A DNA stretch of 64,000 nt from Levilactobacillus tangyuanensis (GTDB taxonomy: Bacteria; Bacillota; Bacilli; Lactobacillales; Lactobacillaceae): the NCBI RefSeq assembly GCF_003946545.1, contig NZ_RHOA01000002.1, positions 248,001 to 312,000 of the forward strand, in the 5' to 3' direction. Shown one piece after another: positions 1-64,000 of the stretch. The notes below the pieces were generated by a model. The model searched no databases and was not told the origin of the DNA. It worked only from the letters and a program-made list of their open reading frames with translations. The stretch's first letter is position 1, and every line of letters begins with the position of its first letter. Made by a program: the position numbers and the translations under genes.

Positions 1-884
1 CGAGGGAAGTCACCCTCCGTGCTAATCCGCTGAACGGTTGTCAACGTTCCAGCATCGTCAGCCGCAAAGACCGTGAGCGAGTTGTGTCCACGATTAGAAA
101 CATAGATGAACCGGCCATCGGCACTCATGCGAATGGCTGCAGCCCCGTTATGTTCTGTCCAATCGTCCGGAATCGTCGAAACAATGCCCTTCAGGGTTAA
201 GACACCTGAGGCGGCATCGTAGGCCAGTGTTGCCACGTTGCTACTCAATTCGCCAACCAGGTAAGCCACACCCTTATCAGCATCGAAAGTAATGTGCCGC
301 GGGCCGAAACCATCTGGCAATGCCAACTGACTCACTAGGGTCAACTTGCCGGCATCGGTGACATCATAGATGTACACCCGGTCGGTACCCAAGTCACAAA
401 CCACCAATCGGTGATCCGGTGTCAGGTCAGCGAAGTGTGGGTGCGGGCCATCCGTTTGTTCTGGCGCCGTTCCGACTGGTCCTTGATCGACCACTTCATC
501 CGCTTGAGTCAACGTGCCATCAGCAGCAATCGCGTAAACGGTGACTGCAGCCGTATGATAATTGGCCGTGTAGACCAGCTGTCGGTCCTCATCCACCGCC
601 ACGTAGGCCGGTGACGACCCTGTGCGTAGGACTTGTTGAATGGCCCGAGGCTTCACATCGGTTACGTCATAGATGATCAACCCGCCTTGGGTGTGCCCAT
701 CCGTTTCTTTTTTATTGATGACATACAACCGCTGAGCCGCCGCCTTTGCGAGGTAAGTGGGACTACCTGCAGACGCCAGCCATTCACAATCAACCAACCG
801 TTCAGCCTTGGAATCGACGCTCACCCGATAAATTCCGCGACTGATGCGCTTGGTGTAGGTCCCAATATAAAAATCTTCCGTCAT
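1..884 (-). CDS. Lactonase family beta-propeller protein (6-phosphogluconolactonase-like), 3' end cut by window
   Basis: The start is ATG at 882-884 with GAAAGGGG just upstream; the frame stays open to the window edge, so about 294 residues are visible and the C-terminus is missing. The protein begins MTEDFYIGTYTKRISRGIY and carries repeated blade-like segments such as SPAYVAVDEDRQLVYTANY and GPRHITFDADKGVAYLVGE, typical of the 7-bladed Pgl/YkgB lactonase family. Family members hydrolyse 6-phosphogluconolactone in the cytoplasm for the oxidative pentose-phosphate route, which fits a heterofermenter. Some homologues act on other lactones, so the substrate is inferred. Confidence 0.85.
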   Translation of the reverse strand, partial: MTEDFYIGTYTKRISRGIYRVSVDSKAERLVDCEWLASAGSPTYLAKAAAQRLYVINKKETDGHTQGGLIIYDVTDVKPRAIQQVLRTGSSPAYVAVDEDRQLVYTANYHTAAVTVYAIAADGTLTQADEVVDQGPVGTAPEQTDGPHPHFADLTPDHRLVVCDLGTDRVYIYDVTDAGKLTLVSQLALPDGFGPRHITFDADKGVAYLVGELSSNVATLAYDAASGVLTLKGIVSTIPDDWTEHNGAAAIRMSADGRFIYVSNRGHNSLTVFAADDAGTLTTVQRISTEGDFP

Positions 885-1020
885 GAATGCTGCCCCTTTC
901 TCTTGCCGTACTTACTATTAAGTATAGCACAGCCGATCTGATACCACCGATAAAGTCACTGGTCACCATCGGTAATTACCGATACAATGGATATAAATGT
1001 TCAGAAAGGACGCGAGCCAT

Positions 1021-1473
1021 ATGGCCAGCTTTGAGGGCTACCACCCACTTTTAACCCGTCGATATCGTTTCGATTGGTTAACCCGCTTCAATTTAAAAAA
1101 TGTTGCCGACTTAACCCAGCAGGAGCTGTCCCCGACAGCCGACTGGATCAATGCCACCATGCGTGACACCATGGATCGCCGCAAATTGGTCTGGGGTATC
1201 GAAGACCGGGCCACCCACAAGCTCGTGGCCTGGGGCGGCTTCCCAACCCTCGATCTCGGCGAACAAACCGGGCAGGTCTACGTTCTGGGACGACCGTTGC
1301 CCACTGCTGATCAACAAGAAATTCTGGAACGTCTCGTAGCATTTGGCCGTGACGAATTGCAGCTGAGCACCCTCACCCTCCAAACCGCTAAGCATCTGGA
1401 TCCCGAGGCCCTTGAGGCTGCTGGCTTCAATAGTAAATCCCCGCAACATTGGGAATGGCATCGTTACCGTTAA
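1021..1473 (+). CDS. GNAT-like N-acetyltransferase domain protein
   Basis: A 150-residue protein whose start is placed at ATG 1021 because AGAAAGGA (1003-1010) is well spaced to it; an upstream in-frame ATG at 997 has no ribosome site. The pattern HKLVAWGGFPTLDLGEQTGQVYVL, then a mid-protein helix, then LDPEALEAAGFNSKS resembles the GNAT fold with its usual AxxxGF end motif, although the acetyl-CoA loop R/Q-x-x-G-x-G/A is not clear. The substrate is unknown. It is a single gene convergent with the permease at 1538. Confidence 0.6.
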   Translation: MASFEGYHPLLTRRYRFDWLTRFNLKNVADLTQQELSPTADWINATMRDTMDRRKLVWGIEDRATHKLVAWGGFPTLDLGEQTGQVYVLGRPLPTADQQEILERLVAFGRDELQLSTLTLQTAKHLDPEALEAAGFNSKSPQHWEWHRYR

Positions 1474-1490
1474 GCATCATTAAGCCACTT

Positions 1491-1538
1491 AAAAACCCGT
1501 CAGGCCGAAGAAATCCTTCAGCCTGACGGGTTTATTTT
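1491..1538. terminator. Bidirectional intrinsic terminator
   Basis: AAACCCGTCAGGC pairs with GCCTGACGGGTTT around a short loop. A-rich and T-rich flanks serve both the acetyltransferase gene on the plus strand and the permease on the minus strand. Confidence 0.85.
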
Positions 1539-3136
1539 TAGTCTTTTTCAACGACGCGTTGATTCAATGACCGGGCAATGGCCAACGATTCACTCTCGTA
1601 GGCATCATGCACCCCAAGGTAGTAGCAGGCTAAGCTCCCGAGAATAACGCCGACGAAGTCCAGCGGATAGGCCAGCAAACCGCTACCGCCGAATTGATGG
1701 CTACCAATGACCGACATCAACGTCAACCAGACCATCTCGGCCAATAACCACCGACCACCACGCAAGCTCGCGCGCAACGACTGCCAACCAGCCGGGCGGC
1801 AAATCTCATAATACACGTAGAAAATCAGGCCTAACGCAATGACCCCAAAGACCTCAATCGTAGTGGGCCACTTCGCCCAGTATATCGCCAGGCTGGCCAA
1901 AACATAGGCCAACGGTGACCACCACTGTGAGGCGTGCAGGCGAAACGGCCGGACAAACTCCGGTGCCTGACGTCGTAACGCATTCACCGTGACTGGACCC
2001 GTCAGATAGGCAATCAATGTCGAAGTCGAAATCACATTGGATAACGTGCCCCAGTTCCGAAAACCGGCGACTAAGACCACGCCCAAGAACATATTAACCA
2101 CCATGGCCCGCCGCGGCGTTTGATACTTGCGGTTAACTTCGCCCAACTTGGTCGGCATATGCTTGGTCCCGGTCATGGCCGCCAGGGCCCGACTGGTCGT
2201 TGCCACGAACGAAACCCCGGTCCCGAATGGCGATACGAAGGCATCCAAATACAGCAAGGTCGACAGCCAGCCTAAGTTCAACAGGATGGCAATATCCGCA
2301 AACGGCGACTCGAAGTTGACCCCGTGCCAACCATGAACCAGACTTCCACCCGGAACGGCGCCGATGAAGGCCACCTGGAGTAGCGTATAGATCACGGTAC
2401 TAATCCCAAAGGCAATCACAATGCCCCAAAAAATGTTGCGCTCGGGATGTTCAATTTCATTGCCCATATTGATCGTCGTCTGAAAGGCATTGTATGAAAA
2501 GATAATCCCGGCAGCAGTGGTCGCTGAGAAGATCGATGCGCTCCCATAGGGCATGAACCCACCCATGTGGGTGAAGTTCTGTGGTTCGAAGCCGGTAATG
2601 ACCAAAACAATAATCGTCAAGGTTGGAATCACTAATTTAAAAATTGAGACGAAGCTGGTAAACCGAGTCAATAACTTAACCGACCAAAAGTTTAACAATG
2701 TAAAGGCCAGGATAAACAGAAAGACAATGACTAGGCCTTCATTAGTCACGTTGCCGGCATGAAGGAAGCCTCTCGTCCAGTTGGCCCAGGCCCAGGGCCA
2801 CGAGCTCATGTATTGGACGGCAGCCACCGCCTCAATCGGAATAATGGTTAAGAGCGATAGCCAGTTGGCCCAGCCGGCAACGAAGCCCAGCAGCGGTCCA
2901 TGGGAGAAGGCCGCATATTGACTCATCCCCCCACTGGTTGGGAACATCGTCCCCAATTCAATGTAGTTCATCGCAATCAAACCAATCACGAGGGCCCCAA
3001 GGAGCCAGGAAATAATGGCGGCCGGCCCGGCAATTTGTGCGGCCATTCCGGCACCAAAAAGCCACCCAGAACCAATAATGGCACTGAGTGTCAGCATGAC
3101 TAGTGAAAACAAACTCATCTTCCGTCTCAACGGCAT
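1538..3136 (-). CDS. APC-family amino acid permease (YveA-like)
   Basis: A 532-residue integral membrane protein with about 12 hydrophobic segments. The first carries the APC signature IIGSGWLFGAG (residues ~20-30), followed by a helix with YIELGTMFPTSGGMSQYAAF. Length and sequence style resemble the Bacillus YveA aspartate/proton symporter group rather than the shorter 450-residue permeases. It should import an amino acid, possibly acidic, using the proton gradient. It is monocistronic, with terminators on the 3' side. The substrate is inferred only from family resemblance. Confidence 0.8.
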   Translation of the reverse strand: MPLRRKMSLFSLVMLTLSAIIGSGWLFGAGMAAQIAGPAAIISWLLGALVIGLIAMNYIELGTMFPTSGGMSQYAAFSHGPLLGFVAGWANWLSLLTIIPIEAVAAVQYMSSWPWAWANWTRGFLHAGNVTNEGLVIVFLFILAFTLLNFWSVKLLTRFTSFVSIFKLVIPTLTIIVLVITGFEPQNFTHMGGFMPYGSASIFSATTAAGIIFSYNAFQTTINMGNEIEHPERNIFWGIVIAFGISTVIYTLLQVAFIGAVPGGSLVHGWHGVNFESPFADIAILLNLGWLSTLLYLDAFVSPFGTGVSFVATTSRALAAMTGTKHMPTKLGEVNRKYQTPRRAMVVNMFLGVVLVAGFRNWGTLSNVISTSTLIAYLTGPVTVNALRRQAPEFVRPFRLHASQWWSPLAYVLASLAIYWAKWPTTIEVFGVIALGLIFYVYYEICRPAGWQSLRASLRGGRWLLAEMVWLTLMSVIGSHQFGGSGLLAYPLDFVGVILGSLACYYLGVHDAYESESLAIARSLNQRVVEKD

Positions 3137-3219
3137 TCCCTACTTTCTAAGCAACTGTATTGCCCATTGTACACTAGCCAGGGAAGCCTGACCATGGTCG
3201 ATCACTTGCTAGTAATCGC

Positions 3220-3927
3220 CTAGAAAAATTGCCCGACATAATAGTGAATAAACATGGTAATGATCCCCACCACCACGTTACGAATAATGGCAGTCTTAAC
3301 CAGGCCATGGCCCAACTTGGCGCTAAGATAACCCGTCAGCGTCACGGATAGTAAAACCGCAACGATCGTCGCCGGCCATTGCGTTGCCGCCGGAAAGATC
3401 GTCATGGCAACCAGCGGGAAGGTCCCCCCGATCGCGGCCGCGAATAGGGATGAAAACGCGGCGTCCCAAGGATTCATGTAATGTCCCAATTGGATGTCAT
3501 CCTTCACGTTGACGACCGTTCCCAAGGCGTCCTTGTTCATCAGATCTTCCGCAATGGCCTCGGCAGTAGCCGTGGTGACACCACGCTCCTCATAGAAATG
3601 ACGCACGGCCGCCTGTTGGTCGGCGTAATTGGTCTTTAAAAGGGCGGCTTCCTTAGCCACCGCGGCCTTTTCGGTATCCTTCTGCGTGCTAACCGAGGCG
3701 TACTCCCCGGATGCCATGGAGAAGGCACAGGCCAACAGGTCTGCCAGTCCAGCAATGAAGATGGTAAATTGATTGGTGGTCGCCGCGGCAACACTGAACA
3801 ATACCCCAACGACGGTCAGAATCCCGTCGTTTGAACCCAACACACCGGCTCGCAAGGTATTTAACTTTTCGTCCATGGTTTGATGTTGCTTAACTTTCTT
3901 AACCCGAATATTCTCGTTTTCTGCCAT
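3220..3927 (-). CDS. VIT1/CCC1 family transporter, copy 1
   Basis: A 235-residue protein. Its first membrane segment is preceded by LRAGVLGSNDGILTVVGVLFSVAAA, the hallmark of the VIT/CCC1 family, and FSMASGEYASVSTQKD follows in the second; both hold metal-binding and Pro/Gly-rich turns. A cytoplasmic helical region (residues ~90-150) and three C-terminal membrane helices complete the fold. The family exports or sequesters Fe2+/Mn2+. It is the second gene of a tandem pair, 12 bp after its paralogue, and the pair is divergent from a PerR-like regulator, which suggests a role in iron detoxification. Confidence 0.88.
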   Translation of the reverse strand: MAENENIRVKKVKQHQTMDEKLNTLRAGVLGSNDGILTVVGVLFSVAAATTNQFTIFIAGLADLLACAFSMASGEYASVSTQKDTEKAAVAKEAALLKTNYADQQAAVRHFYEERGVTTATAEAIAEDLMNKDALGTVVNVKDDIQLGHYMNPWDAAFSSLFAAAIGGTFPLVAMTIFPAATQWPATIVAVLLSVTLTGYLSAKLGHGLVKTAIIRNVVVGIITMFIHYYVGQFF

Positions 3928-3939
3928 TCTGGCCGCCCC

Positions 3940-4626
3940 CTAAGCGAATAGATGCCCAATGCCGTAAGTCACCAGCATCGTCAAGATCCCGGCCACAACG
4001 TTACGAACGGTCCCGTTGCGCCGATTGGCATTCCCTAAAATTGCCGCGATATAACCCGTAATCGACAGGGCCACCACTACCGCCAGAAAGGTTCCAATCA
4101 CCCGCCATTGACGAGGTAAGAGACTGATCGACACTAACGGAAGGATGGACCCGGTTGGAAATGAAATCATTGAGGCAATTGCCGCCGAGAATGGATTGGT
4201 ATATTCCCCAACGTTAAACCCAAAACGTTCTCTAACCGTGGCCTTCAAGGGATCCTTTTCCATCATTTCCTTAGTCGCTTGATCGGCCAACTCGGGGTTA
4301 ATCCCCGTGGCCACGTACTTATCGCGAATGAAACGATATTCGCCGTCATAATCATTGTCTAATGCCACCGTCTGGGTCTCGATCGCCTTGCGTTGCGCAT
4401 CTTTTTGGGTGTTCACCGAGACGTATTCCCCCATCGCCATCGAGACGGTCCCGGCAATCATTCCCGCAATCCCGGAAATAAAGATCGCAAAACTACTGGT
4501 GGCCGCTCCGGCCACGCCGACGACAATCCCGGCAACCGAAAGGATCCCATCGTTGGCACCCATGACACTTGCCCGCAACACATTGATGCGTTGCGCTAAT
4601 GTCGACTTCTTCTTATTCTTCTTCAT
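3940..4626 (-). CDS. VIT1/CCC1 family transporter, copy 2
   Basis: A 228-residue paralogue of the next gene. LRASVMGANDGILSVAGIVVGVAGA and VSMAMGEYVSVNTQKDA match the VIT signature at the same places, and the charged central region and three C-terminal hydrophobic helices are conserved. It starts at ATG with GGGGGCGAAAG upstream and is the first gene of the pair. A PerR-type operator candidate lies about 100 bp upstream at 4724-4738. The two copies differ at many positions, so this is an old duplication; perhaps they form a heterodimer, since the family is dimeric. Confidence 0.88.
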   Translation of the reverse strand: MKKNKKKSTLAQRINVLRASVMGANDGILSVAGIVVGVAGAATSSFAIFISGIAGMIAGTVSMAMGEYVSVNTQKDAQRKAIETQTVALDNDYDGEYRFIRDKYVATGINPELADQATKEMMEKDPLKATVRERFGFNVGEYTNPFSAAIASMISFPTGSILPLVSISLLPRQWRVIGTFLAVVVALSITGYIAAILGNANRRNGTVRNVVAGILTMLVTYGIGHLFA

Positions 4627-4723
4627 ACTCTTTCGCCCCCGAAATCATGACACTATTAAGCCTCTCATCTATGTTAACACATATAGAGATAAAAGTTTGG
4701 CTAATCTAACTTTGCTGCTTAGT

Positions 4724-4738
4724 TTAGAATCATTCTTA
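4724..4738. promoter_or_regulatory. PerR-like box
   Basis: TTAGAAT-C-ATTCTTA has the 7-1-7 dyad of the PerR box (TTATAAT-N-ATTATAA), with 12 of 15 positions matching. It lies in the 282-bp divergent region between the VIT pair and the PerR-like gene. That region holds no gene; near the regulator's own ribosome site there is also an ATTATAA half site (4886-4892). Confidence 0.45.
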
Positions 4739-4908
4739 ATTGTTTAACAAAATCATTGTACTCACTTTAGCTTTAAATGTAAATAGCTCATCATCAATTC
4801 CTTGTTATCGCTAATTTATACCAGTGATCAATCATAAAACTGGAAGTATTCTGAAAAAGTGGTTTAATAGATACAAACTAGATCGATTATAAATAAGGAG
4901 GGATAACC

Positions 4909-5397
4909 TTGGCTAGTCAGAAACAATTGTTAAATCAGGCCTTGCAAACGTTAAAGTCACATCACGTGCGGGTGACCCCCCAACGGAAGGTCATCTTGAC
5001 TTATCTGGTCACCCATCATAACCACCCAGCCGTCGAGACGATCTTCACCTCATTAGCGGATGAACTCCCCAATCTCAGTATGGCCACGGTTTACAATACC
5101 CTGAATCTCCTGGTAGACCTGGGCATCGTCATCGAGCTGCCCAATGACAACGGCGGTCTGCGCTACGACTTCTATGGCCGCCCCCACTACCACGTTATCT
5201 GTGAAAACTGTGGTAAGATCACCGACGTCTTCGCGCCAAACTTTGCGGAAATTGAAAAATCCTTAAACGACCAGGCCAGCGAGCAGACCGGCTATCTCAT
5301 CACCAGTAACCACGTTGAGGTTTACGGCCTCTGCCCGGAATGCCAACAGAAGTTACACATCGACCCGGAACGACAGACCTGGTCGCAACCGGAATAA
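4909..5397 (+). CDS. perR: PerR-like Fur-family metal/peroxide regulator
   Basis: 162 residues, with a TTG start at 4909 chosen because AAGGAGG (4896-4902) is ideally placed. An N-terminal winged helix ending MATVYNTLNLLVDLGIV is followed by the dimerisation domain. Residues aligning with the PerR regulatory metal site are visible: H39 (HP), the Asp of RYD, both His of HYH, and the Asp of ITD. The structural zinc site is CENC...CPEC. The Asp ligands favour PerR (peroxide sensing by Fe-catalysed histidine oxidation) over Fur or Zur. Its place beside iron transporters supports control of free iron. The tail is slightly longer than in Bacillus PerR. Confidence 0.82.
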   Translation: MASQKQLLNQALQTLKSHHVRVTPQRKVILTYLVTHHNHPAVETIFTSLADELPNLSMATVYNTLNLLVDLGIVIELPNDNGGLRYDFYGRPHYHVICENCGKITDVFAPNFAEIEKSLNDQASEQTGYLITSNHVEVYGLCPECQQKLHIDPERQTWSQPE

Positions 5398-5471
5398 TTC
5401 AACCCTAGCGTGTGGCCCCGGCCAGACGCTTTTTCTTCGGCATCGTGGCCAAAAACGGCTGCCACCAGCAT

Positions 5472-5488
5472 ATTACAAGGATATTACA
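5472..5488 (-). promoter_or_regulatory. WalR-type direct repeat upstream of amidase gene
   Basis: Read on the minus strand this is TGTAAT-ATCCT-TGTAAT, an exact match to the WalR consensus TGTWAH-N5-TGTWAH. It lies about 200 bp before a secreted amidase, and cell-wall hydrolase genes are the classic WalRK regulon. Its orientation is opposite to the gene, which lowers certainty. The 288-bp spacer holds no gene. Confidence 0.5.
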
Positions 5489-5552
5489 GGTGTCGTGAAG
5501 TTTTAATCTATTTGCAAACACGCCTAACAAAGCCCAACAGGCTCGTTATAAC

Positions 5553-5572
5553 CGGTGTAATATTACATCGGA
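5553..5572. promoter_or_regulatory. 20-bp near-perfect palindrome sharing the TGTAAT half site
   Basis: CCGGTGTAAT-ATTACATCGG is a palindrome with one mismatched pair. Its half site TGTAAT equals that of the direct repeat 65 bp upstream, here in inverted arrangement. It lies 114 bp before the amidase start, so it could be a second regulator site on the same promoter. Confidence 0.4.
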
Positions 5573-5685
5573 ATGCCGTCAGGCCGGTTGTCGACAGCCA
5601 CAATAATGTTTATAGTTGATCACGGATAACATCGAATGTGCAATCGTCTATCGACGGTTGTCAAAAGACAAGAAAGATTTGAGGG

Positions 5686-6708
5686 ATGATCAGGGTGAAG
5701 ATGCACAAAATTGTTTTAACCGCACTGGCCACACTTGGGGCCGCTGGTTTTATCGGAATGACGACGACTACGGCATCAGCAAGTAGTTCAAAGGTCAATG
5801 ACTATATCAGTAACAAGAATATCAAGCCTGCTAAGGTAACCAAGTCCATTTGGAGTGGTTTTCCTAAGAACAAGTACCGTCATGGTAAGGCTAAGCCAGA
5901 AGGCGTTGTCGTTCACGAAACGGCCAACCCTTCCTCAACCATTTACAACGAAATTGCCTACATGAAGAAGAATTATAACAACGCCTTCGTGCACAGCTTC
6001 GTCGATGGTTCTCGGATTATCAACATCGCGAACACGGACTACCTGGCTTGGGGTGTTGGTTACCCTGGGAACGCTCGTTTCGTTCAATTCGAACAGGTCG
6101 AAGTTCACAGTAAGTCCGCCTTTGCCCACGAAGTCGCTAACGCTTCATGGTACACGGCATACTTGTTAAACAAGTACAATCTGAAACCAAACGATGCCGC
6201 CTACGATTACAAGGGCACGGTTTGGTCCCATAAGGCCGTTGCTTCGAAGCTCGGTGGGTCCACGCATACCGACCCCGTTGGTTACTACTCTTCAGCCGGT
6301 AAGAAGTACTTCGGTCAGTCATACAACATGGCCGCCTTCTACCAAATGGTTAAGAAGTACTACAACGAGATGAACACGAAGCACACCAAGTTAATGACCG
6401 CAACCTACACGTCCGTTAACCAACAGGGTAAGTTGAGCAGCAAGTACACGAAGTACTACCTGTACAACCACCTCAAGGGTGTCAACAAGAACGCCAAGCG
6501 TCAAAGTTGGTCTAAGATTTCCCCTAAGGTTGGTAAGACTTACAGCATCGACATGGTTGGTAAGAAGAGCAATGGGACGACCTGGTACCGGATTAAGCCC
6601 GCTACCGACACCACTAGCAAGACCCGTTACTGGGTATACGCCGATAACTTAACCGACGTTACCACCAACGCTAACGAGGCGGCAACTTCTTCCAGCGCCA
6701 GCAACTAA
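5686..6708 (+). CDS. Secreted N-acetylmuramoyl-L-alanine amidase (Amidase_2) with C-terminal SH3/GW-like domain
   Basis: 340 residues. A signal peptide (basic MIRVKMHK, hydrophobic core, cleavage near TASA-SS) is followed by an Amidase_2/PGRP domain (residues ~65-225) with zinc-ligand candidates H77 (VVVHE), H194 and D196 (HTDP), plus H182. The C-terminal part (~245-330) has repeated tyrosines and YYLYNHLKG, KTYSIDMVGKK and WYRI motifs of GW/SH3-type wall-binding modules. It would cleave the MurNAc-L-Ala bond of peptidoglycan outside the cell. ATG 5701 or GTG 5695 are alternative starts that keep the signal peptide. Codon use is strongly biased (AAG, TAC, GGT), which suggests high expression. 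Confidence 0.88.
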   Translation: MIRVKMHKIVLTALATLGAAGFIGMTTTTASASSSKVNDYISNKNIKPAKVTKSIWSGFPKNKYRHGKAKPEGVVVHETANPSSTIYNEIAYMKKNYNNAFVHSFVDGSRIINIANTDYLAWGVGYPGNARFVQFEQVEVHSKSAFAHEVANASWYTAYLLNKYNLKPNDAAYDYKGTVWSHKAVASKLGGSTHTDPVGYYSSAGKKYFGQSYNMAAFYQMVKKYYNEMNTKHTKLMTATYTSVNQQGKLSSKYTKYYLYNHLKGVNKNAKRQSWSKISPKVGKTYSIDMVGKKSNGTTWYRIKPATDTTSKTRYWVYADNLTDVTTNANEAATSSSASN

Positions 6709-6749
6709 GCTTCACCACCCCAAATCGACTAAATGATTAGATATAAATA

Positions 6750-6784
6750 AGGTCGCCTGAGAATTACTCAGGCGGCCTTTTTGG
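6750..6784. terminator. Bidirectional intrinsic terminator
   Basis: AGGTCGCCTGAG pairs with CTCAGGCGGCCT (one G-T pair), followed by TTTTT. It sits between the convergent amidase and acetyltransferase genes. Confidence 0.8.
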
Positions 6785-6796
6785 GTTCTCAATGTT

Positions 6797-7216
6797 TTAA
6801 ACGGTCCAATCATCCGGATCGAGATGGGCAGGGTTCTTAACGTACCCCCGCGGGTCCTTGGTGTAGCCAATCTTACCATAGAAATCCTTGGCGAGTTCCG
6901 AGGCGAAGAGCACCGAGTGCAGCTCATGCCCAACCTCCTGGTCCACGAGTTCCAGCAAGTGCCGGCCGATGCCTTGGTAACGATAGTGTTCATCAACCGC
7001 CAAGTCGGCCACATACACGGCGTCCGCATAGTCGGTTAAGCCGCGGGTATAGCCCACAACCTGATCGCCATCCCAGGCGGTAAAGAGGTAATTGGCATTA
7101 TCTAACATGCGCTGTAGCTTAGCGTCGTCGTTAGTCTGCCGGTGAATCTTTGCTCTGAGAATCAAGTCCTTAAAAGTTGCTACGTCCAACATCTTATCCA
7201 CTTTGTATTCAATCAT
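6797..7216 (-). CDS. GNAT family N-acetyltransferase
   Basis: 139 residues, a normal length for a single GNAT domain. AWDGDQVVGYTRGL, VADLAVDEHYRYQGIGRHLLE and DFYGKIGYTKDPRG give beta4, the acetyl-CoA pyrophosphate loop (Q-x-x-G-x-G-type YQGIGR), and the C-terminal FYxKxGF-like motif. It transfers an acetyl group to an unknown amine in the cytoplasm. It is monocistronic and starts at ATG after GGAAGG. Confidence 0.85.
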   Translation of the reverse strand: MIEYKVDKMLDVATFKDLILRAKIHRQTNDDAKLQRMLDNANYLFTAWDGDQVVGYTRGLTDYADAVYVADLAVDEHYRYQGIGRHLLELVDQEVGHELHSVLFASELAKDFYGKIGYTKDPRGYVKNPAHLDPDDWTV

Positions 7217-7295
7217 GATGTCGCCTTCCTATCCGTTAGATTACCTTAAGTATAGGCAATCAGCGGATGACGAAAAGTGACAGTTCTGGTCGATT

Positions 7296-8681
7296 TTAGG
7301 CGGACAACGTGTTGAGAATGGCTACCAACTTCGACAGGCCTTGATTGAATTCGGCCTTAGAGAAATGGGCGAAACCAATGATGTAATACCCCGGTTTAAC
7401 CTGGGTGAACCAGCACCGGTCCATGGCCCGCAGGTAAAGGTGCTGTCGGGCTAAGGCTCGTTCAAATGGCGCAATATTAGCCTCGTTGCACAGGTGAAAG
7501 ACGATATGGATACCGGCCTCGCCAAACCGGGCCGCCAGTAACCCCTGGTCAATGAATGGTGTTAACCGTTCCTTCAGCAGCGCGTACTTCTGTCGATTCA
7601 TTTGTAGCGACCGGCGGATATGACGGCTGTAGGCACCCGAGCGAATGAAGTCCGTGGTTGCCGCCTGGGCGATATACGAGACTGAACTACTCTCGTACTC
7701 GAACAATCGCCGATAGGTCGGCAATAGCTTTGGTGGCAAGACGATAAAGCTCAGCCGCAAATCGGATGAGATGGTCTTGGAAAAGCCACTCAGGTAGATG
7801 ACCTGATCGGGCGCCAAGGCCTTTAACGCGGGGACCGGCTTACTTAATACCGAAAACTCACTGTCATAATCGTCCTCGACTACCAGACCCTGCTTGGCCG
7901 CCATGACCCGCAACAGCTGGTGCCGTCGATCGATCGCGAGCGGCGCCCCCAACGGAAATTGATGTGACGGGGTCACGTAGACCAGGTCGAGCGGAGCCGC
8001 GGCCACCCGGTCACTCTCAATTCCCGCCGTGGCGGTAACCGGAATCGGAATCAATTGAACGCCTTGCCGTTTCAGGGTTTCATAGGCGTTGCGATAGCCG
8101 GGGTCTTCAATTCCCAGGGTGACAGGATGCTGAAGCCACCCTCCCACAATCTGGTTGACCACGGTCAAAGATTCCGTGCTCCCCGTGGTGACAACCACCT
8201 GATCGGGTTCGCAATGAATCCCGCGTTGCCGCGCCAAAAGTTTAACAATTTCCTCGCGTAGCTCGATGGACCCCTGCCGCCGAATGGCCGTCTTGGCCAC
8301 GCGATCAAACTGCGACTGAATGGCCGTATTCAATGACCGCTTCCAGGCGCTCTTTGCATGGGTTTCGAGCATTGAAGACGCGTATTGCAGGGAAAAGTCG
8401 AAGTCTGGTTGCGCCAGGTCACGGTCATGTTCACTCACATTCTGTAGCGTCACCGCGGTCTTAACGAAGAATCCCTGTTGCGGTCGATTCTCGACCAGGT
8501 CCTCAGCCACCAGCAATTCGTAGGCATTTTCAATCGTCCCCTTGGACACCTTGAGCTCATCCGCCAGTGCCCGAATCGATGGGAGTTGCCCCACTAATTC
8601 ACCACGATGAATTGCCGCCTTCATCTGCGTCGTCAATTGTTCGTAAAGTGGCGTTGCTTCAGCCGTTTTTAGATAATACAT
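7296..8681 (-). CDS. MocR/GabR-type transcriptional regulator (GntR winged helix fused to aminotransferase fold)
   Basis: 461 residues. The N-terminal GntR winged helix (residues ~1-70: PLYEQLTTQMKAAI, LPSIRALADELKVSKGTIENAYELL) is joined to a class I aminotransferase domain with VVTTGSTESLTVV, LVVEDDYDSEF and the PLP lysine in YLSGFSKTIS (~residue 300). Such proteins bind PLP and regulate pdxST, gabTD or similar genes, usually divergent from their own. Here the gene begins 12 bp after a YibE/F pair on the same strand and has no pdx or gab neighbour, so its target is unknown. The start follows AAGGAGG. Confidence 0.88.
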   Translation of the reverse strand: MYYLKTAEATPLYEQLTTQMKAAIHRGELVGQLPSIRALADELKVSKGTIENAYELLVAEDLVENRPQQGFFVKTAVTLQNVSEHDRDLAQPDFDFSLQYASSMLETHAKSAWKRSLNTAIQSQFDRVAKTAIRRQGSIELREEIVKLLARQRGIHCEPDQVVVTTGSTESLTVVNQIVGGWLQHPVTLGIEDPGYRNAYETLKRQGVQLIPIPVTATAGIESDRVAAAPLDLVYVTPSHQFPLGAPLAIDRRHQLLRVMAAKQGLVVEDDYDSEFSVLSKPVPALKALAPDQVIYLSGFSKTISSDLRLSFIVLPPKLLPTYRRLFEYESSSVSYIAQAATTDFIRSGAYSRHIRRSLQMNRQKYALLKERLTPFIDQGLLAARFGEAGIHIVFHLCNEANIAPFERALARQHLYLRAMDRCWFTQVKPGYYIIGFAHFSKAEFNQGLSKLVAILNTLSA

Positions 8682-8693
8682 CGTTTGGCCTCC

Positions 8694-9476
8694 TTACCGG
8701 TCATCCGTTGATTTCGCCGGGTGCCGTCGTTGCCGACTCACGGCCCGCGTCATCACCCATGTGGTAATGGGCACAGTCAGAATCACACTCACCATGGCAA
8801 ATAGAATCATCAGAATTTCAGAAACAAAAATTTTATCATTAAATATTTCACCGAATGAGTAATGCACGCCTGTAAACCAAATGAATAGCGCGAGGAATCC
8901 CCCAAAGAAGCCAAAGAACAGGGTATTAAACGTTGTCCCGATAATTTGCTTACCAACTAGAATACCCTCACGATACAGGTCGCTGACAGGCACTTGCGGG
9001 TGCTGCTGGAGAATCTCGCTTAATCCGGCTGCAATGGCCATGGCCGCCTCCGCAATCGCTCCTAGGGTGCTCAGAATGGCTGTGGCGGTGGTAACCTGGA
9101 CAAAGTTAATCCCCACTAGCACGGACAAGCCTTCTAGGTCCTCACTGTCCTCGGGGCCAAAGCCCTGAACCAGGCCCCATTGCTCTACGGGAACAATCAG
9201 GCAAACCAGGGCCACCAGAACCACCGCGGAGGCAATGAAGGCGACCATACTGGACAGGTCATCCCCACTGCTCATGAAGATGGTTAGGGCCAAGACGAGC
9301 ATCCCCACCACCAGCGTGACAATTAGGGGTGAAAAGTGAAAGGCCACGAGAACGATGGCCAAGAACAACAGCCCAAAGTTTAGTAACAACGCCAAAAAAG
9401 ACTGGGCCCCGGCCTTGCCACCCACTAGAATCATTAAAATTAATAAAATGAGGCCTAAAACCGTAATCGCACTCAT
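8694..9476 (-). CDS. YibE/F family membrane protein, second gene
   Basis: A 260-residue hydrophobic protein with about seven membrane segments. It carries the YibE/F features GAIAEAAMAIAAGLSEIL and GKQIIGTTFNTLFFGFFGG. The last segment ends VMTRAVSRQRRH, with a positive tail inside. Its start overlaps the stop of the preceding YibE/F gene by 4 bp (ATGA-type coupling), so the two subunits are probably made together as a complex. Function is not established for the family; a transport role is only a guess. Confidence 0.85.
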   Translation of the reverse strand: MSAITVLGLILLILMILVGGKAGAQSFLALLLNFGLLFLAIVLVAFHFSPLIVTLVVGMLVLALTIFMSSGDDLSSMVAFIASAVVLVALVCLIVPVEQWGLVQGFGPEDSEDLEGLSVLVGINFVQVTTATAILSTLGAIAEAAMAIAAGLSEILQQHPQVPVSDLYREGILVGKQIIGTTFNTLFFGFFGGFLALFIWFTGVHYSFGEIFNDKIFVSEILMILFAMVSVILTVPITTWVMTRAVSRQRRHPAKSTDDR

Positions 9477-10588
9477 TTAATCACCTGCTTCCCCATAAAC
9501 CGACTAGCCAAATAACTCGCTAACGGCACCGCTAAAACAATGCCAATCCCACTGATCAGGCTTTGCACGACCCCCAGCGACATATTCATGGTGAAGGTGT
9601 ACCCCCAACTGTTGCCATTCTTCAGAAACAGCATCGCCATTGGAAAGGTGTCGGCCACGAAAATAAAGAACAGCACGTTGATCAGTGGTCCCATGATGGT
9701 ACTCCCAATCTGGCGCCCGGACTTGAAGACTTGACCAGCCGTTAATTCTGGTCGTTCCCGCTTCAAGGCAAAGAGCGACGAAATAATATCGGTCGACTCA
9801 TCCATGACCGCCCCCAACGAGCCTAACAGCGTCTCGGCTAGAAACAACGGCCGTGGCAATTGGGTCACATACTGCATCGATTCATAGGTCACCCCACGTT
9901 CATGGGTGAAATGAAACACCAACAACCCCATGACTAACGCCAGGGTCGTCCCACCAATGGTGGTGGCAAAGGTAATCAGCATCTGGCGGTTCGCTCCGAT
10001 CACCAGCCAGAGGGTCAGTGCCGCGAAGACTACCGCCAGGCTGCCGAAGATCCACAAGACCTGGGCCCCTTGCGTCGATCCGTTAATCAGGATGGCCACA
10101 TAAAACAACACCCCGTTCGCAGCGACACTGAGGAAGGCCATGAAGCCGCTGAATTGCAGAATTAATAGCAACAACCCGACGACCAGCCAGATCATGAAGA
10201 CCAAGGTCGTGTCACGCTTCAGGTCCTTGGCGGTGGCCGTCAACTGCTGACGACTATGGGAATGAATGACCACAAACAGCTGGCTGCCCCGGCGATACCG
10301 TTGATCCATCGCTCGCGACTGCGAATAACTATTGCTAATCGTGAGCTTGCGACCTCGATGTGGGCCGTTCAAGATGTGCCCCGTTAATGTTTGGGTCGTC
10401 TGGGTATCCTTATTCTGGAAATCATCTGTCATCGTGGTTCGCTTGCCGGTCTGCACGTTCGTGACCCGCATGATTGGATCATGATACAACGCCGCGTCGT
10501 GCTGAGTCCCCCACACAAGTAGGCCACCCAACACGAGGGTTAGTGCCCACATCCAGATGCGACCGGACCTCGTTTTTAAGAATTGCAC
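9473..10588 (-). CDS. YibE/F family membrane protein, first gene
   Basis: 371 residues. One N-terminal membrane anchor precedes a small outside domain (residues ~30-120) with NVQTGKRTTMTDDFQNKDTQ and a beta-rich GHILNGPHRGRKLTIS segment, then about seven membrane segments. The YibE/F core LLGSLGAVMDESTDIISSL and GRQIGSTIMGPLINVLFF is present. It is the first gene of the yibE-yibF-mocR operon. The upstream 220 bp holds an AT-rich promoter-like stretch (TATATT/CAATATA near 10606-10625) and no gene on this strand. Confidence 0.85.
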   Translation of the reverse strand: MQFLKTRSGRIWMWALTLVLGGLLVWGTQHDAALYHDPIMRVTNVQTGKRTTMTDDFQNKDTQTTQTLTGHILNGPHRGRKLTISNSYSQSRAMDQRYRRGSQLFVVIHSHSRQQLTATAKDLKRDTTLVFMIWLVVGLLLLILQFSGFMAFLSVAANGVLFYVAILINGSTQGAQVLWIFGSLAVVFAALTLWLVIGANRQMLITFATTIGGTTLALVMGLLVFHFTHERGVTYESMQYVTQLPRPLFLAETLLGSLGAVMDESTDIISSLFALKRERPELTAGQVFKSGRQIGSTIMGPLINVLFFIFVADTFPMAMLFLKNGNSWGYTFTMNMSLGVVQSLISGIGIVLAVPLASYLASRFMGKQVIK

Positions 10589-10740
10589 ATGCTTCGTCCC
10601 CTTCTATATTGCTCATATTTCCAATATACCACTCTCAAACCCGGATTTTTTCTTCCTAAAAAATTTTAAGCAAATCACAGGGAAACCATGCTCACCACGG
10701 ACTGTCATTCCTTCGGGCATGACGAAAAGCCGGTACCCCC

Positions 10741-10769
10741 TTGCATTTTCTATAGAAAAACAGTAGAAT
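10741..10769 (+). promoter_or_regulatory. SigmaA promoter of small basic protein gene
   Basis: TTGCAT (10741-10746), a 17-bp spacer and TAGAAT (10764-10769) lie 40 bp before the 38-residue coding sequence. Confidence 0.7.
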
Positions 10770-10808
10770 AACAGTCGATTGTTATTTTAATTAAGTGAGG
10801 GTTTACTA

Positions 10809-10925
10809 ATGAAAAAAGCACATCCAAATGGCGTTCAAGGCCGTCGGAAGGTTAACCGTAAAAAGGACCGGAAGCGCCGCGACGAAATTTCAGACTTACA
10901 ACGTTGGTTAAAGAACAAGAAGTAG
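10809..10925 (+). CDS. Small very basic protein, 38 residues
   Basis: The frame runs ATG to TAG and gives MKKAHPNGVQGRRKVNRKK..., with 17 Lys/Arg among 38 residues and an amphipathic end DLQRWLKNKK. It has its own promoter at 10741-10769, a ribosome site (AAGTGAGG, 10794-10801) and its own terminator, so it is a real single-gene unit. The composition suggests RNA or ribosome binding, but I do not recognise the family. Confidence 0.75.
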   Translation: MKKAHPNGVQGRRKVNRKKDRKRRDEISDLQRWLKNKK

Positions 10926-10942
10926 TCTGACGCCTATACCAA

Positions 10943-10981
10943 AAAGAAGCATTGACCTCCGGGTCAATGCTTCTTTTTTTG
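10943..10981. terminator. Bidirectional intrinsic terminator
   Basis: AAGAAGCATTGACC pairs perfectly with GGTCAATGCTTCTT around a TCCG loop, followed by a T-run. It serves the small basic protein gene and the convergent stress protein gene. Confidence 0.9.
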
Positions 10982-10988
10982 CTTGTCG

Positions 10989-11414
10989 TTAATCAACCAC
11001 CAACACGCTGGTATCGGAGTGTTGCACCACATAGGTTGTGGTTGCGCCCATGATGGCCCGGCCAATCCCATGCGATCCCGAACGCCCGATGACCGTCAGG
11101 CTGGTGTCAAAGTCTTCGGGCAAGACCTGAGCAATCGTTGGCTTAGGTAAGCCCACCTTGAAGCTCGTGCTAGCCTTCACGCCGGCTGCGGCGGCCTCAT
11201 CGGCAGCCTGCTTGAGATAACCCGCGGCTTCCTCTCTGAAATGGTCCATGATTTCACCGCCAAATTTGGCGCCATAATGGTTATAGCTCTGATCCGTTGC
11301 CACGGCCACGATGAAAAGCTCTGATCCTAAAATCTTCGCCAAGGCAATGGCTTCCGTGACGGCGGCGTGAGCATTCTTACTGCCATCAGTGGGGACTAAA
11401 ATTCGTTCATACAT
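10989..11414 (-). CDS. Universal stress protein (UspA family)
   Basis: 141 residues, one full Usp domain. It opens MYERILVPTDGSKNAHAAV, and the nucleotide-binding signature G-x2-G-x9-G-S/T is visible in VIGRSGSHGIGRAIMGATTTYV. It ends VLVVD. It is probably an ATP-binding dimer in the cytoplasm induced by stress. It is monocistronic, starting at ATG after AAGGGA. Confidence 0.92.
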   Translation of the reverse strand: MYERILVPTDGSKNAHAAVTEAIALAKILGSELFIVAVATDQSYNHYGAKFGGEIMDHFREEAAGYLKQAADEAAAAGVKASTSFKVGLPKPTIAQVLPEDFDTSLTVIGRSGSHGIGRAIMGATTTYVVQHSDTSVLVVD

Positions 11415-11598
11415 GCAATCCCTTCCCTTCAGTTCAGTTCATCCACTTACCTAGTTTCATCATACCAATTTTCTCCGGACTAGCAAGGATTCCCGCCACT
11501 AAATCAGTGAATTAAATGGCCGAGTCTCATTACCCGGTTAGAGGGTAGTTTGTGGTAAGATGAATCAAGTAAATTACTGACCAAGGGATGGATCTAAT

Positions 11599-12483
11599 AT
11601 GAAAAAGCTTCTACTTATTTTCGGCGGCCTGCTGACGCTTACCCTGGCTGGCTGTTCGAGTAATCAATTAACCACGAATCACCAAAGTTACCAGCCGACG
11701 GCGTTGACCGCCGTTATCAAGGGGCAAGCCTCGGCCAAACACGTCACCTATCGGATCGATAATGGGACCAGCCAAACGGCCAATCTGAAAGGTGGCACCT
11801 ACTTCTTCCAAGTCCCAGCCGCCACCAAGAACCAAACGGTCAAGATTACCGCGGGTTCCGCGCACAAGACGGTCACGGTGAAGAAGGTTGCCGCCTTAGG
11901 TAACTACAAGAAAATCGCCGCCAGTTACAACCAAATGGCCACCGCCAGCTACCTGCCGGCTAAAACGCAGAAAGACCTGCAGAATGCCCAGACCAACCAA
12001 GCGGCCACCAAGAAGAAATTGGCAGCCCTAGCTCAGACCGACCCAGCGGCCGCTGCAGCCGCGGTTCAACAACAGAAGGCCGCTGGCCAGAAGTTGCAAC
12101 AGAGCCTGGCAACGGCTAAGAAGCAGGCCAAGGACGACCTGCTGCCGACGACCACCACTACCGGTCTGCATAACCTCGCAACTACCAAGTACACCACGGT
12201 TCGTGGGAACGTTCAGGCTGATCATTTAATGGGCTTAGCCCTCTTAGTCCCCACCAAGGAAATGAAGACAAAGACCGGCCAGAAGAAATTCATCACGACC
12301 TTCGCTTTGCTCGGCAATGCCCTGGGGACAAAGCCCAAGAGTGTGATGAAGCAGTTCGAAAAGGTCATGAAGGATGCCAAGAAGAATAGTTCCTCCACCA
12401 CGACGAAGACCATTCATTCCAATGGCGTTCGCTTCAACGTTGGGTTCTCAACCGACCACCTCTACATTTACATGACCAAATAA
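11599..12483 (+). CDS. Hypothetical lipoprotein
   Basis: 294 residues. A lipoprotein signal (MKKLLLIFGGLLTLTLAGC, lipobox LAGC, C19) is followed by a beta-type domain (~45-100) and a long Ala/Gln/Lys-rich helix (~105-175, with KTQKDLQNAQTNQAATKKKL and AAVQQQKAAGQKLQQSL) that should form a coiled coil. A C-terminal globular region (~185-294) contains GLALLVPTKEMK and ends FSTDHLYIYMTK. It should be lipid-anchored outside the membrane. I do not recognise the family. It is monocistronic, with a terminator right after it. Confidence 0.75.
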   Translation: MKKLLLIFGGLLTLTLAGCSSNQLTTNHQSYQPTALTAVIKGQASAKHVTYRIDNGTSQTANLKGGTYFFQVPAATKNQTVKITAGSAHKTVTVKKVAALGNYKKIAASYNQMATASYLPAKTQKDLQNAQTNQAATKKKLAALAQTDPAAAAAAVQQQKAAGQKLQQSLATAKKQAKDDLLPTTTTTGLHNLATTKYTTVRGNVQADHLMGLALLVPTKEMKTKTGQKKFITTFALLGNALGTKPKSVMKQFEKVMKDAKKNSSSTTTKTIHSNGVRFNVGFSTDHLYIYMTK

Positions 12484-12493
12484 CTGTTTACCC

Positions 12494-12522
12494 AAGCCGA
12501 CATGAAATTGTCGGCTTTTTTT
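12494..12522 (+). terminator. Intrinsic terminator of lipoprotein gene
   Basis: AAGCCGACA and TGTCGGCTT pair around TGAAAT, followed by a T-run. Confidence 0.85.
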
Positions 12523-12709
12523 ACGGCCTCCTTCGCCGTTTAGAAAACAAGCTGACTTATCTTAACCCAATGTGCGCGAGCACAATCATTTTTATCCCCA
12601 CTGGTCAGGCCGCATAATAACGGTATGCTGAGGTCATGAAGACCCGCCGCCATTAACCCGGCCAACTTCGTGAGGCTCAACAGAATATGCATTTCCAGGG
12701 GGAGTTAAT

Positions 12710-13213
12710 ATGCAGAATGAAGATCGCGTGTTTGAAGCGTTCTTGCGGCAATATCGGGAGATTTTTCGCGTCCTGATCAACGCCGCAGAACAGATTACCA
12801 GTCAGTACTCAGTCAGTTTTGAACAATATTTACTTTTAAAACAAATTCATGAGCAACGTAACATCACGCTGAGCGAATTGGCCGATTCCACTCGAACCAC
12901 CCGTTCAGCCGCCGCTCGTAAGCTTCGGGCACTCCTGCTCGATGGCTTTGTGGAACAAGAAGCCAAGTTGGATGACCGCCGGGTTAAGTATCTCCGGTTG
13001 ACCACGAAGGGGACCAACGTGGAAAGAGATATCCGCCAAGCCTTCTTGCAAAGTGCCCAAGCCTGGGAAGAAATCCCTACCAGCCTGACCTCCGAAAATA
13101 TCAATGCCTTCTTTACCCAATACCAAGCCAACATTGCCACCTGGGATCGGACCCGGCCTAAGTTTCATCGGCCTGTCATCAGTGCCAAGAAACGGGCCTT
13201 TGGCGACGATTAA
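12710..13213 (+). CDS. MarR family transcriptional regulator
   Basis: 167 residues with the winged helix at ~35-105: YLLLKQIHEQRNITLSELAD, then the recognition helix TRTTRSAAARKLRALLLDGFVEQ, and the wing with DDRRVKYLRLT. The conserved D-x-R-x(3)-L-x-L-T pattern is clear. It starts at ATG after AGGGGGAG. The nearest downstream gene, pepO, has its own terminator-separated unit, so the target is not evident. Confidence 0.88.
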   Translation: MQNEDRVFEAFLRQYREIFRVLINAAEQITSQYSVSFEQYLLLKQIHEQRNITLSELADSTRTTRSAAARKLRALLLDGFVEQEAKLDDRRVKYLRLTTKGTNVERDIRQAFLQSAQAWEEIPTSLTSENINAFFTQYQANIATWDRTRPKFHRPVISAKKRAFGDD

Positions 13214-13221
13214 TAATCGCT

Positions 13222-13253
13222 AAAAAGAGCTGAGTTCATCTCAACTCTTTTTT
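13222..13253 (+). terminator. Intrinsic terminator
   Basis: AAAAGAGCTGAG pairs with CTCAACTCTTTT (one G-T pair) around TTCAT, followed by T6. Confidence 0.8.
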
Positions 13254-13338
13254 AGGTTGAACGCCGTCAAAAAAATTCCTTTTTCTTCACAAATGGGTTA
13301 GTCTTTTAGTAATCACACAAATTTTAGGAGGATTTCGT

Positions 13339-15297
13339 ATGCGACTTAATCATTTTACGTCTGATACAGCAGCCGGAGGGGCCACCAAGGACTTCCCGGT
13401 AAACGACCAGCAACTGACTCAAGACTTGTATGACGCCGTGAACGGTGCCTGGGCGGACCAGGCCACCATTCCCGGTGACCATGCGTCAACCGGTGGTTTC
13501 ATGGACTTGGTTGATAACATCGAAAAGACTCTGATGACTGACTTTAGCGACCTGCTAGCCGGCAAAATGACGCCCGCTAACGATGAAATGGCCGCCTTCA
13601 AACGACTCTACGCCCAAGCCAGCGACTTCAAGCAACGGGAAGCCACCGGAACGGCGCCCCTGAAGCCCTACCTTGACCGCATCACGGCCTTAACCGATCT
13701 CGATGACCTGAACCGTCACTTGGTTGACTTCATCAAGGTCGGTCTCCCAACGCCAATTGAGTTTGGCGTGGAACCCGACATGAAGGATACCAGCAACTAT
13801 GCGTTGTACCTAGATGCTCCTAACCTCTTCTTGCCCGACAAGACCTACTACGAAAAGGACAATCAGGCGGCGGCACAACTCATGCCAATCTTTACCACCA
13901 CGGCAGAGAAACTGTTAGGGATGGTCGGTTACACCAGTGATGACGCCCAAAAGATTGTGGCGGACGCCAAGGCCTTTGATGCCAAGATTGCCCCTCACGT
14001 CAAGTCTTCCGAGGAAGCCGCAGACTATGTCAAGGTTTATAACCCCCGGGAAACCAGTGCTGTGGCCAAACAGGTGACACATTTGGACTTAACGGGAACC
14101 ATTAAGGCCCTGTTAGGCGACGTGCCCGAGCAATCTATCCTGCCACAACCAATCTTCTTTGATGCCACCAATGACCTGATCACGCCTGCTAACTTTGACC
14201 TGATCAAGCACTGGATGCTCGTGAAGACGGTCTTTGATGGGACCGGCGCCTTGACGGAAGACTTCCGCCAAGTTGGTGGGACCTACCGTCGGGCGCTATC
14301 CGGCCAAAAGCAGGCACGTTCCAAGGAAAAGGCGGCCTTCTACCTGGCTACCGGAACCTTCTCCCAAGTCGTTGGTGACTACTACGGCCGGAAATACTTC
14401 GGCGAAGCCGCCAAGGCCGACGTTCGCAAGATGGTCCTAAAGATGACGCACGTTTACCAACAACGCCTGAAGGCCAACGATTGGCTCAGCACCGCCACCA
14501 GCGAGAAGGCCATCGTTAAGCTGCAAAAGCTGACGATTAAGGTTGGTTACCCGGACGCCATCGACCCACTCTACCGCAAGTACCGGGTCGATCCCGACAA
14601 GTCATTGTTCGATAACCTGCAGGCCATCAGCGAAGTCGCCATTCAAAACTATTACGGCCACTGGGGCAAGCCCGTCGATCGCGAGCGCTGGGACATGAGT
14701 GCCAACACGGTTAACGCCTACTACTCCCCATCCAACAACGAGATTGTCTTCCCGGCTGCCATCTTACAGGCACCGTTCTACAGCCTGGACCAATCCAGTA
14801 GCGCCAACTATGGCGGGATTGGAGCCGTCATCGCCCACGAAATCTCTCACGCCTTTGACAACAACGGGTCACAATTCGACGAATTCGGGAATCTAAACAA
14901 TTGGTGGACGGATGCCGACCTGGAATACTTCCAAGGCCTGTCCAAGGCCATGATTAACGAATTCGATGGCATCGAGTTCGCCGGCCAAAAGGTTAACGGG
15001 AAGCTCACGGTTTCCGAAAACATTGCCGATGCCGGCGGGCTGAGCTGCGCGCTCGAGGCCGCCAAGTCGGCCGATGACGTCGACCTGCGGGCCTTCTTCA
15101 TCAACTGGGCCAACGTCTGGCGGATGAAGGCCACCACGGAATACATGCAACTCCTGTTGTCGATCGATGTTCACGCGCCTGCTAAATTGCGGGCCAACGT
15201 GCAGGTCAAGAACCTCGACGACTTCTACACGACATTTAACGTGCAACCGGACGATGCCATGTATCTGGCTCCTGCAGACCGGGTTAAAATTTGGTAG
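13339..15297 (+). CDS. pepO: Neutral endopeptidase PepO (M13 family)
   Basis: 652 residues, near the usual M13 length of about 630. Zinc motif HEISH at ~residue 505 (VIAHEISHAFDNNGSQFD), second motif ENIADAGG at ~560, and substrate-binding NAYYSPSNNEIVFPAAIL at ~460 are all intact. No signal peptide is seen, so it is cytoplasmic and cuts oligopeptides during casein-type peptide use, as known for lactic acid bacteria. It starts at ATG after AGGAGG. Codon bias is strong. A structured element of the family described here lies directly after its stop. Confidence 0.93.
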   Translation: MRLNHFTSDTAAGGATKDFPVNDQQLTQDLYDAVNGAWADQATIPGDHASTGGFMDLVDNIEKTLMTDFSDLLAGKMTPANDEMAAFKRLYAQASDFKQREATGTAPLKPYLDRITALTDLDDLNRHLVDFIKVGLPTPIEFGVEPDMKDTSNYALYLDAPNLFLPDKTYYEKDNQAAAQLMPIFTTTAEKLLGMVGYTSDDAQKIVADAKAFDAKIAPHVKSSEEAADYVKVYNPRETSAVAKQVTHLDLTGTIKALLGDVPEQSILPQPIFFDATNDLITPANFDLIKHWMLVKTVFDGTGALTEDFRQVGGTYRRALSGQKQARSKEKAAFYLATGTFSQVVGDYYGRKYFGEAAKADVRKMVLKMTHVYQQRLKANDWLSTATSEKAIVKLQKLTIKVGYPDAIDPLYRKYRVDPDKSLFDNLQAISEVAIQNYYGHWGKPVDRERWDMSANTVNAYYSPSNNEIVFPAAILQAPFYSLDQSSSANYGGIGAVIAHEISHAFDNNGSQFDEFGNLNNWWTDADLEYFQGLSKAMINEFDGIEFAGQKVNGKLTVSENIADAGGLSCALEAAKSADDVDLRAFFINWANVWRMKATTEYMQLLLSIDVHAPAKLRANVQVKNLDDFYTTFNVQPDDAMYLAPADRVKIW

Positions 15298-15320
15298 TCT
15301 GTTAACATTTTCGTTCATTG

Positions 15321-15502
15321 GTCCGCCTTCGGCCACCAGGAGCGGTCGCCATGGGAACCGCCCGAAGCCGGTAAACCACCGTCTTCCGGCTCGACTTGAA
15401 GCCGAGAATTTCACTCGTCTCCAAGCTCGTTCCGCGCTGTAAGGTGAGACAGTTCCTCACCTAACACCGCCACCACCGCTGACCTCTCCTGGCGGCCTAC
15501 GG
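15321..15502 (+). ncRNA. Candidate structured-RNA element, copy A (3' side of pepO)
   Basis: Closing helix GGCCACCAGGAG (15331-15342) pairs with CTCCTGGCGGCC (15486-15497), 11 of 12 pairs; GCGGT (15342-15346) pairs with ACCGC (15475-15479). Hairpin 1 (15362-15389) has GCC-loop-GTC inside a CCGAA/TTCCGG stem, with loop GGTAAACCACC. Hairpin 2 (15395-15425) ends in the 7-nt loop AATTTCA. A third hairpin AGGTGAG/CTCACCT (15442-15462) sits between TGTA and TAACACC. It lies between the pepO stop and a strong terminator, so it would form part of the pepO 3' UTR. The 379-bp gap holds no gene. Confidence 0.55.
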
Positions 15503-15571
15503 CTCAGATTGGTAGACATTCACCAAATTAAGATATCGAGCTAACTAGCTGGTTAGCCTCAACTGCACCAA

Positions 15572-15615
15572 AAAGGAGTCGCTATCGTCTAAAACAAGAC
15601 GATAGCGACTCCTTT
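15572..15615. terminator. Strong bidirectional terminator
   Basis: AAAGGAGTCGCTATCGTC pairs perfectly (18 bp) with its complement around TAAAACAA. It lies between convergent pepO and the membrane protein gene. Confidence 0.85.
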
Positions 15616-15676
15616 ACTTTTGTTTAGCTGGCCACTAGTTCTGCCAGTTCACGTGTCTTAGGATTTTCTGGTCAAC

Positions 15677-16189
15677 CTATTCGGCCGCACCCTCAACATC
15701 TTCTTCGGCTTCCTCTTCAGAAATAACCTGAATCGCCTTAGGCGTACCGATAACCAGTCGCTTAACCAGGGGCATCACAAACATCCCCCGGACAAAGAAG
15801 GCCATCGTGAAGTCCCCAAAGAACGAGAGGATGAACGTGACCGGCGTCATCGCGGATAACTCCCCGTTAACCACCAAGGCCAACGTGCTCATGGTGAAAC
15901 ACATCACGGAAATCATGGTCCAACTGCGAATCGTACTGCTCCGCGTGGTGATTTCGTCCGCATCCGTTAAATTTCGGGTGCCCAACTTAATCATCAGCTT
16001 GGCCACGTTTGAGGCCACTAGCACGTTCCACATGATGGCGAAAGCCAACGTTGGCAAAATACTCGTGGCATAGGTCCGCCAAAATTCCGGATTGAGACCG
16101 GTACTCTTGGCCATGCCGATCCAACTCATAATACTGGCCATAAAGGTGGTCATGGTAATCGAAAATAATAATCTTTGCTTTGAATTCAC
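15677..16189 (-). CDS. Small membrane protein, DUF2798-like
   Basis: 170 residues with four predicted membrane segments arranged as two similar halves: LLFSITMTTFMASIMSWIGM...FWRTYATSILPTLAFAIMWNVLVA, then ISVMCFTMSTLALVVN...FILSFFGDFTMAFFVRGMFVMPLV. This duplicated pattern fits DUF2798 proteins. The C-terminus is acidic (EEEAEEDVEGAAE) and cytoplasmic. It is divergent from a MarR regulator, with inverted repeats between them, so it is likely repressed by that regulator. Function is unknown. Confidence 0.65.
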   Translation of the reverse strand: MNSKQRLLFSITMTTFMASIMSWIGMAKSTGLNPEFWRTYATSILPTLAFAIMWNVLVASNVAKLMIKLGTRNLTDADEITTRSSTIRSWTMISVMCFTMSTLALVVNGELSAMTPVTFILSFFGDFTMAFFVRGMFVMPLVKRLVIGTPKAIQVISEEEAEEDVEGAAE

Positions 16190-16206
16190 GTTATGATCTC
16201 CTATTC

Positions 16207-16261
16207 AGTTGATAAAGCAACTATAAATCCAGTATACACCAATTAGTTTAATTGTCAACTA
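16207..16261. promoter_or_regulatory. Two inverted-repeat operators between MarR gene and membrane protein gene
   Basis: AGTTG-N6-CAACT (16207-16222) and TAGTT-N8-AACTA (16244-16261) both end in CAACTATA, giving two related sites 37 bp apart. The second overlaps the -10-like TATACT (16267-16272) of the MarR gene. This is a typical layout for a MarR autorepressor that also controls its divergent partner. Confidence 0.55.
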
Positions 16262-16295
16262 TATGCTATACTAAGACCCAAAGGACGGTGTCCCT

Positions 16296-16751
16296 ATGGA
16301 AATCACACAACTCAGTAAAATCATTGGCATCTTACACCGACGATTTCAAACCATGATTAGTCATGAACTGGACTTCCCGGCATTGAGTACCACGAATGCC
16401 AACTTTCTCCTCTTCATCAGTGAGCACGACCACATTACCGCTAAGCAACTCTCGAATGAGCTGGCCATCAATAAGGGCCTGGTCAGTCGCGAAATGACCC
16501 GACTGGAAACGGCCGGCTACATTACCCGCCAGGCCGACGCCACCGATCACCGGATCACCTGGATTACCCTCACGCAGACGGGCCAGGAGACCGCTGTGGC
16601 CGTTCGGGCCATCATGACGAGTATCTGGCAGGAAGTCCTCGAAACGACGCCTGAGGCCGATGTGCTGGCCACCTATGGTCATCTGGCCGAATGGCGGCGC
16701 CAGGCTGACCGGTTGGCCGACCAGAAACGACAAACGACCGAAAAAGATTAA
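16296..16751 (+). CDS. MarR family transcriptional regulator
   Basis: 151 residues. The winged helix at ~30-100 includes HDHITAKQLSNELAINKGLVSREMTRLETAGYI and the wing DATDHRITWITLT, matching the MarR D-x-R motif. The N- and C-terminal helices for dimerisation are present. It is divergent from a small membrane protein, its probable target. It starts at ATG after AAAGGACGG. The ligand is unknown. Confidence 0.88.
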   Translation: MEITQLSKIIGILHRRFQTMISHELDFPALSTTNANFLLFISEHDHITAKQLSNELAINKGLVSREMTRLETAGYITRQADATDHRITWITLTQTGQETAVAVRAIMTSIWQEVLETTPEADVLATYGHLAEWRRQADRLADQKRQTTEKD

Positions 16752-16774
16752 GCGAGTCACTAAACACACCCCAC

Positions 16775-16811
16775 AAAAAAGGATCGAGACGGCTTAGTCT
16801 CGATCCTTTTA
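16775..16811. terminator. Bidirectional terminator between MarR gene and galR
   Basis: AAAGGATCGAGAC and GTCTCGATCCTTT pair around GGCTTA, with A- and T-runs on either side. Confidence 0.85.
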
Positions 16812-16827
16812 TCTGTTATCAATTAAA

Positions 16828-17835
<1,008 letters not shown>

Positions 17836-17851
17836 TCACCTCCCTTTCCGA

Positions 17852-19315
17852 CTAAACCTGGGCAATAAACTTATCTAGAGCCGCTTGACCGGCGGCGTCA
17901 CGCTTGAAGACCCCGGCGTCGGCCAGGACTCGGGCGAAGACGTCCCCAATTGCTTGGTGTAAGACTTCAGTGACGTTCTCTGCCGTCAACTGATGATCTT
18001 GCTTAATCTGGTCGGCCCAGGCCCGGTGCATGTCCGCCATCTCATTGGGTTCATCCAACAAGTACTTCGTGACCTCGGCCATTTCTGACTTCAACCGTGC
18101 TGGTAAAATAGCTAGGCCCATCACTTCAATCAGACCAATGTTTTCCTTCTTGATATGTTGAACATCCTGGTGTGGATGGAAGATCCCGTCAGGATAGGTC
18201 GTTGACGTTTGGTTGTCTCGCAGGACAATATCCAAAGCGTAATCGTCGCCCTTTCGGTAGGCAATCGGCGTCACCGTGTGATGGCGCGTGCCGTCCGTGT
18301 AGGCTCGAACATCGTCCGACTCATCGGAGTAGTCAATCCAGCTGTTTAGAATCTTCGTAGCCGCGGTAATGAGGGGTTCCGGTTGACTCCCGGTCAAGCG
18401 AATATCCGTCATTGGCCAATCCACGACACCGGCGTCGACGCCGGCAATCCCCAGGTCGATGGCCCGGTCCACTGGGGCCTTCATCATTGGAAAGTCGTGC
18501 TTCCCACCTTGATAATGGTCATGGGTGAGCATTGAGCCCCCCACAATCGGCAGGTCGGCGTTACTCCCAACGAAGTAGGTTGGGAATTGACGAACAATTT
18601 CCAACAGGTTCGTGAAGGTATGTTGGTTGATCAGCATTGGTCGGTGTTCCTGGGCCAAGAAGATCGCGTGCTCTGAGAAGTAGGCGTATGGCGAGTACTG
18701 GAAGCCCCAGGTCTCGCCGCCCAGCATCATCCGGATAATCCGGTGATTACTCCGGGCGGGATAGCCCAAGCGGCCCAAGTACCCTTCGTTCGTCATGCAA
18801 AGTTGATCCAAAGGATAGCTGGTCGACTTCTGCTTCAACGCCGCAGCAATGGCCTTCGGGTCCTTCTCTGGCTTGGACAGGTTGATGGTGATTTCTAACT
18901 CACCGGCAGCCGTTTTGGCGGGAAAGACCACGTTTTTGGCAATGTTGCGTGTCTTAATGTAATTGTTCTTTTGGCTTAATTGATAGAACCAGTCGGTGGC
19001 AGCGCTGGGATTCTTTTGATACCGATCCCAGAAACCGCGATTTAAAGCGGATGGTAGTGGCGTCATCAGATCCATCAATTGTGATTCCAAGATTTCTCTG
19101 GGACTCGCAGAATCCTCAATCTTACCGTGCTTAACCGCCGTTTCAATCATGGCGCTAACCAGATCAATCGGTTCGGTACTGGTCGCAACCTCGGCTTGAC
19201 CATCGCCAATGAGGGCAAAGATCCGGTTGGTAACGTACTGCCGATCCAACTCCGTATAGGGTGCTGGCGATGCCACAACGGCATCGATAAAGGTTTGAAT
19301 CGTGTCTTCAGTCAT
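17852..19315 (-). CDS. galT: Galactose-1-phosphate uridylyltransferase, type 2
   Basis: 487 residues, the length of the Gram-positive type 2 GalT, which differs in sequence from the HIT-motif short form. It contains FGWGFQYSPYAYFSEHAIFLAQEH-like segments, and the histidine-rich MLTHDHYQGGKHDFPMM, which holds the uridylylated-His region. It converts UDP-glucose plus galactose-1-phosphate to UDP-galactose and glucose-1-phosphate. Its ATG overlaps the galE stop by one base (TAATG), so translation is coupled. Confidence 0.93.
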   Translation of the reverse strand: MTEDTIQTFIDAVVASPAPYTELDRQYVTNRIFALIGDGQAEVATSTEPIDLVSAMIETAVKHGKIEDSASPREILESQLMDLMTPLPSALNRGFWDRYQKNPSAATDWFYQLSQKNNYIKTRNIAKNVVFPAKTAAGELEITINLSKPEKDPKAIAAALKQKSTSYPLDQLCMTNEGYLGRLGYPARSNHRIIRMMLGGETWGFQYSPYAYFSEHAIFLAQEHRPMLINQHTFTNLLEIVRQFPTYFVGSNADLPIVGGSMLTHDHYQGGKHDFPMMKAPVDRAIDLGIAGVDAGVVDWPMTDIRLTGSQPEPLITAATKILNSWIDYSDESDDVRAYTDGTRHHTVTPIAYRKGDDYALDIVLRDNQTSTTYPDGIFHPHQDVQHIKKENIGLIEVMGLAILPARLKSEMAEVTKYLLDEPNEMADMHRAWADQIKQDHQLTAENVTEVLHQAIGDVFARVLADAGVFKRDAAGQAALDKFIAQV

Positions 19316-20322
19316 TACTTCGTCTCCTCAGTCCGGTCAGCATAGCCTTGTGGATGCGTTTGCTTCCAGTTCCAGGCCGTGCGAATAATGTCTTCAACGT
19401 TATCAAATTGTGGCTTCCAGTTCAGGACCTTACGTGCCTTGTCGCTGGCAGCAATCAAGGTACTTGGGTCACCGGCACGACGAGGTGCCATCTTGGCTGG
19501 AATTTCCTTGCCCGTGACCTTACGAGCGGCTTCCAACATTTCCTTGTTGGAGAAACCAGTTGAAGAGCCGAGGTTGAAGGCATCGCTGTCATGACCGGCC
19601 TTCAGGTATTCCAAGGCTAAAATGTGGGCGTCGACCAGGTCAACAACGTGGACGTAGTCCCGCACGTTAGTCCCATCCTTGGTTGGGTAGTCGCTCCCGA
19701 AGATGGCTAATTCCTTGCGTTCGCCGGCGGCCACCTGCAAGATAATTGGAATCAAGTGGGTTTCTGGATGGTGGTCTTCACCAATGCTTCCGTCTTCCTT
19801 AGCCCCAGCAACGTTGAAGTACCGCAGCGCAATAAACTTGATGCCGTAAGCTTCGTCAGACCAGTGCATGATCTTTTCCATCATCAGCTTGCTTTCACCG
19901 TAAGGATTCGTTGGAATTTGCGGGTCGGTTTCCTTAATTGGAATTTGCTTAGGTTCGCCGTACGTGGCGGCCGTTGAGGAGAAGACAATTCGCTTAACAT
20001 TATGCTTGTTCATGACTTCCAGTAAGGAAACCATGCCGGCCGTGTTGTTGTCGAAGTACTTCAATGGCTTTTCCATCGATTCTGGCACGATTGAGAAGGC
20101 GGCGAAGTGCATCACGCCTTCGATGTCTTCCTTATCAAACACATCGTTCAAGAATTTTTGATCATGAACGTCACCTTCGTAGAACCGGGCCTTGCTGTTA
20201 ACGGCTGCCCGATGGCCAGTGACTAAGTTGTCAACAACGGCAACGTCATAACCCTTTTCGATTAAACGATCAACGGCGTGAGAACCGATATAACCGGCAC
20301 CACCTAATACTAAAACTGTCAT
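19315..20322 (-). CDS. galE: UDP-glucose 4-epimerase
   Basis: 335 residues. The NAD-binding start [17 protein letters not shown], the catalytic Ser-Thr region FSSTAATYG and the YxxxK motif in [12 protein letters not shown] (Tyr ~149, Lys ~153) are complete; the C-terminal substrate domain has [16 protein letters not shown]. It interconverts UDP-galactose and UDP-glucose, closing the Leloir cycle and supplying wall precursors. The start follows GAGGAGG. A terminator-like hairpin separates it from galK, so galE-galT may have its own weak promoter. Confidence 0.95.
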
Positions 20323-20401
20323 TGTTCAATTCCTCCTCTTATGTCTTTACGTCTTTATTTTACGCTAATTAACTAAAATCTTGTAGGCCACACCTCAAAC
20401 A

Positions 20402-20476
20402 AAAATGGCCGGCGATCGGGTCACACGCAGCGGAGTTACTCACACAACGTTGACCCAATCCCGCCAGCCATTCTTG
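20402..20476 (-). terminator. Terminator-like hairpin between galK and galE
   Basis: On the minus strand AATGGC-GGCG-GGGTCA pairs with TGACCC-CGCC-GGCCATT, followed by TTTTTGTTT. It probably reduces read-through from galK into galE-galT rather than fully isolating them. Confidence 0.65.
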
Positions 20477-20490
20477 ACTTGAAAGTTAAA

Positions 20491-21660
20491 TTACTTGGTT
20501 AATTCTGAAGGGCCATCGGCAATTTCGGCCACGTAGAATTCGGCTGGATAGCCAATCGTGTCTTCGTAAACCTTGCCAACCTTGGCCTCGAAGTCCTTAA
20601 CGTTGTTCTTGTTGACGATAGCAATCGCACAGCCACCGAAGCCGGCACCGGTCATCCGGGCGCCCAAGACGCCAGGTTGTTCCCAGGCCGTTTCAACCAA
20701 CGTATCCAGTTCCTTACCGGTTACGGCAAAGTCGTAATGTAAGGAGACGTGCGAAGCGTTAACCAAGTGGCCGAAGCTGTCCATGTCACCCTTTTGCAGA
20801 GCGGCGAAGGCCTTCAACGTCCGTTGGTTTTCGAAGACCGCGTGACGGGCCCGCTTGATTAAGGTTTCATTGTTAATCAGGTAAGCGTTTTGGTCGAATT
20901 CGTCTTCATTCAGATCCCCAAGGGTCTTGATGTCCAACTTCGTTTGCAAACGACGCAAAGCCTCTTCACATTGGGCCCGCCGTTCGTTGTACTTGGAATC
21001 GGTCAGCTCACGACGCTTCTTCGTGTTCATGATAACGACCACGTTGTCGCCCAGGTCTAGGGGTGCGTATTCATAGTCCATGGTGTTGGTATCCAACAGG
21101 ATGGCTTGGTCTTTCTTCCCCATGCCAATGGCAAATTGGTCCATGATCCCGGTGTTCAAACCGAAGTAATCATTTTCAACTTGTTGGCCGACCTTGACCA
21201 TTTCAACTTCGTCCAACTTCATGTCGTAACCGGCGTGAAGAATTTCACCCATCAGCATTTCCATTGAAGCGGATGAGGACAAGCCGGAAGCATCTGGCAA
21301 GTTCCCATGGACGTAGAGGTCAAACCCATGGTCGATGGTCAAGTCTTGCTTAGCCAGTTCGAACAGCATCCCCTTCAGGTAGTTAGCCCAGTTGTCGGCC
21401 TTGTCAAAGGCCAAGTTATCCAAGGAGAAGGTTAAGACCCCGGCATCTGGCACATTAGCTGAGTAAACGCGGAATTCGCGGTCGTCCCGAGCTGAGTAGG
21501 CAGCGTACGTTCCCATGCTGATAGCGGCTGGGAAGACGTGGCCACCATTGAAGTCGGTATATTCACCGATCAGGTTAATCCGACCGGGGGCAAAGAAGAC
21601 CCGTTCTGGTGCGACGTTAAACTGTTCTTGATATTCAGATGCAAGGGTAGCATAATCCAT
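20491..21660 (-). CDS. galK: Galactokinase
   Basis: 389 residues of the GHMP kinase family. The galactokinase signature GRINLIGEYTDFNGGHVFP is at ~27-45, the ATP loop GLSSSASMEML at ~130, and the third GHMP motif MTGAGFGGCAIAIV at ~340. It phosphorylates galactose to galactose-1-phosphate in the cytoplasm. The start follows AAGGAG. It has a strong promoter with a cre-like site and a GalR-type operator. Confidence 0.95.
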   Translation of the reverse strand: MDYATLASEYQEQFNVAPERVFFAPGRINLIGEYTDFNGGHVFPAAISMGTYAAYSARDDREFRVYSANVPDAGVLTFSLDNLAFDKADNWANYLKGMLFELAKQDLTIDHGFDLYVHGNLPDASGLSSSASMEMLMGEILHAGYDMKLDEVEMVKVGQQVENDYFGLNTGIMDQFAIGMGKKDQAILLDTNTMDYEYAPLDLGDNVVVIMNTKKRRELTDSKYNERRAQCEEALRRLQTKLDIKTLGDLNEDEFDQNAYLINNETLIKRARHAVFENQRTLKAFAALQKGDMDSFGHLVNASHVSLHYDFAVTGKELDTLVETAWEQPGVLGARMTGAGFGGCAIAIVNKNNVKDFEAKVGKVYEDTIGYPAEFYVAEIADGPSELTK

Positions 21661-21680
21661 GGCTATTAACTCCTTCGTAG

Positions 21681-21752
21681 TTTTAGTAAAACTTTTACCA
21701 TTATCATAGGCGCTTCAATGGTGCTTGTCAACAACTTTTTAAAGCGCTTTCT
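21681..21752 (-). promoter_or_regulatory. galK promoter with GalR operator and cre-like site
   Basis: On the minus strand, cre-like AGAAAGCGCTTTCT-type site (21739-21752, core AAAGCGCTTT) lies upstream of TTGACA (21726-21731), a 17-bp spacer and TATGAT (21703-21708). The palindrome TTTTACTAAAA (21681-21691) then covers the start of transcription. This fits induction by galactose through GalR and catabolite control by CcpA. Confidence 0.75.
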
Positions 21753-21765
21753 TTCCTTTTAAATA

Positions 21766-21797
21766 AAGGCCGCAGGCTCATATCACCTGCGGCCTTG
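21766..21797 (-). terminator. galP terminator
   Basis: AAGGCCGCAGG pairs with CCTGCGGCCTT; on the minus strand it is followed by TATTTAAAA. It ends the galP transcript just before the galK promoter. Confidence 0.8.
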
Positions 21798-21809
21798 TGA
21801 AAAACCAGT

Positions 21810-23234
21810 TTATTTAGCTTCGGCTGTTTCTTCATCCTTTTCGGTTTCCAACTTCTTTTCAAGTTCGCGCACGATTTCAGCGTGCTTCTTTTCGGACAAG
21901 GTAATCTTGAATTGGTAAATCAAAGCAGCGACAACCAATAAGATCATTGGCATATAGAACATGAAGGAATGGAAGATAAACATCCCATGGGCCGTAATGT
22001 CACTAGGCTTGGTGTTACCGGTCATCCCAGAGTGGACGGCGGCAAAAACCACGATCCCAGTTGAGAAGGCCCCAGCCAACTTGTCGATCAGTGGCCGGAC
22101 GGACAAGGTAACGGATTCGTTACGAGTCCCGTTCTTGTACTGGCCATATTCAACACTGTCGGTAATCGTCATCAAAGCGGCCAAGAAGATCATTGGGTAT
22201 GGGAAGAAGAAGATGGCATCGGCAATGTAAACCATCACGGTGTTGGTACCGGAAAGCATGAATAACACGTAACCGATTAACATCATGGCAATCCCGCCAA
22301 TGTAGACACCCTTCCGAGTAATCTTTGAAACGATCGCTGGAAACAGTGGTACAGAGAGAATCCCAAGAACGGCGGTAATGGCACCAACCAAAGTGTAGGC
22401 ACCGGCGTTCCCGATAACATAACGGAAGTAATAGATTAACAATGAGTTGGTAACCACGTAGCTCAAGGCGAATAACAGGTATGAGAACGCCAACCACATC
22501 AGTTGATCGTTTTCACCGATAACCTTGAACACATCGCGGAACCGCGTTTGTTCGGTGTTTTCCCGAATCAAGCTCGTTTGTTCCTTGGTCCCAAAGTAAG
22601 TTGCCAAGGCCCCTAACAGAGAAACAGAACCAATGACGATGGCAAACCCTAACCAGCCGGCCCGGGTTTGGGTATCCCCGTGAGACCCAGAGAACGTTTG
22701 TGAGAAGAAGACAACTAATGGGGTAATAACCATGATAACCCCTTGAGAACCTAACGTAGAACCGAAACGACCAATCGTCCCGAACTTGTTCCGCGTCTTA
22801 GAATCAACACTCAAGGCAGGTAACATGGACCAAAAGGCAATGTCTTTGAATGAATAGAAGATATCCATGATGACGAAGACAATCCCAAAGACCAGGAAGT
22901 AAATGGACGTGTTGCTGTCCGCCAAGCCGAAGAGACTGGAGAACATCAGGATAATCCCAACGGAGCTAACGATGGCCCCGGCCAGAATCCATGGCTTGAA
23001 CTTCCCAACCTTGGTGTTGGTGTTATCAACCATCCCACCAATCATTGGGTCAAACGCGATTTCAATTAAACGAATAACAACCACCATCGTGGTAACGATC
23101 CCGGCTTCAGCGGCCGCACCCTTACCGACGAATAAGGCACTGGTAACAAAAATAGCAAAATAAGTATTCAGGGTCGCGTAGAACGCATCATGACCGAACG
23201 CCCCTAAAGCATATGAGAGATACTGCTTAATCAT
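21810..23234 (-). CDS. galP: Galactose/sugar cation symporter, GPH family
   Basis: 474 residues with about 12 membrane segments. GPH-type motifs are AFGHDAFYATLNTYF at the start, IRLIEIAFDPMIGGMVDNTNTKVGKFKPW (loop 2-3), and MTITDSVEYGQYKNGTRNESVT. It ends with a short charged tail and lacks the IIA domain seen in LacS, so HPr-dependent control at the protein level is not expected. It is set at ATG 23234 because GGAGG is 5 bp before. Neighbours identify galactose as the likely substrate; lactose or another galactoside remains possible. Confidence 0.85.
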   Translation of the reverse strand: MIKQYLSYALGAFGHDAFYATLNTYFAIFVTSALFVGKGAAAEAGIVTTMVVVIRLIEIAFDPMIGGMVDNTNTKVGKFKPWILAGAIVSSVGIILMFSSLFGLADSNTSIYFLVFGIVFVIMDIFYSFKDIAFWSMLPALSVDSKTRNKFGTIGRFGSTLGSQGVIMVITPLVVFFSQTFSGSHGDTQTRAGWLGFAIVIGSVSLLGALATYFGTKEQTSLIRENTEQTRFRDVFKVIGENDQLMWLAFSYLLFALSYVVTNSLLIYYFRYVIGNAGAYTLVGAITAVLGILSVPLFPAIVSKITRKGVYIGGIAMMLIGYVLFMLSGTNTVMVYIADAIFFFPYPMIFLAALMTITDSVEYGQYKNGTRNESVTLSVRPLIDKLAGAFSTGIVVFAAVHSGMTGNTKPSDITAHGMFIFHSFMFYMPMILLVVAALIYQFKITLSEKKHAEIVRELEKKLETEKDEETAEAK

Positions 23235-23283
23235 TTTTTCCTCCACACCTTTCAACGGAAACTCCGTCTTATGCCGTTATGTA

Positions 23284-23529
23284 TTAGTGATAACGGTGTT
23301 CAATGATTTTCGATAAGACGGCTTCTCGCTGTTGGGACTTCGCCATATCAAATTGTGACTCTTCCATCTCGTTAAAATCTTGGGCTAACAGGGTTGCCTC
23401 AAGGTAAAGGGTCAACTGACGCTTGATGTAAAGCTTATTCGCCTCATCTGGCCGTTGCTCGTTCCCTCCAAGGACTGCCGCTGCGAACGCCTCTGGATCT
23501 AACGTAATCTTTTCGTTTTTCTTTGCCAT
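23284..23529 (-). CDS. Conserved small soluble protein, 81 residues, in galP operon
   Basis: It starts MAKKNEKITLDPEAFAAAV at ATG 23529 with GAGGTG upstream and ends IIEHRYH. It is charged and likely helical, with no membrane segment. It lies 49 bp before galP and behind the GalR/cre-controlled promoter, so it is probably made with the permease. I do not recognise the family. Confidence 0.65.
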   Translation of the reverse strand: MAKKNEKITLDPEAFAAAVLGGNEQRPDEANKLYIKRQLTLYLEATLLAQDFNEMEESQFDMAKSQQREAVLSKIIEHRYH

Positions 23530-23586
23530 TGCAAAACACCTCATCTTCCCAATTGTTATTTATAGGACCGGTAAAACTTGTCACGC

Positions 23587-23646
23587 TTTTACTAAAATGT
23601 AAGCGCTTTACATATGTTATTCTAGGACTCTTCGGCAGAATTGCAA
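23587..23646 (-). promoter_or_regulatory. galP operon promoter with abutting cre and GalR operator
   Basis: On the minus strand: TTGCAA (23641-23646), 16-bp spacer, TAGAAT (23619-23624). The cre-like TGTAAAGCGCTTACA (23598-23612, one base longer than usual) follows, directly abutting TTTTAGTAAAA (23587-23597). A second operator-like TTTTAGTAAAC (23734-23744) lies 147 bp upstream, so looping repression is possible. Confidence 0.7.
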
Positions 23647-23763
23647 CCGCTATTTTTGTGCGTTTTAGCACAAAATATCGTGGTATAAGTAGCAGTTACC
23701 ATGTTGCAACCGGTTGTCCTACGACCATAACTTTTTTAGTAAACAATATTTATAAATGAAAAC

Positions 23764-23812
23764 AAAAAAATCACCGGTAAGCGTTTTTCACTTACCGGTG
23801 AAATCTTTTCAC
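23764..23812 (-). terminator. pgm terminator
   Basis: TTTCACCGGTAAG pairs with CTTACCGGTGA around TGAAAAACG; on the minus strand it ends in a T-run. It ends the galM-pgm transcript. Confidence 0.85.
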
Positions 23813-23816
23813 TCAG

Positions 23817-25550
23817 CTATTCAACTGAATTGACGTAAGCCTTTAAGGCTTTTTCATACGTGGCTAATTGGGCTTGCGCAGCGGCATCCGTCTTGGCACT
23901 GGTACCGATATAGAACTTAACCTTAGGTTCGGTCCCTGAAGGCCGAATGCAGATCCAAGTCTCATCGGCGAGCCAGTACTTCAAGACATTAGCTTGTGGC
24001 AGGTCAATCTTGCTGGTGGTGCCATCCGCGGTCGTCTTCACGCTCGTGGAGAAGTCTTCCACGGCGGTGATGGCGGTTCCGGCAAAGTCTCTCGGGGCAT
24101 TGTCACGGAACTCACTCATCAAGTGGGCCATTTGATCGGCACCATCAACCCCTGGGAATTCCTCAAACGTGGTCTTTTCGGCGGAATAGCCGTAGGTCGC
24201 GTAGAGTTCTTCAATCCCATCGTACAGGGTCATCCCCCGTTCCTTATAGTCCGCCGCCACTTCGGCCAGGAGCACCGTCGATTGAATGGCATCCTTGTCG
24301 CGGACGAATGGCTTGATCAGATAGCCGTAGCTCTCTTCGAAGCCAAATAGGAAGGTGTGATCGTGGTTTGTCTCGTATTGGTGGATTTGTTCGGCAATAA
24401 ACTTAAACCCAGTCAAGACGTTCTTCATCTCAACCCCGTAGGCCGCCGCAATCTTGGTGGCCAATTCGGTGGAGACGATGGACTTCACCACGCGCCCATC
24501 GGCTGGCAATTGACCAGCGGCCTTGCGAGCCTTCAAGATGTAGGCCAACAGAATTGAGGCGATTTGATTCCCCGTCAGCAGTTGGTACTCGCCATCCGGT
24601 TGCCGAACGGCGGCACCCAAGCGGTCGGCATCGGGATCGGTGGCTACCAGAAGATCAGCGCCCTCCTTCTTCCCTAACGCGATGGCCATGTCAAAGGCCT
24701 GAGCGAACTCAGGGTTCGGGAATGGCACCGTTGGAAATTCGGGATCGGCAATGGCTTGTTCGGGAACCATGGTAAAGTTCTCGAAGCCGGCACCCCGGAG
24801 GGCCCGTTCGCCAATCACCTTACCTGTCCCGTGCAGTGGTGTGTAGATCAGCTTCATGGTCTTACCCACCTTGGCCACCAGATCATGGTTAATCGTGACG
24901 GATTCAACCTGGGCTAAATAAGGTTGGTCAACGTCTTCACCAATGATGGTCAATAGGTGATCGGCCCGCAGCTTTTGTTCGTCGGCCACCGAAATGCCAA
25001 AGACATCCTTGGCGGAACGCACAAACGTCGTGATCATGTCGGACGCCTTAGGTGGCATTTGCCCACCATCGGGCCCGTAGATCTTGTAGCCATTGTATTG
25101 CTTAGGGTTGTGACTGGCGGTAATCATGATGCCCATCGCCGTGTTCAAATGGCGAACAGCGAACGACAATTCGGGGGTTGGCCGTAAGTCATCGAACACA
25201 AAGCTAGGAATCCCGTGGGCGCCTAAGACATGGGCCGCCTCATGGGCAAACTCGTTAGAGTGGTACCGGGAGTCAAAGCTAATGGCCACCCCGCGCTTCT
25301 TCGTCGCGTCGTCCAGGGTGTCCAGGTAACGGGCAACCCCTTCCGTTGCTTGGCGAACCGTGTAGACGTTCATTTGCCCAATCCCAGGGCCCATGATGCC
25401 CCGCATGCCGGCGGTCCCAAAACTCATGGGAGCCGTGAAGGCAGCCTTTAGGGCGTCATCGTCGCCGGCAATCGCGGCTAATTCATCTTTAATGTAAGGA
25501 ATCATCGTTGGTTGTGCTTGCCAAACTTGATAATTATCTTGCCAACTCAT
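23817..25550 (-). CDS. pgm: Phosphoglucomutase (alpha-D-phosphohexomutase family)
   Basis: 577 residues, typical of the long Gram-positive PgcA type. The phosphoserine loop is ITASHNPKQYNGYK (~residue 145), the metal loop ATDPDADRLG (~300), the sugar loop FGFEESYGYL and the phosphate loop RPSGTEPKVKFYIG (~505). It converts glucose-1-phosphate from the Leloir pathway to glucose-6-phosphate. It lies 14 bp after galM, so both form one operon. Confidence 0.93.
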   Translation of the reverse strand: MSWQDNYQVWQAQPTMIPYIKDELAAIAGDDDALKAAFTAPMSFGTAGMRGIMGPGIGQMNVYTVRQATEGVARYLDTLDDATKKRGVAISFDSRYHSNEFAHEAAHVLGAHGIPSFVFDDLRPTPELSFAVRHLNTAMGIMITASHNPKQYNGYKIYGPDGGQMPPKASDMITTFVRSAKDVFGISVADEQKLRADHLLTIIGEDVDQPYLAQVESVTINHDLVAKVGKTMKLIYTPLHGTGKVIGERALRGAGFENFTMVPEQAIADPEFPTVPFPNPEFAQAFDMAIALGKKEGADLLVATDPDADRLGAAVRQPDGEYQLLTGNQIASILLAYILKARKAAGQLPADGRVVKSIVSTELATKIAAAYGVEMKNVLTGFKFIAEQIHQYETNHDHTFLFGFEESYGYLIKPFVRDKDAIQSTVLLAEVAADYKERGMTLYDGIEELYATYGYSAEKTTFEEFPGVDGADQMAHLMSEFRDNAPRDFAGTAITAVEDFSTSVKTTADGTTSKIDLPQANVLKYWLADETWICIRPSGTEPKVKFYIGTSAKTDAAAQAQLATYEKALKAYVNSVE

Positions 25551-25564
25551 TAAAATCTCTCCTC

Positions 25565-26587
25565 TTATTTCCGTTCGTATTGATAGCTAATCCAGTGCGT
25601 GACGGGTTGATTGGCAGGCAGAATCACGTCGCCAAAGTCCTCGTGGTGAATCGCATCTGGTAAGGTTTGGGCTTCCATGGCCAAGGCGTTGTAATCATGC
25701 TTCTCGGCCCGCTTAGGATCGGTAGCGTTAGCCGTGAAGACCACTAAGGCGTTCCGGTCGGAGAAGACGGAAACCGTTCGATGCCCAGCCTTGTCACCAA
25801 CCACTGCGATTGGTTCGTCCTTACTTGGCACCACAACGAAGGCGTCATCGTATTCGTTTTGCCCCGTCTTGTGTAATTGATCCAGCCCATCCTTGATGGT
25901 CCGTGGGTGACTGAAGTCGTAGCCAGTGCCGGCGGTATCAACCATTTCACCCGTTGGAATCTTGGCTTTGTCTAAGACGAGGCGTTTGTCCCCGCTCAGC
26001 TTCAGCCATTGATCGTCCAGACTGTATTGGTCGTCCGTGACGTTGAAGTAGCTGTGAACCGTTGGGTTGAACAGCGTCGTGGCATCACTCTTGGCATCGA
26101 ATTGGATGTCCAGGTGATTCTCTTCGGACAGCGTGAAGGTGACCTTGGCATCCATGGTCCCGGGATACTTATCATCGGCTTCCGTGGCGGTGTGCGTCAA
26201 GATGACACTGGCCGTATCCGCCGTCTTAGTCGTGGTCGCATCCCAGTTAACGAAGGTAAAGCCGTGAGGCCCACCGTGGCTAGCGTTGGGATCTTCATTG
26301 GCATCCAGGTGGACCGTCTTGCCATCCAGGTCAAATTGCGCGCCGGCAATCCGTCCAGCCACCCGGCCCAAGGTTTGGCACAGGTAGAAGGGGTTGTGAT
26401 CGTAGTCAGCTAAATCTGGTTGATGCACAACTAATTGATGACGTTTACCATCTTCAACAACACTAAACTCTTGCAAGGTTGCGCCCCAGGTGAGAATAGC
26501 CACCCGCGTGCCTTGTTGATTGGTTAACACGTACTTCTTAACAGCCTGCTGGTGTAATGTTCCGGCAGCGCTTTCAGTAATTTCCAT
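25565..26587 (-). CDS. galM: Aldose 1-epimerase (galactose mutarotase)
   Basis: 340 residues. It contains QTLGRVAGRIAGAQFDLDG, NASHGGPHGFTFVNW (His near 105 acts as acid), LFNPTVHSYFNVT (second His near 180) and a C-terminal ALAMEAQTLPDAIHHE with the catalytic Glu. It converts beta- to alpha-galactose ahead of galK. First gene of galM-pgm, with a perfect GalR-type operator upstream. Confidence 0.93.
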   Translation of the reverse strand: MEITESAAGTLHQQAVKKYVLTNQQGTRVAILTWGATLQEFSVVEDGKRHQLVVHQPDLADYDHNPFYLCQTLGRVAGRIAGAQFDLDGKTVHLDANEDPNASHGGPHGFTFVNWDATTTKTADTASVILTHTATEADDKYPGTMDAKVTFTLSEENHLDIQFDAKSDATTLFNPTVHSYFNVTDDQYSLDDQWLKLSGDKRLVLDKAKIPTGEMVDTAGTGYDFSHPRTIKDGLDQLHKTGQNEYDDAFVVVPSKDEPIAVVGDKAGHRTVSVFSDRNALVVFTANATDPKRAEKHDYNALAMEAQTLPDAIHHEDFGDVILPANQPVTHWISYQYERK

Positions 26588-26653
26588 AATTTGCGCACCT
26601 CCAAAATTAAGAATCCGGTTTCATTGTATAATACTCAACCGAATTGTACCAAT

Positions 26654-26664
26654 TTTTAGTAAAA
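26654..26664. promoter_or_regulatory. GalR-type operator before galM
   Basis: TTTTAGTAAAA identical to the operators at galK and galP. It overlaps the -35 side of a likely promoter (minus strand TTGGTA, 16 bp, TATACA). Confidence 0.65.
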
Positions 26665-26810
26665 ATTTTGTAGAAAAGTTAGCGCAGGCCCCTGCCGGCG
26701 CAACCAAAGACCTTTTTACCTGGATACATTTAATAGGAATGACAAATATATAATAATAGAATAACGAGTATTCGCAAAACCCGTGATTTCTCTGGACTTA
26801 TCAAATGATT

Positions 26811-26832
26811 ATTCGCTATACTACTTGCGAAT
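26811..26832 (+). promoter_or_regulatory. Inverted repeat over promoter of acyl-CoA dehydrogenase operon
   Basis: ATTCGC-N10-GCGAAT surrounds TATACT (26817-26822), the probable -10 with a weak -35 TGGACT 18 bp upstream. A third ATTCGC copy is at 26770-26775. A repressor site is likely, but the factor is unknown. The 294-bp spacer from galM otherwise holds only the galM promoter. Confidence 0.5.
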
Positions 26833-26881
26833 CGTTCAGCATTACACAAACTACTGACACTTGATATGAGGAGGAATTATA

Positions 26882-28003
26882 ATGCCATCACCTACTTCAG
26901 CCGCCGAGAAGCTCTTGCTTCAAATGGTCGACGACTATACTGAACGCGAAATCAGTCCAGAAGATATGCCCATGGACGCCGCCGGCGACTTTCCTGCCGG
27001 GTTTATTCAAAAACTAACCGACACGGGATTCTTAGGCCTGATGTTGCCCCAAGAATTTGGTGGCGCCGGCTTCGGTCCCGAGGTGACCGCAGCGGCCCTA
27101 AACCACATTGCTCGGGGAAATGCCAGCACGGCCGTCACGCTGGAAGGTCACTTTAAGACCATCGACCAAATTCTAAAGTTTGGGACGCCGGCCCTGCAAC
27201 AAGAACTGTTGCCTTCTGCCAACGACCGCATTTTTGCCTTCTCAATGACAGAGGCTAGCGGTGGTTCCAACCCCATGGGGATTGGATCAACGGCCACTCG
27301 TGAAGGCGATCACTGGGTCCTAAATGGCGATAAAATCATGATCACGAACGGTGGCCTGGCCCAGGTCTACTGTGTCTTGGTCAAGACCGCTCCCCATGAA
27401 CTCTCCGTCTTCGTCGTTGACCAAGACATGCCCGGCTTCTCATTTGGGAAACGCGAAGACTTCATCGGTCTTCGTGGCACGCCCGTCGGTGAGATTGTGA
27501 TGGACCATATCATTGTCGATAACGATCACCTATTGGGCAAGGTCGGCGATGGCGGCCGCATTGGTGATTCCGCCCACGATGACGCCCGGATTCTAATGGG
27601 CGCCGTCCTGACCGGCATCATGGAACACGACCTAAAGATTGCGACCGATTACGCTAAGGAACGCAAGGCCGGCGATCAACCACTGACCGCCTTACAGGTT
27701 ACCCATCGCAAGGTGGCCGACATCGCCATGCGTAAGGAAACCACGAAATTACTCTTTGAAAAGGCTGCCCAACTAAAGGCCAACGGCCAACCATACAGTG
27801 AGGAGGCCGCCATGGCCAAGGCCTATGGGTCTCGGGTCGCGGTAGCTGCCGGTGACGACACCTTACAAATCCTCGCCGGCTATGGTTACAGCCGCGAATA
27901 CCCCGTTGAACACTTAATCCGTGACGCCCGGGCCATGGAAATCGCCGAAGGAACCGTTGAGAAGATGCGGTCCGCGATTGCCACCGCCGAATTTAATAAA
28001 TAG
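26882..28003 (+). CDS. Acyl-CoA dehydrogenase family flavoprotein
   Basis: 373 residues, normal for the family. It has FAFSMTEASGGSNPMGIGSTA (flavin-binding TExxGGS), WVLNGDKIMITNGG, the C-terminal LQILAGYGYSREYPVEHLIRDARA, and the E-G-T motif (MEIAEGTVEKMR) that supplies the catalytic Glu. It likely oxidises a short acyl-CoA, or reduces an enoyl-CoA, with electrons passing to the EtfBA encoded 10 bp downstream. No thiolase, hydratase or CoA ligase is near, so the substrate is unknown; such genes are uncommon in lactobacilli. Confidence 0.88.
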   Translation: MPSPTSAAEKLLLQMVDDYTEREISPEDMPMDAAGDFPAGFIQKLTDTGFLGLMLPQEFGGAGFGPEVTAAALNHIARGNASTAVTLEGHFKTIDQILKFGTPALQQELLPSANDRIFAFSMTEASGGSNPMGIGSTATREGDHWVLNGDKIMITNGGLAQVYCVLVKTAPHELSVFVVDQDMPGFSFGKREDFIGLRGTPVGEIVMDHIIVDNDHLLGKVGDGGRIGDSAHDDARILMGAVLTGIMEHDLKIATDYAKERKAGDQPLTALQVTHRKVADIAMRKETTKLLFEKAAQLKANGQPYSEEAAMAKAYGSRVAVAAGDDTLQILAGYGYSREYPVEHLIRDARAMEIAEGTVEKMRSAIATAEFNK

Positions 28004-28013
28004 GAGGTTCCCC

Positions 28014-28805
28014 ATGAAAATTGTGGTTTGTATCAAACAAGTCCCCGAAACCAACGACGTCACCATTGACCCCGTGACCCATAACCTGGATCGCCGCGGT
28101 CTGGCGGGCGTCATGAATCCCTTTGACAAGAATGCCATCGAACTCGCACTAAACTTGAAAGACAGTCGCGATGACGTCCAGGTGGCCCTATTGACGATGG
28201 GTCCCGATGACTACGCCGAATCGCTCCGCGAAGGTCTGGCCATGGGCGCCGACGAGGGCTACCTGCTGTCCGACCGCGCCTTTGCCGGTGCCGACACCCT
28301 GGCTACCGGTTATGTGTTGGCCCAAGCCCTGAAGAAGATTGGCGATGCCGACCTGATTCTCTTCGGTCGCCAAGCTGTCGACGCCGATACCGGTCAGGTG
28401 GGGCCAATCGTGGCCGAGTTCCTGCAACAACCACAGATTACCTACGCGGCCAGTCTGCGGCTCAGTGGTGACAATGAGGTCACTGCCGAACGGCTGCTGG
28501 AAGATACCAAGCAAACCCTGGTCGCCCAACTCCCTGCCGTGATCAGCGTTCGTAGTGAACTGAACACGCCCCGTTACCCCACACCACGAAACATCCAATT
28601 GAGTTTTGCCAAGCCATTGACCACCTGGCACCATGACGATTTAGACCTCGACGACACGCGTTTAGGTCAGGCCGGTTCCCCCACCATCGTGACGAAGGTT
28701 TACGCACCAGAGCCCGTTAAGCGGGAGCTCACCAAGCTCGCTGGCACGCCTGCCGAGGCCGCCAGTCAACTAATCACGGCGCTCAAAGGCCGGCAATTAA
28801 TTTAA
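28014..28805 (+). CDS. etfB: Electron transfer flavoprotein beta subunit
   Basis: 263 residues; start at ATG 28014 with TAGGAGG in the last codons of the dehydrogenase spacer. It opens MKIVVCIKQVPETNDVTIDP, typical for EtfB, and contains MGPDDYAESLREGLAMGADEGYLLSD and ILFGRQAVDADTGQVGP for AMP or FAD binding. It forms the soluble heterodimer with EtfA and accepts electrons from the dehydrogenase. Whether it is electron bifurcating cannot be told by eye. Confidence 0.93.
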   Translation: MKIVVCIKQVPETNDVTIDPVTHNLDRRGLAGVMNPFDKNAIELALNLKDSRDDVQVALLTMGPDDYAESLREGLAMGADEGYLLSDRAFAGADTLATGYVLAQALKKIGDADLILFGRQAVDADTGQVGPIVAEFLQQPQITYAASLRLSGDNEVTAERLLEDTKQTLVAQLPAVISVRSELNTPRYPTPRNIQLSFAKPLTTWHHDDLDLDDTRLGQAGSPTIVTKVYAPEPVKRELTKLAGTPAEAASQLITALKGRQLI

Positions 28806-28818
28806 GGAGGAAGCACGT

Positions 28819-29784
28819 ATGTCAAAACCAGAACTATGGGTCGTCGCTGAACGGCGGCTCGACCACATCGAACCCACGACCCAACAGCTGATCACCAAGG
28901 CCAAGCACCTTGCTGGCAACCAAATGCATACCGTTGCGGTCCTCTTTGAAGCCACGACGGACCACTTGGAAGACGAACTCAAGGCGTACGGTCCGGATGA
29001 AATCCGGATCGTCAAGGATGACCGTTTCCCAACGGCCACCGATGCCGAAATCGCCGATGCCCTGCAACAACTCGTCACCGCTAACGAGCCCAACTCAATT
29101 CTGTTTGGCGCCACCATCACGGGCCGTTCCATTGCGCCGCGACTGCAGGCCAAGCTCCAAACCGGCTTGACGGCGGACTGTTTAGACCTCCGTTTTGATG
29201 ACGACACCCTGGTGGCCACCAAGCCCTCCTATGGGGACAACATCATGTGTGAAATTATCTGTCCGGATCACCGCCCACAAATGGCCACGGTTCGGCCCAA
29301 CACCTTTGTCGCCGAACCCGCCGATGGTGCCGCAACCGTCACGAGTTCAACCATCACCTTCCATCCCGTTGACCGCCTACAAGTAAAGACCGCGACGCCA
29401 GTCGTTAACACGGCGACAACGGTCGGCGATGCCAGTCGCGTGGTTGCCTTAGGTCGTGGCGCTGCCAGTGCCGCAACCATCAGCACGGCCACCAAGCTTG
29501 CCGAAAAGTTAGGCGGCCGAATTGGGGTTTCCCGGCCATTAACCGACCAAGAACGCTTCACGCATGACGACCAAATTGGTCAGAGTGGGAACACGATTCA
29601 TCCCGAACTCATTCTGAATTTTGGGATCAGTGGCGCCGTACAATTCCTAGTCGGCATGCAGGATTCCCAGACCATCGTGGCCGTCAATTCGGACCCCGAT
29701 GCACCAATCTTCGATGTTGCCGACTATGGCTACGTCGGCGATGCCACCGCTTTCATGACGGCCTTACTTGCTCAATTTAATTAA
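28819..29784 (+). CDS. etfA: Electron transfer flavoprotein alpha subunit
   Basis: 321 residues; start behind AAGGAGG, 13 bp after etfB. The C-terminal FAD domain is clear: VVALGRGAASAATISTATKLAEKLGGRIGVSRPLTD, SGAVQFLVGMQDSQTIVAVNSDPDAPIFDVADYGYVGD. It is the last gene of the operon, and a structured element of the family described here begins right after its stop. Confidence 0.93.
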   Translation: MSKPELWVVAERRLDHIEPTTQQLITKAKHLAGNQMHTVAVLFEATTDHLEDELKAYGPDEIRIVKDDRFPTATDAEIADALQQLVTANEPNSILFGATITGRSIAPRLQAKLQTGLTADCLDLRFDDDTLVATKPSYGDNIMCEIICPDHRPQMATVRPNTFVAEPADGAATVTSSTITFHPVDRLQVKTATPVVNTATTVGDASRVVALGRGAASAATISTATKLAEKLGGRIGVSRPLTDQERFTHDDQIGQSGNTIHPELILNFGISGAVQFLVGMQDSQTIVAVNSDPDAPIFDVADYGYVGDATAFMTALLAQFN

Positions 29785-29801
29785 AGGTTCTCAATTAGGG
29801 T

Positions 29802-29958
29802 GGCGGACGACGTCCGCCGAGGGCGTGGCCTTGACGGGCTGGAACGCCGTGGGCACAGCTTTGAGCCAGGTAACGTCTCAAAGGCTGGCCTTTCTCTAGG
29901 CCCGGTAACCCACCGGTCCAAGAGAAACGACACGGCTGAGCCCCGGCCACACCCTCGG
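29802..29958 (+). ncRNA. Candidate structured-RNA element, copy C (3' side of etfA)
   Basis: Helix CCGAGGGCGTGGCC (29817-29830) pairs with GGCCACACCCTCGG (29945-29958), 13 of 14; GGGCT/AGCCC (29836-29840, 29939-29943) and GCCGTG/CACGGC (29846-29851, 29931-29936) continue it inward. It encloses two GCC/GTC hairpins: 29859-29883 (CTTTGA/TCAAAG, loop AGGTAAC) and 29891-29927 (TTTCTCT/AGAGAAA, loop CGGTAACCCACCG). A small hairpin GGCGGAC/GTCCGCC precedes. The AANTYCA hairpin seen in the others is replaced by the second GCC/GTC hairpin. The 577-bp gap 29785-30361 holds no gene. Confidence 0.6.
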
Positions 29959-30015
29959 CTCACCATTAGTCGTTGTCATGCCCAAAAGGTAAGAGAATAA
30001 AACAACAGACCATAA

Positions 30016-30070
30016 AAATATACCTACCGGATGTATGAAACATTTCATACATCCGGCAGGTATATTTATT
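30016..30070. terminator. Bidirectional terminator between etfA and pckA
   Basis: ATATACCTACCGGATGTATG pairs with its complement over about 22 bp (one mismatch), with A/T runs on both sides. Confidence 0.85.
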
Positions 30071-30222
30071 TAGTCTCAATTGATTAAATCGCGGAACTAA
30101 GGGCAGCCATTATGCCCTCCCCCAGCTCATCATCCACCATCGCCTAACAAAGGCCAGCCGCACGACCGACGGCCCCGTTCACTTAACCATCCCAATCAGA
30201 ACGGTAAATATCAGTGACCAGA

Positions 30223-30345
30223 GGTGGGCGAGGCTCAGTGGTGACATTGCCTTAGCGAGTGGATTTCTCGCTTAGACAACGCCGGCTTGGGAGACCGCTT
30301 TTCGGCTCCCAAACGAGCGCACCACGTTCCATCCTCTAGCCCACC
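30223..30345 (-). ncRNA. Candidate structured-RNA element, copy D (3' side of pckA, minus strand)
   Basis: Closing helix GGTGGGC (30223-30229) and GAGG (30230-30233) pair with GCCCACC (30339-30345) and CCTC (30333-30336); GGTG/CACC (30240-30243, 30320-30323) continues it. Read on the minus strand, hairpin 1 (30287-30312) is TTGGGA-GCC-GAAAAGCG-GTC-TCCCAA, and hairpin 2 (30254-30272) is an AGCGAG/CTCGCT stem with loop AAATCCA. Further hairpins follow (CCGTTC/GAACGG, AGGGCA/TGCCCT) before the terminator. It begins 16 nt after the pckA stop. Confidence 0.6.
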
Positions 30346-30361
30346 GCCGGGAGCGACCAGT

Positions 30362-32080
30362 TTACAGGTCGAGCAGGACCTTCAGTAGTGCACGAGCGGA
30401 TTCGTTCAGCTTGTCTTGTGACTTGTCGTTGCCAAGGTGGGTGTAAATCTCACCGACGTAGACATCGTCCTTGAACAACCGATCGAAGACCTTGTCGATA
30501 ATTGGCCGCGTCGCCGCCTCTTCCTGAACGGGTCCAAATGGATTGGCGAAGAAGGTGGTGCTCATTCCCACTTCATCGGTGGTGCCAAGGGCGCGCCGCT
30601 TACCGGCAATGAAGGTGTCCTTGGCGGTTGCTTCATCCGCAAACCGGTGAATGCCGACCGCGTCATCGTAGTTATTGGCATAGACCCACATGTCGATTTC
30701 ATGATGGGCAACGACCCGTGGCCAACTGTTAGCCGGAATAATCACCCGGGCATTCTTTTGTTCCGGATTCATGTAGATCCCCCGGTCCATGTTGTTGAAG
30801 GCCACTTCACTACTCAGGTCATCCAGCCGGACAAACGCCCCGGTTTCGGTCCCTTGAGCGTAGAGCTTCCCGTCTTCCAGGCTGAAGCTCCCCATGTCGT
30901 CGAAGATGGTTTCGATGTTCACAATCTCGTCATCCGCCACGGTTTGTAAAGCCTCGATGGACTCGGACTTTCCGGCACCAGAATCACCGAAGAAGACCAC
31001 GGTCTTGGTCTTACCATTGGTAAAGGTAATCTTGACCATTGACCCATGAATTGGCAACTTGTGCTTAGAAATCATGTGCAGGTTATGCAGCGTCAAACAC
31101 ATCTTCTTCATGTAGCCGAAGTAGGTCGTGTCGTCATTGTATGGCACTTGGCCCACGTACAGATCGTTTTCGGCATCATAGAAGTAATGGCCGTTAGCTG
31201 GTTGGTCATCACCTTCAGAACCCGGCGTCCCAAACATCAGCACCAGATCCGGCTTATGATTCTCAATCCGGGCATGGTCGGCTAGCTTGAACAGGTTGGC
31301 CAAGGCCATCCCCGAAGCCAGATAATCTCGGTGGAAGTAGATATAAGCCAGGCTCTCACCAATCATAGCTGGGTAGCAGAACCAATCGTCCTTCGTCCCG
31401 GTGAAATGTTCGATGGGATTGGTTGCGGTTGGGGTAAAGTGCCCCTTGCGCTTGTTACTCTTGGTATGCAGCATCATTGGCGGCCGCAGCATCAGACGAC
31501 TCATGAAGCGGATGTCCCGCAGGTCTTCGTAGCCCGCTGGCACTGGCCAGTTAATCTTTTGTAAGAGGACACACGCACTGGACCCCGCGTTCACTTGACG
31601 GTAAACGTGGTTGGCATGCCCCTGTAGTTTTTCTTCAATCTGCCGGTACAAGCGAATAACCAAATTATTAAATCGTTGGTCAATCGTCATGAATTCCGCA
31701 CTAACAACATCGTTATGCTTAACGGTCATCGTGGCCACCCGCAGGTAGGCCCGGTAGTAAGTGTACAAGGCTTCAATACTGGCCAAAATTTCGGCCGGTT
31801 GGTATTGCGCGTACGCATCCGGACTATCAGTCAGGATCGCCTTCACCGTGGCCAAATAGGTTTCTGGCGATACCAGGTTAAACGTATCCTTCGCCTCGGC
31901 ATCCTCGGGCGTCTTATCTCGTTGTTCCTTTAAGAATAAGCGAACGAACGCTGCTAGTTCCTCGCTGTTGACGAGATCAAAAATATTGGTAATGAAGTGT
32001 GCATTGAAGTTCAGCACGGCCACATTGCGGTCTGGGTTGGCATAGAAGGATGCCAAGTCAATCGCATTTGTTTTTTCCAT
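30362..32080 (-). CDS. pckA: Phosphoenolpyruvate carboxykinase-like protein
   Basis: 572 residues with a P-loop VVFFGDSGAGKSESIEAL (~residue 355) followed by an acidic metal-binding stretch IFDDMGSF and GTETGAFVRLDD. A C-terminal region has ANPFGPVQ. Its arrangement, N-terminal domain then kinase-type P-loop then mobile lid, fits the PEP carboxykinase fold, and lactobacilli carry a divergent pckA of this size. It would interconvert oxaloacetate and PEP. The first ~230 residues lack classic PckA motifs, so the assignment is moderate. Monocistronic. Confidence 0.65.
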   Translation of the reverse strand: MEKTNAIDLASFYANPDRNVAVLNFNAHFITNIFDLVNSEELAAFVRLFLKEQRDKTPEDAEAKDTFNLVSPETYLATVKAILTDSPDAYAQYQPAEILASIEALYTYYRAYLRVATMTVKHNDVVSAEFMTIDQRFNNLVIRLYRQIEEKLQGHANHVYRQVNAGSSACVLLQKINWPVPAGYEDLRDIRFMSRLMLRPPMMLHTKSNKRKGHFTPTATNPIEHFTGTKDDWFCYPAMIGESLAYIYFHRDYLASGMALANLFKLADHARIENHKPDLVLMFGTPGSEGDDQPANGHYFYDAENDLYVGQVPYNDDTTYFGYMKKMCLTLHNLHMISKHKLPIHGSMVKITFTNGKTKTVVFFGDSGAGKSESIEALQTVADDEIVNIETIFDDMGSFSLEDGKLYAQGTETGAFVRLDDLSSEVAFNNMDRGIYMNPEQKNARVIIPANSWPRVVAHHEIDMWVYANNYDDAVGIHRFADEATAKDTFIAGKRRALGTTDEVGMSTTFFANPFGPVQEEAATRPIIDKVFDRLFKDDVYVGEIYTHLGNDKSQDKLNESARALLKVLLDL

Positions 32081-32151
32081 GGAAATGCCCCTTTCACAAC
32101 TGTCTTATTCGTCATTTTAGCTTAGTTTTGACCCTGAGGGAAGCGACTTCT

Positions 32152-33573
32152 TTAATCGCCACTGGTTTTCTTGGCTTGGCGGCCATCCCTAAGCAAAATG
32201 GCGAAGATCCAACCAACCACGGCCACAACCAGGAAGGTGGCAAAGACGGCGCGATAGCCGGCCAATGCGGCGGCACTTGCCGTGCTAACTTTCGCATGAC
32301 TGGCGGTGACCCCGGCCAAGACCAAGGTGGCCACGGCCACCCCGGTCGACCCCAAGATTTGCCGGACGGTCGTAATGACCGCGGTCCCATGGGAAATCAG
32401 TTGGTCGGGCAACGAGTTGGCCCCTAACGTCACGGCCGGCATCATGACGAAGGCATTCCCACCTTCGATTAGGGCAGCCGTCAGAATCATGGCCAACAGG
32501 GATTGCCGCCCACCCACGATGGTGAGCCATAGCCAACCAAAGACGATCATGGTCATGCCGGCCAACATGGTGGCCTTGAAACCAATGCGGTCCGCTAATT
32601 TACCCGTTAAGGGATTCAGGAGACTGAGGACGACGGCCCCAGGAACCAAGGCCATCCCCGATGCAAATGGCGTGAGCCCCAGAACCTCTTGGTAATACAA
32701 CGGAAAAATAATGGTCACAACGATCAGGGCAATGTAGGAGGCCCCGGTTAAGAGCACGGCGAGGTCAAAATTTACGGTCTTCAGGACGCGTAAATCCAGG
32801 AGTGGCGTGGCGACGTGAAATTGCCGCCAAACGAAGTAAGCCACAGCCAGGACACTAACGACCAGTAGGCCCATCATCCAGCCCCAGTTCACGCCGACCT
32901 TACCGGTTTGATTGACCACATAGAGAATCCCGATGAAGCCCAAGCTACTGATGACGGACCCAAAATCCAACTTGGACGCATGGGCTGGCATCACATCCTT
33001 AACCGTCTTAAGCGCGATCAGGAAGACCACGGTGATAATCACCATGAAGACCACGAATAGTCCTTGCCATGTGGTAAATTTCAAAACGATTCCCGAGATA
33101 ATGGGCCCAACGGCCAGTGCGGACCCCATCACCAGTCCGGCAAAACCCATGACGCTGCCCCGTTTGGCTTCAGGTGTAATTCGCAGCATCACCGTTTGAT
33201 AGGACGGAAACATGATCCCGACGGCCATGGCTTCCATGACCCGCCCGAGCATCATCAACCCAAAGCTGGGCGCCAGGTAGATGATGAAGGTCCCTACGTC
33301 AAACAACGCCAGCACCGTCACAAACAGGACCGGAAAGCGAATGTTATTCAGCAGCCAGGGGCTGACTGGCATCATCACCACCATCACCAACATAAAGCCG
33401 GTCGTCAGCCATTGAACCGTTGATGCTGGAATATTGAAATACCGCATCAGGGTTGGATAGGCCGTGGACAACGACGATTGACTAATCGACATGGTAAATG
33501 TCCCCGCTAATAGTGTCCAGATAAAGGCCAAATGACTATATGGCCGCCCCTTCAAATCAATTGCTTGTTCCAT
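32152..33573 (-). CDS. MFS drug efflux permease, DHA2 (14-TM) family
   Basis: 473 residues with about 14 membrane segments. It opens HLAFIWTLLAGTFTMSISQSSLSTAYP, then WLTTGFMLVMVVMMPVSPWLL (DHA2 motif region B/D) and LMMLGRVMEAMAVGIMFP with antiporter motif C-like MGFAGLVMGSALAVGPIISGIV. It probably exports toxic compounds using protons. The 70-bp gap to pckA holds only pckA's promoter. No regulator is adjacent. Confidence 0.9.
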   Translation of the reverse strand: MEQAIDLKGRPYSHLAFIWTLLAGTFTMSISQSSLSTAYPTLMRYFNIPASTVQWLTTGFMLVMVVMMPVSPWLLNNIRFPVLFVTVLALFDVGTFIIYLAPSFGLMMLGRVMEAMAVGIMFPSYQTVMLRITPEAKRGSVMGFAGLVMGSALAVGPIISGIVLKFTTWQGLFVVFMVIITVVFLIALKTVKDVMPAHASKLDFGSVISSLGFIGILYVVNQTGKVGVNWGWMMGLLVVSVLAVAYFVWRQFHVATPLLDLRVLKTVNFDLAVLLTGASYIALIVVTIIFPLYYQEVLGLTPFASGMALVPGAVVLSLLNPLTGKLADRIGFKATMLAGMTMIVFGWLWLTIVGGRQSLLAMILTAALIEGGNAFVMMPAVTLGANSLPDQLISHGTAVITTVRQILGSTGVAVATLVLAGVTASHAKVSTASAAALAGYRAVFATFLVVAVVGWIFAILLRDGRQAKKTSGD

Positions 33574-33776
33574 GTAATCCGCTCCCTCACTTCTACTTTA
33601 GAAAGATTATCAACTGGTGACTATCCTAGTCCTTTTCTCGCCCCCTGTAAACTGATTGCGACAGGGCTGAGCTACTCAATCAAGTTACTTATCCGGTAAA
33701 CTTTGTTACAATAGAATTAATTGATGACTGATGTTAGTCGGTCATAGCGGACTACGCAAGGAATTGAGGGCAGACT

Positions 33777-33953
33777 ATGGACTTAGTTGCATATTTAACT
33801 GACGAGATTGATTTTTTAACTGAACAAATGGAACAGGCTCAAGATGACCAGGACAATGCCATGCATTTCCTTTGTGACGCCCGGATTACCGAGGCCAAGC
33901 ACATTTTGAAACAAGTCGACACTGGAAACATCAATCGCCTTAAGGCTGAGTAG
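33777..33953 (+). CDS. Small acidic protein, 58 residues
   Basis: MDLVAYLTDEIDFLTEQMEQ... then AMHFLCDARITEAKHILKQ, ending NRLKAE. It starts at ATG 33777 behind GAGGG (33766-33770) and is followed at once by a terminator, so it is a free-standing gene. The sequence predicts two amphipathic helices, suggesting a small coiled-coil or adaptor protein. I do not recognise the family. Confidence 0.7.
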   Translation: MDLVAYLTDEIDFLTEQMEQAQDDQDNAMHFLCDARITEAKHILKQVDTGNINRLKAE

Positions 33954-33954
33954 C

Positions 33955-33993
33955 AAAACGACCGAACGAGAGCCCTTCGTTCGGTCGTTCTTC
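33955..33993 (+). terminator. Intrinsic terminator
   Basis: AACGACCGAACG pairs perfectly with CGTTCGGTCGTT around AGAGCCCTT, followed by TTC-rich sequence. Confidence 0.85.
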
Positions 33994-34083
33994 AATTTCA
34001 CCCCTTTTTGAGGGGTCCGATTCGCTGAAAGTTTCGATTTGGTGTAGATTAGAAGAGAAGAAAAATTTTTAGGAGGTAACACG

Positions 34084-34878
34084 TTGATAACCATTAAGTC
34101 AGCTCGTGAAATTGAAAAGATGGCGGCCTCAGGGGCCGTCTTGGCTGGAGTCCACAAGGGTCTCCGCGATATCATTAAGCCAGGTATTTCCAGTTGGGAA
34201 ATCGAACGTTTTGCCAACCGTTACATTGCCGAACATGGCGCCACCCCTTCCGAAAAGGGGTTTGAAGGCTACAAGTATGCCACCTGTGTCAGCGTTAACG
34301 ATGAAGTGGCCCACGCCATCCCTCGTAAGGAACTCATTCTAAAGAATGGCGACATCGTGAAGGTCGACATGACGGTCAACCTGGACGGCTTCGAAAGCGA
34401 CTCCTGCTGGTCATACGCCGTTGGAGAAGTCTCCGACGACGTTAAACACCTCATGGATGTGACCAAGAAGGCCCTGTACCTCGGGATCGATCAGGCCACG
34501 GTTGGCAACCGGATCGGTGACATTGGTCACGCCATTCAAGACTTTGTTGAAAACAAGAATCACATGGGCGACGTCCGTGAGCTGATCGGACACGGCATCC
34601 AACCCACCATGCACGAACAACCAAATGTCCCTCACTACGGCGAAGCCGGTCACGGCTTACGTTTGCGTGAAGGGATGACCATCACCATCGAGCCCATGGT
34701 TAACCTGGGGACTTGGGAGATTGCTTCCAAGATGGTCCCCGATGATTCATGGGAATACTACGTTTCCGCCGATGGGTCCATGTCCGCCCAATACGAACAT
34801 ACCTTGGTCATTACGAAGGACGGTCCCAAGATTTTAACCTCTCAAGACCCCGAATTCGATGCCAAATACCTACTCTAA
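34084..34878 (+). CDS. map: Methionine aminopeptidase, type I
   Basis: 264 residues; TTG start at 34084 with AGGAGG 9 bp upstream. MITIKSAREIEKMAASGAVLAGV opens the pita-bread fold. Metal ligands are visible in VKVDMTVNLDGFESDSCW (Asp pair), LIGHGIQPTMHEQPNVPHYG (His) and MTITIEPMVNLG (Glu), with the last Glu in QYEHTLVIT. It removes the N-terminal methionine from new proteins. Confidence 0.95.
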   Translation: MITIKSAREIEKMAASGAVLAGVHKGLRDIIKPGISSWEIERFANRYIAEHGATPSEKGFEGYKYATCVSVNDEVAHAIPRKELILKNGDIVKVDMTVNLDGFESDSCWSYAVGEVSDDVKHLMDVTKKALYLGIDQATVGNRIGDIGHAIQDFVENKNHMGDVRELIGHGIQPTMHEQPNVPHYGEAGHGLRLREGMTITIEPMVNLGTWEIASKMVPDDSWEYYVSADGSMSAQYEHTLVITKDGPKILTSQDPEFDAKYLL

Positions 34879-34897
34879 TTAGTCGAGGTGACCGGCC

Positions 34898-35620
34898 ATG
34901 AGCCTGACAAACCGTACGCCTGAACACCAGGTTCAGCAACTCTTTAATCAGATTGCCCCACAGTACGACCAAATGAACAGTTTGATCAGTCTGGGGACGC
35001 ATCGCCACTGGCGCCATCAGGTGATGACCACCATGACGATCCATTCCGGTGATTTTGCCCTCGATGTGTGTTGTGGCACCGGCGACTGGACGCTGGCCCT
35101 GGCGGAAGCCGTTGGACCGGCCGGGCATGTTGTTGGCCTGGACTTTAGCGACCAGATGTTGTGGCTGGCCGATCGCAAGGTTCGCACGGCCGGACTAGCT
35201 AATCGGATTACCCTTAAACAGGGCGATGCGATGACCCTTCCCTATCCGGATAACCATTTCAACGTGGTCACCATTGGCTTTGGCCTGCGAAATGTTCCCG
35301 ATGCCAATCAGGTTCTGCGGGAACTCGCACGCGTCGTCAAGCCGGGGGGCCAAGTGGTCTGTTTGGAAACCTCGCAACCCACGAACCCCGTGATCCATGC
35401 CGGCTGGCAGCTCTATTTTGGTCAGCTAGTGCCACTGATGGGCCGCGTCGTGGCCCATCAATATCGGGCCTATAACTATCTGCAACGCTCAACCCACCAA
35501 TTCGTGGACGTCCAAACGCTGGCAAAGATGTTTCAGGCGGCCGGTTTGGCACATGTCCATTATCGACCGTTTAACCTCGGCGCGGCCGCCGTTCATTTCG
35601 GCACCAAGCCTTATCAATAA
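34898..35620 (+). CDS. ubiE: UbiE/MenG family methyltransferase (demethylmenaquinone methyltransferase)
   Basis: 240 residues. SAM-binding motif I is LDVCCGTGDWTLALAEAVG (~50), and the UbiE signatures YDQMNSLISLGTHRHWR and GFGLRNVPDANQVLRELARVVKPGGQ are both present. It methylates demethylmenaquinone or a related quinone at the membrane. It lies 19 bp after map, likely co-transcribed. No other men genes are in view, so it may use an imported or partial pathway product. Confidence 0.88.
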   Translation: MSLTNRTPEHQVQQLFNQIAPQYDQMNSLISLGTHRHWRHQVMTTMTIHSGDFALDVCCGTGDWTLALAEAVGPAGHVVGLDFSDQMLWLADRKVRTAGLANRITLKQGDAMTLPYPDNHFNVVTIGFGLRNVPDANQVLRELARVVKPGGQVVCLETSQPTNPVIHAGWQLYFGQLVPLMGRVVAHQYRAYNYLQRSTHQFVDVQTLAKMFQAAGLAHVHYRPFNLGAAAVHFGTKPYQ

Positions 35621-35636
35621 ACCTGAAACAATAAAT

Positions 35637-35684
35637 GACCCATCACGGTTTTTCCCTTGAGGGAAGACCGTGATGGGTCATTTT
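35637..35684. terminator. Bidirectional terminator
   Basis: ATGACCCATCACGGT pairs with ACCGTGATGGGTCAT around a 17-nt loop, followed by TTTT. It lies between convergent ubiE and the XRE regulator. Confidence 0.85.
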
Positions 35685-35694
35685 AGGTTCATCG

Positions 35695-36546
35695 TTAACG
35701 GTGGTCGATCGCCGCAATTTTCTTTAATAGTTTTTGATTGCCATTCAGGCGGGCAAAGGCCGCCGCATCCCGTAAGTCTTGGTGGATAGCCTCAGGCTCC
35801 CCGCCTTGACGCCGAACATTTAACGCGCGTTGATAGAGAATCCGGGCAACATAGTAAGTCACATGATACTCGGCGCACAGCGCCACCCCACGATTGAGGA
35901 GGTCATTACTCGTGTCTAGCTCCCCCGTCTCACCATAAAAGCGGGCCGTGTAGTATAAGACTGTCAGGATTCGCCAGACGCCCTGACGTGGCCGTAATTT
36001 GATTTCTGCCAGGTCTTCGGTGACCCGTTGAAAATAAAAACCGGCCCGGTCATTATCCCCCGCCTGTTGGTAGGCAATGCCAGTCCCCGCGTAGGCCAAC
36101 AGGGCGTATAGGGTATGATGGCCCTCATCAAAGCGATCAAGAATCTGGGAGAAATCAAACAGGGCATCCGTGACGCTACCACCGTCAAGGGCCGTCACGT
36201 AGCCATGAATGAAGAAATAGCGCATCTGAAAGGTCTGGGTGCCCCGTTCCACGTGGTCCACTTGAGCCAGTTGTGCCTTAACCTGGTCGAACTCGCCTTG
36301 GAGTAGCCGCCACTCGGCCTGTTCCAGGGCAGCCGTGCCCGTGGGATCATCTCCTTGGTCCAGGGGAAATAAATCATTGAGCGTCAACTCCAGGCGTTCG
36401 CAGAGTTGCAATAAAATCTTGATCGCCGGCACCTGGCCCCGTCGTTCAAACTTGCTCAGCGTGGCCTGGGTACAGATACCCTTGGCTAGCTGTTGTTGCG
36501 AGAGGTGTAATCGGCGCCGGGTCTCGATAAAGATATCAATATTCAC
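35695..36546 (-). CDS. XRE-type regulator with TPR-like C-terminal domain (Rgg-like)
   Basis: 283 residues. The N-terminal HTH is IFIETRRRLHLSQQQLAKGI...TLSKFERRGQVPAIKILLQLCERL (1-60). The rest consists of paired helices such as ALLAYAGTGIAYQQAGDNDRAGFYFQRV, i.e. tetratricopeptide-like repeats. This plan matches Rgg/RopB regulators that bind short peptides, but no peptide gene is adjacent. It follows mpg by 13 bp on the same strand. Confidence 0.82.
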   Translation of the reverse strand: MNIDIFIETRRRLHLSQQQLAKGICTQATLSKFERRGQVPAIKILLQLCERLELTLNDLFPLDQGDDPTGTAALEQAEWRLLQGEFDQVKAQLAQVDHVERGTQTFQMRYFFIHGYVTALDGGSVTDALFDFSQILDRFDEGHHTLYALLAYAGTGIAYQQAGDNDRAGFYFQRVTEDLAEIKLRPRQGVWRILTVLYYTARFYGETGELDTSNDLLNRGVALCAEYHVTYYVARILYQRALNVRRQGGEPEAIHQDLRDAAAFARLNGNQKLLKKIAAIDHR

Positions 36547-36559
36547 ACGTCCTCAGTCC

Positions 36560-37204
36560 TTACTGTAAAGTTTCGTCCATTTGCCAGCCATGGCGGTCAC
36601 GGTCCCAATCACGCTTACGACTGGCCGATACGAAGGGGTTCCCCGCCACGATGTATCGCAGCGGTCGGTCCTGCCAGCTACCATCGCTCACCCCCACTCG
36701 GGATGTCGCCACCACCTGACGCGGCCGCCGGGTAGCGGTCGTTGTAATCGTGAGGTTGTTGGCGCCCAACAGGGTGCGATTCAGGTCCTTTGATTGTAGG
36801 CCAATGGCGGCGGTCAACTTTCCCGGACCATTGGTGATCGCCGGAACGGGTTTGTCACGATTCCGTTGCATCAGGTCCAGTCCAAGGTGCGGTTCAATGC
36901 CCCGAATCAAAATCCCTTGGGGGGTGCCCGCCGACTGGGTGGCCACATCCAGCATGTAGTAGCCTCGTAATATGTAAATATAAATGGTCCCGGGAGCATC
37001 ATACAAGGCCGCATTGGCCGCCGTATACCGACCGTTAAAGGCATGAGCAGCCGTATCCTGTTCGCCCAAATAGGCCTCGGCCTCGACAATCCAGCCGCTA
37101 ATCGTGCCGGCCGGCGTTTCATAAATTAATTCATGACCTAGTAGATCGGCCGCGATTTCGGCGGTTGGTCGCCCCGTATAAAACTCGGCTAACGACTTGT
37201 TCAT
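36560..37204 (-). CDS. mpg: DNA-3-methyladenine glycosylase (AAG/Mpg family)
   Basis: 214 residues. It contains FYTGRPTAEIAADLLGHELI, GWIVEAEAYLGEQDTAAHAFNGR (with the catalytic Glu in VEAEAY), GTIYIYILRGYYMLDVAT and NGPGKLTAAIGL, all AAG-family hallmarks. It removes alkylated purines in base excision repair. Transcribed ahead of the XRE regulator. Confidence 0.93.
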   Translation of the reverse strand: MNKSLAEFYTGRPTAEIAADLLGHELIYETPAGTISGWIVEAEAYLGEQDTAAHAFNGRYTAANAALYDAPGTIYIYILRGYYMLDVATQSAGTPQGILIRGIEPHLGLDLMQRNRDKPVPAITNGPGKLTAAIGLQSKDLNRTLLGANNLTITTTATRRPRQVVATSRVGVSDGSWQDRPLRYIVAGNPFVSASRKRDWDRDRHGWQMDETLQ

Positions 37205-37262
37205 TCATTAACACTCCCCTTTCGACTATGTTAAACTAGACCCATTGGAGATGAGTATCCTT

Positions 37263-37655
37263 ATGGCAATTAAGTGTGAACGTATTTATACGAATCCGGC
37301 AGATCTCGATGGCTACCGGGTCCTAGTCGATCGGCTCTGGCCACGAGGCATTTCAAAAGAAAATGCCCACCTCGACGATTGGAACAAGGAAGTTGGTCCC
37401 ACCAACGAGTTACGAAAGTGGTTCAACCATGAACCCGAAAGATTCCCCAAATTCAATGAACGCTACCGGGCCGAATTAAAGATTAACCCTGCCCTGACAG
37501 AATTCATTGCTCAGGTGGAGAAGGTCTTGCCCGAACAAGACGTCATCTTGCTTTACGGCGCCAAAGATGAGGAACATAACCAGGCCATTATCTTAAAGGA
37601 AGTTTTGATTCATGAACTTCGTGACCTGGTCCCCGACGACCGGTTATTAGAATAA
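37263..37655 (+). CDS. DUF488 family protein
   Basis: 130 residues if started at ATG 37263 (MAIKCERIY); an in-frame ATG at 37251 is possible but overlaps its ribosome site GGAG (37247-37250). DUF488 features are RVLVDRLWPRGISKENAHLDDWNKEVGPTNELRKWFNH and VILLYGAKDEEHNQAIILKEVL. Function is unknown. Divergent from mpg, with its own terminator. Confidence 0.88.
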   Translation: MAIKCERIYTNPADLDGYRVLVDRLWPRGISKENAHLDDWNKEVGPTNELRKWFNHEPERFPKFNERYRAELKINPALTEFIAQVEKVLPEQDVILLYGAKDEEHNQAIILKEVLIHELRDLVPDDRLLE

Positions 37656-37661
37656 ATACAT

Positions 37662-37700
37662 AAAACGAGGTTAGGACGCTGGTCCTGGCCTCGTTTTTTT
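37662..37700. terminator. Bidirectional terminator
   Basis: AAAACGAGG-AGGA pairs with TCCT-CCTCGTTTT around CGCTGG, followed by T-run. Confidence 0.85.
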
Positions 37701-37705
37701 AGTGC

Positions 37706-38164
37706 TTAGCGAATAACAATAACGGACGTGGTCGACTTCTTGGCCAACCGTAGCCCGATGGCACCGGGACGACCATGACTGGCAAAGTCGACATCGGCCC
37801 CACAGACAATCAAGTCAGGTTCGAAGTCTGGCACGATCTTGTCCAGAACGACGTCATCGACATCCCCGCCTTCGGCCACAATCGACCGGACCTGTTCGAC
37901 ACCGAAGTCCTTAGCCTGTTGCGCATATGAGGACACGATCGCCTTCAAGTGGTCCCGCCGCTCGTTCAGCTTGGCCGGCATCAGCGACTCATAGATGCTG
38001 ATGTCGTTGTTTTCCATGACGGAAGCAATACCAAGATGTGCTTGATAGTCCCGTGCCAGCGTCAAGGCAAACCGAAACGCCCGACTCGTCGATGGGCGAT
38101 CATCCTCATCAATCGTGATTAGAATCCGCCGAAAGAACAACGGATTATTATTCTCGTCTGTCAT
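37706..38164 (-). CDS. Universal stress protein (UspA family)
   Basis: 152 residues with the start at ATG 38164 behind GGAGGGG. It begins with a short tail before RRILITIDEDDRPSTSRAFRFALTLA and ends LIVCGADVDFASHGRPGAIGLRLAKKSTTSVIVIR. The usual G-x2-G-x9-G-S/T site is altered (DVDFASHGRPGAIG), so ATP binding is uncertain. It lies just downstream of no other same-strand gene within 100 bp; the BCCT terminator separates them. Confidence 0.85.
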   Translation of the reverse strand: MTDENNNPLFFRRILITIDEDDRPSTSRAFRFALTLARDYQAHLGIASVMENNDISIYESLMPAKLNERRDHLKAIVSSYAQQAKDFGVEQVRSIVAEGGDVDDVVLDKIVPDFEPDLIVCGADVDFASHGRPGAIGLRLAKKSTTSVIVIR

Positions 38165-38209
38165 AGAACCCCTCCAATAAATAGTCGGCCTAATTGTATC
38201 ATAGTTAAT

Positions 38210-38243
38210 TAAAAAACGCCCCATTTTACCGGGACGTTTTCAC
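38210..38243 (-). terminator. Terminator of BCCT gene
   Basis: AAAACG-CCC pairs with GGG-CGTTTT; on the minus strand it ends in a T-run, TTTTTTAATTA. Confidence 0.75.
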
Positions 38244-38264
38244 AACCTTTTCAGTTTTAAAGCC

Positions 38265-39881
38265 TTAACTAGCGTGGTTTGGTGAAAGAATCATTGGTCC
38301 TTGCACGGCCCGTGGTAACTCAACCGTACTCCGACGCATAACCACTGGATGCGGTACCGTGACTGGCGCTACCGCCCGTTCCTTCTCGGTCAGCATGTGC
38401 CAGATCGAGTGGAGGAGTAACCCACAGACAAACATCAGTGGGAAACCAGCGATCGTCGAGACCGTTTGCACCGTCTTGAAGCCCCCGACCATCACAATCC
38501 CGAAGGAGAAGATGATGAAGACGACTACCCAAATCATGCGGTTCCAACGACTAGGTTCCTGGCCATCATCCAAGTGTAGGCTGGTAAAGGACGATACGAT
38601 GAATGCTGACGAGGAAATCGTCGTGGCTAAGAAGATAAAGCATGAGATACAATACAAAGCCAAGATGATCATCTTGAATGGCAAGGTGGCAATCACCGTT
38701 GCCACAACGGCGGCCTGACCCTGCGTGTTCAAAATGTGAACCAGGTTAACCGCACCGGTCCGTTGTAGCCACAAGGAGTAACCCCCGAAGATGGCATAGA
38801 AGCTCATGCAGCCTAAGGCCCCATACGTTAACATCCCCACGAGGACCTGGCGAATCGTCCGGCCCTTTGAGATCCGGGCGATAAACAGTCCCATGACGGG
38901 CATGTAGGATAACCACCAGCCCCAGTAGAAAATCGTTTCCTGCTGAGCCGTGCTGTCCCCACCGTTTGGTAACGTGTTGGTCGACATGGCGATAAACTTT
39001 TGGGCCATTAACCCAATACTATTCGTTTCAGAATTTAAGATGTATACCGTTGGTCCAATCACTAGGATAATGGCCAACAAGCCCAAGGCCGTCCAAATAT
39101 GGGCGGAGCTTAAGCGATTAATCCCCCCGTTCAGGCCATGGAAGACCGTCACGGCGAAGAGAATAAACAATACAATAAAGAGTTCAATCTTTAGCATTAA
39201 ATTGTCTTGAACACCGGTAAGCCGGCTGAGAACCTTCGAGATGATGGGAATTTCCATCCCAACGGATGACCCAATGCCACCCATAATACCGAAGACCACT
39301 AAGAAGTCCACGACCTGCCGGGCGATAACCTTGCCCCGGCTGTCACCTTGAAGACTGGTGATAGTGGCACTAACCCGTTGAACCTTACCATGCTTAACGT
39401 ACAACACGTAAGCAATCGCAATCGTCGCCGGTGCAAACATCATCCAAGCCATTGGGCCCCAGTTAAACTGGCCCATCATGTGGGCAGCGCCGTAAGCGTT
39501 GCTTGAGAATGGCTTGAAGCCGAATGCAGGGTGCTGCAGGTACCGCAGGGGATCAACAATCGACAACATCAGGATGCTGGCATCAATCGCCGTAGCGAAC
39601 ACCATACTTCCCCACTGAAAGTTACTGTAGTGGGGCTTGTCGTCGGGATCACCCAACTTAATCTTACCGAATTTTCCAAAAGCCAAATACATAAAAAATA
39701 AGAAGTTGACGACGTACACCATCAAGTAAGCCCATGACATGCGAGTATCAATCCAGTTTAAAATTGAACTTAGGCCGGCCTGTAATTGACCCCCGCCTAG
39801 GATAAACAGCAATGACGCGAGAATAAATAAAACGATGGTTGGTACGAATACTAACTTATCAATATTTTTACGCGCTAAAAT
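38265..39881 (-). CDS. BCCT family betaine/carnitine/choline transporter, apparent ATT start
   Basis: The BCCT signature is FYWGWWLSYMPVMGLFIARISKGRTIRQV, and there are 12 hydrophobic segments. The first ATG/GTG/TTG in frame (TTG 39812) would remove half of membrane segment 1. The frame stays open upstream (DKLVFVPTIVLFILASLLF, a normal first helix) to a TGA at 39894-39896, with no standard start codon. ATT at 39879-39881 sits 7 nt after a perfect AGGAGG (39889-39894), so I place the start there (538 residues). It imports osmolytes with Na+ or H+. Confidence 0.88.
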   Translation of the reverse strand: MLARKNIDKLVFVPTIVLFILASLLFILGGGQLQAGLSSILNWIDTRMSWAYLMVYVVNFLFFMYLAFGKFGKIKLGDPDDKPHYSNFQWGSMVFATAIDASILMLSIVDPLRYLQHPAFGFKPFSSNAYGAAHMMGQFNWGPMAWMMFAPATIAIAYVLYVKHGKVQRVSATITSLQGDSRGKVIARQVVDFLVVFGIMGGIGSSVGMEIPIISKVLSRLTGVQDNLMLKIELFIVLFILFAVTVFHGLNGGINRLSSAHIWTALGLLAIILVIGPTVYILNSETNSIGLMAQKFIAMSTNTLPNGGDSTAQQETIFYWGWWLSYMPVMGLFIARISKGRTIRQVLVGMLTYGALGCMSFYAIFGGYSLWLQRTGAVNLVHILNTQGQAAVVATVIATLPFKMIILALYCISCFIFLATTISSSAFIVSSFTSLHLDDGQEPSRWNRMIWVVVFIIFSFGIVMVGGFKTVQTVSTIAGFPLMFVCGLLLHSIWHMLTEKERAVAPVTVPHPVVMRRSTVELPRAVQGPMILSPNHAS

Positions 39882-39949
39882 AAATAATCCTCCTCATTTG
39901 TTTCCTGAAAGCCGAGCTTCCAGCGGACATTGTTCAGGTGAGATTGTAC

Positions 39950-39999
39950 AAAAAAAGCGCTGTTCCTGGGGTCGTCATCCGAGCCACCTGTACAGCGCT
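39950..39999 (-). terminator. Intrinsic terminator inside the BCCT gene leader (candidate attenuator)
   Basis: On the minus strand AGCGCTGT pairs with ACAGCGCT over a 28-nt loop, followed by TTTTTTT, located between the likely promoter (TATAAT at 40056-40061) and the gene. The loop segment ACAGGTG can pair instead with CACCTG about 20 nt after the U-run, a possible antiterminator. CTGgAAGC/GCTTtCAG forms another hairpin next to the ribosome site. No known riboswitch is recognised. The 312-bp gap holds no gene. Confidence 0.6.
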
Positions 40000-40115
40000 A
40001 CCGCGTTAAATACAAAATGCCTGCGTCAATCTCGTTAAATCAATATCCAACGTCTATTATACGCAGTGCGATCGATAAGTAAAATCTTGGTCATTAATAA
40101 GTTTTTAAAGCGAAA

Positions 40116-40131
40116 ATGTAGCCGTTTACAT
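40116..40131. promoter_or_regulatory. cre-like palindrome upstream of BCCT promoter
   Basis: Minus strand ATGTAAACGGCTACAT matches WTGNAANCGNWNNCAW with one mismatch. It lies about 60 bp upstream of the -10 (40056-40061). Confidence 0.5.
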
Positions 40132-40193
40132 TGGCGATGATAGCTACAATCTAAGAATTTGATGAGAATTTAGGGATACCGGAAAATCCCCAC

Positions 40194-40799
40194 CTATTTC
40201 AACAAATCTGGCCACTGTTCGACGGCCGCGGCATCCCCAGTCGCACCATTATCAATCGCCTTGATCACCCGGGCTGGGTTCCCAGCAATCACCACGTCAT
40301 CGCCGAAGGACTTGGTAACGACCGAGCCGGCACCAACCACGACATTATTCCCCAGCGTCACGCCAGGTAAGATCGTCACCCGGCCGCCTAACCAGGCGTT
40401 ATCACCGATGGTAATGGGCGCCCCCATCTCGACATCGGCGACCCGGGCCTTGGCATTCAGGGGATGAACCGGTGTGTACAGCCCAATGTTGGGACCAAAG
40501 TAACAGTGTGACCCAATCGTAATCGGGCAAGTGTCGAGGAACGTCATATCGTAGTTGCCATAGAAGTGGTCTCCGATGTGGATGTTCCAGCCATAGTCAA
40601 ACTTAAAGTCGGCCTCGACGAAGAAATCGGCGCCACTGTCCTTAATCAATTCCTGATAGCCAGCGTTTCGTTCCTTATTATCCGCCAATTGATTCGTCGA
40701 CTGTAACTTTTGCCGAACCTCTACTCGCCGATTAATCAGCTCCGAATCAAATTGATTATAAGGTTGACCGGCTGTCATCGCTTCACGTGCAGTTGTCAT
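40194..40799 (-). CDS. Sugar O-acetyltransferase, maltose acetyltransferase family
   Basis: 201 residues. An N-terminal maltose-acetyltransferase domain (AMTAGQPYNQFDSELINRR) is followed by left-handed beta-helix hexapeptide repeats: ITIGDNAWLGGRVTILPGVTLGNNVVVGAGSVVTKSF. It acetylates a sugar or thiogalactoside at the expense of acetyl-CoA, as a trimer. Single gene. Confidence 0.92.
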   Translation of the reverse strand: MTTAREAMTAGQPYNQFDSELINRRVEVRQKLQSTNQLADNKERNAGYQELIKDSGADFFVEADFKFDYGWNIHIGDHFYGNYDMTFLDTCPITIGSHCYFGPNIGLYTPVHPLNAKARVADVEMGAPITIGDNAWLGGRVTILPGVTLGNNVVVGAGSVVTKSFGDDVVIAGNPARVIKAIDNGATGDAAAVEQWPDLLK

Positions 40800-40848
40800 A
40801 TCTAAAAATCACTCCTCTATCGTCATGATACCACTCTCACCGGAAACA

Positions 40849-40882
40849 AAAAAAGAGCCCGCGACCAACGCCGCGAACTCAC
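40849..40882 (-). terminator. Terminator of VOC gene
   Basis: On the minus strand GAGTTCGCG pairs with CGCGGGCTC (two G-T pairs) and ends in seven T. Confidence 0.75.
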
Positions 40883-40889
40883 TCATGGT

Positions 40890-41351
40890 TTATTCAACTG
40901 ATTCTGTCATCGTATGGGGCTGTTCCCGTAAGATCCAGGTAATCCCATATTGGTCGACAACTTGCCCCATCTTACCGCCCAGGCTCATGTTGATGTAAGG
41001 GCTAATGACCTTCACATCGGCGTCGACCAAGCGCTGGTAGAGCTCACCCAAGGACTTGACGGCCGCGTTGTCAGCCTCATCGACCGTCAGCATCAACGAA
41101 ATTAAGGTTGATGACGTTGGCTGACCCATCAAGGCATCGGCACACTGAACATCAACCCCCATGATTTGAAAGCCACCACGCATGGTGATGGCCTCTAGAT
41201 CAACACTGGCTTCTAAGCCCAATTGTTCCGCTTCGGCCGCCGTTGGGCTGACGCGGTAGGCATTAGTGGCGCCAAAAACCTCTTGATAATAGGTAATTGC
41301 GTCCTTTGTATTCTCGAATTCCAGGTATGGAATTATTTTTGCTTGCATCAT
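40890..41351 (-). CDS. VOC family (PhnB-like glyoxalase fold) protein
   Basis: 153 residues. MQAKIIPYLEFENTKDAITYYQEVFGA opens the family; the middle MRGGFQIMGVDVQ and the end GKMGQVVDQYGITWILRE give the second beta-alpha-beta-beta-beta module, the Gly-Trp end motif being typical for PhnB. Ribosome site is weak (GGGG), so ATG 41351, 41348 or 41366 could be used. The function is unknown. Confidence 0.85.
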   Translation of the reverse strand: MMQAKIIPYLEFENTKDAITYYQEVFGATNAYRVSPTAAEAEQLGLEASVDLEAITMRGGFQIMGVDVQCADALMGQPTSSTLISLMLTVDEADNAAVKSLGELYQRLVDADVKVISPYINMSLGGKMGQVVDQYGITWILREQPHTMTESVE

Positions 41352-41418
41352 CGGAACCCCATTCATCTACTTATTAAAATCCGTCCGGCTGTCTCCCAAC
41401 CGGATCATCCCCGACCAA

Positions 41419-42114
41419 TCACATTTGATCCATCGTTTGGTTTAACAGGTGATCGACAAACACGTTGCCTTGATTCGTCGCGTGTCCCTTGGTCCACTCA
41501 TAAGAGAGACCCGTGAACCGTCCTAGTAACTGGTCCACGTCTTGCCACAATTCCGCATTGGCCAATGGTCCGGCACTTCGGCGCCATTGCCGCCGTTTCC
41601 AGCCTGCTAGCCATCCAAGCCGAACAGCATCCAAGACGTACTTGGAGTCTAAAACAAATTTAATCCCGCTAGTTGTCAGCCCTAGTTCTGCCAACTTCCG
41701 CAGGGCGTTGCGAAAAGCCATGATTTCCATTCGATTATTGCTGGCCCCAAACTCACCGGCCGAGTCGGCAACGACTTCGCCGTTAGCTAGCTCAATCCGA
41801 TAGGCCCAAGCAGCCTTGTCCTCGGCTCTCACGTGGCCGCCAGCGACGTTTCCGGTATTCCGGGAACCACCATCGGTATACACCGTAATCGTGGCCGGTA
41901 CGCTCGTCTGAGCCGCCGCTGGTCGGGTTGCCCGAGTCGATCGCACCGGGCGCCGGGATGGCGTCGCCTGCATGAAGGCCTGGGCCTCGGCTAGCGTCAT
42001 AAAGCTCTTATACTGAGCACCAGCATAACCACTCACTTGTTTCTGGGTCTCAGGCCAATTACGGTAAATTCCCGTCTGTCGACCTTGTCGAACGGCATAG
42101 TATTTCTGTCCCAC
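41419..42114 (-). CDS. rnhA: Ribonuclease HI with N-terminal viroplasmin domain
   Basis: 231 residues. The N-terminal viroplasmin-type domain (1-50: KYYAVRQGRQTGIYRNWPET...YKSFMTLAEAQAFM) binds RNA:DNA hybrids. A linker leads to the RNase H domain with the catalytic set TDGGSRN (Asp), NRMEIMA (Glu), VLDSKYV (Asp) and NVFVDHLL (Asp). It degrades RNA in RNA:DNA hybrids. Divergent from the 161-residue unknown gene. Confidence 0.93.
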   Translation of the reverse strand: MGQKYYAVRQGRQTGIYRNWPETQKQVSGYAGAQYKSFMTLAEAQAFMQATPSRRPVRSTRATRPAAAQTSVPATITVYTDGGSRNTGNVAGGHVRAEDKAAWAYRIELANGEVVADSAGEFGASNNRMEIMAFRNALRKLAELGLTTSGIKFVLDSKYVLDAVRLGWLAGWKRRQWRRSAGPLANAELWQDVDQLLGRFTGLSYEWTKGHATNQGNVFVDHLLNQTMDQM

Positions 42115-42327
42115 TTAAACCCCCGCTTTCAAACTAATCTAAACTAGTTTACCATACTTTACCAACTTTTCTGGAAAAACGCGCGGCCCCAAGTTAGTGA
42201 ATGCGTTACCATTGTTGTGGTTGTCAATTAATTTGCTGAGCCAACTTTCTGTGGAAAAACTTAAAAAAGATTAATTTCAAAGTGTAAATTATTCTCATAA
42301 CTTTTATATTATGCTATCCTAGTAAGG

Positions 42328-42366
42328 GTGAATTATGACCGGAGAACTCAGAACCACTTAATTCAC
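42328..42366 (+). promoter_or_regulatory. Leader hairpin before unknown 161-residue gene
   Basis: GTGAATTA (42328-42335) and TAATTCAC (42359-42366) form an 8-bp stem in the leader, 10 bp before the ribosome site AGAGGGGG. An upstream AT-rich promoter-like stretch (TATATTATGCTATCCT) precedes it. It may be a regulatory structure or operator. Confidence 0.35.
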
Positions 42367-42388
42367 GAAATCTTAGAGGGGGTTTTTC

Positions 42389-42874
42389 ATGAAAAATCCG
42401 ATACGCGCCACCATTATCACCGTCGATCAAGCTCGGGCCATGCTGAAAGATCAGCGTGAACAACGCGACGAACGCTTTCCACAATTAGCCGTCTCCGGTC
42501 AATATATTTTACCCGATTACCGGCTAACTCGTAAGCGTGAAGCATTTAAGATTCGGCGGCACACTTTCTTAAAAAAACATTTCCGCTCATATGTGGCCTT
42601 TGATTCCGACAATGGCCAGACGCTTTGGATTCACAACTTCGCCAGCCTGTCAGAAGCTTGCTTCTGGTTAAATACTGGTTTGAAGCCAGGCGATACCGAC
42701 TCAACCACTTCCTACGTCGACTGGCGTCAGGAACACACGACTGAGATCGATACCTTGAAGGATCAACTGCGCATCTTACATCATGAAAAGAAAAAGCCTG
42801 TAACGCCTACCCCTAAGCCAGCCAGTGTGACTGACGTTAAACGGGTGAACAAGGTGAAACATATTAAGAAATAA
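42389..42874 (+). CDS. Hypothetical protein, 161 residues, basic C-terminus
   Basis: It begins MKNPIRATIITVDQARAML behind AGAGGGGG and ends with a Lys/Pro/Thr-rich tail (KKKPVTPTPKPASV) and KVKHIKK. The central part (YVAFDSDNGQTLWIHNFASLSEACFWLNTG) looks like a compact alpha/beta domain, and the next segment (EHTTEIDTLKDQLRILHHEK) a coiled coil. I do not recognise the family. Single gene with terminator. Confidence 0.7.
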   Translation: MKNPIRATIITVDQARAMLKDQREQRDERFPQLAVSGQYILPDYRLTRKREAFKIRRHTFLKKHFRSYVAFDSDNGQTLWIHNFASLSEACFWLNTGLKPGDTDSTTSYVDWRQEHTTEIDTLKDQLRILHHEKKKPVTPTPKPASVTDVKRVNKVKHIKK

Positions 42875-42886
42875 GCTAACTAAAAT

Positions 42887-42918
42887 GGCGTCGTGGAGAA
42901 TAATCTCCACGACGCCTT
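42887..42918. terminator. Bidirectional terminator
   Basis: GGCGTCGTGGAGA pairs perfectly with TCTCCACGACGCC around ATAA, followed by TTTCGTTTT. It lies between convergent unknown gene and codA. Confidence 0.85.
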
Positions 42919-42932
42919 TCGTTTTCGCTAAT

Positions 42933-44171
42933 TTACTTTAAATTTAAGTGAACCTGCTTAGGATCAGTTTTGACCGTCACGTTACCGTGGTGAATGGAAT
43001 AAAGAATTTCTGAGCGTTCGTTCAACGCGTTGTAGAAATTATCGTTATTCATGATCACCAGGTTGGCTGGCTTGCCTTCGCTCAGGCCATAGTGGTCCAG
43101 CACATGCATGGCCTTGGCCCCGTGAGTCGTCACGAATTCATATGAATTCATGATTTCATCATAGCCCATGACCTGCGCAGCGTGTAAGCCCATGTGCAGG
43201 GAGTCCAGCATGTCGCCATTCCCCATTGGATACCAAGGATCCTTGATATCATCTTCCCCAAAGGCCACGTTAACGCCGGCTGCGTTCAATTCCTTCACCC
43301 GCGTTAACCCGCGACGCTTAGGATAAGTATCGAATCGGCCACCCAGGTGGGTGTTGATCAATGGGTTAGAGATCATGTTGATATGGGACATCTGCAGCAA
43401 CCGCATCAGCTTGTAGGCATAGGCGTTGTTGTATGACCCCATCGCCGTGGTGTGACTGGCCGTCACTTGATCGCCCAGGCCAGTTTCCAAGGCCAACGTG
43501 GCCAAGGTTTCCAAGCCCCGGGAAGCGGGGTCGTCAATCTCGTCACAGTGAGCATCGACCAGCTTGCCGTACTTTTGCGCCAGTTCAACGGCGAAGTGGA
43601 GGGATTCAACACTGTATTCACGCGTGAATTCGAAGTGCGGAATGGCCCCGATAACATCAACACCCAACTCGGCGGACTGTTCCATTAATTCCTTACCGTG
43701 TGGGAATGACAGGATCCCCTCTTGGGGGAAGGCCACCAATTGTAATTCGATGAAGTCTTTGACTTCATCACGAACCTCAATCAAGGCCTTCAGTGCCGTC
43801 AAATTAGGATCGGTCACGTCCACGTGGGAACGCACGAATTGAATCCCGTTAGAAGCCTGGAGTTCCAAGGCTTGACGGGCCCGTGTCTTAACGTCTTCGA
43901 TGCTCAGCGCCTTCTTACGTTCGGACCAGATCCGAATGCCGTCGAACAGCGTCCCAGATTGATTCCATTCTGGGTCACCGGCAGTCATCGTACTGTCCAG
44001 GTGAACGTGGGGGTCAACGAATGGCGGTAGGATTAACTTACCGGTAGCATCGATAACTTGTTCGTCAGATTCAGGGGTCAAGTGGTCGGCAATCGCCGCA
44101 AACTTACCGTCCGTAATCCGAATATCTTGTGGTTGTTTGGCATTTTCAATCAGTCCGTGTTGAATTAACAT
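42933..44171 (-). CDS. codA: Cytosine deaminase
   Basis: 412 residues, the amidohydrolase fold. Metal ligands are in PHVHLDSTMTAGDPEW (HxH, ~61-63), VDAHCDEIDD (His ~205) and ASHTTAMG (His ~240), with the Asp in FGEDDIKDPWYPMG. It deaminates cytosine to uracil for pyrimidine salvage. No codB permease is adjacent. The start follows GGAGGAAG. Confidence 0.93.
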   Translation of the reverse strand: MLIQHGLIENAKQPQDIRITDGKFAAIADHLTPESDEQVIDATGKLILPPFVDPHVHLDSTMTAGDPEWNQSGTLFDGIRIWSERKKALSIEDVKTRARQALELQASNGIQFVRSHVDVTDPNLTALKALIEVRDEVKDFIELQLVAFPQEGILSFPHGKELMEQSAELGVDVIGAIPHFEFTREYSVESLHFAVELAQKYGKLVDAHCDEIDDPASRGLETLATLALETGLGDQVTASHTTAMGSYNNAYAYKLMRLLQMSHINMISNPLINTHLGGRFDTYPKRRGLTRVKELNAAGVNVAFGEDDIKDPWYPMGNGDMLDSLHMGLHAAQVMGYDEIMNSYEFVTTHGAKAMHVLDHYGLSEGKPANLVIMNNDNFYNALNERSEILYSIHHGNVTVKTDPKQVHLNLK

Positions 44172-44202
44172 GAGTGCTAATCTTCCTCCTATTTACCTAT
44201 AC

Positions 44203-44499
44203 TCAGTAAAAGCCCGGGATCGTCAGGCCGAAGCCTAACAGGGTGAGATCAATCAGTAACCCCGCCGCCACAAAGAAGGCAACCAGCGTTGCTGGGACCA
44301 ACCACCCCGTCGAACACCGTTTGGCCGTTCGACTTATCCCTACCAAGCTTATCATAGTTACGACCACTCCGAGTGTTAAAATGACCGGCTCATTGGGAAT
44401 TATTCGGTAAAGGCTATCCGTAACACCGAACCAAGCCACCCATGCCGCCACAATGCCGCCGACTAACCAGCCCACCAAATGTTGTGTGATCTTGCTCAT
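44203..44499 (-). CDS. Small membrane protein, 98 residues
   Basis: Three hydrophobic segments: VGWLVGGIVAAWVAWFGV, PVILTLGVVVTMISLVGI, LVPATLVAFFVAAGLLIDLTLLGF. A short positively charged loop (SRTAKRCS) lies between the last two. No known family recognised. It lies 31 bp upstream of codA on the same strand and may be co-transcribed with it. Confidence 0.6.
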   Translation of the reverse strand: MSKITQHLVGWLVGGIVAAWVAWFGVTDSLYRIIPNEPVILTLGVVVTMISLVGISRTAKRCSTGWLVPATLVAFFVAAGLLIDLTLLGFGLTIPGFY

Positions 44500-44616
44500 C
44501 TAAAGGCCCCCAAACCCGCTATGAATAACTTTATAGACCAGATTGTTAGCGCCGATTTCTTGGCTATGCTATGATTGTCGTGCTTTTTAATTTCTTCGAT
44601 GGAGGCTAAACAACTC

Positions 44617-45456
44617 ATGATTAATTCAACTCCCCAAGCACTCACCATTGCCGGTTCCGACAGTGATGGTAGTGCAGGTATGCAGGCCGACTTGCACACT
44701 TTCTTTGCTCGCAACGTCTATGGTGCGTCCGTCATTACCGCCTGTGTTGCTGGAAATTCTTACGGCATTCACGCCAGTGTGCCCATGCCCACCGACTTCA
44801 TCGACCAAGAATTCCAAGATTTAACGGACGACTACAACATCAAGGCTTCTAAAACCGGGATGCTCGCCGACTCCGAATTAATTAAAAACGTGGTCAAAAA
44901 TTACCAAAAAGGTAATTTTGGCCCGCTGGTCGTGGACCCGGTCATTATGACCAAGCACGGCAGTCAATTGCTGGAAGAGAGCGCCTTCGATACACTGCGG
45001 ACGGATCTCTTACCGATTGCAATGGTCATTACCCCTAACTTTTACGAGTCCCAAAAGATCGCCGAAATGACCATTAAAACCGATGCGGACACCGTCACCG
45101 CGGCCCATAAAATGCAGGCCATGGGTGCCAAAAATGTCATTGCTAAGGGCGCTCACAGCGATTCCAGCCAAACGGTCGTCCGCGACTATGTGCTACTAGA
45201 ATCCGGCGAAGCCTTCTGGCTCAGCGAACCCTACCATGACACTGACCGGGTTAATGGGACCGGTGACTCCCTGTCAGCCTGCATCACCGCCGAACTCGCC
45301 AAGGGCACACCAATGAAGACGGCCATTCAGATTGCCAAGCAATTCGTGAATACCGCGATTGGTAACCCCATCCAAGTTGGCCATAAATTTGGCCCGATCA
45401 ATCATTGGGCCGCGCAGGATGCCAAGATTGATTTAACCCCGGCAACTGAAGACTAA
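44617..45456 (+). CDS. ThiD/PdxK-type kinase (hydroxymethylpyrimidine or pyridoxine kinase)
   Basis: 279 residues from ATG 44617 (ATG 44599 is a possible earlier start; GGAGG at 44601-44605). Ribokinase-like motifs: LTIAGSDSDGSAGMQADLHTF at the N-terminus, VVDPVIMTKHGSQLL (~105), and the catalytic loop RVNGTGDSLSACITAELAKG (~215) with Asp of GTGD. It phosphorylates HMP or pyridoxine/pyridoxal; the close homologues in Firmicutes do both. No thi cluster nearby. Confidence 0.85.
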   Translation: MINSTPQALTIAGSDSDGSAGMQADLHTFFARNVYGASVITACVAGNSYGIHASVPMPTDFIDQEFQDLTDDYNIKASKTGMLADSELIKNVVKNYQKGNFGPLVVDPVIMTKHGSQLLEESAFDTLRTDLLPIAMVITPNFYESQKIAEMTIKTDADTVTAAHKMQAMGAKNVIAKGAHSDSSQTVVRDYVLLESGEAFWLSEPYHDTDRVNGTGDSLSACITAELAKGTPMKTAIQIAKQFVNTAIGNPIQVGHKFGPINHWAAQDAKIDLTPATED

Positions 45457-45464
45457 GTTTTAAC

Positions 45465-45494
45465 GGGTCGTGACCGTGGTCACGACCTTTTTTG
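45465..45494. terminator. Bidirectional terminator
   Basis: GGTCGTGACC/GGTCACGACC stem around GT, followed by TTTTTTT, between the kinase gene and a small minus-strand gene. Confidence 0.85.
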
Positions 45495-45508
45495 ATTGCT
45501 CGGCTGGC

Positions 45509-45685
45509 CTACCAACGATCCGGACTCCAAGTGCGACCGTCGACCTCGCCACCTAGCTGTTCGGTCCGCCGATCCTGTTCGGCTACCACTCGCGCCAACG
45601 CCAACCAGAACGCCCGATTCGTGAACTCAGGTTGTTGGGCCAGGCGATCAATCTGTTCGGTTAGCCACTTCGTTTCATCAGTCAT
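45509..45685 (-). CDS. Small protein, 58 residues, coupled to the oxidoreductase gene
   Basis: MTDETKWLTEQIDRLAQQ...FTNRAFWLALARVVAEQDRR, ending DGRTWSPDRW. ATG 45685 overlaps the stop of the oxidoreductase gene by 8 bp (ATGACTGATG), so it is translationally coupled. It is soluble and charged, with one likely amphipathic helix. No family recognised. Confidence 0.7.
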   Translation of the reverse strand: MTDETKWLTEQIDRLAQQPEFTNRAFWLALARVVAEQDRRTEQLGGEVDGRTWSPDRW

Positions 45686-46370
45686 CTTCCTGCTCCTTAA
45701 TCATGGCCAAGGTTCCCTGTAAATCCGAGATAGCCGTTCTTCGCTGGTCAAACTGATCAGCAATCATCCGGCCCGTCACCTGCTGGTCGGCGGGTAACTG
45801 GGCAATCCGACTGGCCAATTGGTCCGCAAACCAAGCCTGGCGATTGGCCAAGCTATCGGGGTAATCCTGAGTGAGATAGCGCTGATAGTCCGTGACCAGC
45901 TTCAGCTTCTCGGGCTCCTCTAGATAACTAAATTGTGGAATCGCTAACGTGGGTAGCCATGTCATCCGGGCCCGTTGCGCCAGTGCCGCAAATGGGGTCA
46001 ATAAATCATCTAATGAGAAGCCTTCCGCCCCACCTCGTTGAAACGCCGCCGCGGGCATGCCCGTCGACACCACTAGGCCTAGCGACTTTCCGGCCAACGG
46101 ATAGCGGTGATCGCCATAAACAAAGTTACGGGTCAACACGGTATCTTCCCACTGTTTCAAACCGGCCGGTGCGCTGTACCAATACAATGGAAATTGTAAG
46201 ATAATCCGATCGGCTTGACGTAATTGCCGTTGTTCTTTTTCAATATCAATCGTCGATTGACTTTCAATGTGTTCCCATATGATAGCTGACTTGGGCAGAC
46301 TCGCCTTTAAAAACTGTTGCGTGCTCGAGTCTGCTAGTTCTGGATGGGATACTAAAACCAGGGTGGTCAT
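45678..46370 (-). CDS. NAD(P)H-dependent quinone reductase / flavodoxin-like oxidoreductase
   Basis: 230 residues of the MdaB/KefF type. It has TLVLVSHPELADSSTQQFL, IILQFPLYWYSAPAGLKQWEDTVLTRNFVYG (FMN phosphate site and the classic PxYWxxxPxxLKxW-like motif), and GKSLGLVVSTGMPAAAF. It would reduce quinones or other electron acceptors with an FMN cofactor. First gene of a two-gene operon with the 58-residue protein. Confidence 0.88.
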   Translation of the reverse strand: MTTLVLVSHPELADSSTQQFLKASLPKSAIIWEHIESQSTIDIEKEQRQLRQADRIILQFPLYWYSAPAGLKQWEDTVLTRNFVYGDHRYPLAGKSLGLVVSTGMPAAAFQRGGAEGFSLDDLLTPFAALAQRARMTWLPTLAIPQFSYLEEPEKLKLVTDYQRYLTQDYPDSLANRQAWFADQLASRIAQLPADQQVTGRMIADQFDQRRTAISDLQGTLAMIKEQEDD

Positions 46371-46482
46371 GACTTCAGCTCCTTGTTATTTTTACGTTCG
46401 CGTTTCAATTACAGGGTTCCCTCATACTTTAGCACAAACACCCACGGCACTTCATACCAAGCACTCGTTGGTTAGGCCAAAG

Positions 46483-46513
46483 AAAAAGGGCCGTGACCAT
46501 CAGCCACGACCCC
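46483..46513 (-). terminator. Terminator of 49-residue membrane protein gene
   Basis: On the minus strand GGG-CGTG pairs with CACG-CCC, followed by TTTTTC. A second small hairpin CGGTGGT/ACCACCG (46515-46537) precedes it. Confidence 0.6.
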
Positions 46514-46546
46514 CGGTGGTCATTCACACACCACCGTTGACGATTG

Positions 46547-46696
46547 TTAAATTAAGCGACCATTTGAGTCGTCATCATATTTACGCCGAGTGGCCAAGTG
46601 TTTACTTCTCTTGCGGAAAGCCTCTCGATTGCTGACATACAATTGTCCTGCTGCGGCAACTGCGATGAGCAATAAAATAATCAAAACAGCATACAT
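46547..46696 (-). CDS. Small single-span membrane protein, 49 residues
   Basis: MYAVLIILLLIAVAAAGQLYVSNREAFRKRSKHLATRR..., ending NGRLI. One N-terminal transmembrane segment and a short positively charged cytoplasmic tail are visible. ATG 46696 is preceded by GGGGGGAA. It has its own terminator. Such small membrane proteins are often stress or envelope regulators; function unknown. Confidence 0.65.
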   Translation of the reverse strand: MYAVLIILLLIAVAAAGQLYVSNREAFRKRSKHLATRRKYDDDSNGRLI

Positions 46697-46812
46697 AACA
46701 ATTCCCCCCGTCAACATTAGGTTACAAGACTATTATCCTAATGTTACAGGAATATTTCAAGGGCTTCGGCTCAAATATTAGAATTTCTTGATTTTCTCAT
46801 CGAACTGTTAAG

Positions 46813-47127
46813 TTACTTACTTGTCGATCGGGATTCCTTTTTCTCCGACTGGCGCTTGGCGGATTCCTTCTTCGCCTTCTCACGAGACTCCCGCTTTTGC
46901 TTGGCCTTGCGAACCTGGCTAGACACCTGATTGGTTGGACTGACGTCCTTTTTACCCGAAAGGTTCGCCGTTGGATAGGCCACCAACAAGACCAGTACCG
47001 AAAAGCCCAAATATTTAAGATTCTGCTTGCGGACACCTTGGGCCTGCGTAATTTGGAAAAAGTAGTAGATGACACAGATGGCCGCAAAGAATACCACGAC
47101 CTCCGCGATGGTATGAATAATGCCCAT
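46813..47127 (-). CDS. Small membrane protein with charged tail, 104 residues
   Basis: From ATG 47127 (GGGAGG upstream): two hydrophobic segments (IAEVVVFFAAICVIYYFFQI and KYLGFSVLVLLVAYPT), then a strongly charged tail rich in Lys, Arg, Glu and Ser (KQKRESREKAKKES, KRQSEKKESRSTSK), which is probably disordered or coiled. No family recognised. Single gene. Confidence 0.65.
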   Translation of the reverse strand: MGIIHTIAEVVVFFAAICVIYYFFQITQAQGVRKQNLKYLGFSVLVLLVAYPTANLSGKKDVSPTNQVSSQVRKAKQKRESREKAKKESAKRQSEKKESRSTSK

Positions 47128-47215
47128 TTTCGAATCCTCCCGTTGGTTGTTTAACCCCACTCTACTTGAACCACGTTAACCCGTCAACTAGCGGACGGTT
47201 CAACCTAACAATCAA

Positions 47216-47244
47216 TTGACACGCCCTGCTCGCTTCTCTATAAT
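47216..47244 (+). promoter_or_regulatory. Consensus sigmaA promoter of tRNA-Arg
   Basis: TTGACA (47216-47221), 17-bp spacer, TATAAT (47239-47244): an exact consensus promoter 21 bp before the tRNA. Confidence 0.9.
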
Positions 47245-47265
47245 TAAGGGGTTATGAGCCATTAG

Positions 47266-47339
47266 GTCGCAATAGCTCAGCTGGATAGAGCAACGGTCTT
47301 CTAAACCGTAGGTCGAGGGTTCGAATCTCTCTTGCGACA
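47266..47339 (+). tRNA. tRNA-Arg(TCT)
   Basis: Acceptor GTCGCAA/TTGCGAC, D arm GCTC/GAGC, anticodon stem ACGGT/ACCGT with loop CTTCTAA (anticodon TCT), T arm GAGGG/CTCTC with TTCGAAT. The discriminator is A and CCA is not encoded. It reads AGA/AGG codons. Monocistronic with its own terminator. Confidence 0.96.
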
Positions 47340-47360
47340 TCATTTTTAATCTTTTTAACT

Positions 47361-47405
47361 AAAATAACCGTTACGCTGGGTTTAACCAACGTAACGGTTA
47401 TTTTT
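47361..47405. terminator. Bidirectional terminator between tRNA-Arg and murI
   Basis: AATAACCGTTACG pairs with CGTAACGGTTATT over a 14-nt loop, followed by T5. Confidence 0.88.
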
Positions 47406-47410
47406 AATTG

Positions 47411-48202
47411 CTACAGATCGATGTGGCTGACCGTGATTGGGTATGATAAGAACGTGCTAGCATGTTCTTCGAAAGCTTTTTCATCCCCAGTACTCAGGAA
47501 CTTTTGGGTCCCCTTGTCTTGGTCATTGTACATGTCATTGTCACCGAGATACTTGTCAACGGCCTTAGCTGCCCCAACACCTGGGTCAACCAAAGTAACG
47601 TCTGGGCCCACAGCCTTTTGAATGCTGTCCCGAATAATTGGGAAGTGGGTGCATCCCATGATCATGGTGTCAACACCAGTACCATCGAATGAACTCAGAG
47701 CATCCGCAACCTTAGCTGGTGTGTCGGCGTCCTTGGCATGGCCGCCTTCAACTAAAGTGACAAAGTCTGGTAAACCTTTGGAAATAACTTCTGCATCTGG
47801 TAATAACTCTTTAATCTTGCGTTCGTAACGGCCGGACTTAACCGTCCCGTTAGTTGCGATAACAGCGATTTTATGGTTCTTGGTCGTTTCAACACCGAGT
47901 TCAGCACCCGCGTCGATAACCCCAATCACTGGAATGGTCAATTCTTTTTGCAGGTAATCCAATGAGGCAGCGGTTGCCGTGTTGCAACCGATAACCATCA
48001 TCTTAATACCCAGGGTTTCTTCGTATTTTGCAATCCGAGTCGTTAATTGGCAGACCAATTCTGAAGATTTTTCACCATATGGTAAGTTCTTTTGATCACC
48101 AATATAGATGTAATCTTCGTTAGGCAACTTCTTAAAAACTTGATCGAAAACCGTTAATCCACCAATACCAGAATCCATAAAGCCGATAGGCCGCTTGTCC
48201 AA
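47411..48202 (-). CDS. murI: Glutamate racemase
   Basis: 263 residues with a TTG start and GAAGG upstream. The two catalytic cysteines are in VIGCNTATAAS (~residue 73) and MIMGCTHFPII (~184), and the start IGFMDSGIGGLTVF carries the Asp/Ser of the active site. It supplies D-glutamate for peptidoglycan. Its third codon positions are AT-richer than in the surrounding genes. Confidence 0.94.
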   Translation of the reverse strand: MDKRPIGFMDSGIGGLTVFDQVFKKLPNEDYIYIGDQKNLPYGEKSSELVCQLTTRIAKYEETLGIKMMVIGCNTATAASLDYLQKELTIPVIGVIDAGAELGVETTKNHKIAVIATNGTVKSGRYERKIKELLPDAEVISKGLPDFVTLVEGGHAKDADTPAKVADALSSFDGTGVDTMIMGCTHFPIIRDSIQKAVGPDVTLVDPGVGAAKAVDKYLGDNDMYNDQDKGTQKFLSTGDEKAFEEHASTFLSYPITVSHIDL

Positions 48203-48281
48203 AAGAAAAACCTTCTTTCGTTTTCATCACAATTCACAAAAATTATTAAGTAACAATTTTAACACGTCACTGTAGAAGAGA

Positions 48282-49847
48282 CTAGTCTTCTTCAGTAGCT
48301 ACCTTAGCATCGTCATCGCTAGGCTTGCCAGGAGCTAATAAGCGCTTCCGGTCTTCCTTAGCATCTTCGATACTGAAGCCGACTTCTTTAGCCCACTTCT
48401 TACGGAAGGCGTACATGATGAATGGAATAACCAATACAATCGTGAAGGCAACTAACAGCATCTTCGTGTAGGTATGACCTTGAGCAACCGTGTAACCAGT
48501 TGGTGCGAAGAAAGTAACGATGAAACTAAGCAGTGACAGCAGGAATCCAGAGATCCCAATCAGAATCCGCATGATGTGGGTTCTGCCGGCCAAGAAGACC
48601 CGGTGAATGTCATTGTGCTTAAATTGAAGAACCAGGTAACCAACGAACATCGTCATGTACATAACCATGTAGATGGCAACGGTTAACCCCATGGCAGTCC
48701 GGAAGGAAACGTTACTACTGGTACCACCGGCACCAAAGGTCAGGTAAGCACCCATCAGGGAAACAACGATCCCTTGAAGAATCATCAAGTTGGTTTCAAT
48801 ACCCCAACGGTTAGTCTTCGTGAAGATCTTAGGCATGTAACCTTGTAAAGCAGCTTCGTGCATCCCGGCGTTAGGTCCAACAACCCAACCACTAATGATT
48901 CCGAGAATCCCGATAGCGAACAGAACACCAAGAATCGTTTGCGTTACTTGAACCATGGCTGCAGAGAAACCAAGCTTTGCAACGATGTAGCCGTATGCGT
49001 AAACAACACCAGTACTCAATTGGATCTTGTCAACTGGGATAGTCCCAGCAATTGACAAACTACCAATAATATCAGTAGCAATCGCGATAATAGCTAAGAG
49101 CATCATAGCCTTTGGGTAAACCCGTGGGTTCTTCAAGTCCTTAACGTGGGTTGCAGAACCATCGGCACCGGCAAAGGCCAGAACGAATGGTACCAAACCA
49201 ACTAACGTTGCGAACTGGTAGTTCTTAGGGAAGATCGTGTGCCAGTTGATCGTGATTAACATCTTGTTGCCTTTTGCTAAGTAGATAATGAACACTAACA
49301 GTAAGAAGATGGTTGGCAGAGCAACACCAAGTAAGAAGCACCATTGTGCAATCTTACCAGTGGTCTTGGTCCCACGTTGTTGAATAACAATCAAGCTCCA
49401 AAGAATTAACATTTGGAAGAAGAACCGCATAACTGGATTGTCATTCATGAATGGGAAGCCAACGGAAATTGATAAACACCCAATGGCAAAGTACATCATG
49501 GTGTTAATCCCAACAGTGATGTGAATCCATTGATAGAAGATTGAAGCCCAACCAGGTAAGTCACCCAGTGTCGCCTTAGTCCAAGTGAAGACACCACCAC
49601 GTTCCCAGCCATCGATTGACGCCATTTCACCGGCGGTACGAGTAACTGGAACGAACCATAAAATACCTGCAATAAACAGGAAGAAGATGGCGACGGCACC
49701 GTTAAGGGCGAAGGCCGCGAAACCATAAGCCGTCAAAACCATGGAAATCGTCATTGAGAAAAATTGAGGTCCAGTAAGTTGGTTACGCGCTTTGAGTTCG
49801 TCGCTGCTAGTAGCGTCACTGGATCCTGTCGTTTCATCATTCTTCAT
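48282..49847 (-). CDS. gadC: Glutamate/GABA antiporter-like APC permease
   Basis: 521 residues from ATG 49847 (AAAGGA upstream); about 12 membrane segments. FFSMTISMVLTAYGF opens it, with VPVTRTAGEMASIDGWERGGVFTW, SATHVKDLKNPRVYPKAMMLL and SGWVVGPNAGMHEAALQ matching GadC-type antiporters, which swap glutamate for GABA to consume protons. No gadB decarboxylase is adjacent, so it may serve another gad locus or a related substrate. Codon use is more AT-rich than in neighbours. Confidence 0.82.
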   Translation of the reverse strand: MKNDETTGSSDATSSDELKARNQLTGPQFFSMTISMVLTAYGFAAFALNGAVAIFFLFIAGILWFVPVTRTAGEMASIDGWERGGVFTWTKATLGDLPGWASIFYQWIHITVGINTMMYFAIGCLSISVGFPFMNDNPVMRFFFQMLILWSLIVIQQRGTKTTGKIAQWCFLLGVALPTIFLLLVFIIYLAKGNKMLITINWHTIFPKNYQFATLVGLVPFVLAFAGADGSATHVKDLKNPRVYPKAMMLLAIIAIATDIIGSLSIAGTIPVDKIQLSTGVVYAYGYIVAKLGFSAAMVQVTQTILGVLFAIGILGIISGWVVGPNAGMHEAALQGYMPKIFTKTNRWGIETNLMILQGIVVSLMGAYLTFGAGGTSSNVSFRTAMGLTVAIYMVMYMTMFVGYLVLQFKHNDIHRVFLAGRTHIMRILIGISGFLLSLLSFIVTFFAPTGYTVAQGHTYTKMLLVAFTIVLVIPFIMYAFRKKWAKEVGFSIEDAKEDRKRLLAPGKPSDDDAKVATEED

Positions 49848-50009
49848 AATTATGTCATATCCTTTATAATTGAAGTAATATCTATTAAAAATGAAGTAAT
49901 ATTGCGAGTACACTTGGCCAAATGTATGTAATCTAAATTACGTGCTAATCATAATCCATAAATTAAAAAACGGTAATAGACATTAACCGTGATGTGTCTA
50001 ACTCTTTTA

Positions 50010-50410
50010 GGCTGGGACATGGTATAGACCCCCTATTTTGTGGGTTATTTACGTATAAGAATTCATTATATGCATATTCCTTGTGAATTACTAATCAAAA
50101 TCAGGATTCACGGCCTCAATCGTTTAACCCATTTCTAATGTTACCAACCGATAATCGTTGGCTGCTTTTGTATACGCTTTCAAAAGGCTGTTAGGCCGGC
50201 GTTCTTGAAAACTAGATTCCCACCTTATTCGAATTTATACGGGAATGATTTTATTCATAAAACGTGACTCCTCCGTGATAGATCCAAAAGCGCCAATTGA
50301 ACTGTCAAACGTGATGGCCAGGCCATCGTTATGATTGATACCAAGCCATCGGCGGTATGTAAGCGATGCCATTATTAAGCCGGTTTATCCGTGACACTTA
50401 TTTGATAAAG
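50010..50410. other. Gene-free stretch with possible decayed IS sequence
   Basis: The 730-bp gap 49848-50577 holds no intact gene. GACCCCCTATTTTGTGGG (about 50027-50044) resembles the outer end of an IS3-type element, and a minus-strand frame near 50305-50390 reads RLNNGIAYIPPMAWYQS, similar in style to a transposase C-terminus before a stop. Both are weak. The rest shows only the cre-like site and two hairpins noted separately. Confidence 0.25.
50169..50182. promoter_or_regulatory. cre-like site upstream of gadC
   Basis: Minus strand TGAAAGCGTATACA matches the cre consensus with one mismatch. It lies about 320 bp before gadC. A closely similar site is found at the GcvH-like gene (57855-57868). 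Confidence 0.4.
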
Positions 50411-50498
50411 GTTGGCGCCGATTTTTGCTGAGGTTCTGCATAATTCTTGGATAAATTAATTCAGCCCCTTGGACCTTCTTTTAACCCACATTTCCGTT

Positions 50499-50523
50499 TG
50501 TTAGTTGATTACGACAACTAACA
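50499..50523. other. Perfect 9-bp hairpin
   Basis: TGTTAGTTG and CAACTAACA flank ATTACGA. It abuts the terminator of the cytochrome b5-like gene; no role is evident. Confidence 0.4.
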
Positions 50524-50567
50524 AAAAAGCCCCCACTGGCCAACCGGCTCATTGGGGGACTTTTTAA
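50522..50567 (-). terminator. Terminator of cytochrome b5-like gene
   Basis: On the minus strand TCCCCCAATGAGCCGG pairs with CCAGTGGGGGC-type sequence, then TTTTTTG. Confidence 0.8.
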
Positions 50568-50577
50568 GACCATCTGA

Positions 50578-50817
50578 TTAATCGGCATATGTGCCAACCA
50601 CGGGTAAACCCTTCAAGACCTTCCGGCCATGAGGCGATTGGCCATCGATCACGCTAGTTAGTTCTTGACCCGCTAGATTACCGTGATGTTTGCCACCGGC
50701 CCAAGCAGCCACACCGGTCACGTCATAGACCGACCCATCAACCGCCACATAGGCCGGTTGGCCATTTTGACCGTTATACTTTGCTAATTCTACTTGATTA
50801 AAGACCTTTTCACTCAT
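50578..50817 (-). CDS. Cytochrome b5-like heme/steroid-binding domain protein
   Basis: 79 residues from ATG 50817 (GGTGG upstream; GTG 50829 possible). Family pattern: FNQVELAKYNGQNGQPAYVAVDGSVYDVT then WAGGKHHGNLAGQEL with candidate heme ligand His, and SPHGRKVLKGLPVVG with the second. Single-domain cytoplasmic cytochrome b5-like proteins are common in lactobacilli; heme binding is not proven. Confidence 0.85.
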   Translation of the reverse strand: MSEKVFNQVELAKYNGQNGQPAYVAVDGSVYDVTGVAAWAGGKHHGNLAGQELTSVIDGQSPHGRKVLKGLPVVGTYAD

Positions 50818-50915
50818 CAAATCCACCACCTAATTTATTTATCCCCATCATAGTGGAGAAGTCCCGGCAACTCAAGTATTTTAATGGTCACTCGATAAGT
50901 AAAAATGACGGCAGC

Positions 50916-50950
50916 AAAAAAGCCATCGACACACCGTCGATGGCTTTCTT
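50916..50950 (-). terminator. Terminator of cold shock gene
   Basis: AAAGCCATCGAC pairs with GTCGATGGCTTT around ACACC, with A/T runs on both sides. Confidence 0.88.
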
Positions 50951-50972
50951 AAACTCGATTTAGGCTAATAAA

Positions 50973-51176
50973 TTAGTCGACAACCGAAACGTTAGCAGCT
51001 TGTGGGCCACGGTCGCCTTGTTCTACATCAAGGGATACGTGTTGGCCTTCTTCAAGAGTCTTGAAGCCTTCACTGTTGATAGCAGAGAAGTGAACGAAAA
51101 CGTCTGAGCCGTTTTCCAAAGTGATGAAGCCGTAACCTTTATCAGCGTTGAACCATTTAACAGTACCTTGTTCCAT
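50973..51176 (-). CDS. Cold shock protein CspA family
   Basis: 67 residues, full length. [21 protein letters not shown] with RNP-1 KGYGFI, then RNP-2 DVFVHFSAI. It binds RNA and acts as an RNA chaperone at low temperature. Start at ATG 51176 behind GGAGG. A long leader (about 130-150 nt) lies upstream. Confidence 0.96.
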
Positions 51177-51326
51177 AAGAATGAAACCTCCGTGCGCATA
51201 GCGCAATAATATTTGCATTTGAAAGCTGGGGTCAAAGGAGCCATTCTTAAAGAACGTCGAGCCTTTAAAACTTCCGAACCATAAATACATTATCCATAGG
51301 ATACCAGGTATTCGGCAGAATAGCAA
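51177..51326 (-). promoter_or_regulatory. Promoter and long leader of cold shock gene
   Basis: On the minus strand TTGCTA (51321-51326), 17-bp spacer and TATCCT (51298-51303) form a sigmaA-like promoter. This gives a leader of about 115 nt before the start, with self-complementary stretches, as expected for thermosensing csp leaders. No other gene lies here. Confidence 0.55.
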
Positions 51327-51354
51327 ATGAGTTGTTTGCTTTTATCCGCTTTTT

Positions 51355-51975
51355 TTAAGAGTTACTGATGTGATGTGTTAACCATAACCGCGCCGCGAGT
51401 ACCTCTTGGGGCGTTAATTGATGACTCCCATTGGTTACCTCTAAAGTTGTTTCGGCCCCAACTTTTTTGCAAGCGGATTCAACCCGACTCACCGTCTCGA
51501 CACTAACCAATGGATCACGCCGTCCCGCCGACAACCAAACCGCTAACTCGTCAGTCTTTCGGGGAACTGGTGCGGTCAACCACAACGGGTGAAATAAAAC
51601 CGCCGTTACCGCCGGAATCATCCCTGTCTGCACGCCGTACGCGGCCATAGCGGCCCCGTTAGAGTAACCGATAACAATTAGTCGTTGCCCTTCCCAATGA
51701 TGGTCAGCACACACCTGAAGGGCCTTCTGGCCAATCCAGGCCGCCTCGGTCGCCACTTGCTGTGCATCGACTGGTCCGGCCGCGGTTTGCTGAAAGTATT
51801 GACGTTGGGCACCAAGTCCCTGCCGCCCGGCAATGGTCAGCAGTGGACTCTGGGGGGCCAACCGCCGGCCAAAGGTCAGTATTTCTTGATTGGTGCCACC
51901 GGTTCCCTGCAGCAGGAGCACTGGTGGCTCAGTATTGGCCCCCGGGAGCCATTCAACTAAGCTTTCCTCGTCCAA
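51355..51975 (-). CDS. Alpha/beta hydrolase (carboxylesterase/phospholipase-type)
   Basis: 206 residues; TTG start at 51975 behind AGGAGG. The nucleophile elbow is IGYSNGAAMAAYG (Ser ~105), the acid in WLSAGRRDPLVS, and the His in NGSHQLTPQE. These give a complete catalytic triad of the YpfH/carboxylesterase type. Substrate unknown. It follows the 106-residue unknown gene by 11 bp. Confidence 0.88.
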   Translation of the reverse strand: MDEESLVEWLPGANTEPPVLLLQGTGGTNQEILTFGRRLAPQSPLLTIAGRQGLGAQRQYFQQTAAGPVDAQQVATEAAWIGQKALQVCADHHWEGQRLIVIGYSNGAAMAAYGVQTGMIPAVTAVLFHPLWLTAPVPRKTDELAVWLSAGRRDPLVSVETVSRVESACKKVGAETTLEVTNGSHQLTPQEVLAARLWLTHHISNS

Positions 51976-51986
51976 GGCATCCCCTC

Positions 51987-52307
51987 CTAGCGGCGAACCA
52001 CAATCTCAATTTGTTCCTTTTGTGGCGCAAAGTTTAAGCCAGAACAGGTTTCGGTTAAAATTTTTTCATATTCGGATAAGACATCGACGGGAAGCGGCGT
52101 GTGAGTTCGCAAGTGGTCAATTAATTCCTTGGCCGACTTAATCTCTTTCAGTGAGACAAACAACAACGCGTTATTAATTAAATCCCGCAACAAATCTGTC
52201 AATAATCCATTGGGTTTCCCCGCGGGATCGGTGACCACGACCTGATGACTTTCAACTTCCTGATGATTCATGGAGACTTGTTTTAAAACGGAAAAAATTG
52301 TGGGCAT
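51987..52307 (-). CDS. Hypothetical protein, 106 residues
   Basis: Start at ATG 52307 (MPTIF) with AGGAGGAG 8 bp before; GTG 52316 overlaps the ribosome site. The sequence is a mix of helix and strands with GLLTDLLRDLINNALLFVSLKEIKSAKELID. Ends QIEIVVRR. No family recognised. First gene of an operon with the hydrolase. Confidence 0.65.
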   Translation of the reverse strand: MPTIFSVLKQVSMNHQEVESHQVVVTDPAGKPNGLLTDLLRDLINNALLFVSLKEIKSAKELIDHLRTHTPLPVDVLSEYEKILTETCSGLNFAPQKEQIEIVVRR

Positions 52308-52374
52308 GTTGATCACTCCTCCTGAATTAATTTGATTTTAAGCTGATCATACAGCTTTTTACCTAGAACGAGAA

Positions 52375-53511
52375 CTACTTCCATTCTTTTTCGTCAAAAG
52401 GATTTTGGTCCTGCAACCGTTGGCCCATTTTTTCTTGGACCTTTGGTAAGGGCAAATCCGCGATATCCCCGGGGGCAACCCATTGCCCCGGGTAAAATTG
52501 GAGATCGGAAACGGTTTGTAAGTTGGCCATTAATAATTTCACCTGCCAGCGTTGATGCGTGTACGTCTGGCTCACGCTACGACCACCCAACGGCTGTAGG
52601 CTCAAGTCCAAATGTGCCTCCTGTTGCCACCGTCGCGTTAATGCCACGATGTCCGTTGCCAGGCTTGGTTCGCCATCATCTTCTTCTCTGAGGTCCGCTT
52701 GGCGGACAAGGGGAAAGGTCCAATAGCCGCTCAACATTTCCTGTTCGGTACGTTGGACCATCAGATAACCAGCGGGCGAATGAATAATCAGGCCATAATA
52801 CGGCATCAATTTAGGCCGCGGCGCCTTCGTCTTCACGGGAAAATCCGTGACCCGCCCCGCCCGAAGGGACGCGTCGAACTCCTTAACTGGCGAGTGTGCC
52901 GGGTCGGAATTCTTCGCCGTCATGTAGCTTGACCCGAGATCCATGATGGCCTGATTGAAAGCCCCCGGACGTTTAGGATCAACGATTGGTTGAATGATCT
53001 TCTCAAACGTTTGTCGCGTGCGTGGTTTGGCGATATCGTCCTCAATCATCAGGAGCCGAGCGAAGACGCGAAAGGCATTACCATCCACGGCCGGCACGAC
53101 CTCACCAAAGGCAATGCTAGCGATCGCACTGGCCGTATAAGGCCCCACGCCAACCAAATCTGCCAGTCCCGCCGCCGTCCGCGGCCACTCGCCATGGTAA
53201 TCCGTCACAATTTGCTGGGCGGCTCGTTGCAGGTTACGGGCGCGGGAATAGTAACCCAACCCCTGCCAGGCCTTCAACAATTGCGGTTCCGGTGCCGCTG
53301 CCAATGCCGCCACCGTCGGAAAGTTGGCCATGAAGTTTTCATAATAAGGGATGACCGTTTGGACCTGGGTCTGCTGTAACATAACCTCGCTGACCCAGAC
53401 GTGGTAGGGATCCTGATCGTGTCGCCATGGCAAGTCCCGCCCCTCTTGGTCATACCAGGTCAATAGCGCCTGCCGAAATGCCTTAACCGTGGCCGGTGTC
53501 CATTCTTCCAT
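52375..53511 (-). CDS. mutY: A/G-specific adenine glycosylase MutY lacking the Fe-S cluster
   Basis: 378 residues; ATG 53511 behind AAAGGATGGG. Catalytic Glu42 (SEVMLQQTQVQT), helix-hairpin-helix LVGVGPYTASAIASIAFGE, and catalytic Asp in VDGNAFRVF (~143) are intact, with a C-terminal NUDIX-like 8-oxoG recognition domain. The four cysteines of the 4Fe-4S loop are absent (the stretch reads TAKNSDPAHSPVKEFDA), and I see no Cys in the whole protein. Fe-S-free MutY is known in some lactobacilli. It removes A opposite 8-oxoG. Confidence 0.93.
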   Translation of the reverse strand: MEEWTPATVKAFRQALLTWYDQEGRDLPWRHDQDPYHVWVSEVMLQQTQVQTVIPYYENFMANFPTVAALAAAPEPQLLKAWQGLGYYSRARNLQRAAQQIVTDYHGEWPRTAAGLADLVGVGPYTASAIASIAFGEVVPAVDGNAFRVFARLLMIEDDIAKPRTRQTFEKIIQPIVDPKRPGAFNQAIMDLGSSYMTAKNSDPAHSPVKEFDASLRAGRVTDFPVKTKAPRPKLMPYYGLIIHSPAGYLMVQRTEQEMLSGYWTFPLVRQADLREEDDGEPSLATDIVALTRRWQQEAHLDLSLQPLGGRSVSQTYTHQRWQVKLLMANLQTVSDLQFYPGQWVAPGDIADLPLPKVQEKMGQRLQDQNPFDEKEWK

Positions 53512-53742
53512 CGAATCCCATCCTTTTAGTTGTTTTCCCCATTCTAGCCAATTCTCGACATGACAACAAGTGTGACGATAAATGGGACTTGACGTCACCC
53601 AGGGACTCACCTATTATCGAGAAAGATAACCCATTGAACAATCGTGTCCACCCATTCGGTTTTCGACTCACTTAGGGGGTATTTCTACCTATAAGTCACT
53701 CAAATGGCCACGGACATGCGGTAATATATCGGAGGATTAACT

Positions 53743-55392
53743 GTGAAACGATGGAAATTATTATTACTTCTTATTCTATGTGGCGGACTCGCTGGCTGCT
53801 CAATCAGCCACGAAACGGAGACCCCCAGCGACAGTAAGGGCGTGATGACCAAGCGTCAGGTGCTTAATCTGGCCAGCTCGCAACCCATCCGTACCCTGGA
53901 TAGCGACAAGATGAGCCAATTTGGTCGGTTAAACAACACGATTGAAGGCCTCTATACCACGGCCAACGACGGGCAAGCAGAGTTGGCGCTCGCCAAAAAG
54001 GTCCACGTCAACGCGGCTAAAACCACTTACACCTTCACGTTATATCACGACTCTTATTGGAGTAACGGTGATGTCATCACCGCCAAGGACTTCGTCTATT
54101 CCTGGCAACGCGCGCTGGCGCCGAAGACCAAGGCCCCGGATGCCGACCTCTTTACGGGTCTGCACAACGCCAAACAGATCCTGGCCGGTAAACTACCGGC
54201 CACCAAGCTTGGTGTCAGTGCTCCCAGCAAATTTAAGTTAGTGGTCAAGCTCGATCATCCCATGGCCGAGTTGCCGCAACGATTAGCCTATCCATTATTT
54301 GGCCCCCAAGATGAACGAATTGCCAACAAATATGGGCGTAAGTATGCCACGCGGCCCCAATATCAGGTCTACGCGGGTCCCTTCATGGTGGCAACCAAGG
54401 GCTATACAAAGACGCATTGGCATCTGGTTCCCAATCCACATTACTGGGACCGCGATCACGTTTATCTAACGCGGATCAATGTCACCGTCTTCACCTCGCA
54501 AAAGAAAATGTGGCAAGCCTACCAGGATGGCAAGTTGGATGAAGTCCATCTTCCATTCCAAAAGGATAAGCACCTGGAAAAACAAGCGGACTACACGGCC
54601 CGGCCGTACTCTAAAATGTTACTACTGAGTTATCGGCAGCACGGTCCCAAGGCCGGTACCAATCGGCTACTAAAACAGGCCCAAGCTCGGCTGGCAATCT
54701 CTCATGCCATCAACCGAAAAAGCCTCGGATCATCGACCTACGGCACGACATCACTGCCCGCTCTTGGCATTGTGCCGGCAGGTCTAAGTCGGGGTCAGCG
54801 GGGGACGGCAGACTTCGCCGCCGCGCAGACCAACCAGTCTACCCTGGCCTATAAGCCGACACTGGCTGTCAGGGAATGGCAAGCCGCCTTGAAACAGGCT
54901 GGTACCAGTCACACCACCCTATCCCTCAGTTACCTCGATACACCGGCAACTGCCAAGGTTGCCAAACGCCTTAAGCAACAGCTGACCAAGGTGCTCCCAG
55001 GACTGAAGATGACGTTAAAAGCCCGAGAATGGACCATCAGTGAACAGGATGACGAGGTCGATACCGATATTACCCTGACCACCCAACGGGCCCAGTACGC
55101 CGACCCACTGTCCATGCTGGCCCTCTTCACCACCGAGAACGCGGCGAACACCGGCCACTGGTCCAGTGAAGCCTACGACAGTCTCGTGGCCCAGGCCAGC
55201 AACGCCAGCAGCTTCAACAATCAACGCTGGCAAAACCTGTTGAAGGCCGAGGGAATCTTGATGAAGTATCAAGGGGTCACCCCACTCCTACAGCCTGCTA
55301 GCAACTACCTGGTCAATCCTAAGCTCAATGGTGTCCAATTTAATACGGTCGGCACGCAATCCAATTTCAAAGGTGCCTACTTTGTGAGATAA
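53743..55392 (+). CDS. oppA: Peptide ABC transporter substrate-binding lipoprotein (OppA family)
   Basis: 549 residues; GTG start at 53743 behind GGAGG. The lipobox is GGLAGC (C~19). The family-5 solute-binding signatures GDVITAKDFVYSWQRAL and VYAGPFMVATKGYTKTHWHLVPNPHYW are clear. It captures oligopeptides or a similar ligand outside the cell for an ABC importer; no permease genes are adjacent. Single gene, with a terminator and then the structured region. Confidence 0.92.
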   Translation: MKRWKLLLLLILCGGLAGCSISHETETPSDSKGVMTKRQVLNLASSQPIRTLDSDKMSQFGRLNNTIEGLYTTANDGQAELALAKKVHVNAAKTTYTFTLYHDSYWSNGDVITAKDFVYSWQRALAPKTKAPDADLFTGLHNAKQILAGKLPATKLGVSAPSKFKLVVKLDHPMAELPQRLAYPLFGPQDERIANKYGRKYATRPQYQVYAGPFMVATKGYTKTHWHLVPNPHYWDRDHVYLTRINVTVFTSQKKMWQAYQDGKLDEVHLPFQKDKHLEKQADYTARPYSKMLLLSYRQHGPKAGTNRLLKQAQARLAISHAINRKSLGSSTYGTTSLPALGIVPAGLSRGQRGTADFAAAQTNQSTLAYKPTLAVREWQAALKQAGTSHTTLSLSYLDTPATAKVAKRLKQQLTKVLPGLKMTLKAREWTISEQDDEVDTDITLTTQRAQYADPLSMLALFTTENAANTGHWSSEAYDSLVAQASNASSFNNQRWQNLLKAEGILMKYQGVTPLLQPASNYLVNPKLNGVQFNTVGTQSNFKGAYFVR

Positions 55393-55396
55393 AATA

Positions 55397-55434
55397 ACCC
55401 CGTCAGCATCTTTGCTGGCGAGGTTTTTGTTTTT
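55397..55434 (+). terminator. oppA terminator
   Basis: ACCCCGTCAGC pairs with GCTGGCGAGGT (mismatches) around ATCTTT, followed by TTTTTGTTTTTG. Confidence 0.8.
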
Positions 55435-55450
55435 GCTTTTTGTTGAGTTG

Positions 55451-55624
55451 GACCGCCGACGGCGGTCAGGGGCTGCGTCCTATGGGGTCCGTCCAGAGCC
55501 AAAGAGCGGTCTCTGGACTCGCCTTTAATCCCCACAAAGCCCGTGGTTATCAAAGGTCGACCCGTGCTGTAAGGCCGGAATTCCACCGCCCTAACACCAC
55601 TTTCACAGGACTCCGCCCCTGACC
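55451..55624 (+). ncRNA. Candidate structured-RNA element, copy B (3' side of oppA)
   Basis: Closing helix GGTCAGGGG (55464-55472) pairs perfectly with CCCCTGACC (55616-55624), preceded by the hairpin-like ACCGCCGACGGCGGT. GTCC/GGAC continues it. Hairpin 1 (55491-55518) is TCCAGA-GCC-AAAGAGCG-GTC-TCTGGA, enclosed by GGGG/CCCC. Hairpin 2 (55570-55594) is TAA, a GG-CGG/CCG-CC stem and the 7-nt loop AATTCCA, then CTAA. A linear AGCCCGTG ... CCCGTG motif is shared with copies E. The 1015-bp gap 55393-56407 holds no gene. Confidence 0.6.
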
Positions 55625-55953
55625 ACCTCTGGCTAAAACTTTCCGAAGACACCAGACCAACCACTAAAGTCAAAGCCCTGGCGAGACTACATCTCCAACT
55701 TTCTGCCAAGCCACATGTGCCCAGCAAAAAGTGTCGAGCTGTTCGTCACACTGCCCAATCTCAAATTGGAAGCTCCATATGACGTGGGTACACGGGCTAA
55801 GTTAAGCAACTGGATCCGATGCCATCACAGTTGCCAGCCCATTTATTACTTGCCTTAGCCGACCCAATTATCCACCACAAGTTGTCGACCAGCAATTCGT
55901 GCCATATGGCTGTGATAGCCTATTGAGAAATCCGCTAACAATTTCAAGCCGAA

Positions 55954-56116
55954 GGCGGCCAGACAGAGCCCCGTGACGGTGGCGTTGACCGGGTGGGCCT
56001 TCCGGTTTAGGCCACGGGCCAGGCGACTAGACCCACGGGTTGGGTGTGGCTGGTTGCTGCCCTGAAGACCGCTTCTCAGGCTTCAGGTCTGCCCCACAGG
56101 ATGGCGGCTGGCCACT
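55954..56116 (-). ncRNA. Candidate structured-RNA element, copy E1
   Basis: Same layout as E2: hairpin 1 at 56061-56087 (minus strand CCTGAA-GCC-TGAGAAGCG-GTC-TTCAGG) identical to E2; hairpin 2 is kept with small changes. Its closing helix (55954-55964 with 56106-56116) has only 8 of 11 pairs, so it may be decaying. Downstream, 55641-55860 holds other small hairpins but no clear further copy. Confidence 0.5.
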
Positions 56117-56214
56117 GTGGCGACCCAATCATCCACCACAAGTTGCCGACCGGCAATTCGTGCCATATGGCTGTGATAGCGTATTGAGAAATCCGCTAAC
56201 AATTTCAAGCCGAA

Positions 56215-56377
56215 GGCGGCCAGACAGAGCCCCGTGACGGTGGCGTTGACCGGGTGGACTTCCCGGTTTAGGCCACGGGCCAGGCTACCAGACTCACGGG
56301 CTAGGTGTGGCTGGTTGCTGCCCTGAAGACCGCTTCTCAGGCTTCAGGTCTGCCCCACAGGGCGGCGTCTGGCCGCC
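56215..56377 (-). ncRNA. Candidate structured-RNA element, copy E2 (3' side of 103-residue gene)
   Basis: Closing helix GGCGGCCAGAC (56215-56225) pairs perfectly with GTCTGGCCGCC (56367-56377). TGTGG/CCACA (56306-56310, 56355-56359) encloses hairpin 1 (56322-56348): minus strand CCTGAA-GCC-TGAGAAGCG-GTC-TTCAGG. Hairpin 2 (56246-56270) is TAA, stem ACCGGG/CCCGGT, loop AAGTCCA. It begins 30 nt after the stop of the gene at 56408. Confidence 0.6.
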
Positions 56378-56407
56378 GTAGGCGACCTTCAATCTAGACC
56401 AAAGGAA

Positions 56408-56719
56408 TTAGCTCAAGGCCGCTGAAGCCTTTTTGACAACGGTGTCGCTGACGAATTCGCTGGTTAGCCGCTGCATTGGCGTGTAATCATGCCGTTTCTT
56501 AAACGGTACCGGTTCGGCAGCGATGACGGCCACCTTCAGATTGTTCTCGGTTAAGAAGATCTGCCCAACGCCTTGATACTTACCCTTGCTGTGCTTGCCA
56601 GTTCGCCAAGCATGGAGTTTGAACCCCCCGTCTGGCTCACGTTTGATTTCATACTCACCGGAAGCGTTGGCAACAACGGGCACGCCGGTGTATAGATTTA
56701 CCGCATATTGACCTTTCAT
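56408..56719 (-). CDS. Hypothetical protein, 103 residues, coupled to lplA
   Basis: MKGQYAVNLYTGVPVVANASGEYEIK..., then TENNLKVAVIAAEPVPFKKRHDYTPMQRL, ending KKASAALS. ATG 56719 overlaps the lplA stop by 4 bp, so it is co-translated. It looks like a small beta-rich globular protein with no known family. The link with lipoate ligase suggests a role in lipoylation or its control, which is inferred only from context. Confidence 0.65.
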   Translation of the reverse strand: MKGQYAVNLYTGVPVVANASGEYEIKREPDGGFKLHAWRTGKHSKGKYQGVGQIFLTENNLKVAVIAAEPVPFKKRHDYTPMQRLTSEFVSDTVVKKASAALS

Positions 56720-57753
56720 TCTGCTACCTCCGTTAAGGCTTGAACCAGGGGCTCGACACCATCCGAACCTAAGACAGCCATGACCGTCGGAACAGCCAGA
56801 ATCGGCCGAACGGCCGCCGGTGTCGCGGGCTGACCGACCAGTTGTTGGGCAATGCCCGCCAGTGCCGTCGGCGTCCCCACCGTGCCAAACAAGGCAACGG
56901 ATCGTAGCTGCTCGTTGTGCCGGGTAAAGTTGACGTGAAGCTGTCCGCTGGCCAGCTTCAACTGCCGGTATTCCCGAAAGCCGGGATTGGCGCCGTAATT
57001 CCAAGCATCCGTGGCATACTTTTCGGCCAGCCGCTGATCAATGACGGCCCAGTCGTGGTCGGTCAGATGATACGTTTCAATTTGATCGAGTCGGTCCACG
57101 TTAAAGATGTGGCAAAGTAAGGCCACACGAAAATCTTGGATGGAAAGATCCTGGTAGGCCGGCGCCAGATATTGGCGAAGGTTCGTGATCGACACGCGAT
57201 TGGAAGCCACGCCGGGATGACCGCCCTCGGCCGCAGGAATCAAGGCCGCATGGGCCGCCGCCACGTTAAGATCATACATGATGGTGCCACCGGCCGCGTA
57301 ACCATCCCCATTCTTAAACATGGTCATGCCGGAAAACTTCTGATCGCCGACCATGAGGGCACTCTTGTTACTGATGCCAAGATTATTGACACCCATGGCA
57401 GCTAGTGCCCTTAGAATCGGTTCCGCAAAGACCGTGTAATCACCAAAGGTCGACCCATCCTTAGGGTCCCCGTTGATGATATGCTCAAAGATTAAATTGC
57501 GCTCGTCGTGGTAAACCGCGCCCCCACCAGAAGTCCGCCGCACCAATTGAACCTGATTATCGGCAAGATACTTGAAATCCACCTCGGCCGTCACCGTTTG
57601 ATTAATCCCGACGATCACAGCGGGCCGGTTAACATACATCATGAGTCCGTGGCCTGGCAGCTTCAAATCATTCACCAAGTAATTATCGATGGACTGATTG
57701 ACCACCGCATCCGTGACAACTCTGCCGTGACGATTCGTATCGATCAGATACAT
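56716..57753 (-). CDS. lplA: Lipoate-protein ligase
   Basis: 345 residues from ATG 57753 behind AAGGGAG. The signature LVRRTSGGGAVYHDERNLIFE is at ~70 and the catalytic-lysine motif GDQKFSG at ~135. A C-terminal accessory domain follows (FTRHNEQLRSVALFG). It attaches lipoate to carrier proteins using ATP. It is divergent from a stand-alone lipoyl-domain protein, its probable substrate. Confidence 0.92.
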   Translation of the reverse strand: MYLIDTNRHGRVVTDAVVNQSIDNYLVNDLKLPGHGLMMYVNRPAVIVGINQTVTAEVDFKYLADNQVQLVRRTSGGGAVYHDERNLIFEHIINGDPKDGSTFGDYTVFAEPILRALAAMGVNNLGISNKSALMVGDQKFSGMTMFKNGDGYAAGGTIMYDLNVAAAHAALIPAAEGGHPGVASNRVSITNLRQYLAPAYQDLSIQDFRVALLCHIFNVDRLDQIETYHLTDHDWAVIDQRLAEKYATDAWNYGANPGFREYRQLKLASGQLHVNFTRHNEQLRSVALFGTVGTPTALAGIAQQLVGQPATPAAVRPILAVPTVMAVLGSDGVEPLVQALTEVAE

Positions 57754-57838
57754 GTGTATTGCTCCCTTCTCTGAGCCTATTTTTAAATTGAGTTTAGCAT
57801 ACACCTACGGCGGCAACAACTTCCAACGAGACGAGTTG

Positions 57839-57882
57839 TTGTCAGGATGATCTTTGAAAGCGTATACTTAATATGAGTATAC
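57839..57882 (+). promoter_or_regulatory. Promoter with cre-like site and inverted repeat before GcvH-like gene
   Basis: TTGTCA (57839-57844), 18-bp spacer, TATACT (57863-57868). A cre-like TGAAAGCGTATACT (57855-57868) overlaps the -10, and GTATACT-N7-AGTATAC (57862-57882) forms an inverted repeat. Likely control of the divergent lplA/GcvH pair. Confidence 0.5.
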
Positions 57883-57899
57883 ACGAGGGAGGAATTCAT

Positions 57900-58280
57900 A
57901 TGAGTGAACCAACACAGTCATTTTGGCAACGCCTCTTCAGCTGGTGGCCCCGGCATAAGGCCCCCGCACCACAACTCACCATTAAGGATGGTGTGTGGCT
58001 AGAGCAACGAGATCAAGGTCATTACCGGCTTGGCCTCTCCAGCGATGCCCTGGAACAGATTGGCGAGATTAGCTTCGCCGACCTGCCCGTCCTAGATGGT
58101 GACGTTCTCGCGGAGGGCGATGATATTCTCGAGGTTGAAAGTGACAAGGCCGTCGAAAATTTCAAGACGCCCGTGGCTGGCACCATTACCAAGGTCAACG
58201 AAGGCCTGATCGCCGACCCCACTCGGCTTAATGAAAATTCACAAACTGATAATTGGGTCTTAGATATCCAAAGCCATTAA
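57900..58280 (+). CDS. Stand-alone lipoyl-domain (GcvH-like) protein
   Basis: 126 residues from ATG 57900 behind GGAGGAA. A basic/aromatic N-terminal stretch (SFWQRLFSWWPRHK) precedes the lipoyl domain; the lipoylated lysine is K83 in LEVESDKAVENFKTPVAGTI. It resembles glycine-cleavage H protein without P, T or L proteins nearby, so a carrier or relay role (as in GcvH-linked lipoate transfer) is likely. Divergent from lplA. Confidence 0.85.
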   Translation: MSEPTQSFWQRLFSWWPRHKAPAPQLTIKDGVWLEQRDQGHYRLGLSSDALEQIGEISFADLPVLDGDVLAEGDDILEVESDKAVENFKTPVAGTITKVNEGLIADPTRLNENSQTDNWVLDIQSH

Positions 58281-58316
58281 AAAAAGTCGCTGGACAATGA
58301 CGTCCGGCGACTTTTC
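58281..58316. terminator. Bidirectional terminator
   Basis: AAAAGTCGCTGGAC pairs with GTCCGGCGACTTTT (one G-T pair) around AATGAC. Confidence 0.88.
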
Positions 58317-58329
58317 AATACCGTAATCT

Positions 58330-59313
58330 CTACCACTTGTATTGAACGGGATTCTTAATGTATTTATTGTAAACGTCACGCACAACGGCCATTTGGTCGT
58401 CAGTGAAGGCTGGCAGGTCTGCCGCCGCAACGTTACGGGCAATCTGTTCGGGCTTGGATGCCCCTGGAATCACCGTGCTGACCGCATCCGACATCAAGAT
58501 GTAGCGTAAGGCGAGTGGCGCCAACGCTTGGTCTAGGCCGAGGCGTTCGTGAAGTTCATTGGCCGCCTTGACCCCCGTGGCATAATCAACACCGGAGAAG
58601 GTTTCCCCTTGGTCAAAGGCCTCACCGTGGCGGTTAAAGCTTCGATGATCGTCCTTACCGAATGTGGTATCTAGGGTGTATTTACCACTCAATAGACCAC
58701 TGGCCAATGGGACCCGGGCGATAATCCCCACGTTGTGTTCCTTAGCCATCTTGAAGAAATTATCGGCTGGCCGTAAGCGGAACATGTTGTAGATGATTTC
58801 CACCGCAGAAATATCGTAGTCCAGGGCCTTCATGGCTTCCTCGACGCGTTCCACACTGACCCCGTAATTCTTGATCTTCCCAGCTTTCTTCAACTCATCC
58901 AACGCGAAGAAAACTTCAGGTTCATAGTAAACGGGTGTGGGTGGACAGTGTAAGAGCACATTGTCCAGGGCATCAACCTGTAGATTCTGCAGGCTTTCCT
59001 CAACAGATTTGGTGATATTGGCCTTGGTGTACCCACTAGCAACGTGGGGATCTAACTTACGGCCAACCTTGGTCGAAACGAAGACCTTGTCGCGCTTGTC
59101 CTTAATGAAACTGGCCAAGGCCCGTTCACTTTGACCATCCTGATAGATATCAGCGGTGTCAAAGAAGTTAACGCCGGCATCGTATGCTGCTGCCAAGGTG
59201 TCCTGAGCATCTTGTTCGTTGAAGGGGTCGCCCCACTTTGAACCGAGTTGCCAAGTCCCCAATGAGACCTCGCTGATCTCAAAATTTGTTTTACCTAGGG
59301 TCCGATACTTCAT
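58330..59313 (-). CDS. Aldo/keto reductase
   Basis: 327 residues, TIM-barrel AKR. The tetrad is visible: Asp and Tyr in FFDTADIYQDG (~50-56), Lys in VFVSTKVG, His in VLLHCPP. A C-terminal NADPH site VIPGASKPEQIARNVAAADLP follows. It reduces aldehydes or ketones with NADPH; the substrate is not known. Single gene. Confidence 0.93.
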   Translation of the reverse strand: MKYRTLGKTNFEISEVSLGTWQLGSKWGDPFNEQDAQDTLAAAYDAGVNFFDTADIYQDGQSERALASFIKDKRDKVFVSTKVGRKLDPHVASGYTKANITKSVEESLQNLQVDALDNVLLHCPPTPVYYEPEVFFALDELKKAGKIKNYGVSVERVEEAMKALDYDISAVEIIYNMFRLRPADNFFKMAKEHNVGIIARVPLASGLLSGKYTLDTTFGKDDHRSFNRHGEAFDQGETFSGVDYATGVKAANELHERLGLDQALAPLALRYILMSDAVSTVIPGASKPEQIARNVAAADLPAFTDDQMAVVRDVYNKYIKNPVQYKW

Positions 59314-59521
59314 TCATTATCCCTACTTTCCCGTACCAGTCATGCCGGTACTTTCTCCCTTATTCTGACAGTTATAAAATAGCATTTCAAACGATTTGTG
59401 CTACCGGTTGAACAAAATATTTACCATTCACCGATAAAAGGACTAACATAAAAGTTGAAGCCGGTGGCTATGCCAGTAACATAAACCGCTGACCCCAATT
59501 TCTAATTGGAGGTAATTGGTT

Positions 59522-59737
59522 ATGGCTGTTGTAGAAAAGACTGCTTTATTGGATGAAAAGATGAACGAAGTATTTGATTGGTCCGACGCAACGTTACCTG
59601 TTCGTGACGCTCTCTGGGACCACTTCATGGAGTCCAATGGTCACAACACCGATGAAACTGAAGCTTCAATGAAGGAAATCGATGCTAAGTCCGACGCTGA
59701 TGTTCGGACCTATGTTGAAGATAACCTCAAGAAGTAA
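59522..59737 (+). CDS. Small acidic protein, 71 residues
   Basis: Start at ATG 59522, 9 bp after GGAGG (59508-59512). The sequence MAVVEKTALLDEKMNEVFDWSD, with ETEASMKEIDAKSDADVRTYVEDNLKK, is acidic and helical. High use of optimal codons suggests strong expression. No family recognised. Own terminator. Confidence 0.72.
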   Translation: MAVVEKTALLDEKMNEVFDWSDATLPVRDALWDHFMESNGHNTDETEASMKEIDAKSDADVRTYVEDNLKK

Positions 59738-59763
59738 CAGCACCCGGCTGTCTCAACCAAAAA

Positions 59764-59796
59764 AATCCTCTCGCTAATCAACGAGAGGATTTTTGT
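59764..59796. terminator. Bidirectional terminator
   Basis: AAATCCTCTCG pairs with CGAGAGGATTT around CTAATCAA, with T-run. Confidence 0.88.
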
Positions 59797-59807
59797 TTGT
59801 CTAAATT

Positions 59808-60437
59808 TTATAATTCATCGAGTTGAGGCACTAAGCCATACCCCTGCAAATAGCGTTGGCCCGTTGCCGGGTCAATCACCATTCGCGTCACACTGGTATT
59901 CGCTGGTTCACTGAGCGCCGCGGTCGCTGGCGTGCCTAACATCAGCAACGCCGTCACCTTAATGGTTAACCCATGACTCACCACCAAAATGTGGTCGTCA
60001 GGATGGTCAACCACTTCTTCGGCCAGCCATTCGCCGACCCGTCGCTGAACATCCCGGTAGGACTCACCCCCAACGGCTAGTAAAGCGTCGGGCATGGCCT
60101 CCCCGGTAATGGGATCGAAGGCTGCCGGGTTCTTGGCCTGTAACTCTTCCAAGCTAGCGCCGGTCCAGTCACCATAATCGGCCTCCATCAACCGGTCATC
60201 AAACTCCGGTGTCAGGCTGATCATCCGCGTCAAGGCGGCCGTCGTTTGGCGCGACCGGTGTAGGGGACTGCTGATCAGTTGGTCATAGCTTGTCCCCTGA
60301 ATCCACTGGGCCACTCGTTCAGCCTGTTGCAGGCCGCGCAGCGTCAAGTGGGTCGCTGCCGTATCCAATTGTCCTTGTGCGAGTCCGTCTAAATTGGCCT
60401 GTGTTTGGCCATGACGAACCCAATCAAAAGTGGTCAT
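59808..60437 (-). CDS. Histidine phosphatase family protein (phosphoglycerate mutase-like)
   Basis: 209 residues. RHG motif WVRHGQTQANLDGLAQG at the start (catalytic His ~8), SSPLHRSRQTTAAL with the phosphate-binding Arg, and VVSHGLTIKV with the second His. It is a phosphatase of small phosphate esters, substrate unknown. It lies 14 bp after a DMT transporter gene, likely co-transcribed. Confidence 0.9.
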   Translation of the reverse strand: MTTFDWVRHGQTQANLDGLAQGQLDTAATHLTLRGLQQAERVAQWIQGTSYDQLISSPLHRSRQTTAALTRMISLTPEFDDRLMEADYGDWTGASLEELQAKNPAAFDPITGEAMPDALLAVGGESYRDVQRRVGEWLAEEVVDHPDDHILVVSHGLTIKVTALLMLGTPATAALSEPANTSVTRMVIDPATGQRYLQGYGLVPQLDEL

Positions 60438-60451
60438 TGTCTCACTTCCTA

Positions 60452-61384
60452 TCAGCCGCGCTGACTATCCGCCTTTTGACGACCACGATTCAAGAGATAA
60501 ATCGCCAAAATAACTAAAATCGACCCAACAACTTCGGCCACGGTAATCTTTAAGCCCAAGAAAATAATCGAGAGCACGAAGGTCATGACTGGTTGGGTGG
60601 CATCCACAATACTAATCACGTCAGACGGCGCGAAGTGGGTACTGTAGAGAACCAGTGCGAACGGAATAATGGTCCCCAATAAAATAACGGTACTCATCGA
60701 TGCAACCAAGCCCAAGTTAATTGGCGGTGTGTGAACCCAAACGGGCCGGTAGCAGTTAAAGATAATTCCGGCCAATAACATGGCCCAACCAAGCACGACG
60801 ATTGGTGAATTACCCTCTTTAACCAATGTCCGTGGCAGAACCACGTAACCGGCTGCGGTAATCCCAGAACCAATCCCCCAGAGTAAGGACACCATCGGGA
60901 TAGATAACTGAGAAATGTCCCCTCGCGTAATCGCTAGGAAGACCCCAATCATCGCCACAATGAAGGCGATCAAATCGCTCCGAAGTGGCCGTTGGTGGAG
61001 AAAGACTAAGCTCCCCAACACAATGAATAATGGACTCAAATATTGCAGAATCGTTGAAGCAGCTGAGTTCCCAGTCTGGACCGACATGTAGAAGGTCAAC
61101 AGGTTGGCGCCTAAACCAAAGACGGCATAAGCAATCAACCATAGGATATTGCGAACCGAATTGAAGACGTTAAAAATCTTCTTACCATACATGATAGCAC
61201 TCACGATCAGGAGCACCACCCCAGTCACGGACGTCCGAGCAGATAAGAACCAACTGGCCGGCACGTTTTGACTTTGAGAGATGAACTGGAGCACAGTCCC
61301 AGAGATCCCCCACATAGCAGACGCCATTGTTGCCCAAAAGATACCTTTTTTGATATTTTCGGACGAATTTGCATTCGTTTTCAA
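60452..61384 (-). CDS. DMT-superfamily (EamA) transporter
   Basis: 310 residues, ten membrane segments in two EamA repeats: GIFWATMASAMWGISGTVLQFIS opens the first, and LLWGIGSGITAAGYVVLPRTLV opens the second. It ends with a basic tail (LLNRGRQKADSQRG). It probably exports or imports a metabolite; substrate unknown. The gene precedes the histidine phosphatase gene. Confidence 0.9.
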   Translation of the reverse strand: MKTNANSSENIKKGIFWATMASAMWGISGTVLQFISQSQNVPASWFLSARTSVTGVVLLIVSAIMYGKKIFNVFNSVRNILWLIAYAVFGLGANLLTFYMSVQTGNSAASTILQYLSPLFIVLGSLVFLHQRPLRSDLIAFIVAMIGVFLAITRGDISQLSIPMVSLLWGIGSGITAAGYVVLPRTLVKEGNSPIVVLGWAMLLAGIIFNCYRPVWVHTPPINLGLVASMSTVILLGTIIPFALVLYSTHFAPSDVISIVDATQPVMTFVLSIIFLGLKITVAEVVGSILVILAIYLLNRGRQKADSQRG

Positions 61385-61547
61385 GAAACAGCAGATCCTT
61401 TCATTCTTTCATCAACTATCCAAAACTTCTAATAATTTGACTAATTTTACCGAAAACAAATTAGAATTTGGCAATAAATGGTCAAAAAATTTTCGTTTCC
61501 ACTCTTCATTAAGCCACGAACGGGGCTAATTATCAACGCCTAAATCT

Positions 61548-61606
61548 AAATAAGTAGTCATAAAGCGGCGCCCAACACGGGCTGAGCTTACGACTACTTA
61601 TTTATT
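61548..61606 (-). terminator. Terminator of the met operon
   Basis: On the minus strand AAATAAGTAGTC pairs with GACTACTTATTT, with inner GCCC/GGGC, then a T-rich end. Confidence 0.75.
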
Positions 61607-61640
61607 AACTATCGTTTTGATGAGTAAAAATCATAACCAA

Positions 61641-62324
61641 TTAAGCGGTGTGGTCCACCCGACGAGCTAATAGGTCACCGATCAATTGGATAGCAAACAC
61701 AATGACCAGGATGATTAACATTGCCAGGATCGTGACGTCGCTTTCGAAACGACTGTAACCAACGTTGATGGCCAAGTTCCCTAAGCCACCACCACCAATG
61801 GCACCGGCCATGGCAGTCAAATCAATCAGACTGATTAACGTTAGGACGGATGAACGGATGATGTCCGCCAACCCTTCCTTGAGGTAAACCCGAAAGATAA
61901 TCGCAATCGGACCAGAACCAACCGACTCGGCGGCCTCAATCACCCCGTGGTCAACTTCGGCCAGGGCGTTCTGAATTTGCCGGGCATAGAAAGGTGCGGA
62001 CCCAATAACCAGTGGAACAATTGCGGCTGTCGTCCCAATCGCCGTCCCAACCACTAATCGGGTTAATGGGGCAATCACGGCCAGTAAGATAACAAAGGGA
62101 ATCGACCGGCAAAGGTTAACCAGCTTATCGAGAATGTTGTAGACGGCCCGATTTTCTAAGATGCCACCGGGCTGGGTCACAATTAAACCAATCCCAATCG
62201 CCATCCCTAGAATTCCGGCAACAATCGCCGTGAACAGCGTCATGTACAGCGTCTCACCAGTTGCTTGAATAAAGTCACTCTTCATCGTGACCGCATTTGG
62301 AAAATACTTAGCAAAAAAGTTCAA
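61641..62324 (-). CDS. metI: Methionine ABC transporter permease
   Basis: 227 residues; TTG start directly after the metN stop (TAATTG), with GAGGTGG in the metN end as ribosome site. It has five to six membrane segments and the ABC permease EAA loop DHGVIEAAESVGSGPIAIIFRVYL. It is the membrane part of the D/L-methionine importer MetQNI. Confidence 0.93.
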   Translation of the reverse strand: MNFFAKYFPNAVTMKSDFIQATGETLYMTLFTAIVAGILGMAIGIGLIVTQPGGILENRAVYNILDKLVNLCRSIPFVILLAVIAPLTRLVVGTAIGTTAAIVPLVIGSAPFYARQIQNALAEVDHGVIEAAESVGSGPIAIIFRVYLKEGLADIIRSSVLTLISLIDLTAMAGAIGGGGLGNLAINVGYSRFESDVTILAMLIILVIVFAIQLIGDLLARRVDHTA

Positions 62325-63398
62325 TTAGGCCACCTCCGAGTTCGTCGATTTCAAGTGAGTAATCCGGACACCCTGTTCTTGACAATAGTCCCAAGCTGCC
62401 GCCAGCTTGTCAGGTTCACCACTCATGACAACAATGAGATTGCCCAGTGGCGTATCCTGCAAGATTTCAACATTCCCATACAGAATACTGGATACCACAC
62501 CATAACGCTTGTAGAGCTCCGTAATCAATGGGGAATCGGTCTGATCGCCCACGTACTGCAGTTGCACCAATTGCTGAGTGTCGCCCAAGTCGAGCTTGTC
62601 GGCCTGCTTGTAAATCTTCACCAGGGCCTGATCAATCTGCGTGGCAGTGTTAATGAAGTCCCGCGTCAAGGGTTCCTTTGGCTGGCTAAAGATGTCAACT
62701 AGACTCCCGCGTTCGATGATGGCCCCTTCGTCCATGACGGCAACCTTGTTACAGATTTCCTTCACAGCTTCCATTTCATGGGTAATTAAGACTACCGTCA
62801 AACCAAGCTCCTGGTTTAACCGTTTCAACAATTCCAGAATTGAGGAAGTCGTCTTGGGGTCCAAGGCACTCGTGGCCTCGTCACTAATTAGAATCTCAGG
62901 ATCATTGGCCAATGCCCGGGCGATCGCGACCCGTTGCTTCTGCCCACCGGAAAGTTGGGCGGGATAATCCGTTGCCTTGTCCGTTAAACCGACCAAGTCC
63001 AAGAGATGGTCCACCTTTTCTTTCCGTTCCGCACGGGATAATGAACCGCCCTTCAAGGGGTAATCCACGTTATCCGCAATCGTTCGTGACGCCATGAGGT
63101 TAAAGTGTTGGAAGATCATGCCGATCTTCGTGCGCGCTGCCCGGAGTTCCTTTGGCCGCAGGTTCAAAATGGCCTGGCCATTGACCGACACCGTACCGGC
63201 AGTTGGCCGTTGAAGGCGGTTGATCACCCGTACCAGGGTACTCTTCCCGGCCCCGGAATAACCGACGACACCATAGATGTCACCGCGGTTAACCGTGAGC
63301 GAAACATTCTTCACGGCATTCACGGTCTGACCCTTTGTATGAAAGGTCACATCGATATCTTTTAACTGAATAATCGCTTCGTTAGTCACAGATTTCAT
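62325..63398 (-). CDS. metN: Methionine ABC transporter ATP-binding protein
   Basis: 357 residues. Walker [17 protein letters not shown], signature [17 protein letters not shown], Walker [16 protein letters not shown], and the C-terminal NIL regulatory domain (~270-350: [20 protein letters not shown]) that senses intracellular methionine. Start behind AAGGAGAA. Second gene of metQ-metN-metI. Confidence 0.95.
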
Positions 63399-63571
63399 TC
63401 TCCTTACTCGCCAATGCCGGCAAATTTAATCATTTATGGTTATCGCTAATGACCGCCGCCATCGTAGAACACAAGTGACAGAACCATGTCAGCTAATGCT
63501 GCCCGTCCTGACGCTGTTTCTAATGCTTAAGCGGAACACTAATTAACAAAAACCTACTATAGTAATACCAA

Positions 63572-63616
63572 ACTTCAATCAATTCATTGGCCATTGACCA
63601 TTGGATTGATTGAAGT
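63572..63616 (-). other. Stable hairpin in the metQ-metN spacer
   Basis: ACTTCAATCAAT (63572-63583) pairs perfectly with ATTGATTGAAGT (63605-63616) over a 21-nt loop. There is no U-tract after it on the minus strand, so it is not a classic terminator; it could be an mRNA-stability or processing element that sets metQ above metN. The 290-bp spacer holds no gene. Confidence 0.5.
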
Positions 63617-63688
63617 CGGTCGATAATCGTTTCAATATCAATTGGCTCTTTAACTAATCAATTAACTCTGCTATTTGAGCGGTTCGCT

Positions 63689-64000
63689 TTACCAAGCTGG
63701 GATGGTTAAACCGTGGTAGTACTTCTTCAACAACTTCTTGGTTGCTTCAGTTTGGTAAGCCTTCACGATCTTCTTGTAGGTCGCGTTGTTCTTGTCAGAC
63801 TTGTTAGCAGCGATGATGTTGATGTAAGGAATTGAAGCCTTGTTAAGCTTTTCCTTGTAGATGGTTTCGTTGTTTGGCAGCTTAGCTTCGGCAGCGAATT
63901 CGTTGTTGATAACGGCACCGGCAGCGTCCGTCAAGGAACGTGGCGTTTGTGCGGCATCAACCGGCGTAATCTTCAAGTTCAACTTGTTTTCGGTGATGTT
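63689..64000 (-). CDS. metQ: Methionine-binding lipoprotein MetQ, C-terminal part
   Basis: About 103 residues are visible; the N-terminus lies beyond the window. LKITPVDAAQTPRSLTDAAGAVINNEFAAEA matches the NlpA/MetQ family core, with IPYINIIAANKSDKNNATYKKIVKAYQTEATKKLLKKYY as the typical C-terminal helices. It binds methionine outside the membrane for MetNI. Confidence 0.93.
   Translation of the reverse strand, partial: NITENKLNLKITPVDAAQTPRSLTDAAGAVINNEFAAEAKLPNNETIYKEKLNKASIPYINIIAANKSDKNNATYKKIVKAYQTEATKKLLKKYYHGLTIPAW

Follow-up and report, generated by a model that had tools for sequence, protein, structure and literature searches.

The window, a stretch of 64,000 nucleotides from Levilactobacillus tangyuanensis, contains six copies of a folding element, A, B, C, D, E1 and E2, together with the neighboring genes and hairpins listed in Table 1. 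Between the 3' end of element D and the end of the PEPCK-like gene lie ~8 nt. The palindrome located between C and D has the appearance of an intrinsic terminator working in both directions. A second hairpin, which resembles an intrinsic terminator with its T-run, separates the SBP_bac_5 gene from element B, and thus B need not belong to the mRNA of that gene. Three-unit clusters other than B-E1-E2 are also present in other places.

Table 1. Coordinates of the elements and neighboring features in the window
Feature	Position	Strand	Description	Basis or score
M13 peptidase gene	13339-15297		Precedes element A	Pfam M13
Element A	15323-15505	-	Full form, without detected partner	R1, 114.4 bits
ETF-alpha gene	28819-29784		Precedes element C	Pfam ETF
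Element C	29814-29961	-	Short form, doublet partner of D	R1, 49.5 bits
34-bp palindrome in C-D spacer	30007-30076		Inverted repeat I1	T-runs judged by eye
Element D	30215-30353	+	Short form, doublet partner of C	R1, 43 bits
PEPCK-like gene	30362-32080	-		Pfam PEPCK_ATP, barely above cut-off
cspA thermoregulator	50916-51275	-	Rfam match	85.5 bits
Terminator-like hairpin and T-run	55402-55434	+	SBP_bac_5 gene to element B	By eye
Element B	55453-55635	-	Full form, left half of doublet	R1, 192 bits (in training set)
Hairpin P2 of B	55492-55517	-	Hairpin 1 of the original prediction	Conserved A.G mismatch, element strand
Hairpin P3 of B	55522-55556	-	Missing from the short form	
Hairpin P4 of B	55564-55599	-	Hairpin 2 of the original prediction	Conserved T.T mismatch, element strand
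Element E1	55946-56123	+	Opposite orientation to B; nearly identical tandem copy of E2	R1, 127.4 bits
Element E2	56207-56385	+		R1, 162.3 bits (in training set)
ORF	56408-57004	-	ORF end at 56408 ~22 nt from 3' end of E2	

All six copies are matched by a single covariance model, R1, with E-values of 1.1e-51 to 1.8e-10. R1 was trained on 25 copies from the L. tangyuanensis genome, including B and E2; A, C, D and E1 are outside the training set, although E1 is 93% identical to the trained E2 over 259 nt as part of a tandem duplication in which the two copies start 261 nt apart. The untrained copies A, C and D are matched with E-values of 3.3e-30, 2.9e-12 and 1.8e-10, respectively. The recovery of every copy at its expected place by one model supports the original prediction that the six share a common plan. 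The predicted constituents of this plan, a closing helix, a GCC-loop-GTC hairpin and a hairpin with an AANTYCA loop, also stand, but their opposition in strand had been overlooked: the plus strand carries them in B, A and C, the minus strand in E1, E2 and D. The strand of the element model is minus for B, A and C and plus for E1, E2 and D. When single sequences are folded on the plus strand and compared with dinucleotide shuffles, B (z -5.1), A (z -6.1), C (z -5.3), D (z -4.2) and E2 (z -3.0) fold better than the shuffles, and E1 folded alone shows no gain (z -0.7).

A full unit is ~180 nt long and consists of a closing helix around three hairpins, which are arranged from 5' to 3' as P4, P3 and P2 on the modeled strand. 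The short form, which includes C and D, is ~140 nt long and has two hairpins. Judged by eye from the alignments, A.G mismatches recur in P2 and P3 and T.T mismatches in P4. Two-sided changes are found in 39 of 56 pairs. Across the 25 L. tangyuanensis copies, 94.9% of the cells are paired compared to 81.8% in shuffles, and 211 cells are two-sided compared to 60.6. None of 500 shuffles comes up to the real copies on any of five measures; because this alignment also served to predict the structure, the slid control leans towards it. The compensatory stem changes that had been described from the six copies are thus upheld on a set of 25. Beyond the unit, the conserved flank in L. tangyuanensis is limited to 5-6 nt per side and an A-rich 3' flank, and in genome G320 the spacer is partly common to the copies. 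As a separate observation, a same-locus element in two close species (L183 versus L185, about 3280-3445) appears by eye to have had one hairpin swapped for unrelated sequence.

The usual state of the element is a divergent doublet between genes that often combines two sequence types (B with E) and directs both 3' ends outward. The named-genome sample of 64 stretches (59 Levilactobacillus and 5 Lactiplantibacillus) holds 159 unique units (169 of 181 rows), among which 54 neighbor pairs lie less than 800 nt apart. These pairs are predominantly -+ (42), with 7 --, 4 ++ and a single +- arrangement. The L. tangyuanensis genome presents the same picture (21 -+, 5 ++, 3 -- and 0 +- among 29 pairs), and all 5 gaps with two units in 400 kb of genome G030 are -+. 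A set of 53 -+ pairs, which takes in further units beyond these 159, comprises 28 B-E, 13 B-B and 2 E-E pairs and a remainder with short forms, type counts that are biased because the 64 stretches were picked by an E-type pattern.

The units are extragenic. Only 3 of the 159 units overlap an ORF of at least 150 aa. In distances taken from simple ORF calls rather than from annotation, the 3' side is directed towards a gene 3' end in 81 units, 43 of them within 60 nt, and towards a gene 5' end in 61 units, with 15 at this distance or closer. A gene comes as close to the 5' side in 1 of 128 cases. The 18 units of G030 occupy 13 gaps. Tandem genes flank 7 of these, convergent genes 5 and divergent genes 1, compared to 142, 58 and 47, respectively, among all gaps of at least 30 nt; convergent gene pairs are not clearly favored as sites. 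A recognized terminator is found in the spacer of 10 of 53 doublets and ahead of the element on 18 of 106 sides. The units themselves were considered as intrinsic terminators, and this identity was rejected, given that a strict home-made detector finds a stem with a T-run in 1 and 5 of 106 elements on the two strands.

The L. tangyuanensis genome carries at least 72 distinct copies, a count obtained from the best 150 of 477 candidates (83 rows minus 10 opposite-strand echoes and one 45-nt match). The copies are strongly clustered, with 21 of the 72 on contig C32 (104 kb of 2.19 Mb) and 13 on contig C7 (45 kb). Of 35 Levilactobacillus genomes, 33 are matched by R1, and in most of them the best 76 candidates were scored. 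In the survey of the family, which applied strict filters and scored the best six candidates per genome, matches are present in at least 109 of 397 genomes and at least 11 of 40 genera, and the anticipated further copies in related genomes therefore exist. Genomes G012 and G025 have no element at E<=0.001 with R1, and G012 has none with model R2 either. G030 carries its 18 copies in 400 kb, a density that would correspond to over a hundred copies if it were even across the genome; on its contig C1, no copy is found in the first 140 kb and 13 of the 18 lie within 300-400 kb. Phages yielded no match with two queries, and matches to plasmids with five queries were restricted to two L. brevis plasmids. 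In one of these, NZ_CP103392.1 (L324 2501-2587), an annotated gene for a peptidylprolyl isomerase contains a partial 87-nt match in its 3' part.

At the sites that were compared between species, the folds are retained by evolution. Matching flanks are found for 41 of 49 same-locus unit pairs, and in these 41 comparisons, each counted in both directions, two-sided stem changes stay Watson-Crick in 88 of 93 cases; in slid-partner controls, the corresponding numbers are 13/37, 8/23 and 2/12. The same-locus units diverge by 10.8% at unpaired positions and, by arithmetic, about 5% at paired positions, and their flanks diverge by 10.5%. Because paired sites diverge less and unpaired sites diverge like the flanks, it is on average the fold, and not the unpaired sequence, that is kept. 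Pairing could in principle be kept without selection if one hairpin arm were corrected from the other as a template during replication. We consider such templated correction very improbable, since by reasoning correction alone would not be expected to slow change at individual stem sites, and paired sites show approximately half of the flank divergence. Moreover, the ratio of double to single changes rises with divergence, from 5:21 below 0.1 to 43:81 above, which resembles a two-step process, albeit in small numbers. The scarcity of G-U pairs and the transversion share of double changes (15/48), which is like that of the flanks (438/1252), would nevertheless suit a templated mechanism.

The PEPCK-like gene, which is present in all 34 genus genomes searched, offers a fixed locus of this kind. 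A unit with its 3' end towards the end of the gene is located within 350 nt in 13 of the 30 loci examined and within 30 nt in 7. Locus L186 was considered as an empty site and rejected as such, given that a remnant is kept there and the pckA-side element has undergone an internal deletion.

Does the retained fold act as RNA? The original prediction of an undescribed structured-RNA family holds with respect to a family of conserved structure, but its RNA nature is questionable in view of the dispersed inverted doublets on opposite strands and a G-U excess of ~1.5-fold. A conventional structured RNA, for example a protein-binding or processing element, would be encoded on the element strand, in antisense to the gene towards whose 3' end the unit is directed. 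Such an RNA could explain the conserved A.G and T.T mismatches and the better folding of the element strand than of the other strand in alifold (-83 versus -64 and -70 versus -54). It is also consistent with the excess of G-U over A-C, which amounts to 68:19 and 77:26 on element-strand-derived pairs, sets that favor G-U by construction, and to 61:36 (E) and 121:88 (B), or 182:124 family-wide, on pairs predicted from both strands. At fixed loci, without a strand-biased choice of pairs, the ratio is 70:48. The excess in unbiased pair sets is thus just about 1.5-fold, a point against a conventional RNA but not a decisive one. Ordinary structured RNAs exhibit a stronger preference for G-U over A-C; tRNAs and riboswitches are too scarce in the available DNA to provide a G-U control. 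Grouping 121 sequences by inferred transcription gives no clear split in G-U:A-C. The ratio is 25:11 with the element strand transcribed and 39:33 with the opposite strand transcribed, and it is 31:33 for units flanked by convergent genes, 16:15 for those flanked by divergent genes and 37:20 for those at the edge of a locus.

Further observations speak against a conventional RNA. Promoter-like sites that read into the unit from upstream are found in 35 of 193 cases, compared to 32.1 (sd 4.5) in shuffles, and a promoter of its own for each unit was therefore rejected. Two other counts exceed those of shuffles, namely upstream antisense sites with 43 and downstream sense sites with 33 against 22.7 (sd 4.0), and these are read as probable promoters of neighboring genes. 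In addition, doublet partners approach each other head to head to within 23 nt, and the unpaired positions diverge as quickly as the flanks. We therefore regard a conventional RNA on the element strand as unlikely. A 3'-UTR role of the units is possible because many of them adjoin gene ends.

Mobility represents another explanation, in which the doublet is a selfish or domesticated miniature mobile element that replicates as one unit, in the way proposed for REPINs, folds as single-stranded DNA and is moved by an enzyme, so that its structure would be needed for movement. In favor of mobility, units that look alike by eye are found in unrelated flanks within one genome. This is clear for G320 and G297 and less marked for G342, and in 4 of the 6 G320 copies the likeness spans the entire doublet. 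Likewise, the 31 full-length units of L. tangyuanensis in doublets or clusters outscore the 11 singlets (median 166 versus 114 bits, p 0.002), although R1 itself was built mostly from doublet and cluster members; the short forms show no such difference between 19 doublet or cluster members and 11 singlets (43 versus 48 bits, p 0.18). However, units at fixed loci keep their pairing from species to species, and none of the 4 gap matches among the loci compared is a clean empty site. The near-restriction of the elements to chromosomes, as judged from the phage and plasmid queries, is a further point against mobility. Y1_Tnp has no match in the L. tangyuanensis genome and is missing from 11 of 34 genus genomes (present in 23). 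An element is nearby in 3 of the 30 Y1_Tnp loci examined, and these 3 matches in 97 kb are close to the expectation from the density in G030 (18 in 400 kb). A RAYT/Y1 transposase as the mover is not supported, given this absence and the lack of element enrichment at Y1_Tnp loci. Around the G320 doublets, a AAAGGTTGAA-like stretch is common by eye to a few copies and is not a general terminal repeat. Taken together, a mobile element is a somewhat doubtful explanation.

What could a divergent doublet accomplish at a gene end? As an inverted repeat, the doublet presents the same order, an antisense unit followed by a sense unit, to a transcript that arrives from either side. The doublet would thereby fold whichever way it is transcribed and may shield the 3' end of the upstream mRNA. 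It may also hinder readthrough between neighboring genes in genomes without Rho above the family cut-off. Since the doublet reads alike from both sides, a two-way gene-end barrier fits its orientation, its position and its near strand-symmetry. We thus tentatively propose, without assigning it an even chance, that the giant REPIN/BIME-like doublet functions as a strand-indifferent gene-end barrier. Rho (TIGR00767) is found above the cut-off in 0 of 34 genus genomes compared to 8 of 14 control genomes. Weaker matches to the Rho profile are present in all 34 genus genomes and, from the frame sizes, are probably F1-ATPase subunits. Rho is equally missing above the cut-off in the element-free genomes G012 and G025, and its link to the elements is thus only permissive. 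A more elaborate version of the barrier, which we consider distinctly improbable, would be a self-symmetric gene-end module that gives the transcripts from both sides a shared two-domain structured 3' region, so that one element serves two genes, and that has spread in a Rho-lacking bacterial family as a substitute curb on readthrough and antisense transcription.

Each of these explanations has consequences beyond the locus. If gene ends or mRNA decay are under the control of doublets, the boundaries of many transcripts in such genomes are being read wrongly. If doublets are mobile, they are REPIN-like elements with a mover not yet named. The constraint at fixed loci opens their function to direct deletion tests.

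Lactobacilli are widely used and sequenced, and a structured repeat at tens of copies per genome is absent from Rfam. No gathering-level match to the elements was obtained in the window or in the element-bearing G030 loci, in line with the original view of the element as undescribed; at E<=1, six loci gave seven Rfam matches, all far under the gathering score. Owing to their gene-end position, attC sites and group IIC introns are possible comparisons. The accessible portions of the open full-text literature, including PMC2267715, PMC8040213, PMC12306157, PMC2864571 and PMC6429828, do not contain a description of the family. The elements resemble Rfam families, including the Lactobacillales motifs, in being structured, covarying and intergenic, as far as the available text on those motifs describes them (PMC2864571).

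The BOX, RUP and SPRITE repeats of Streptococcus pneumoniae are similar to the elements in that they are small, are scattered over a Lactobacillales genome and form extensive secondary structure, and the part of the source available states that they are thought likely to affect co-transcribed genes, are parasitic according to the authors and are nearly missing from other streptococci (PMC3049150). In contrast, the elements maintain their pairing at fixed loci and are distributed over at least 11 genera; the distinction is drawn from the partial description of the pneumococcal repeats.

The closest likeness in arrangement is to REP, BIME and REPIN sequences, which, as described in the available parts of the sources, are extragenic and of high copy number, form inverted doublets as hetero- and homodimers, and show compensatory hairpin changes, with singlets proposed as remnants (PMC3116915, PMC3733652, PMC2817692, PMC12306157). 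The occurrence of alike units in unrelated flanks in G320, G297 and G342 is also REPIN-like (PMC3116915, from the text available). The phyla listed for GTAG and CGTC repeats in the accessible text of PMC3733652 exclude Bacillota, while Bacillota genomes, Bacillus subtilis among them, do appear in the REP table of a study with a wider search of its own (PMC12306157, in the part available). The differences lie in the unit, in the tag and in the transposase. The unit here has ~180 nt, and its closing helix encloses several hairpins, compared to one 20-40 bp hairpin in the available descriptions of REP and REPIN. The GTAG/CGTC tag rule does not apply to the elements, given that GTAG near the 5' foot and CGTC at either foot occur in 20 and 9 of 153 cases, respectively. 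The RAYT (Y1_Tnp) association of GTAG-class REPINs is without counterpart in the Levilactobacillus elements. By unit size, tag or transposase, the elements are not REPIN members; in organization, they are REPIN/BIME-like, and they constitute an apparently hitherto undescribed, large family of folding intergenic repeats in Levilactobacillus and its relatives.
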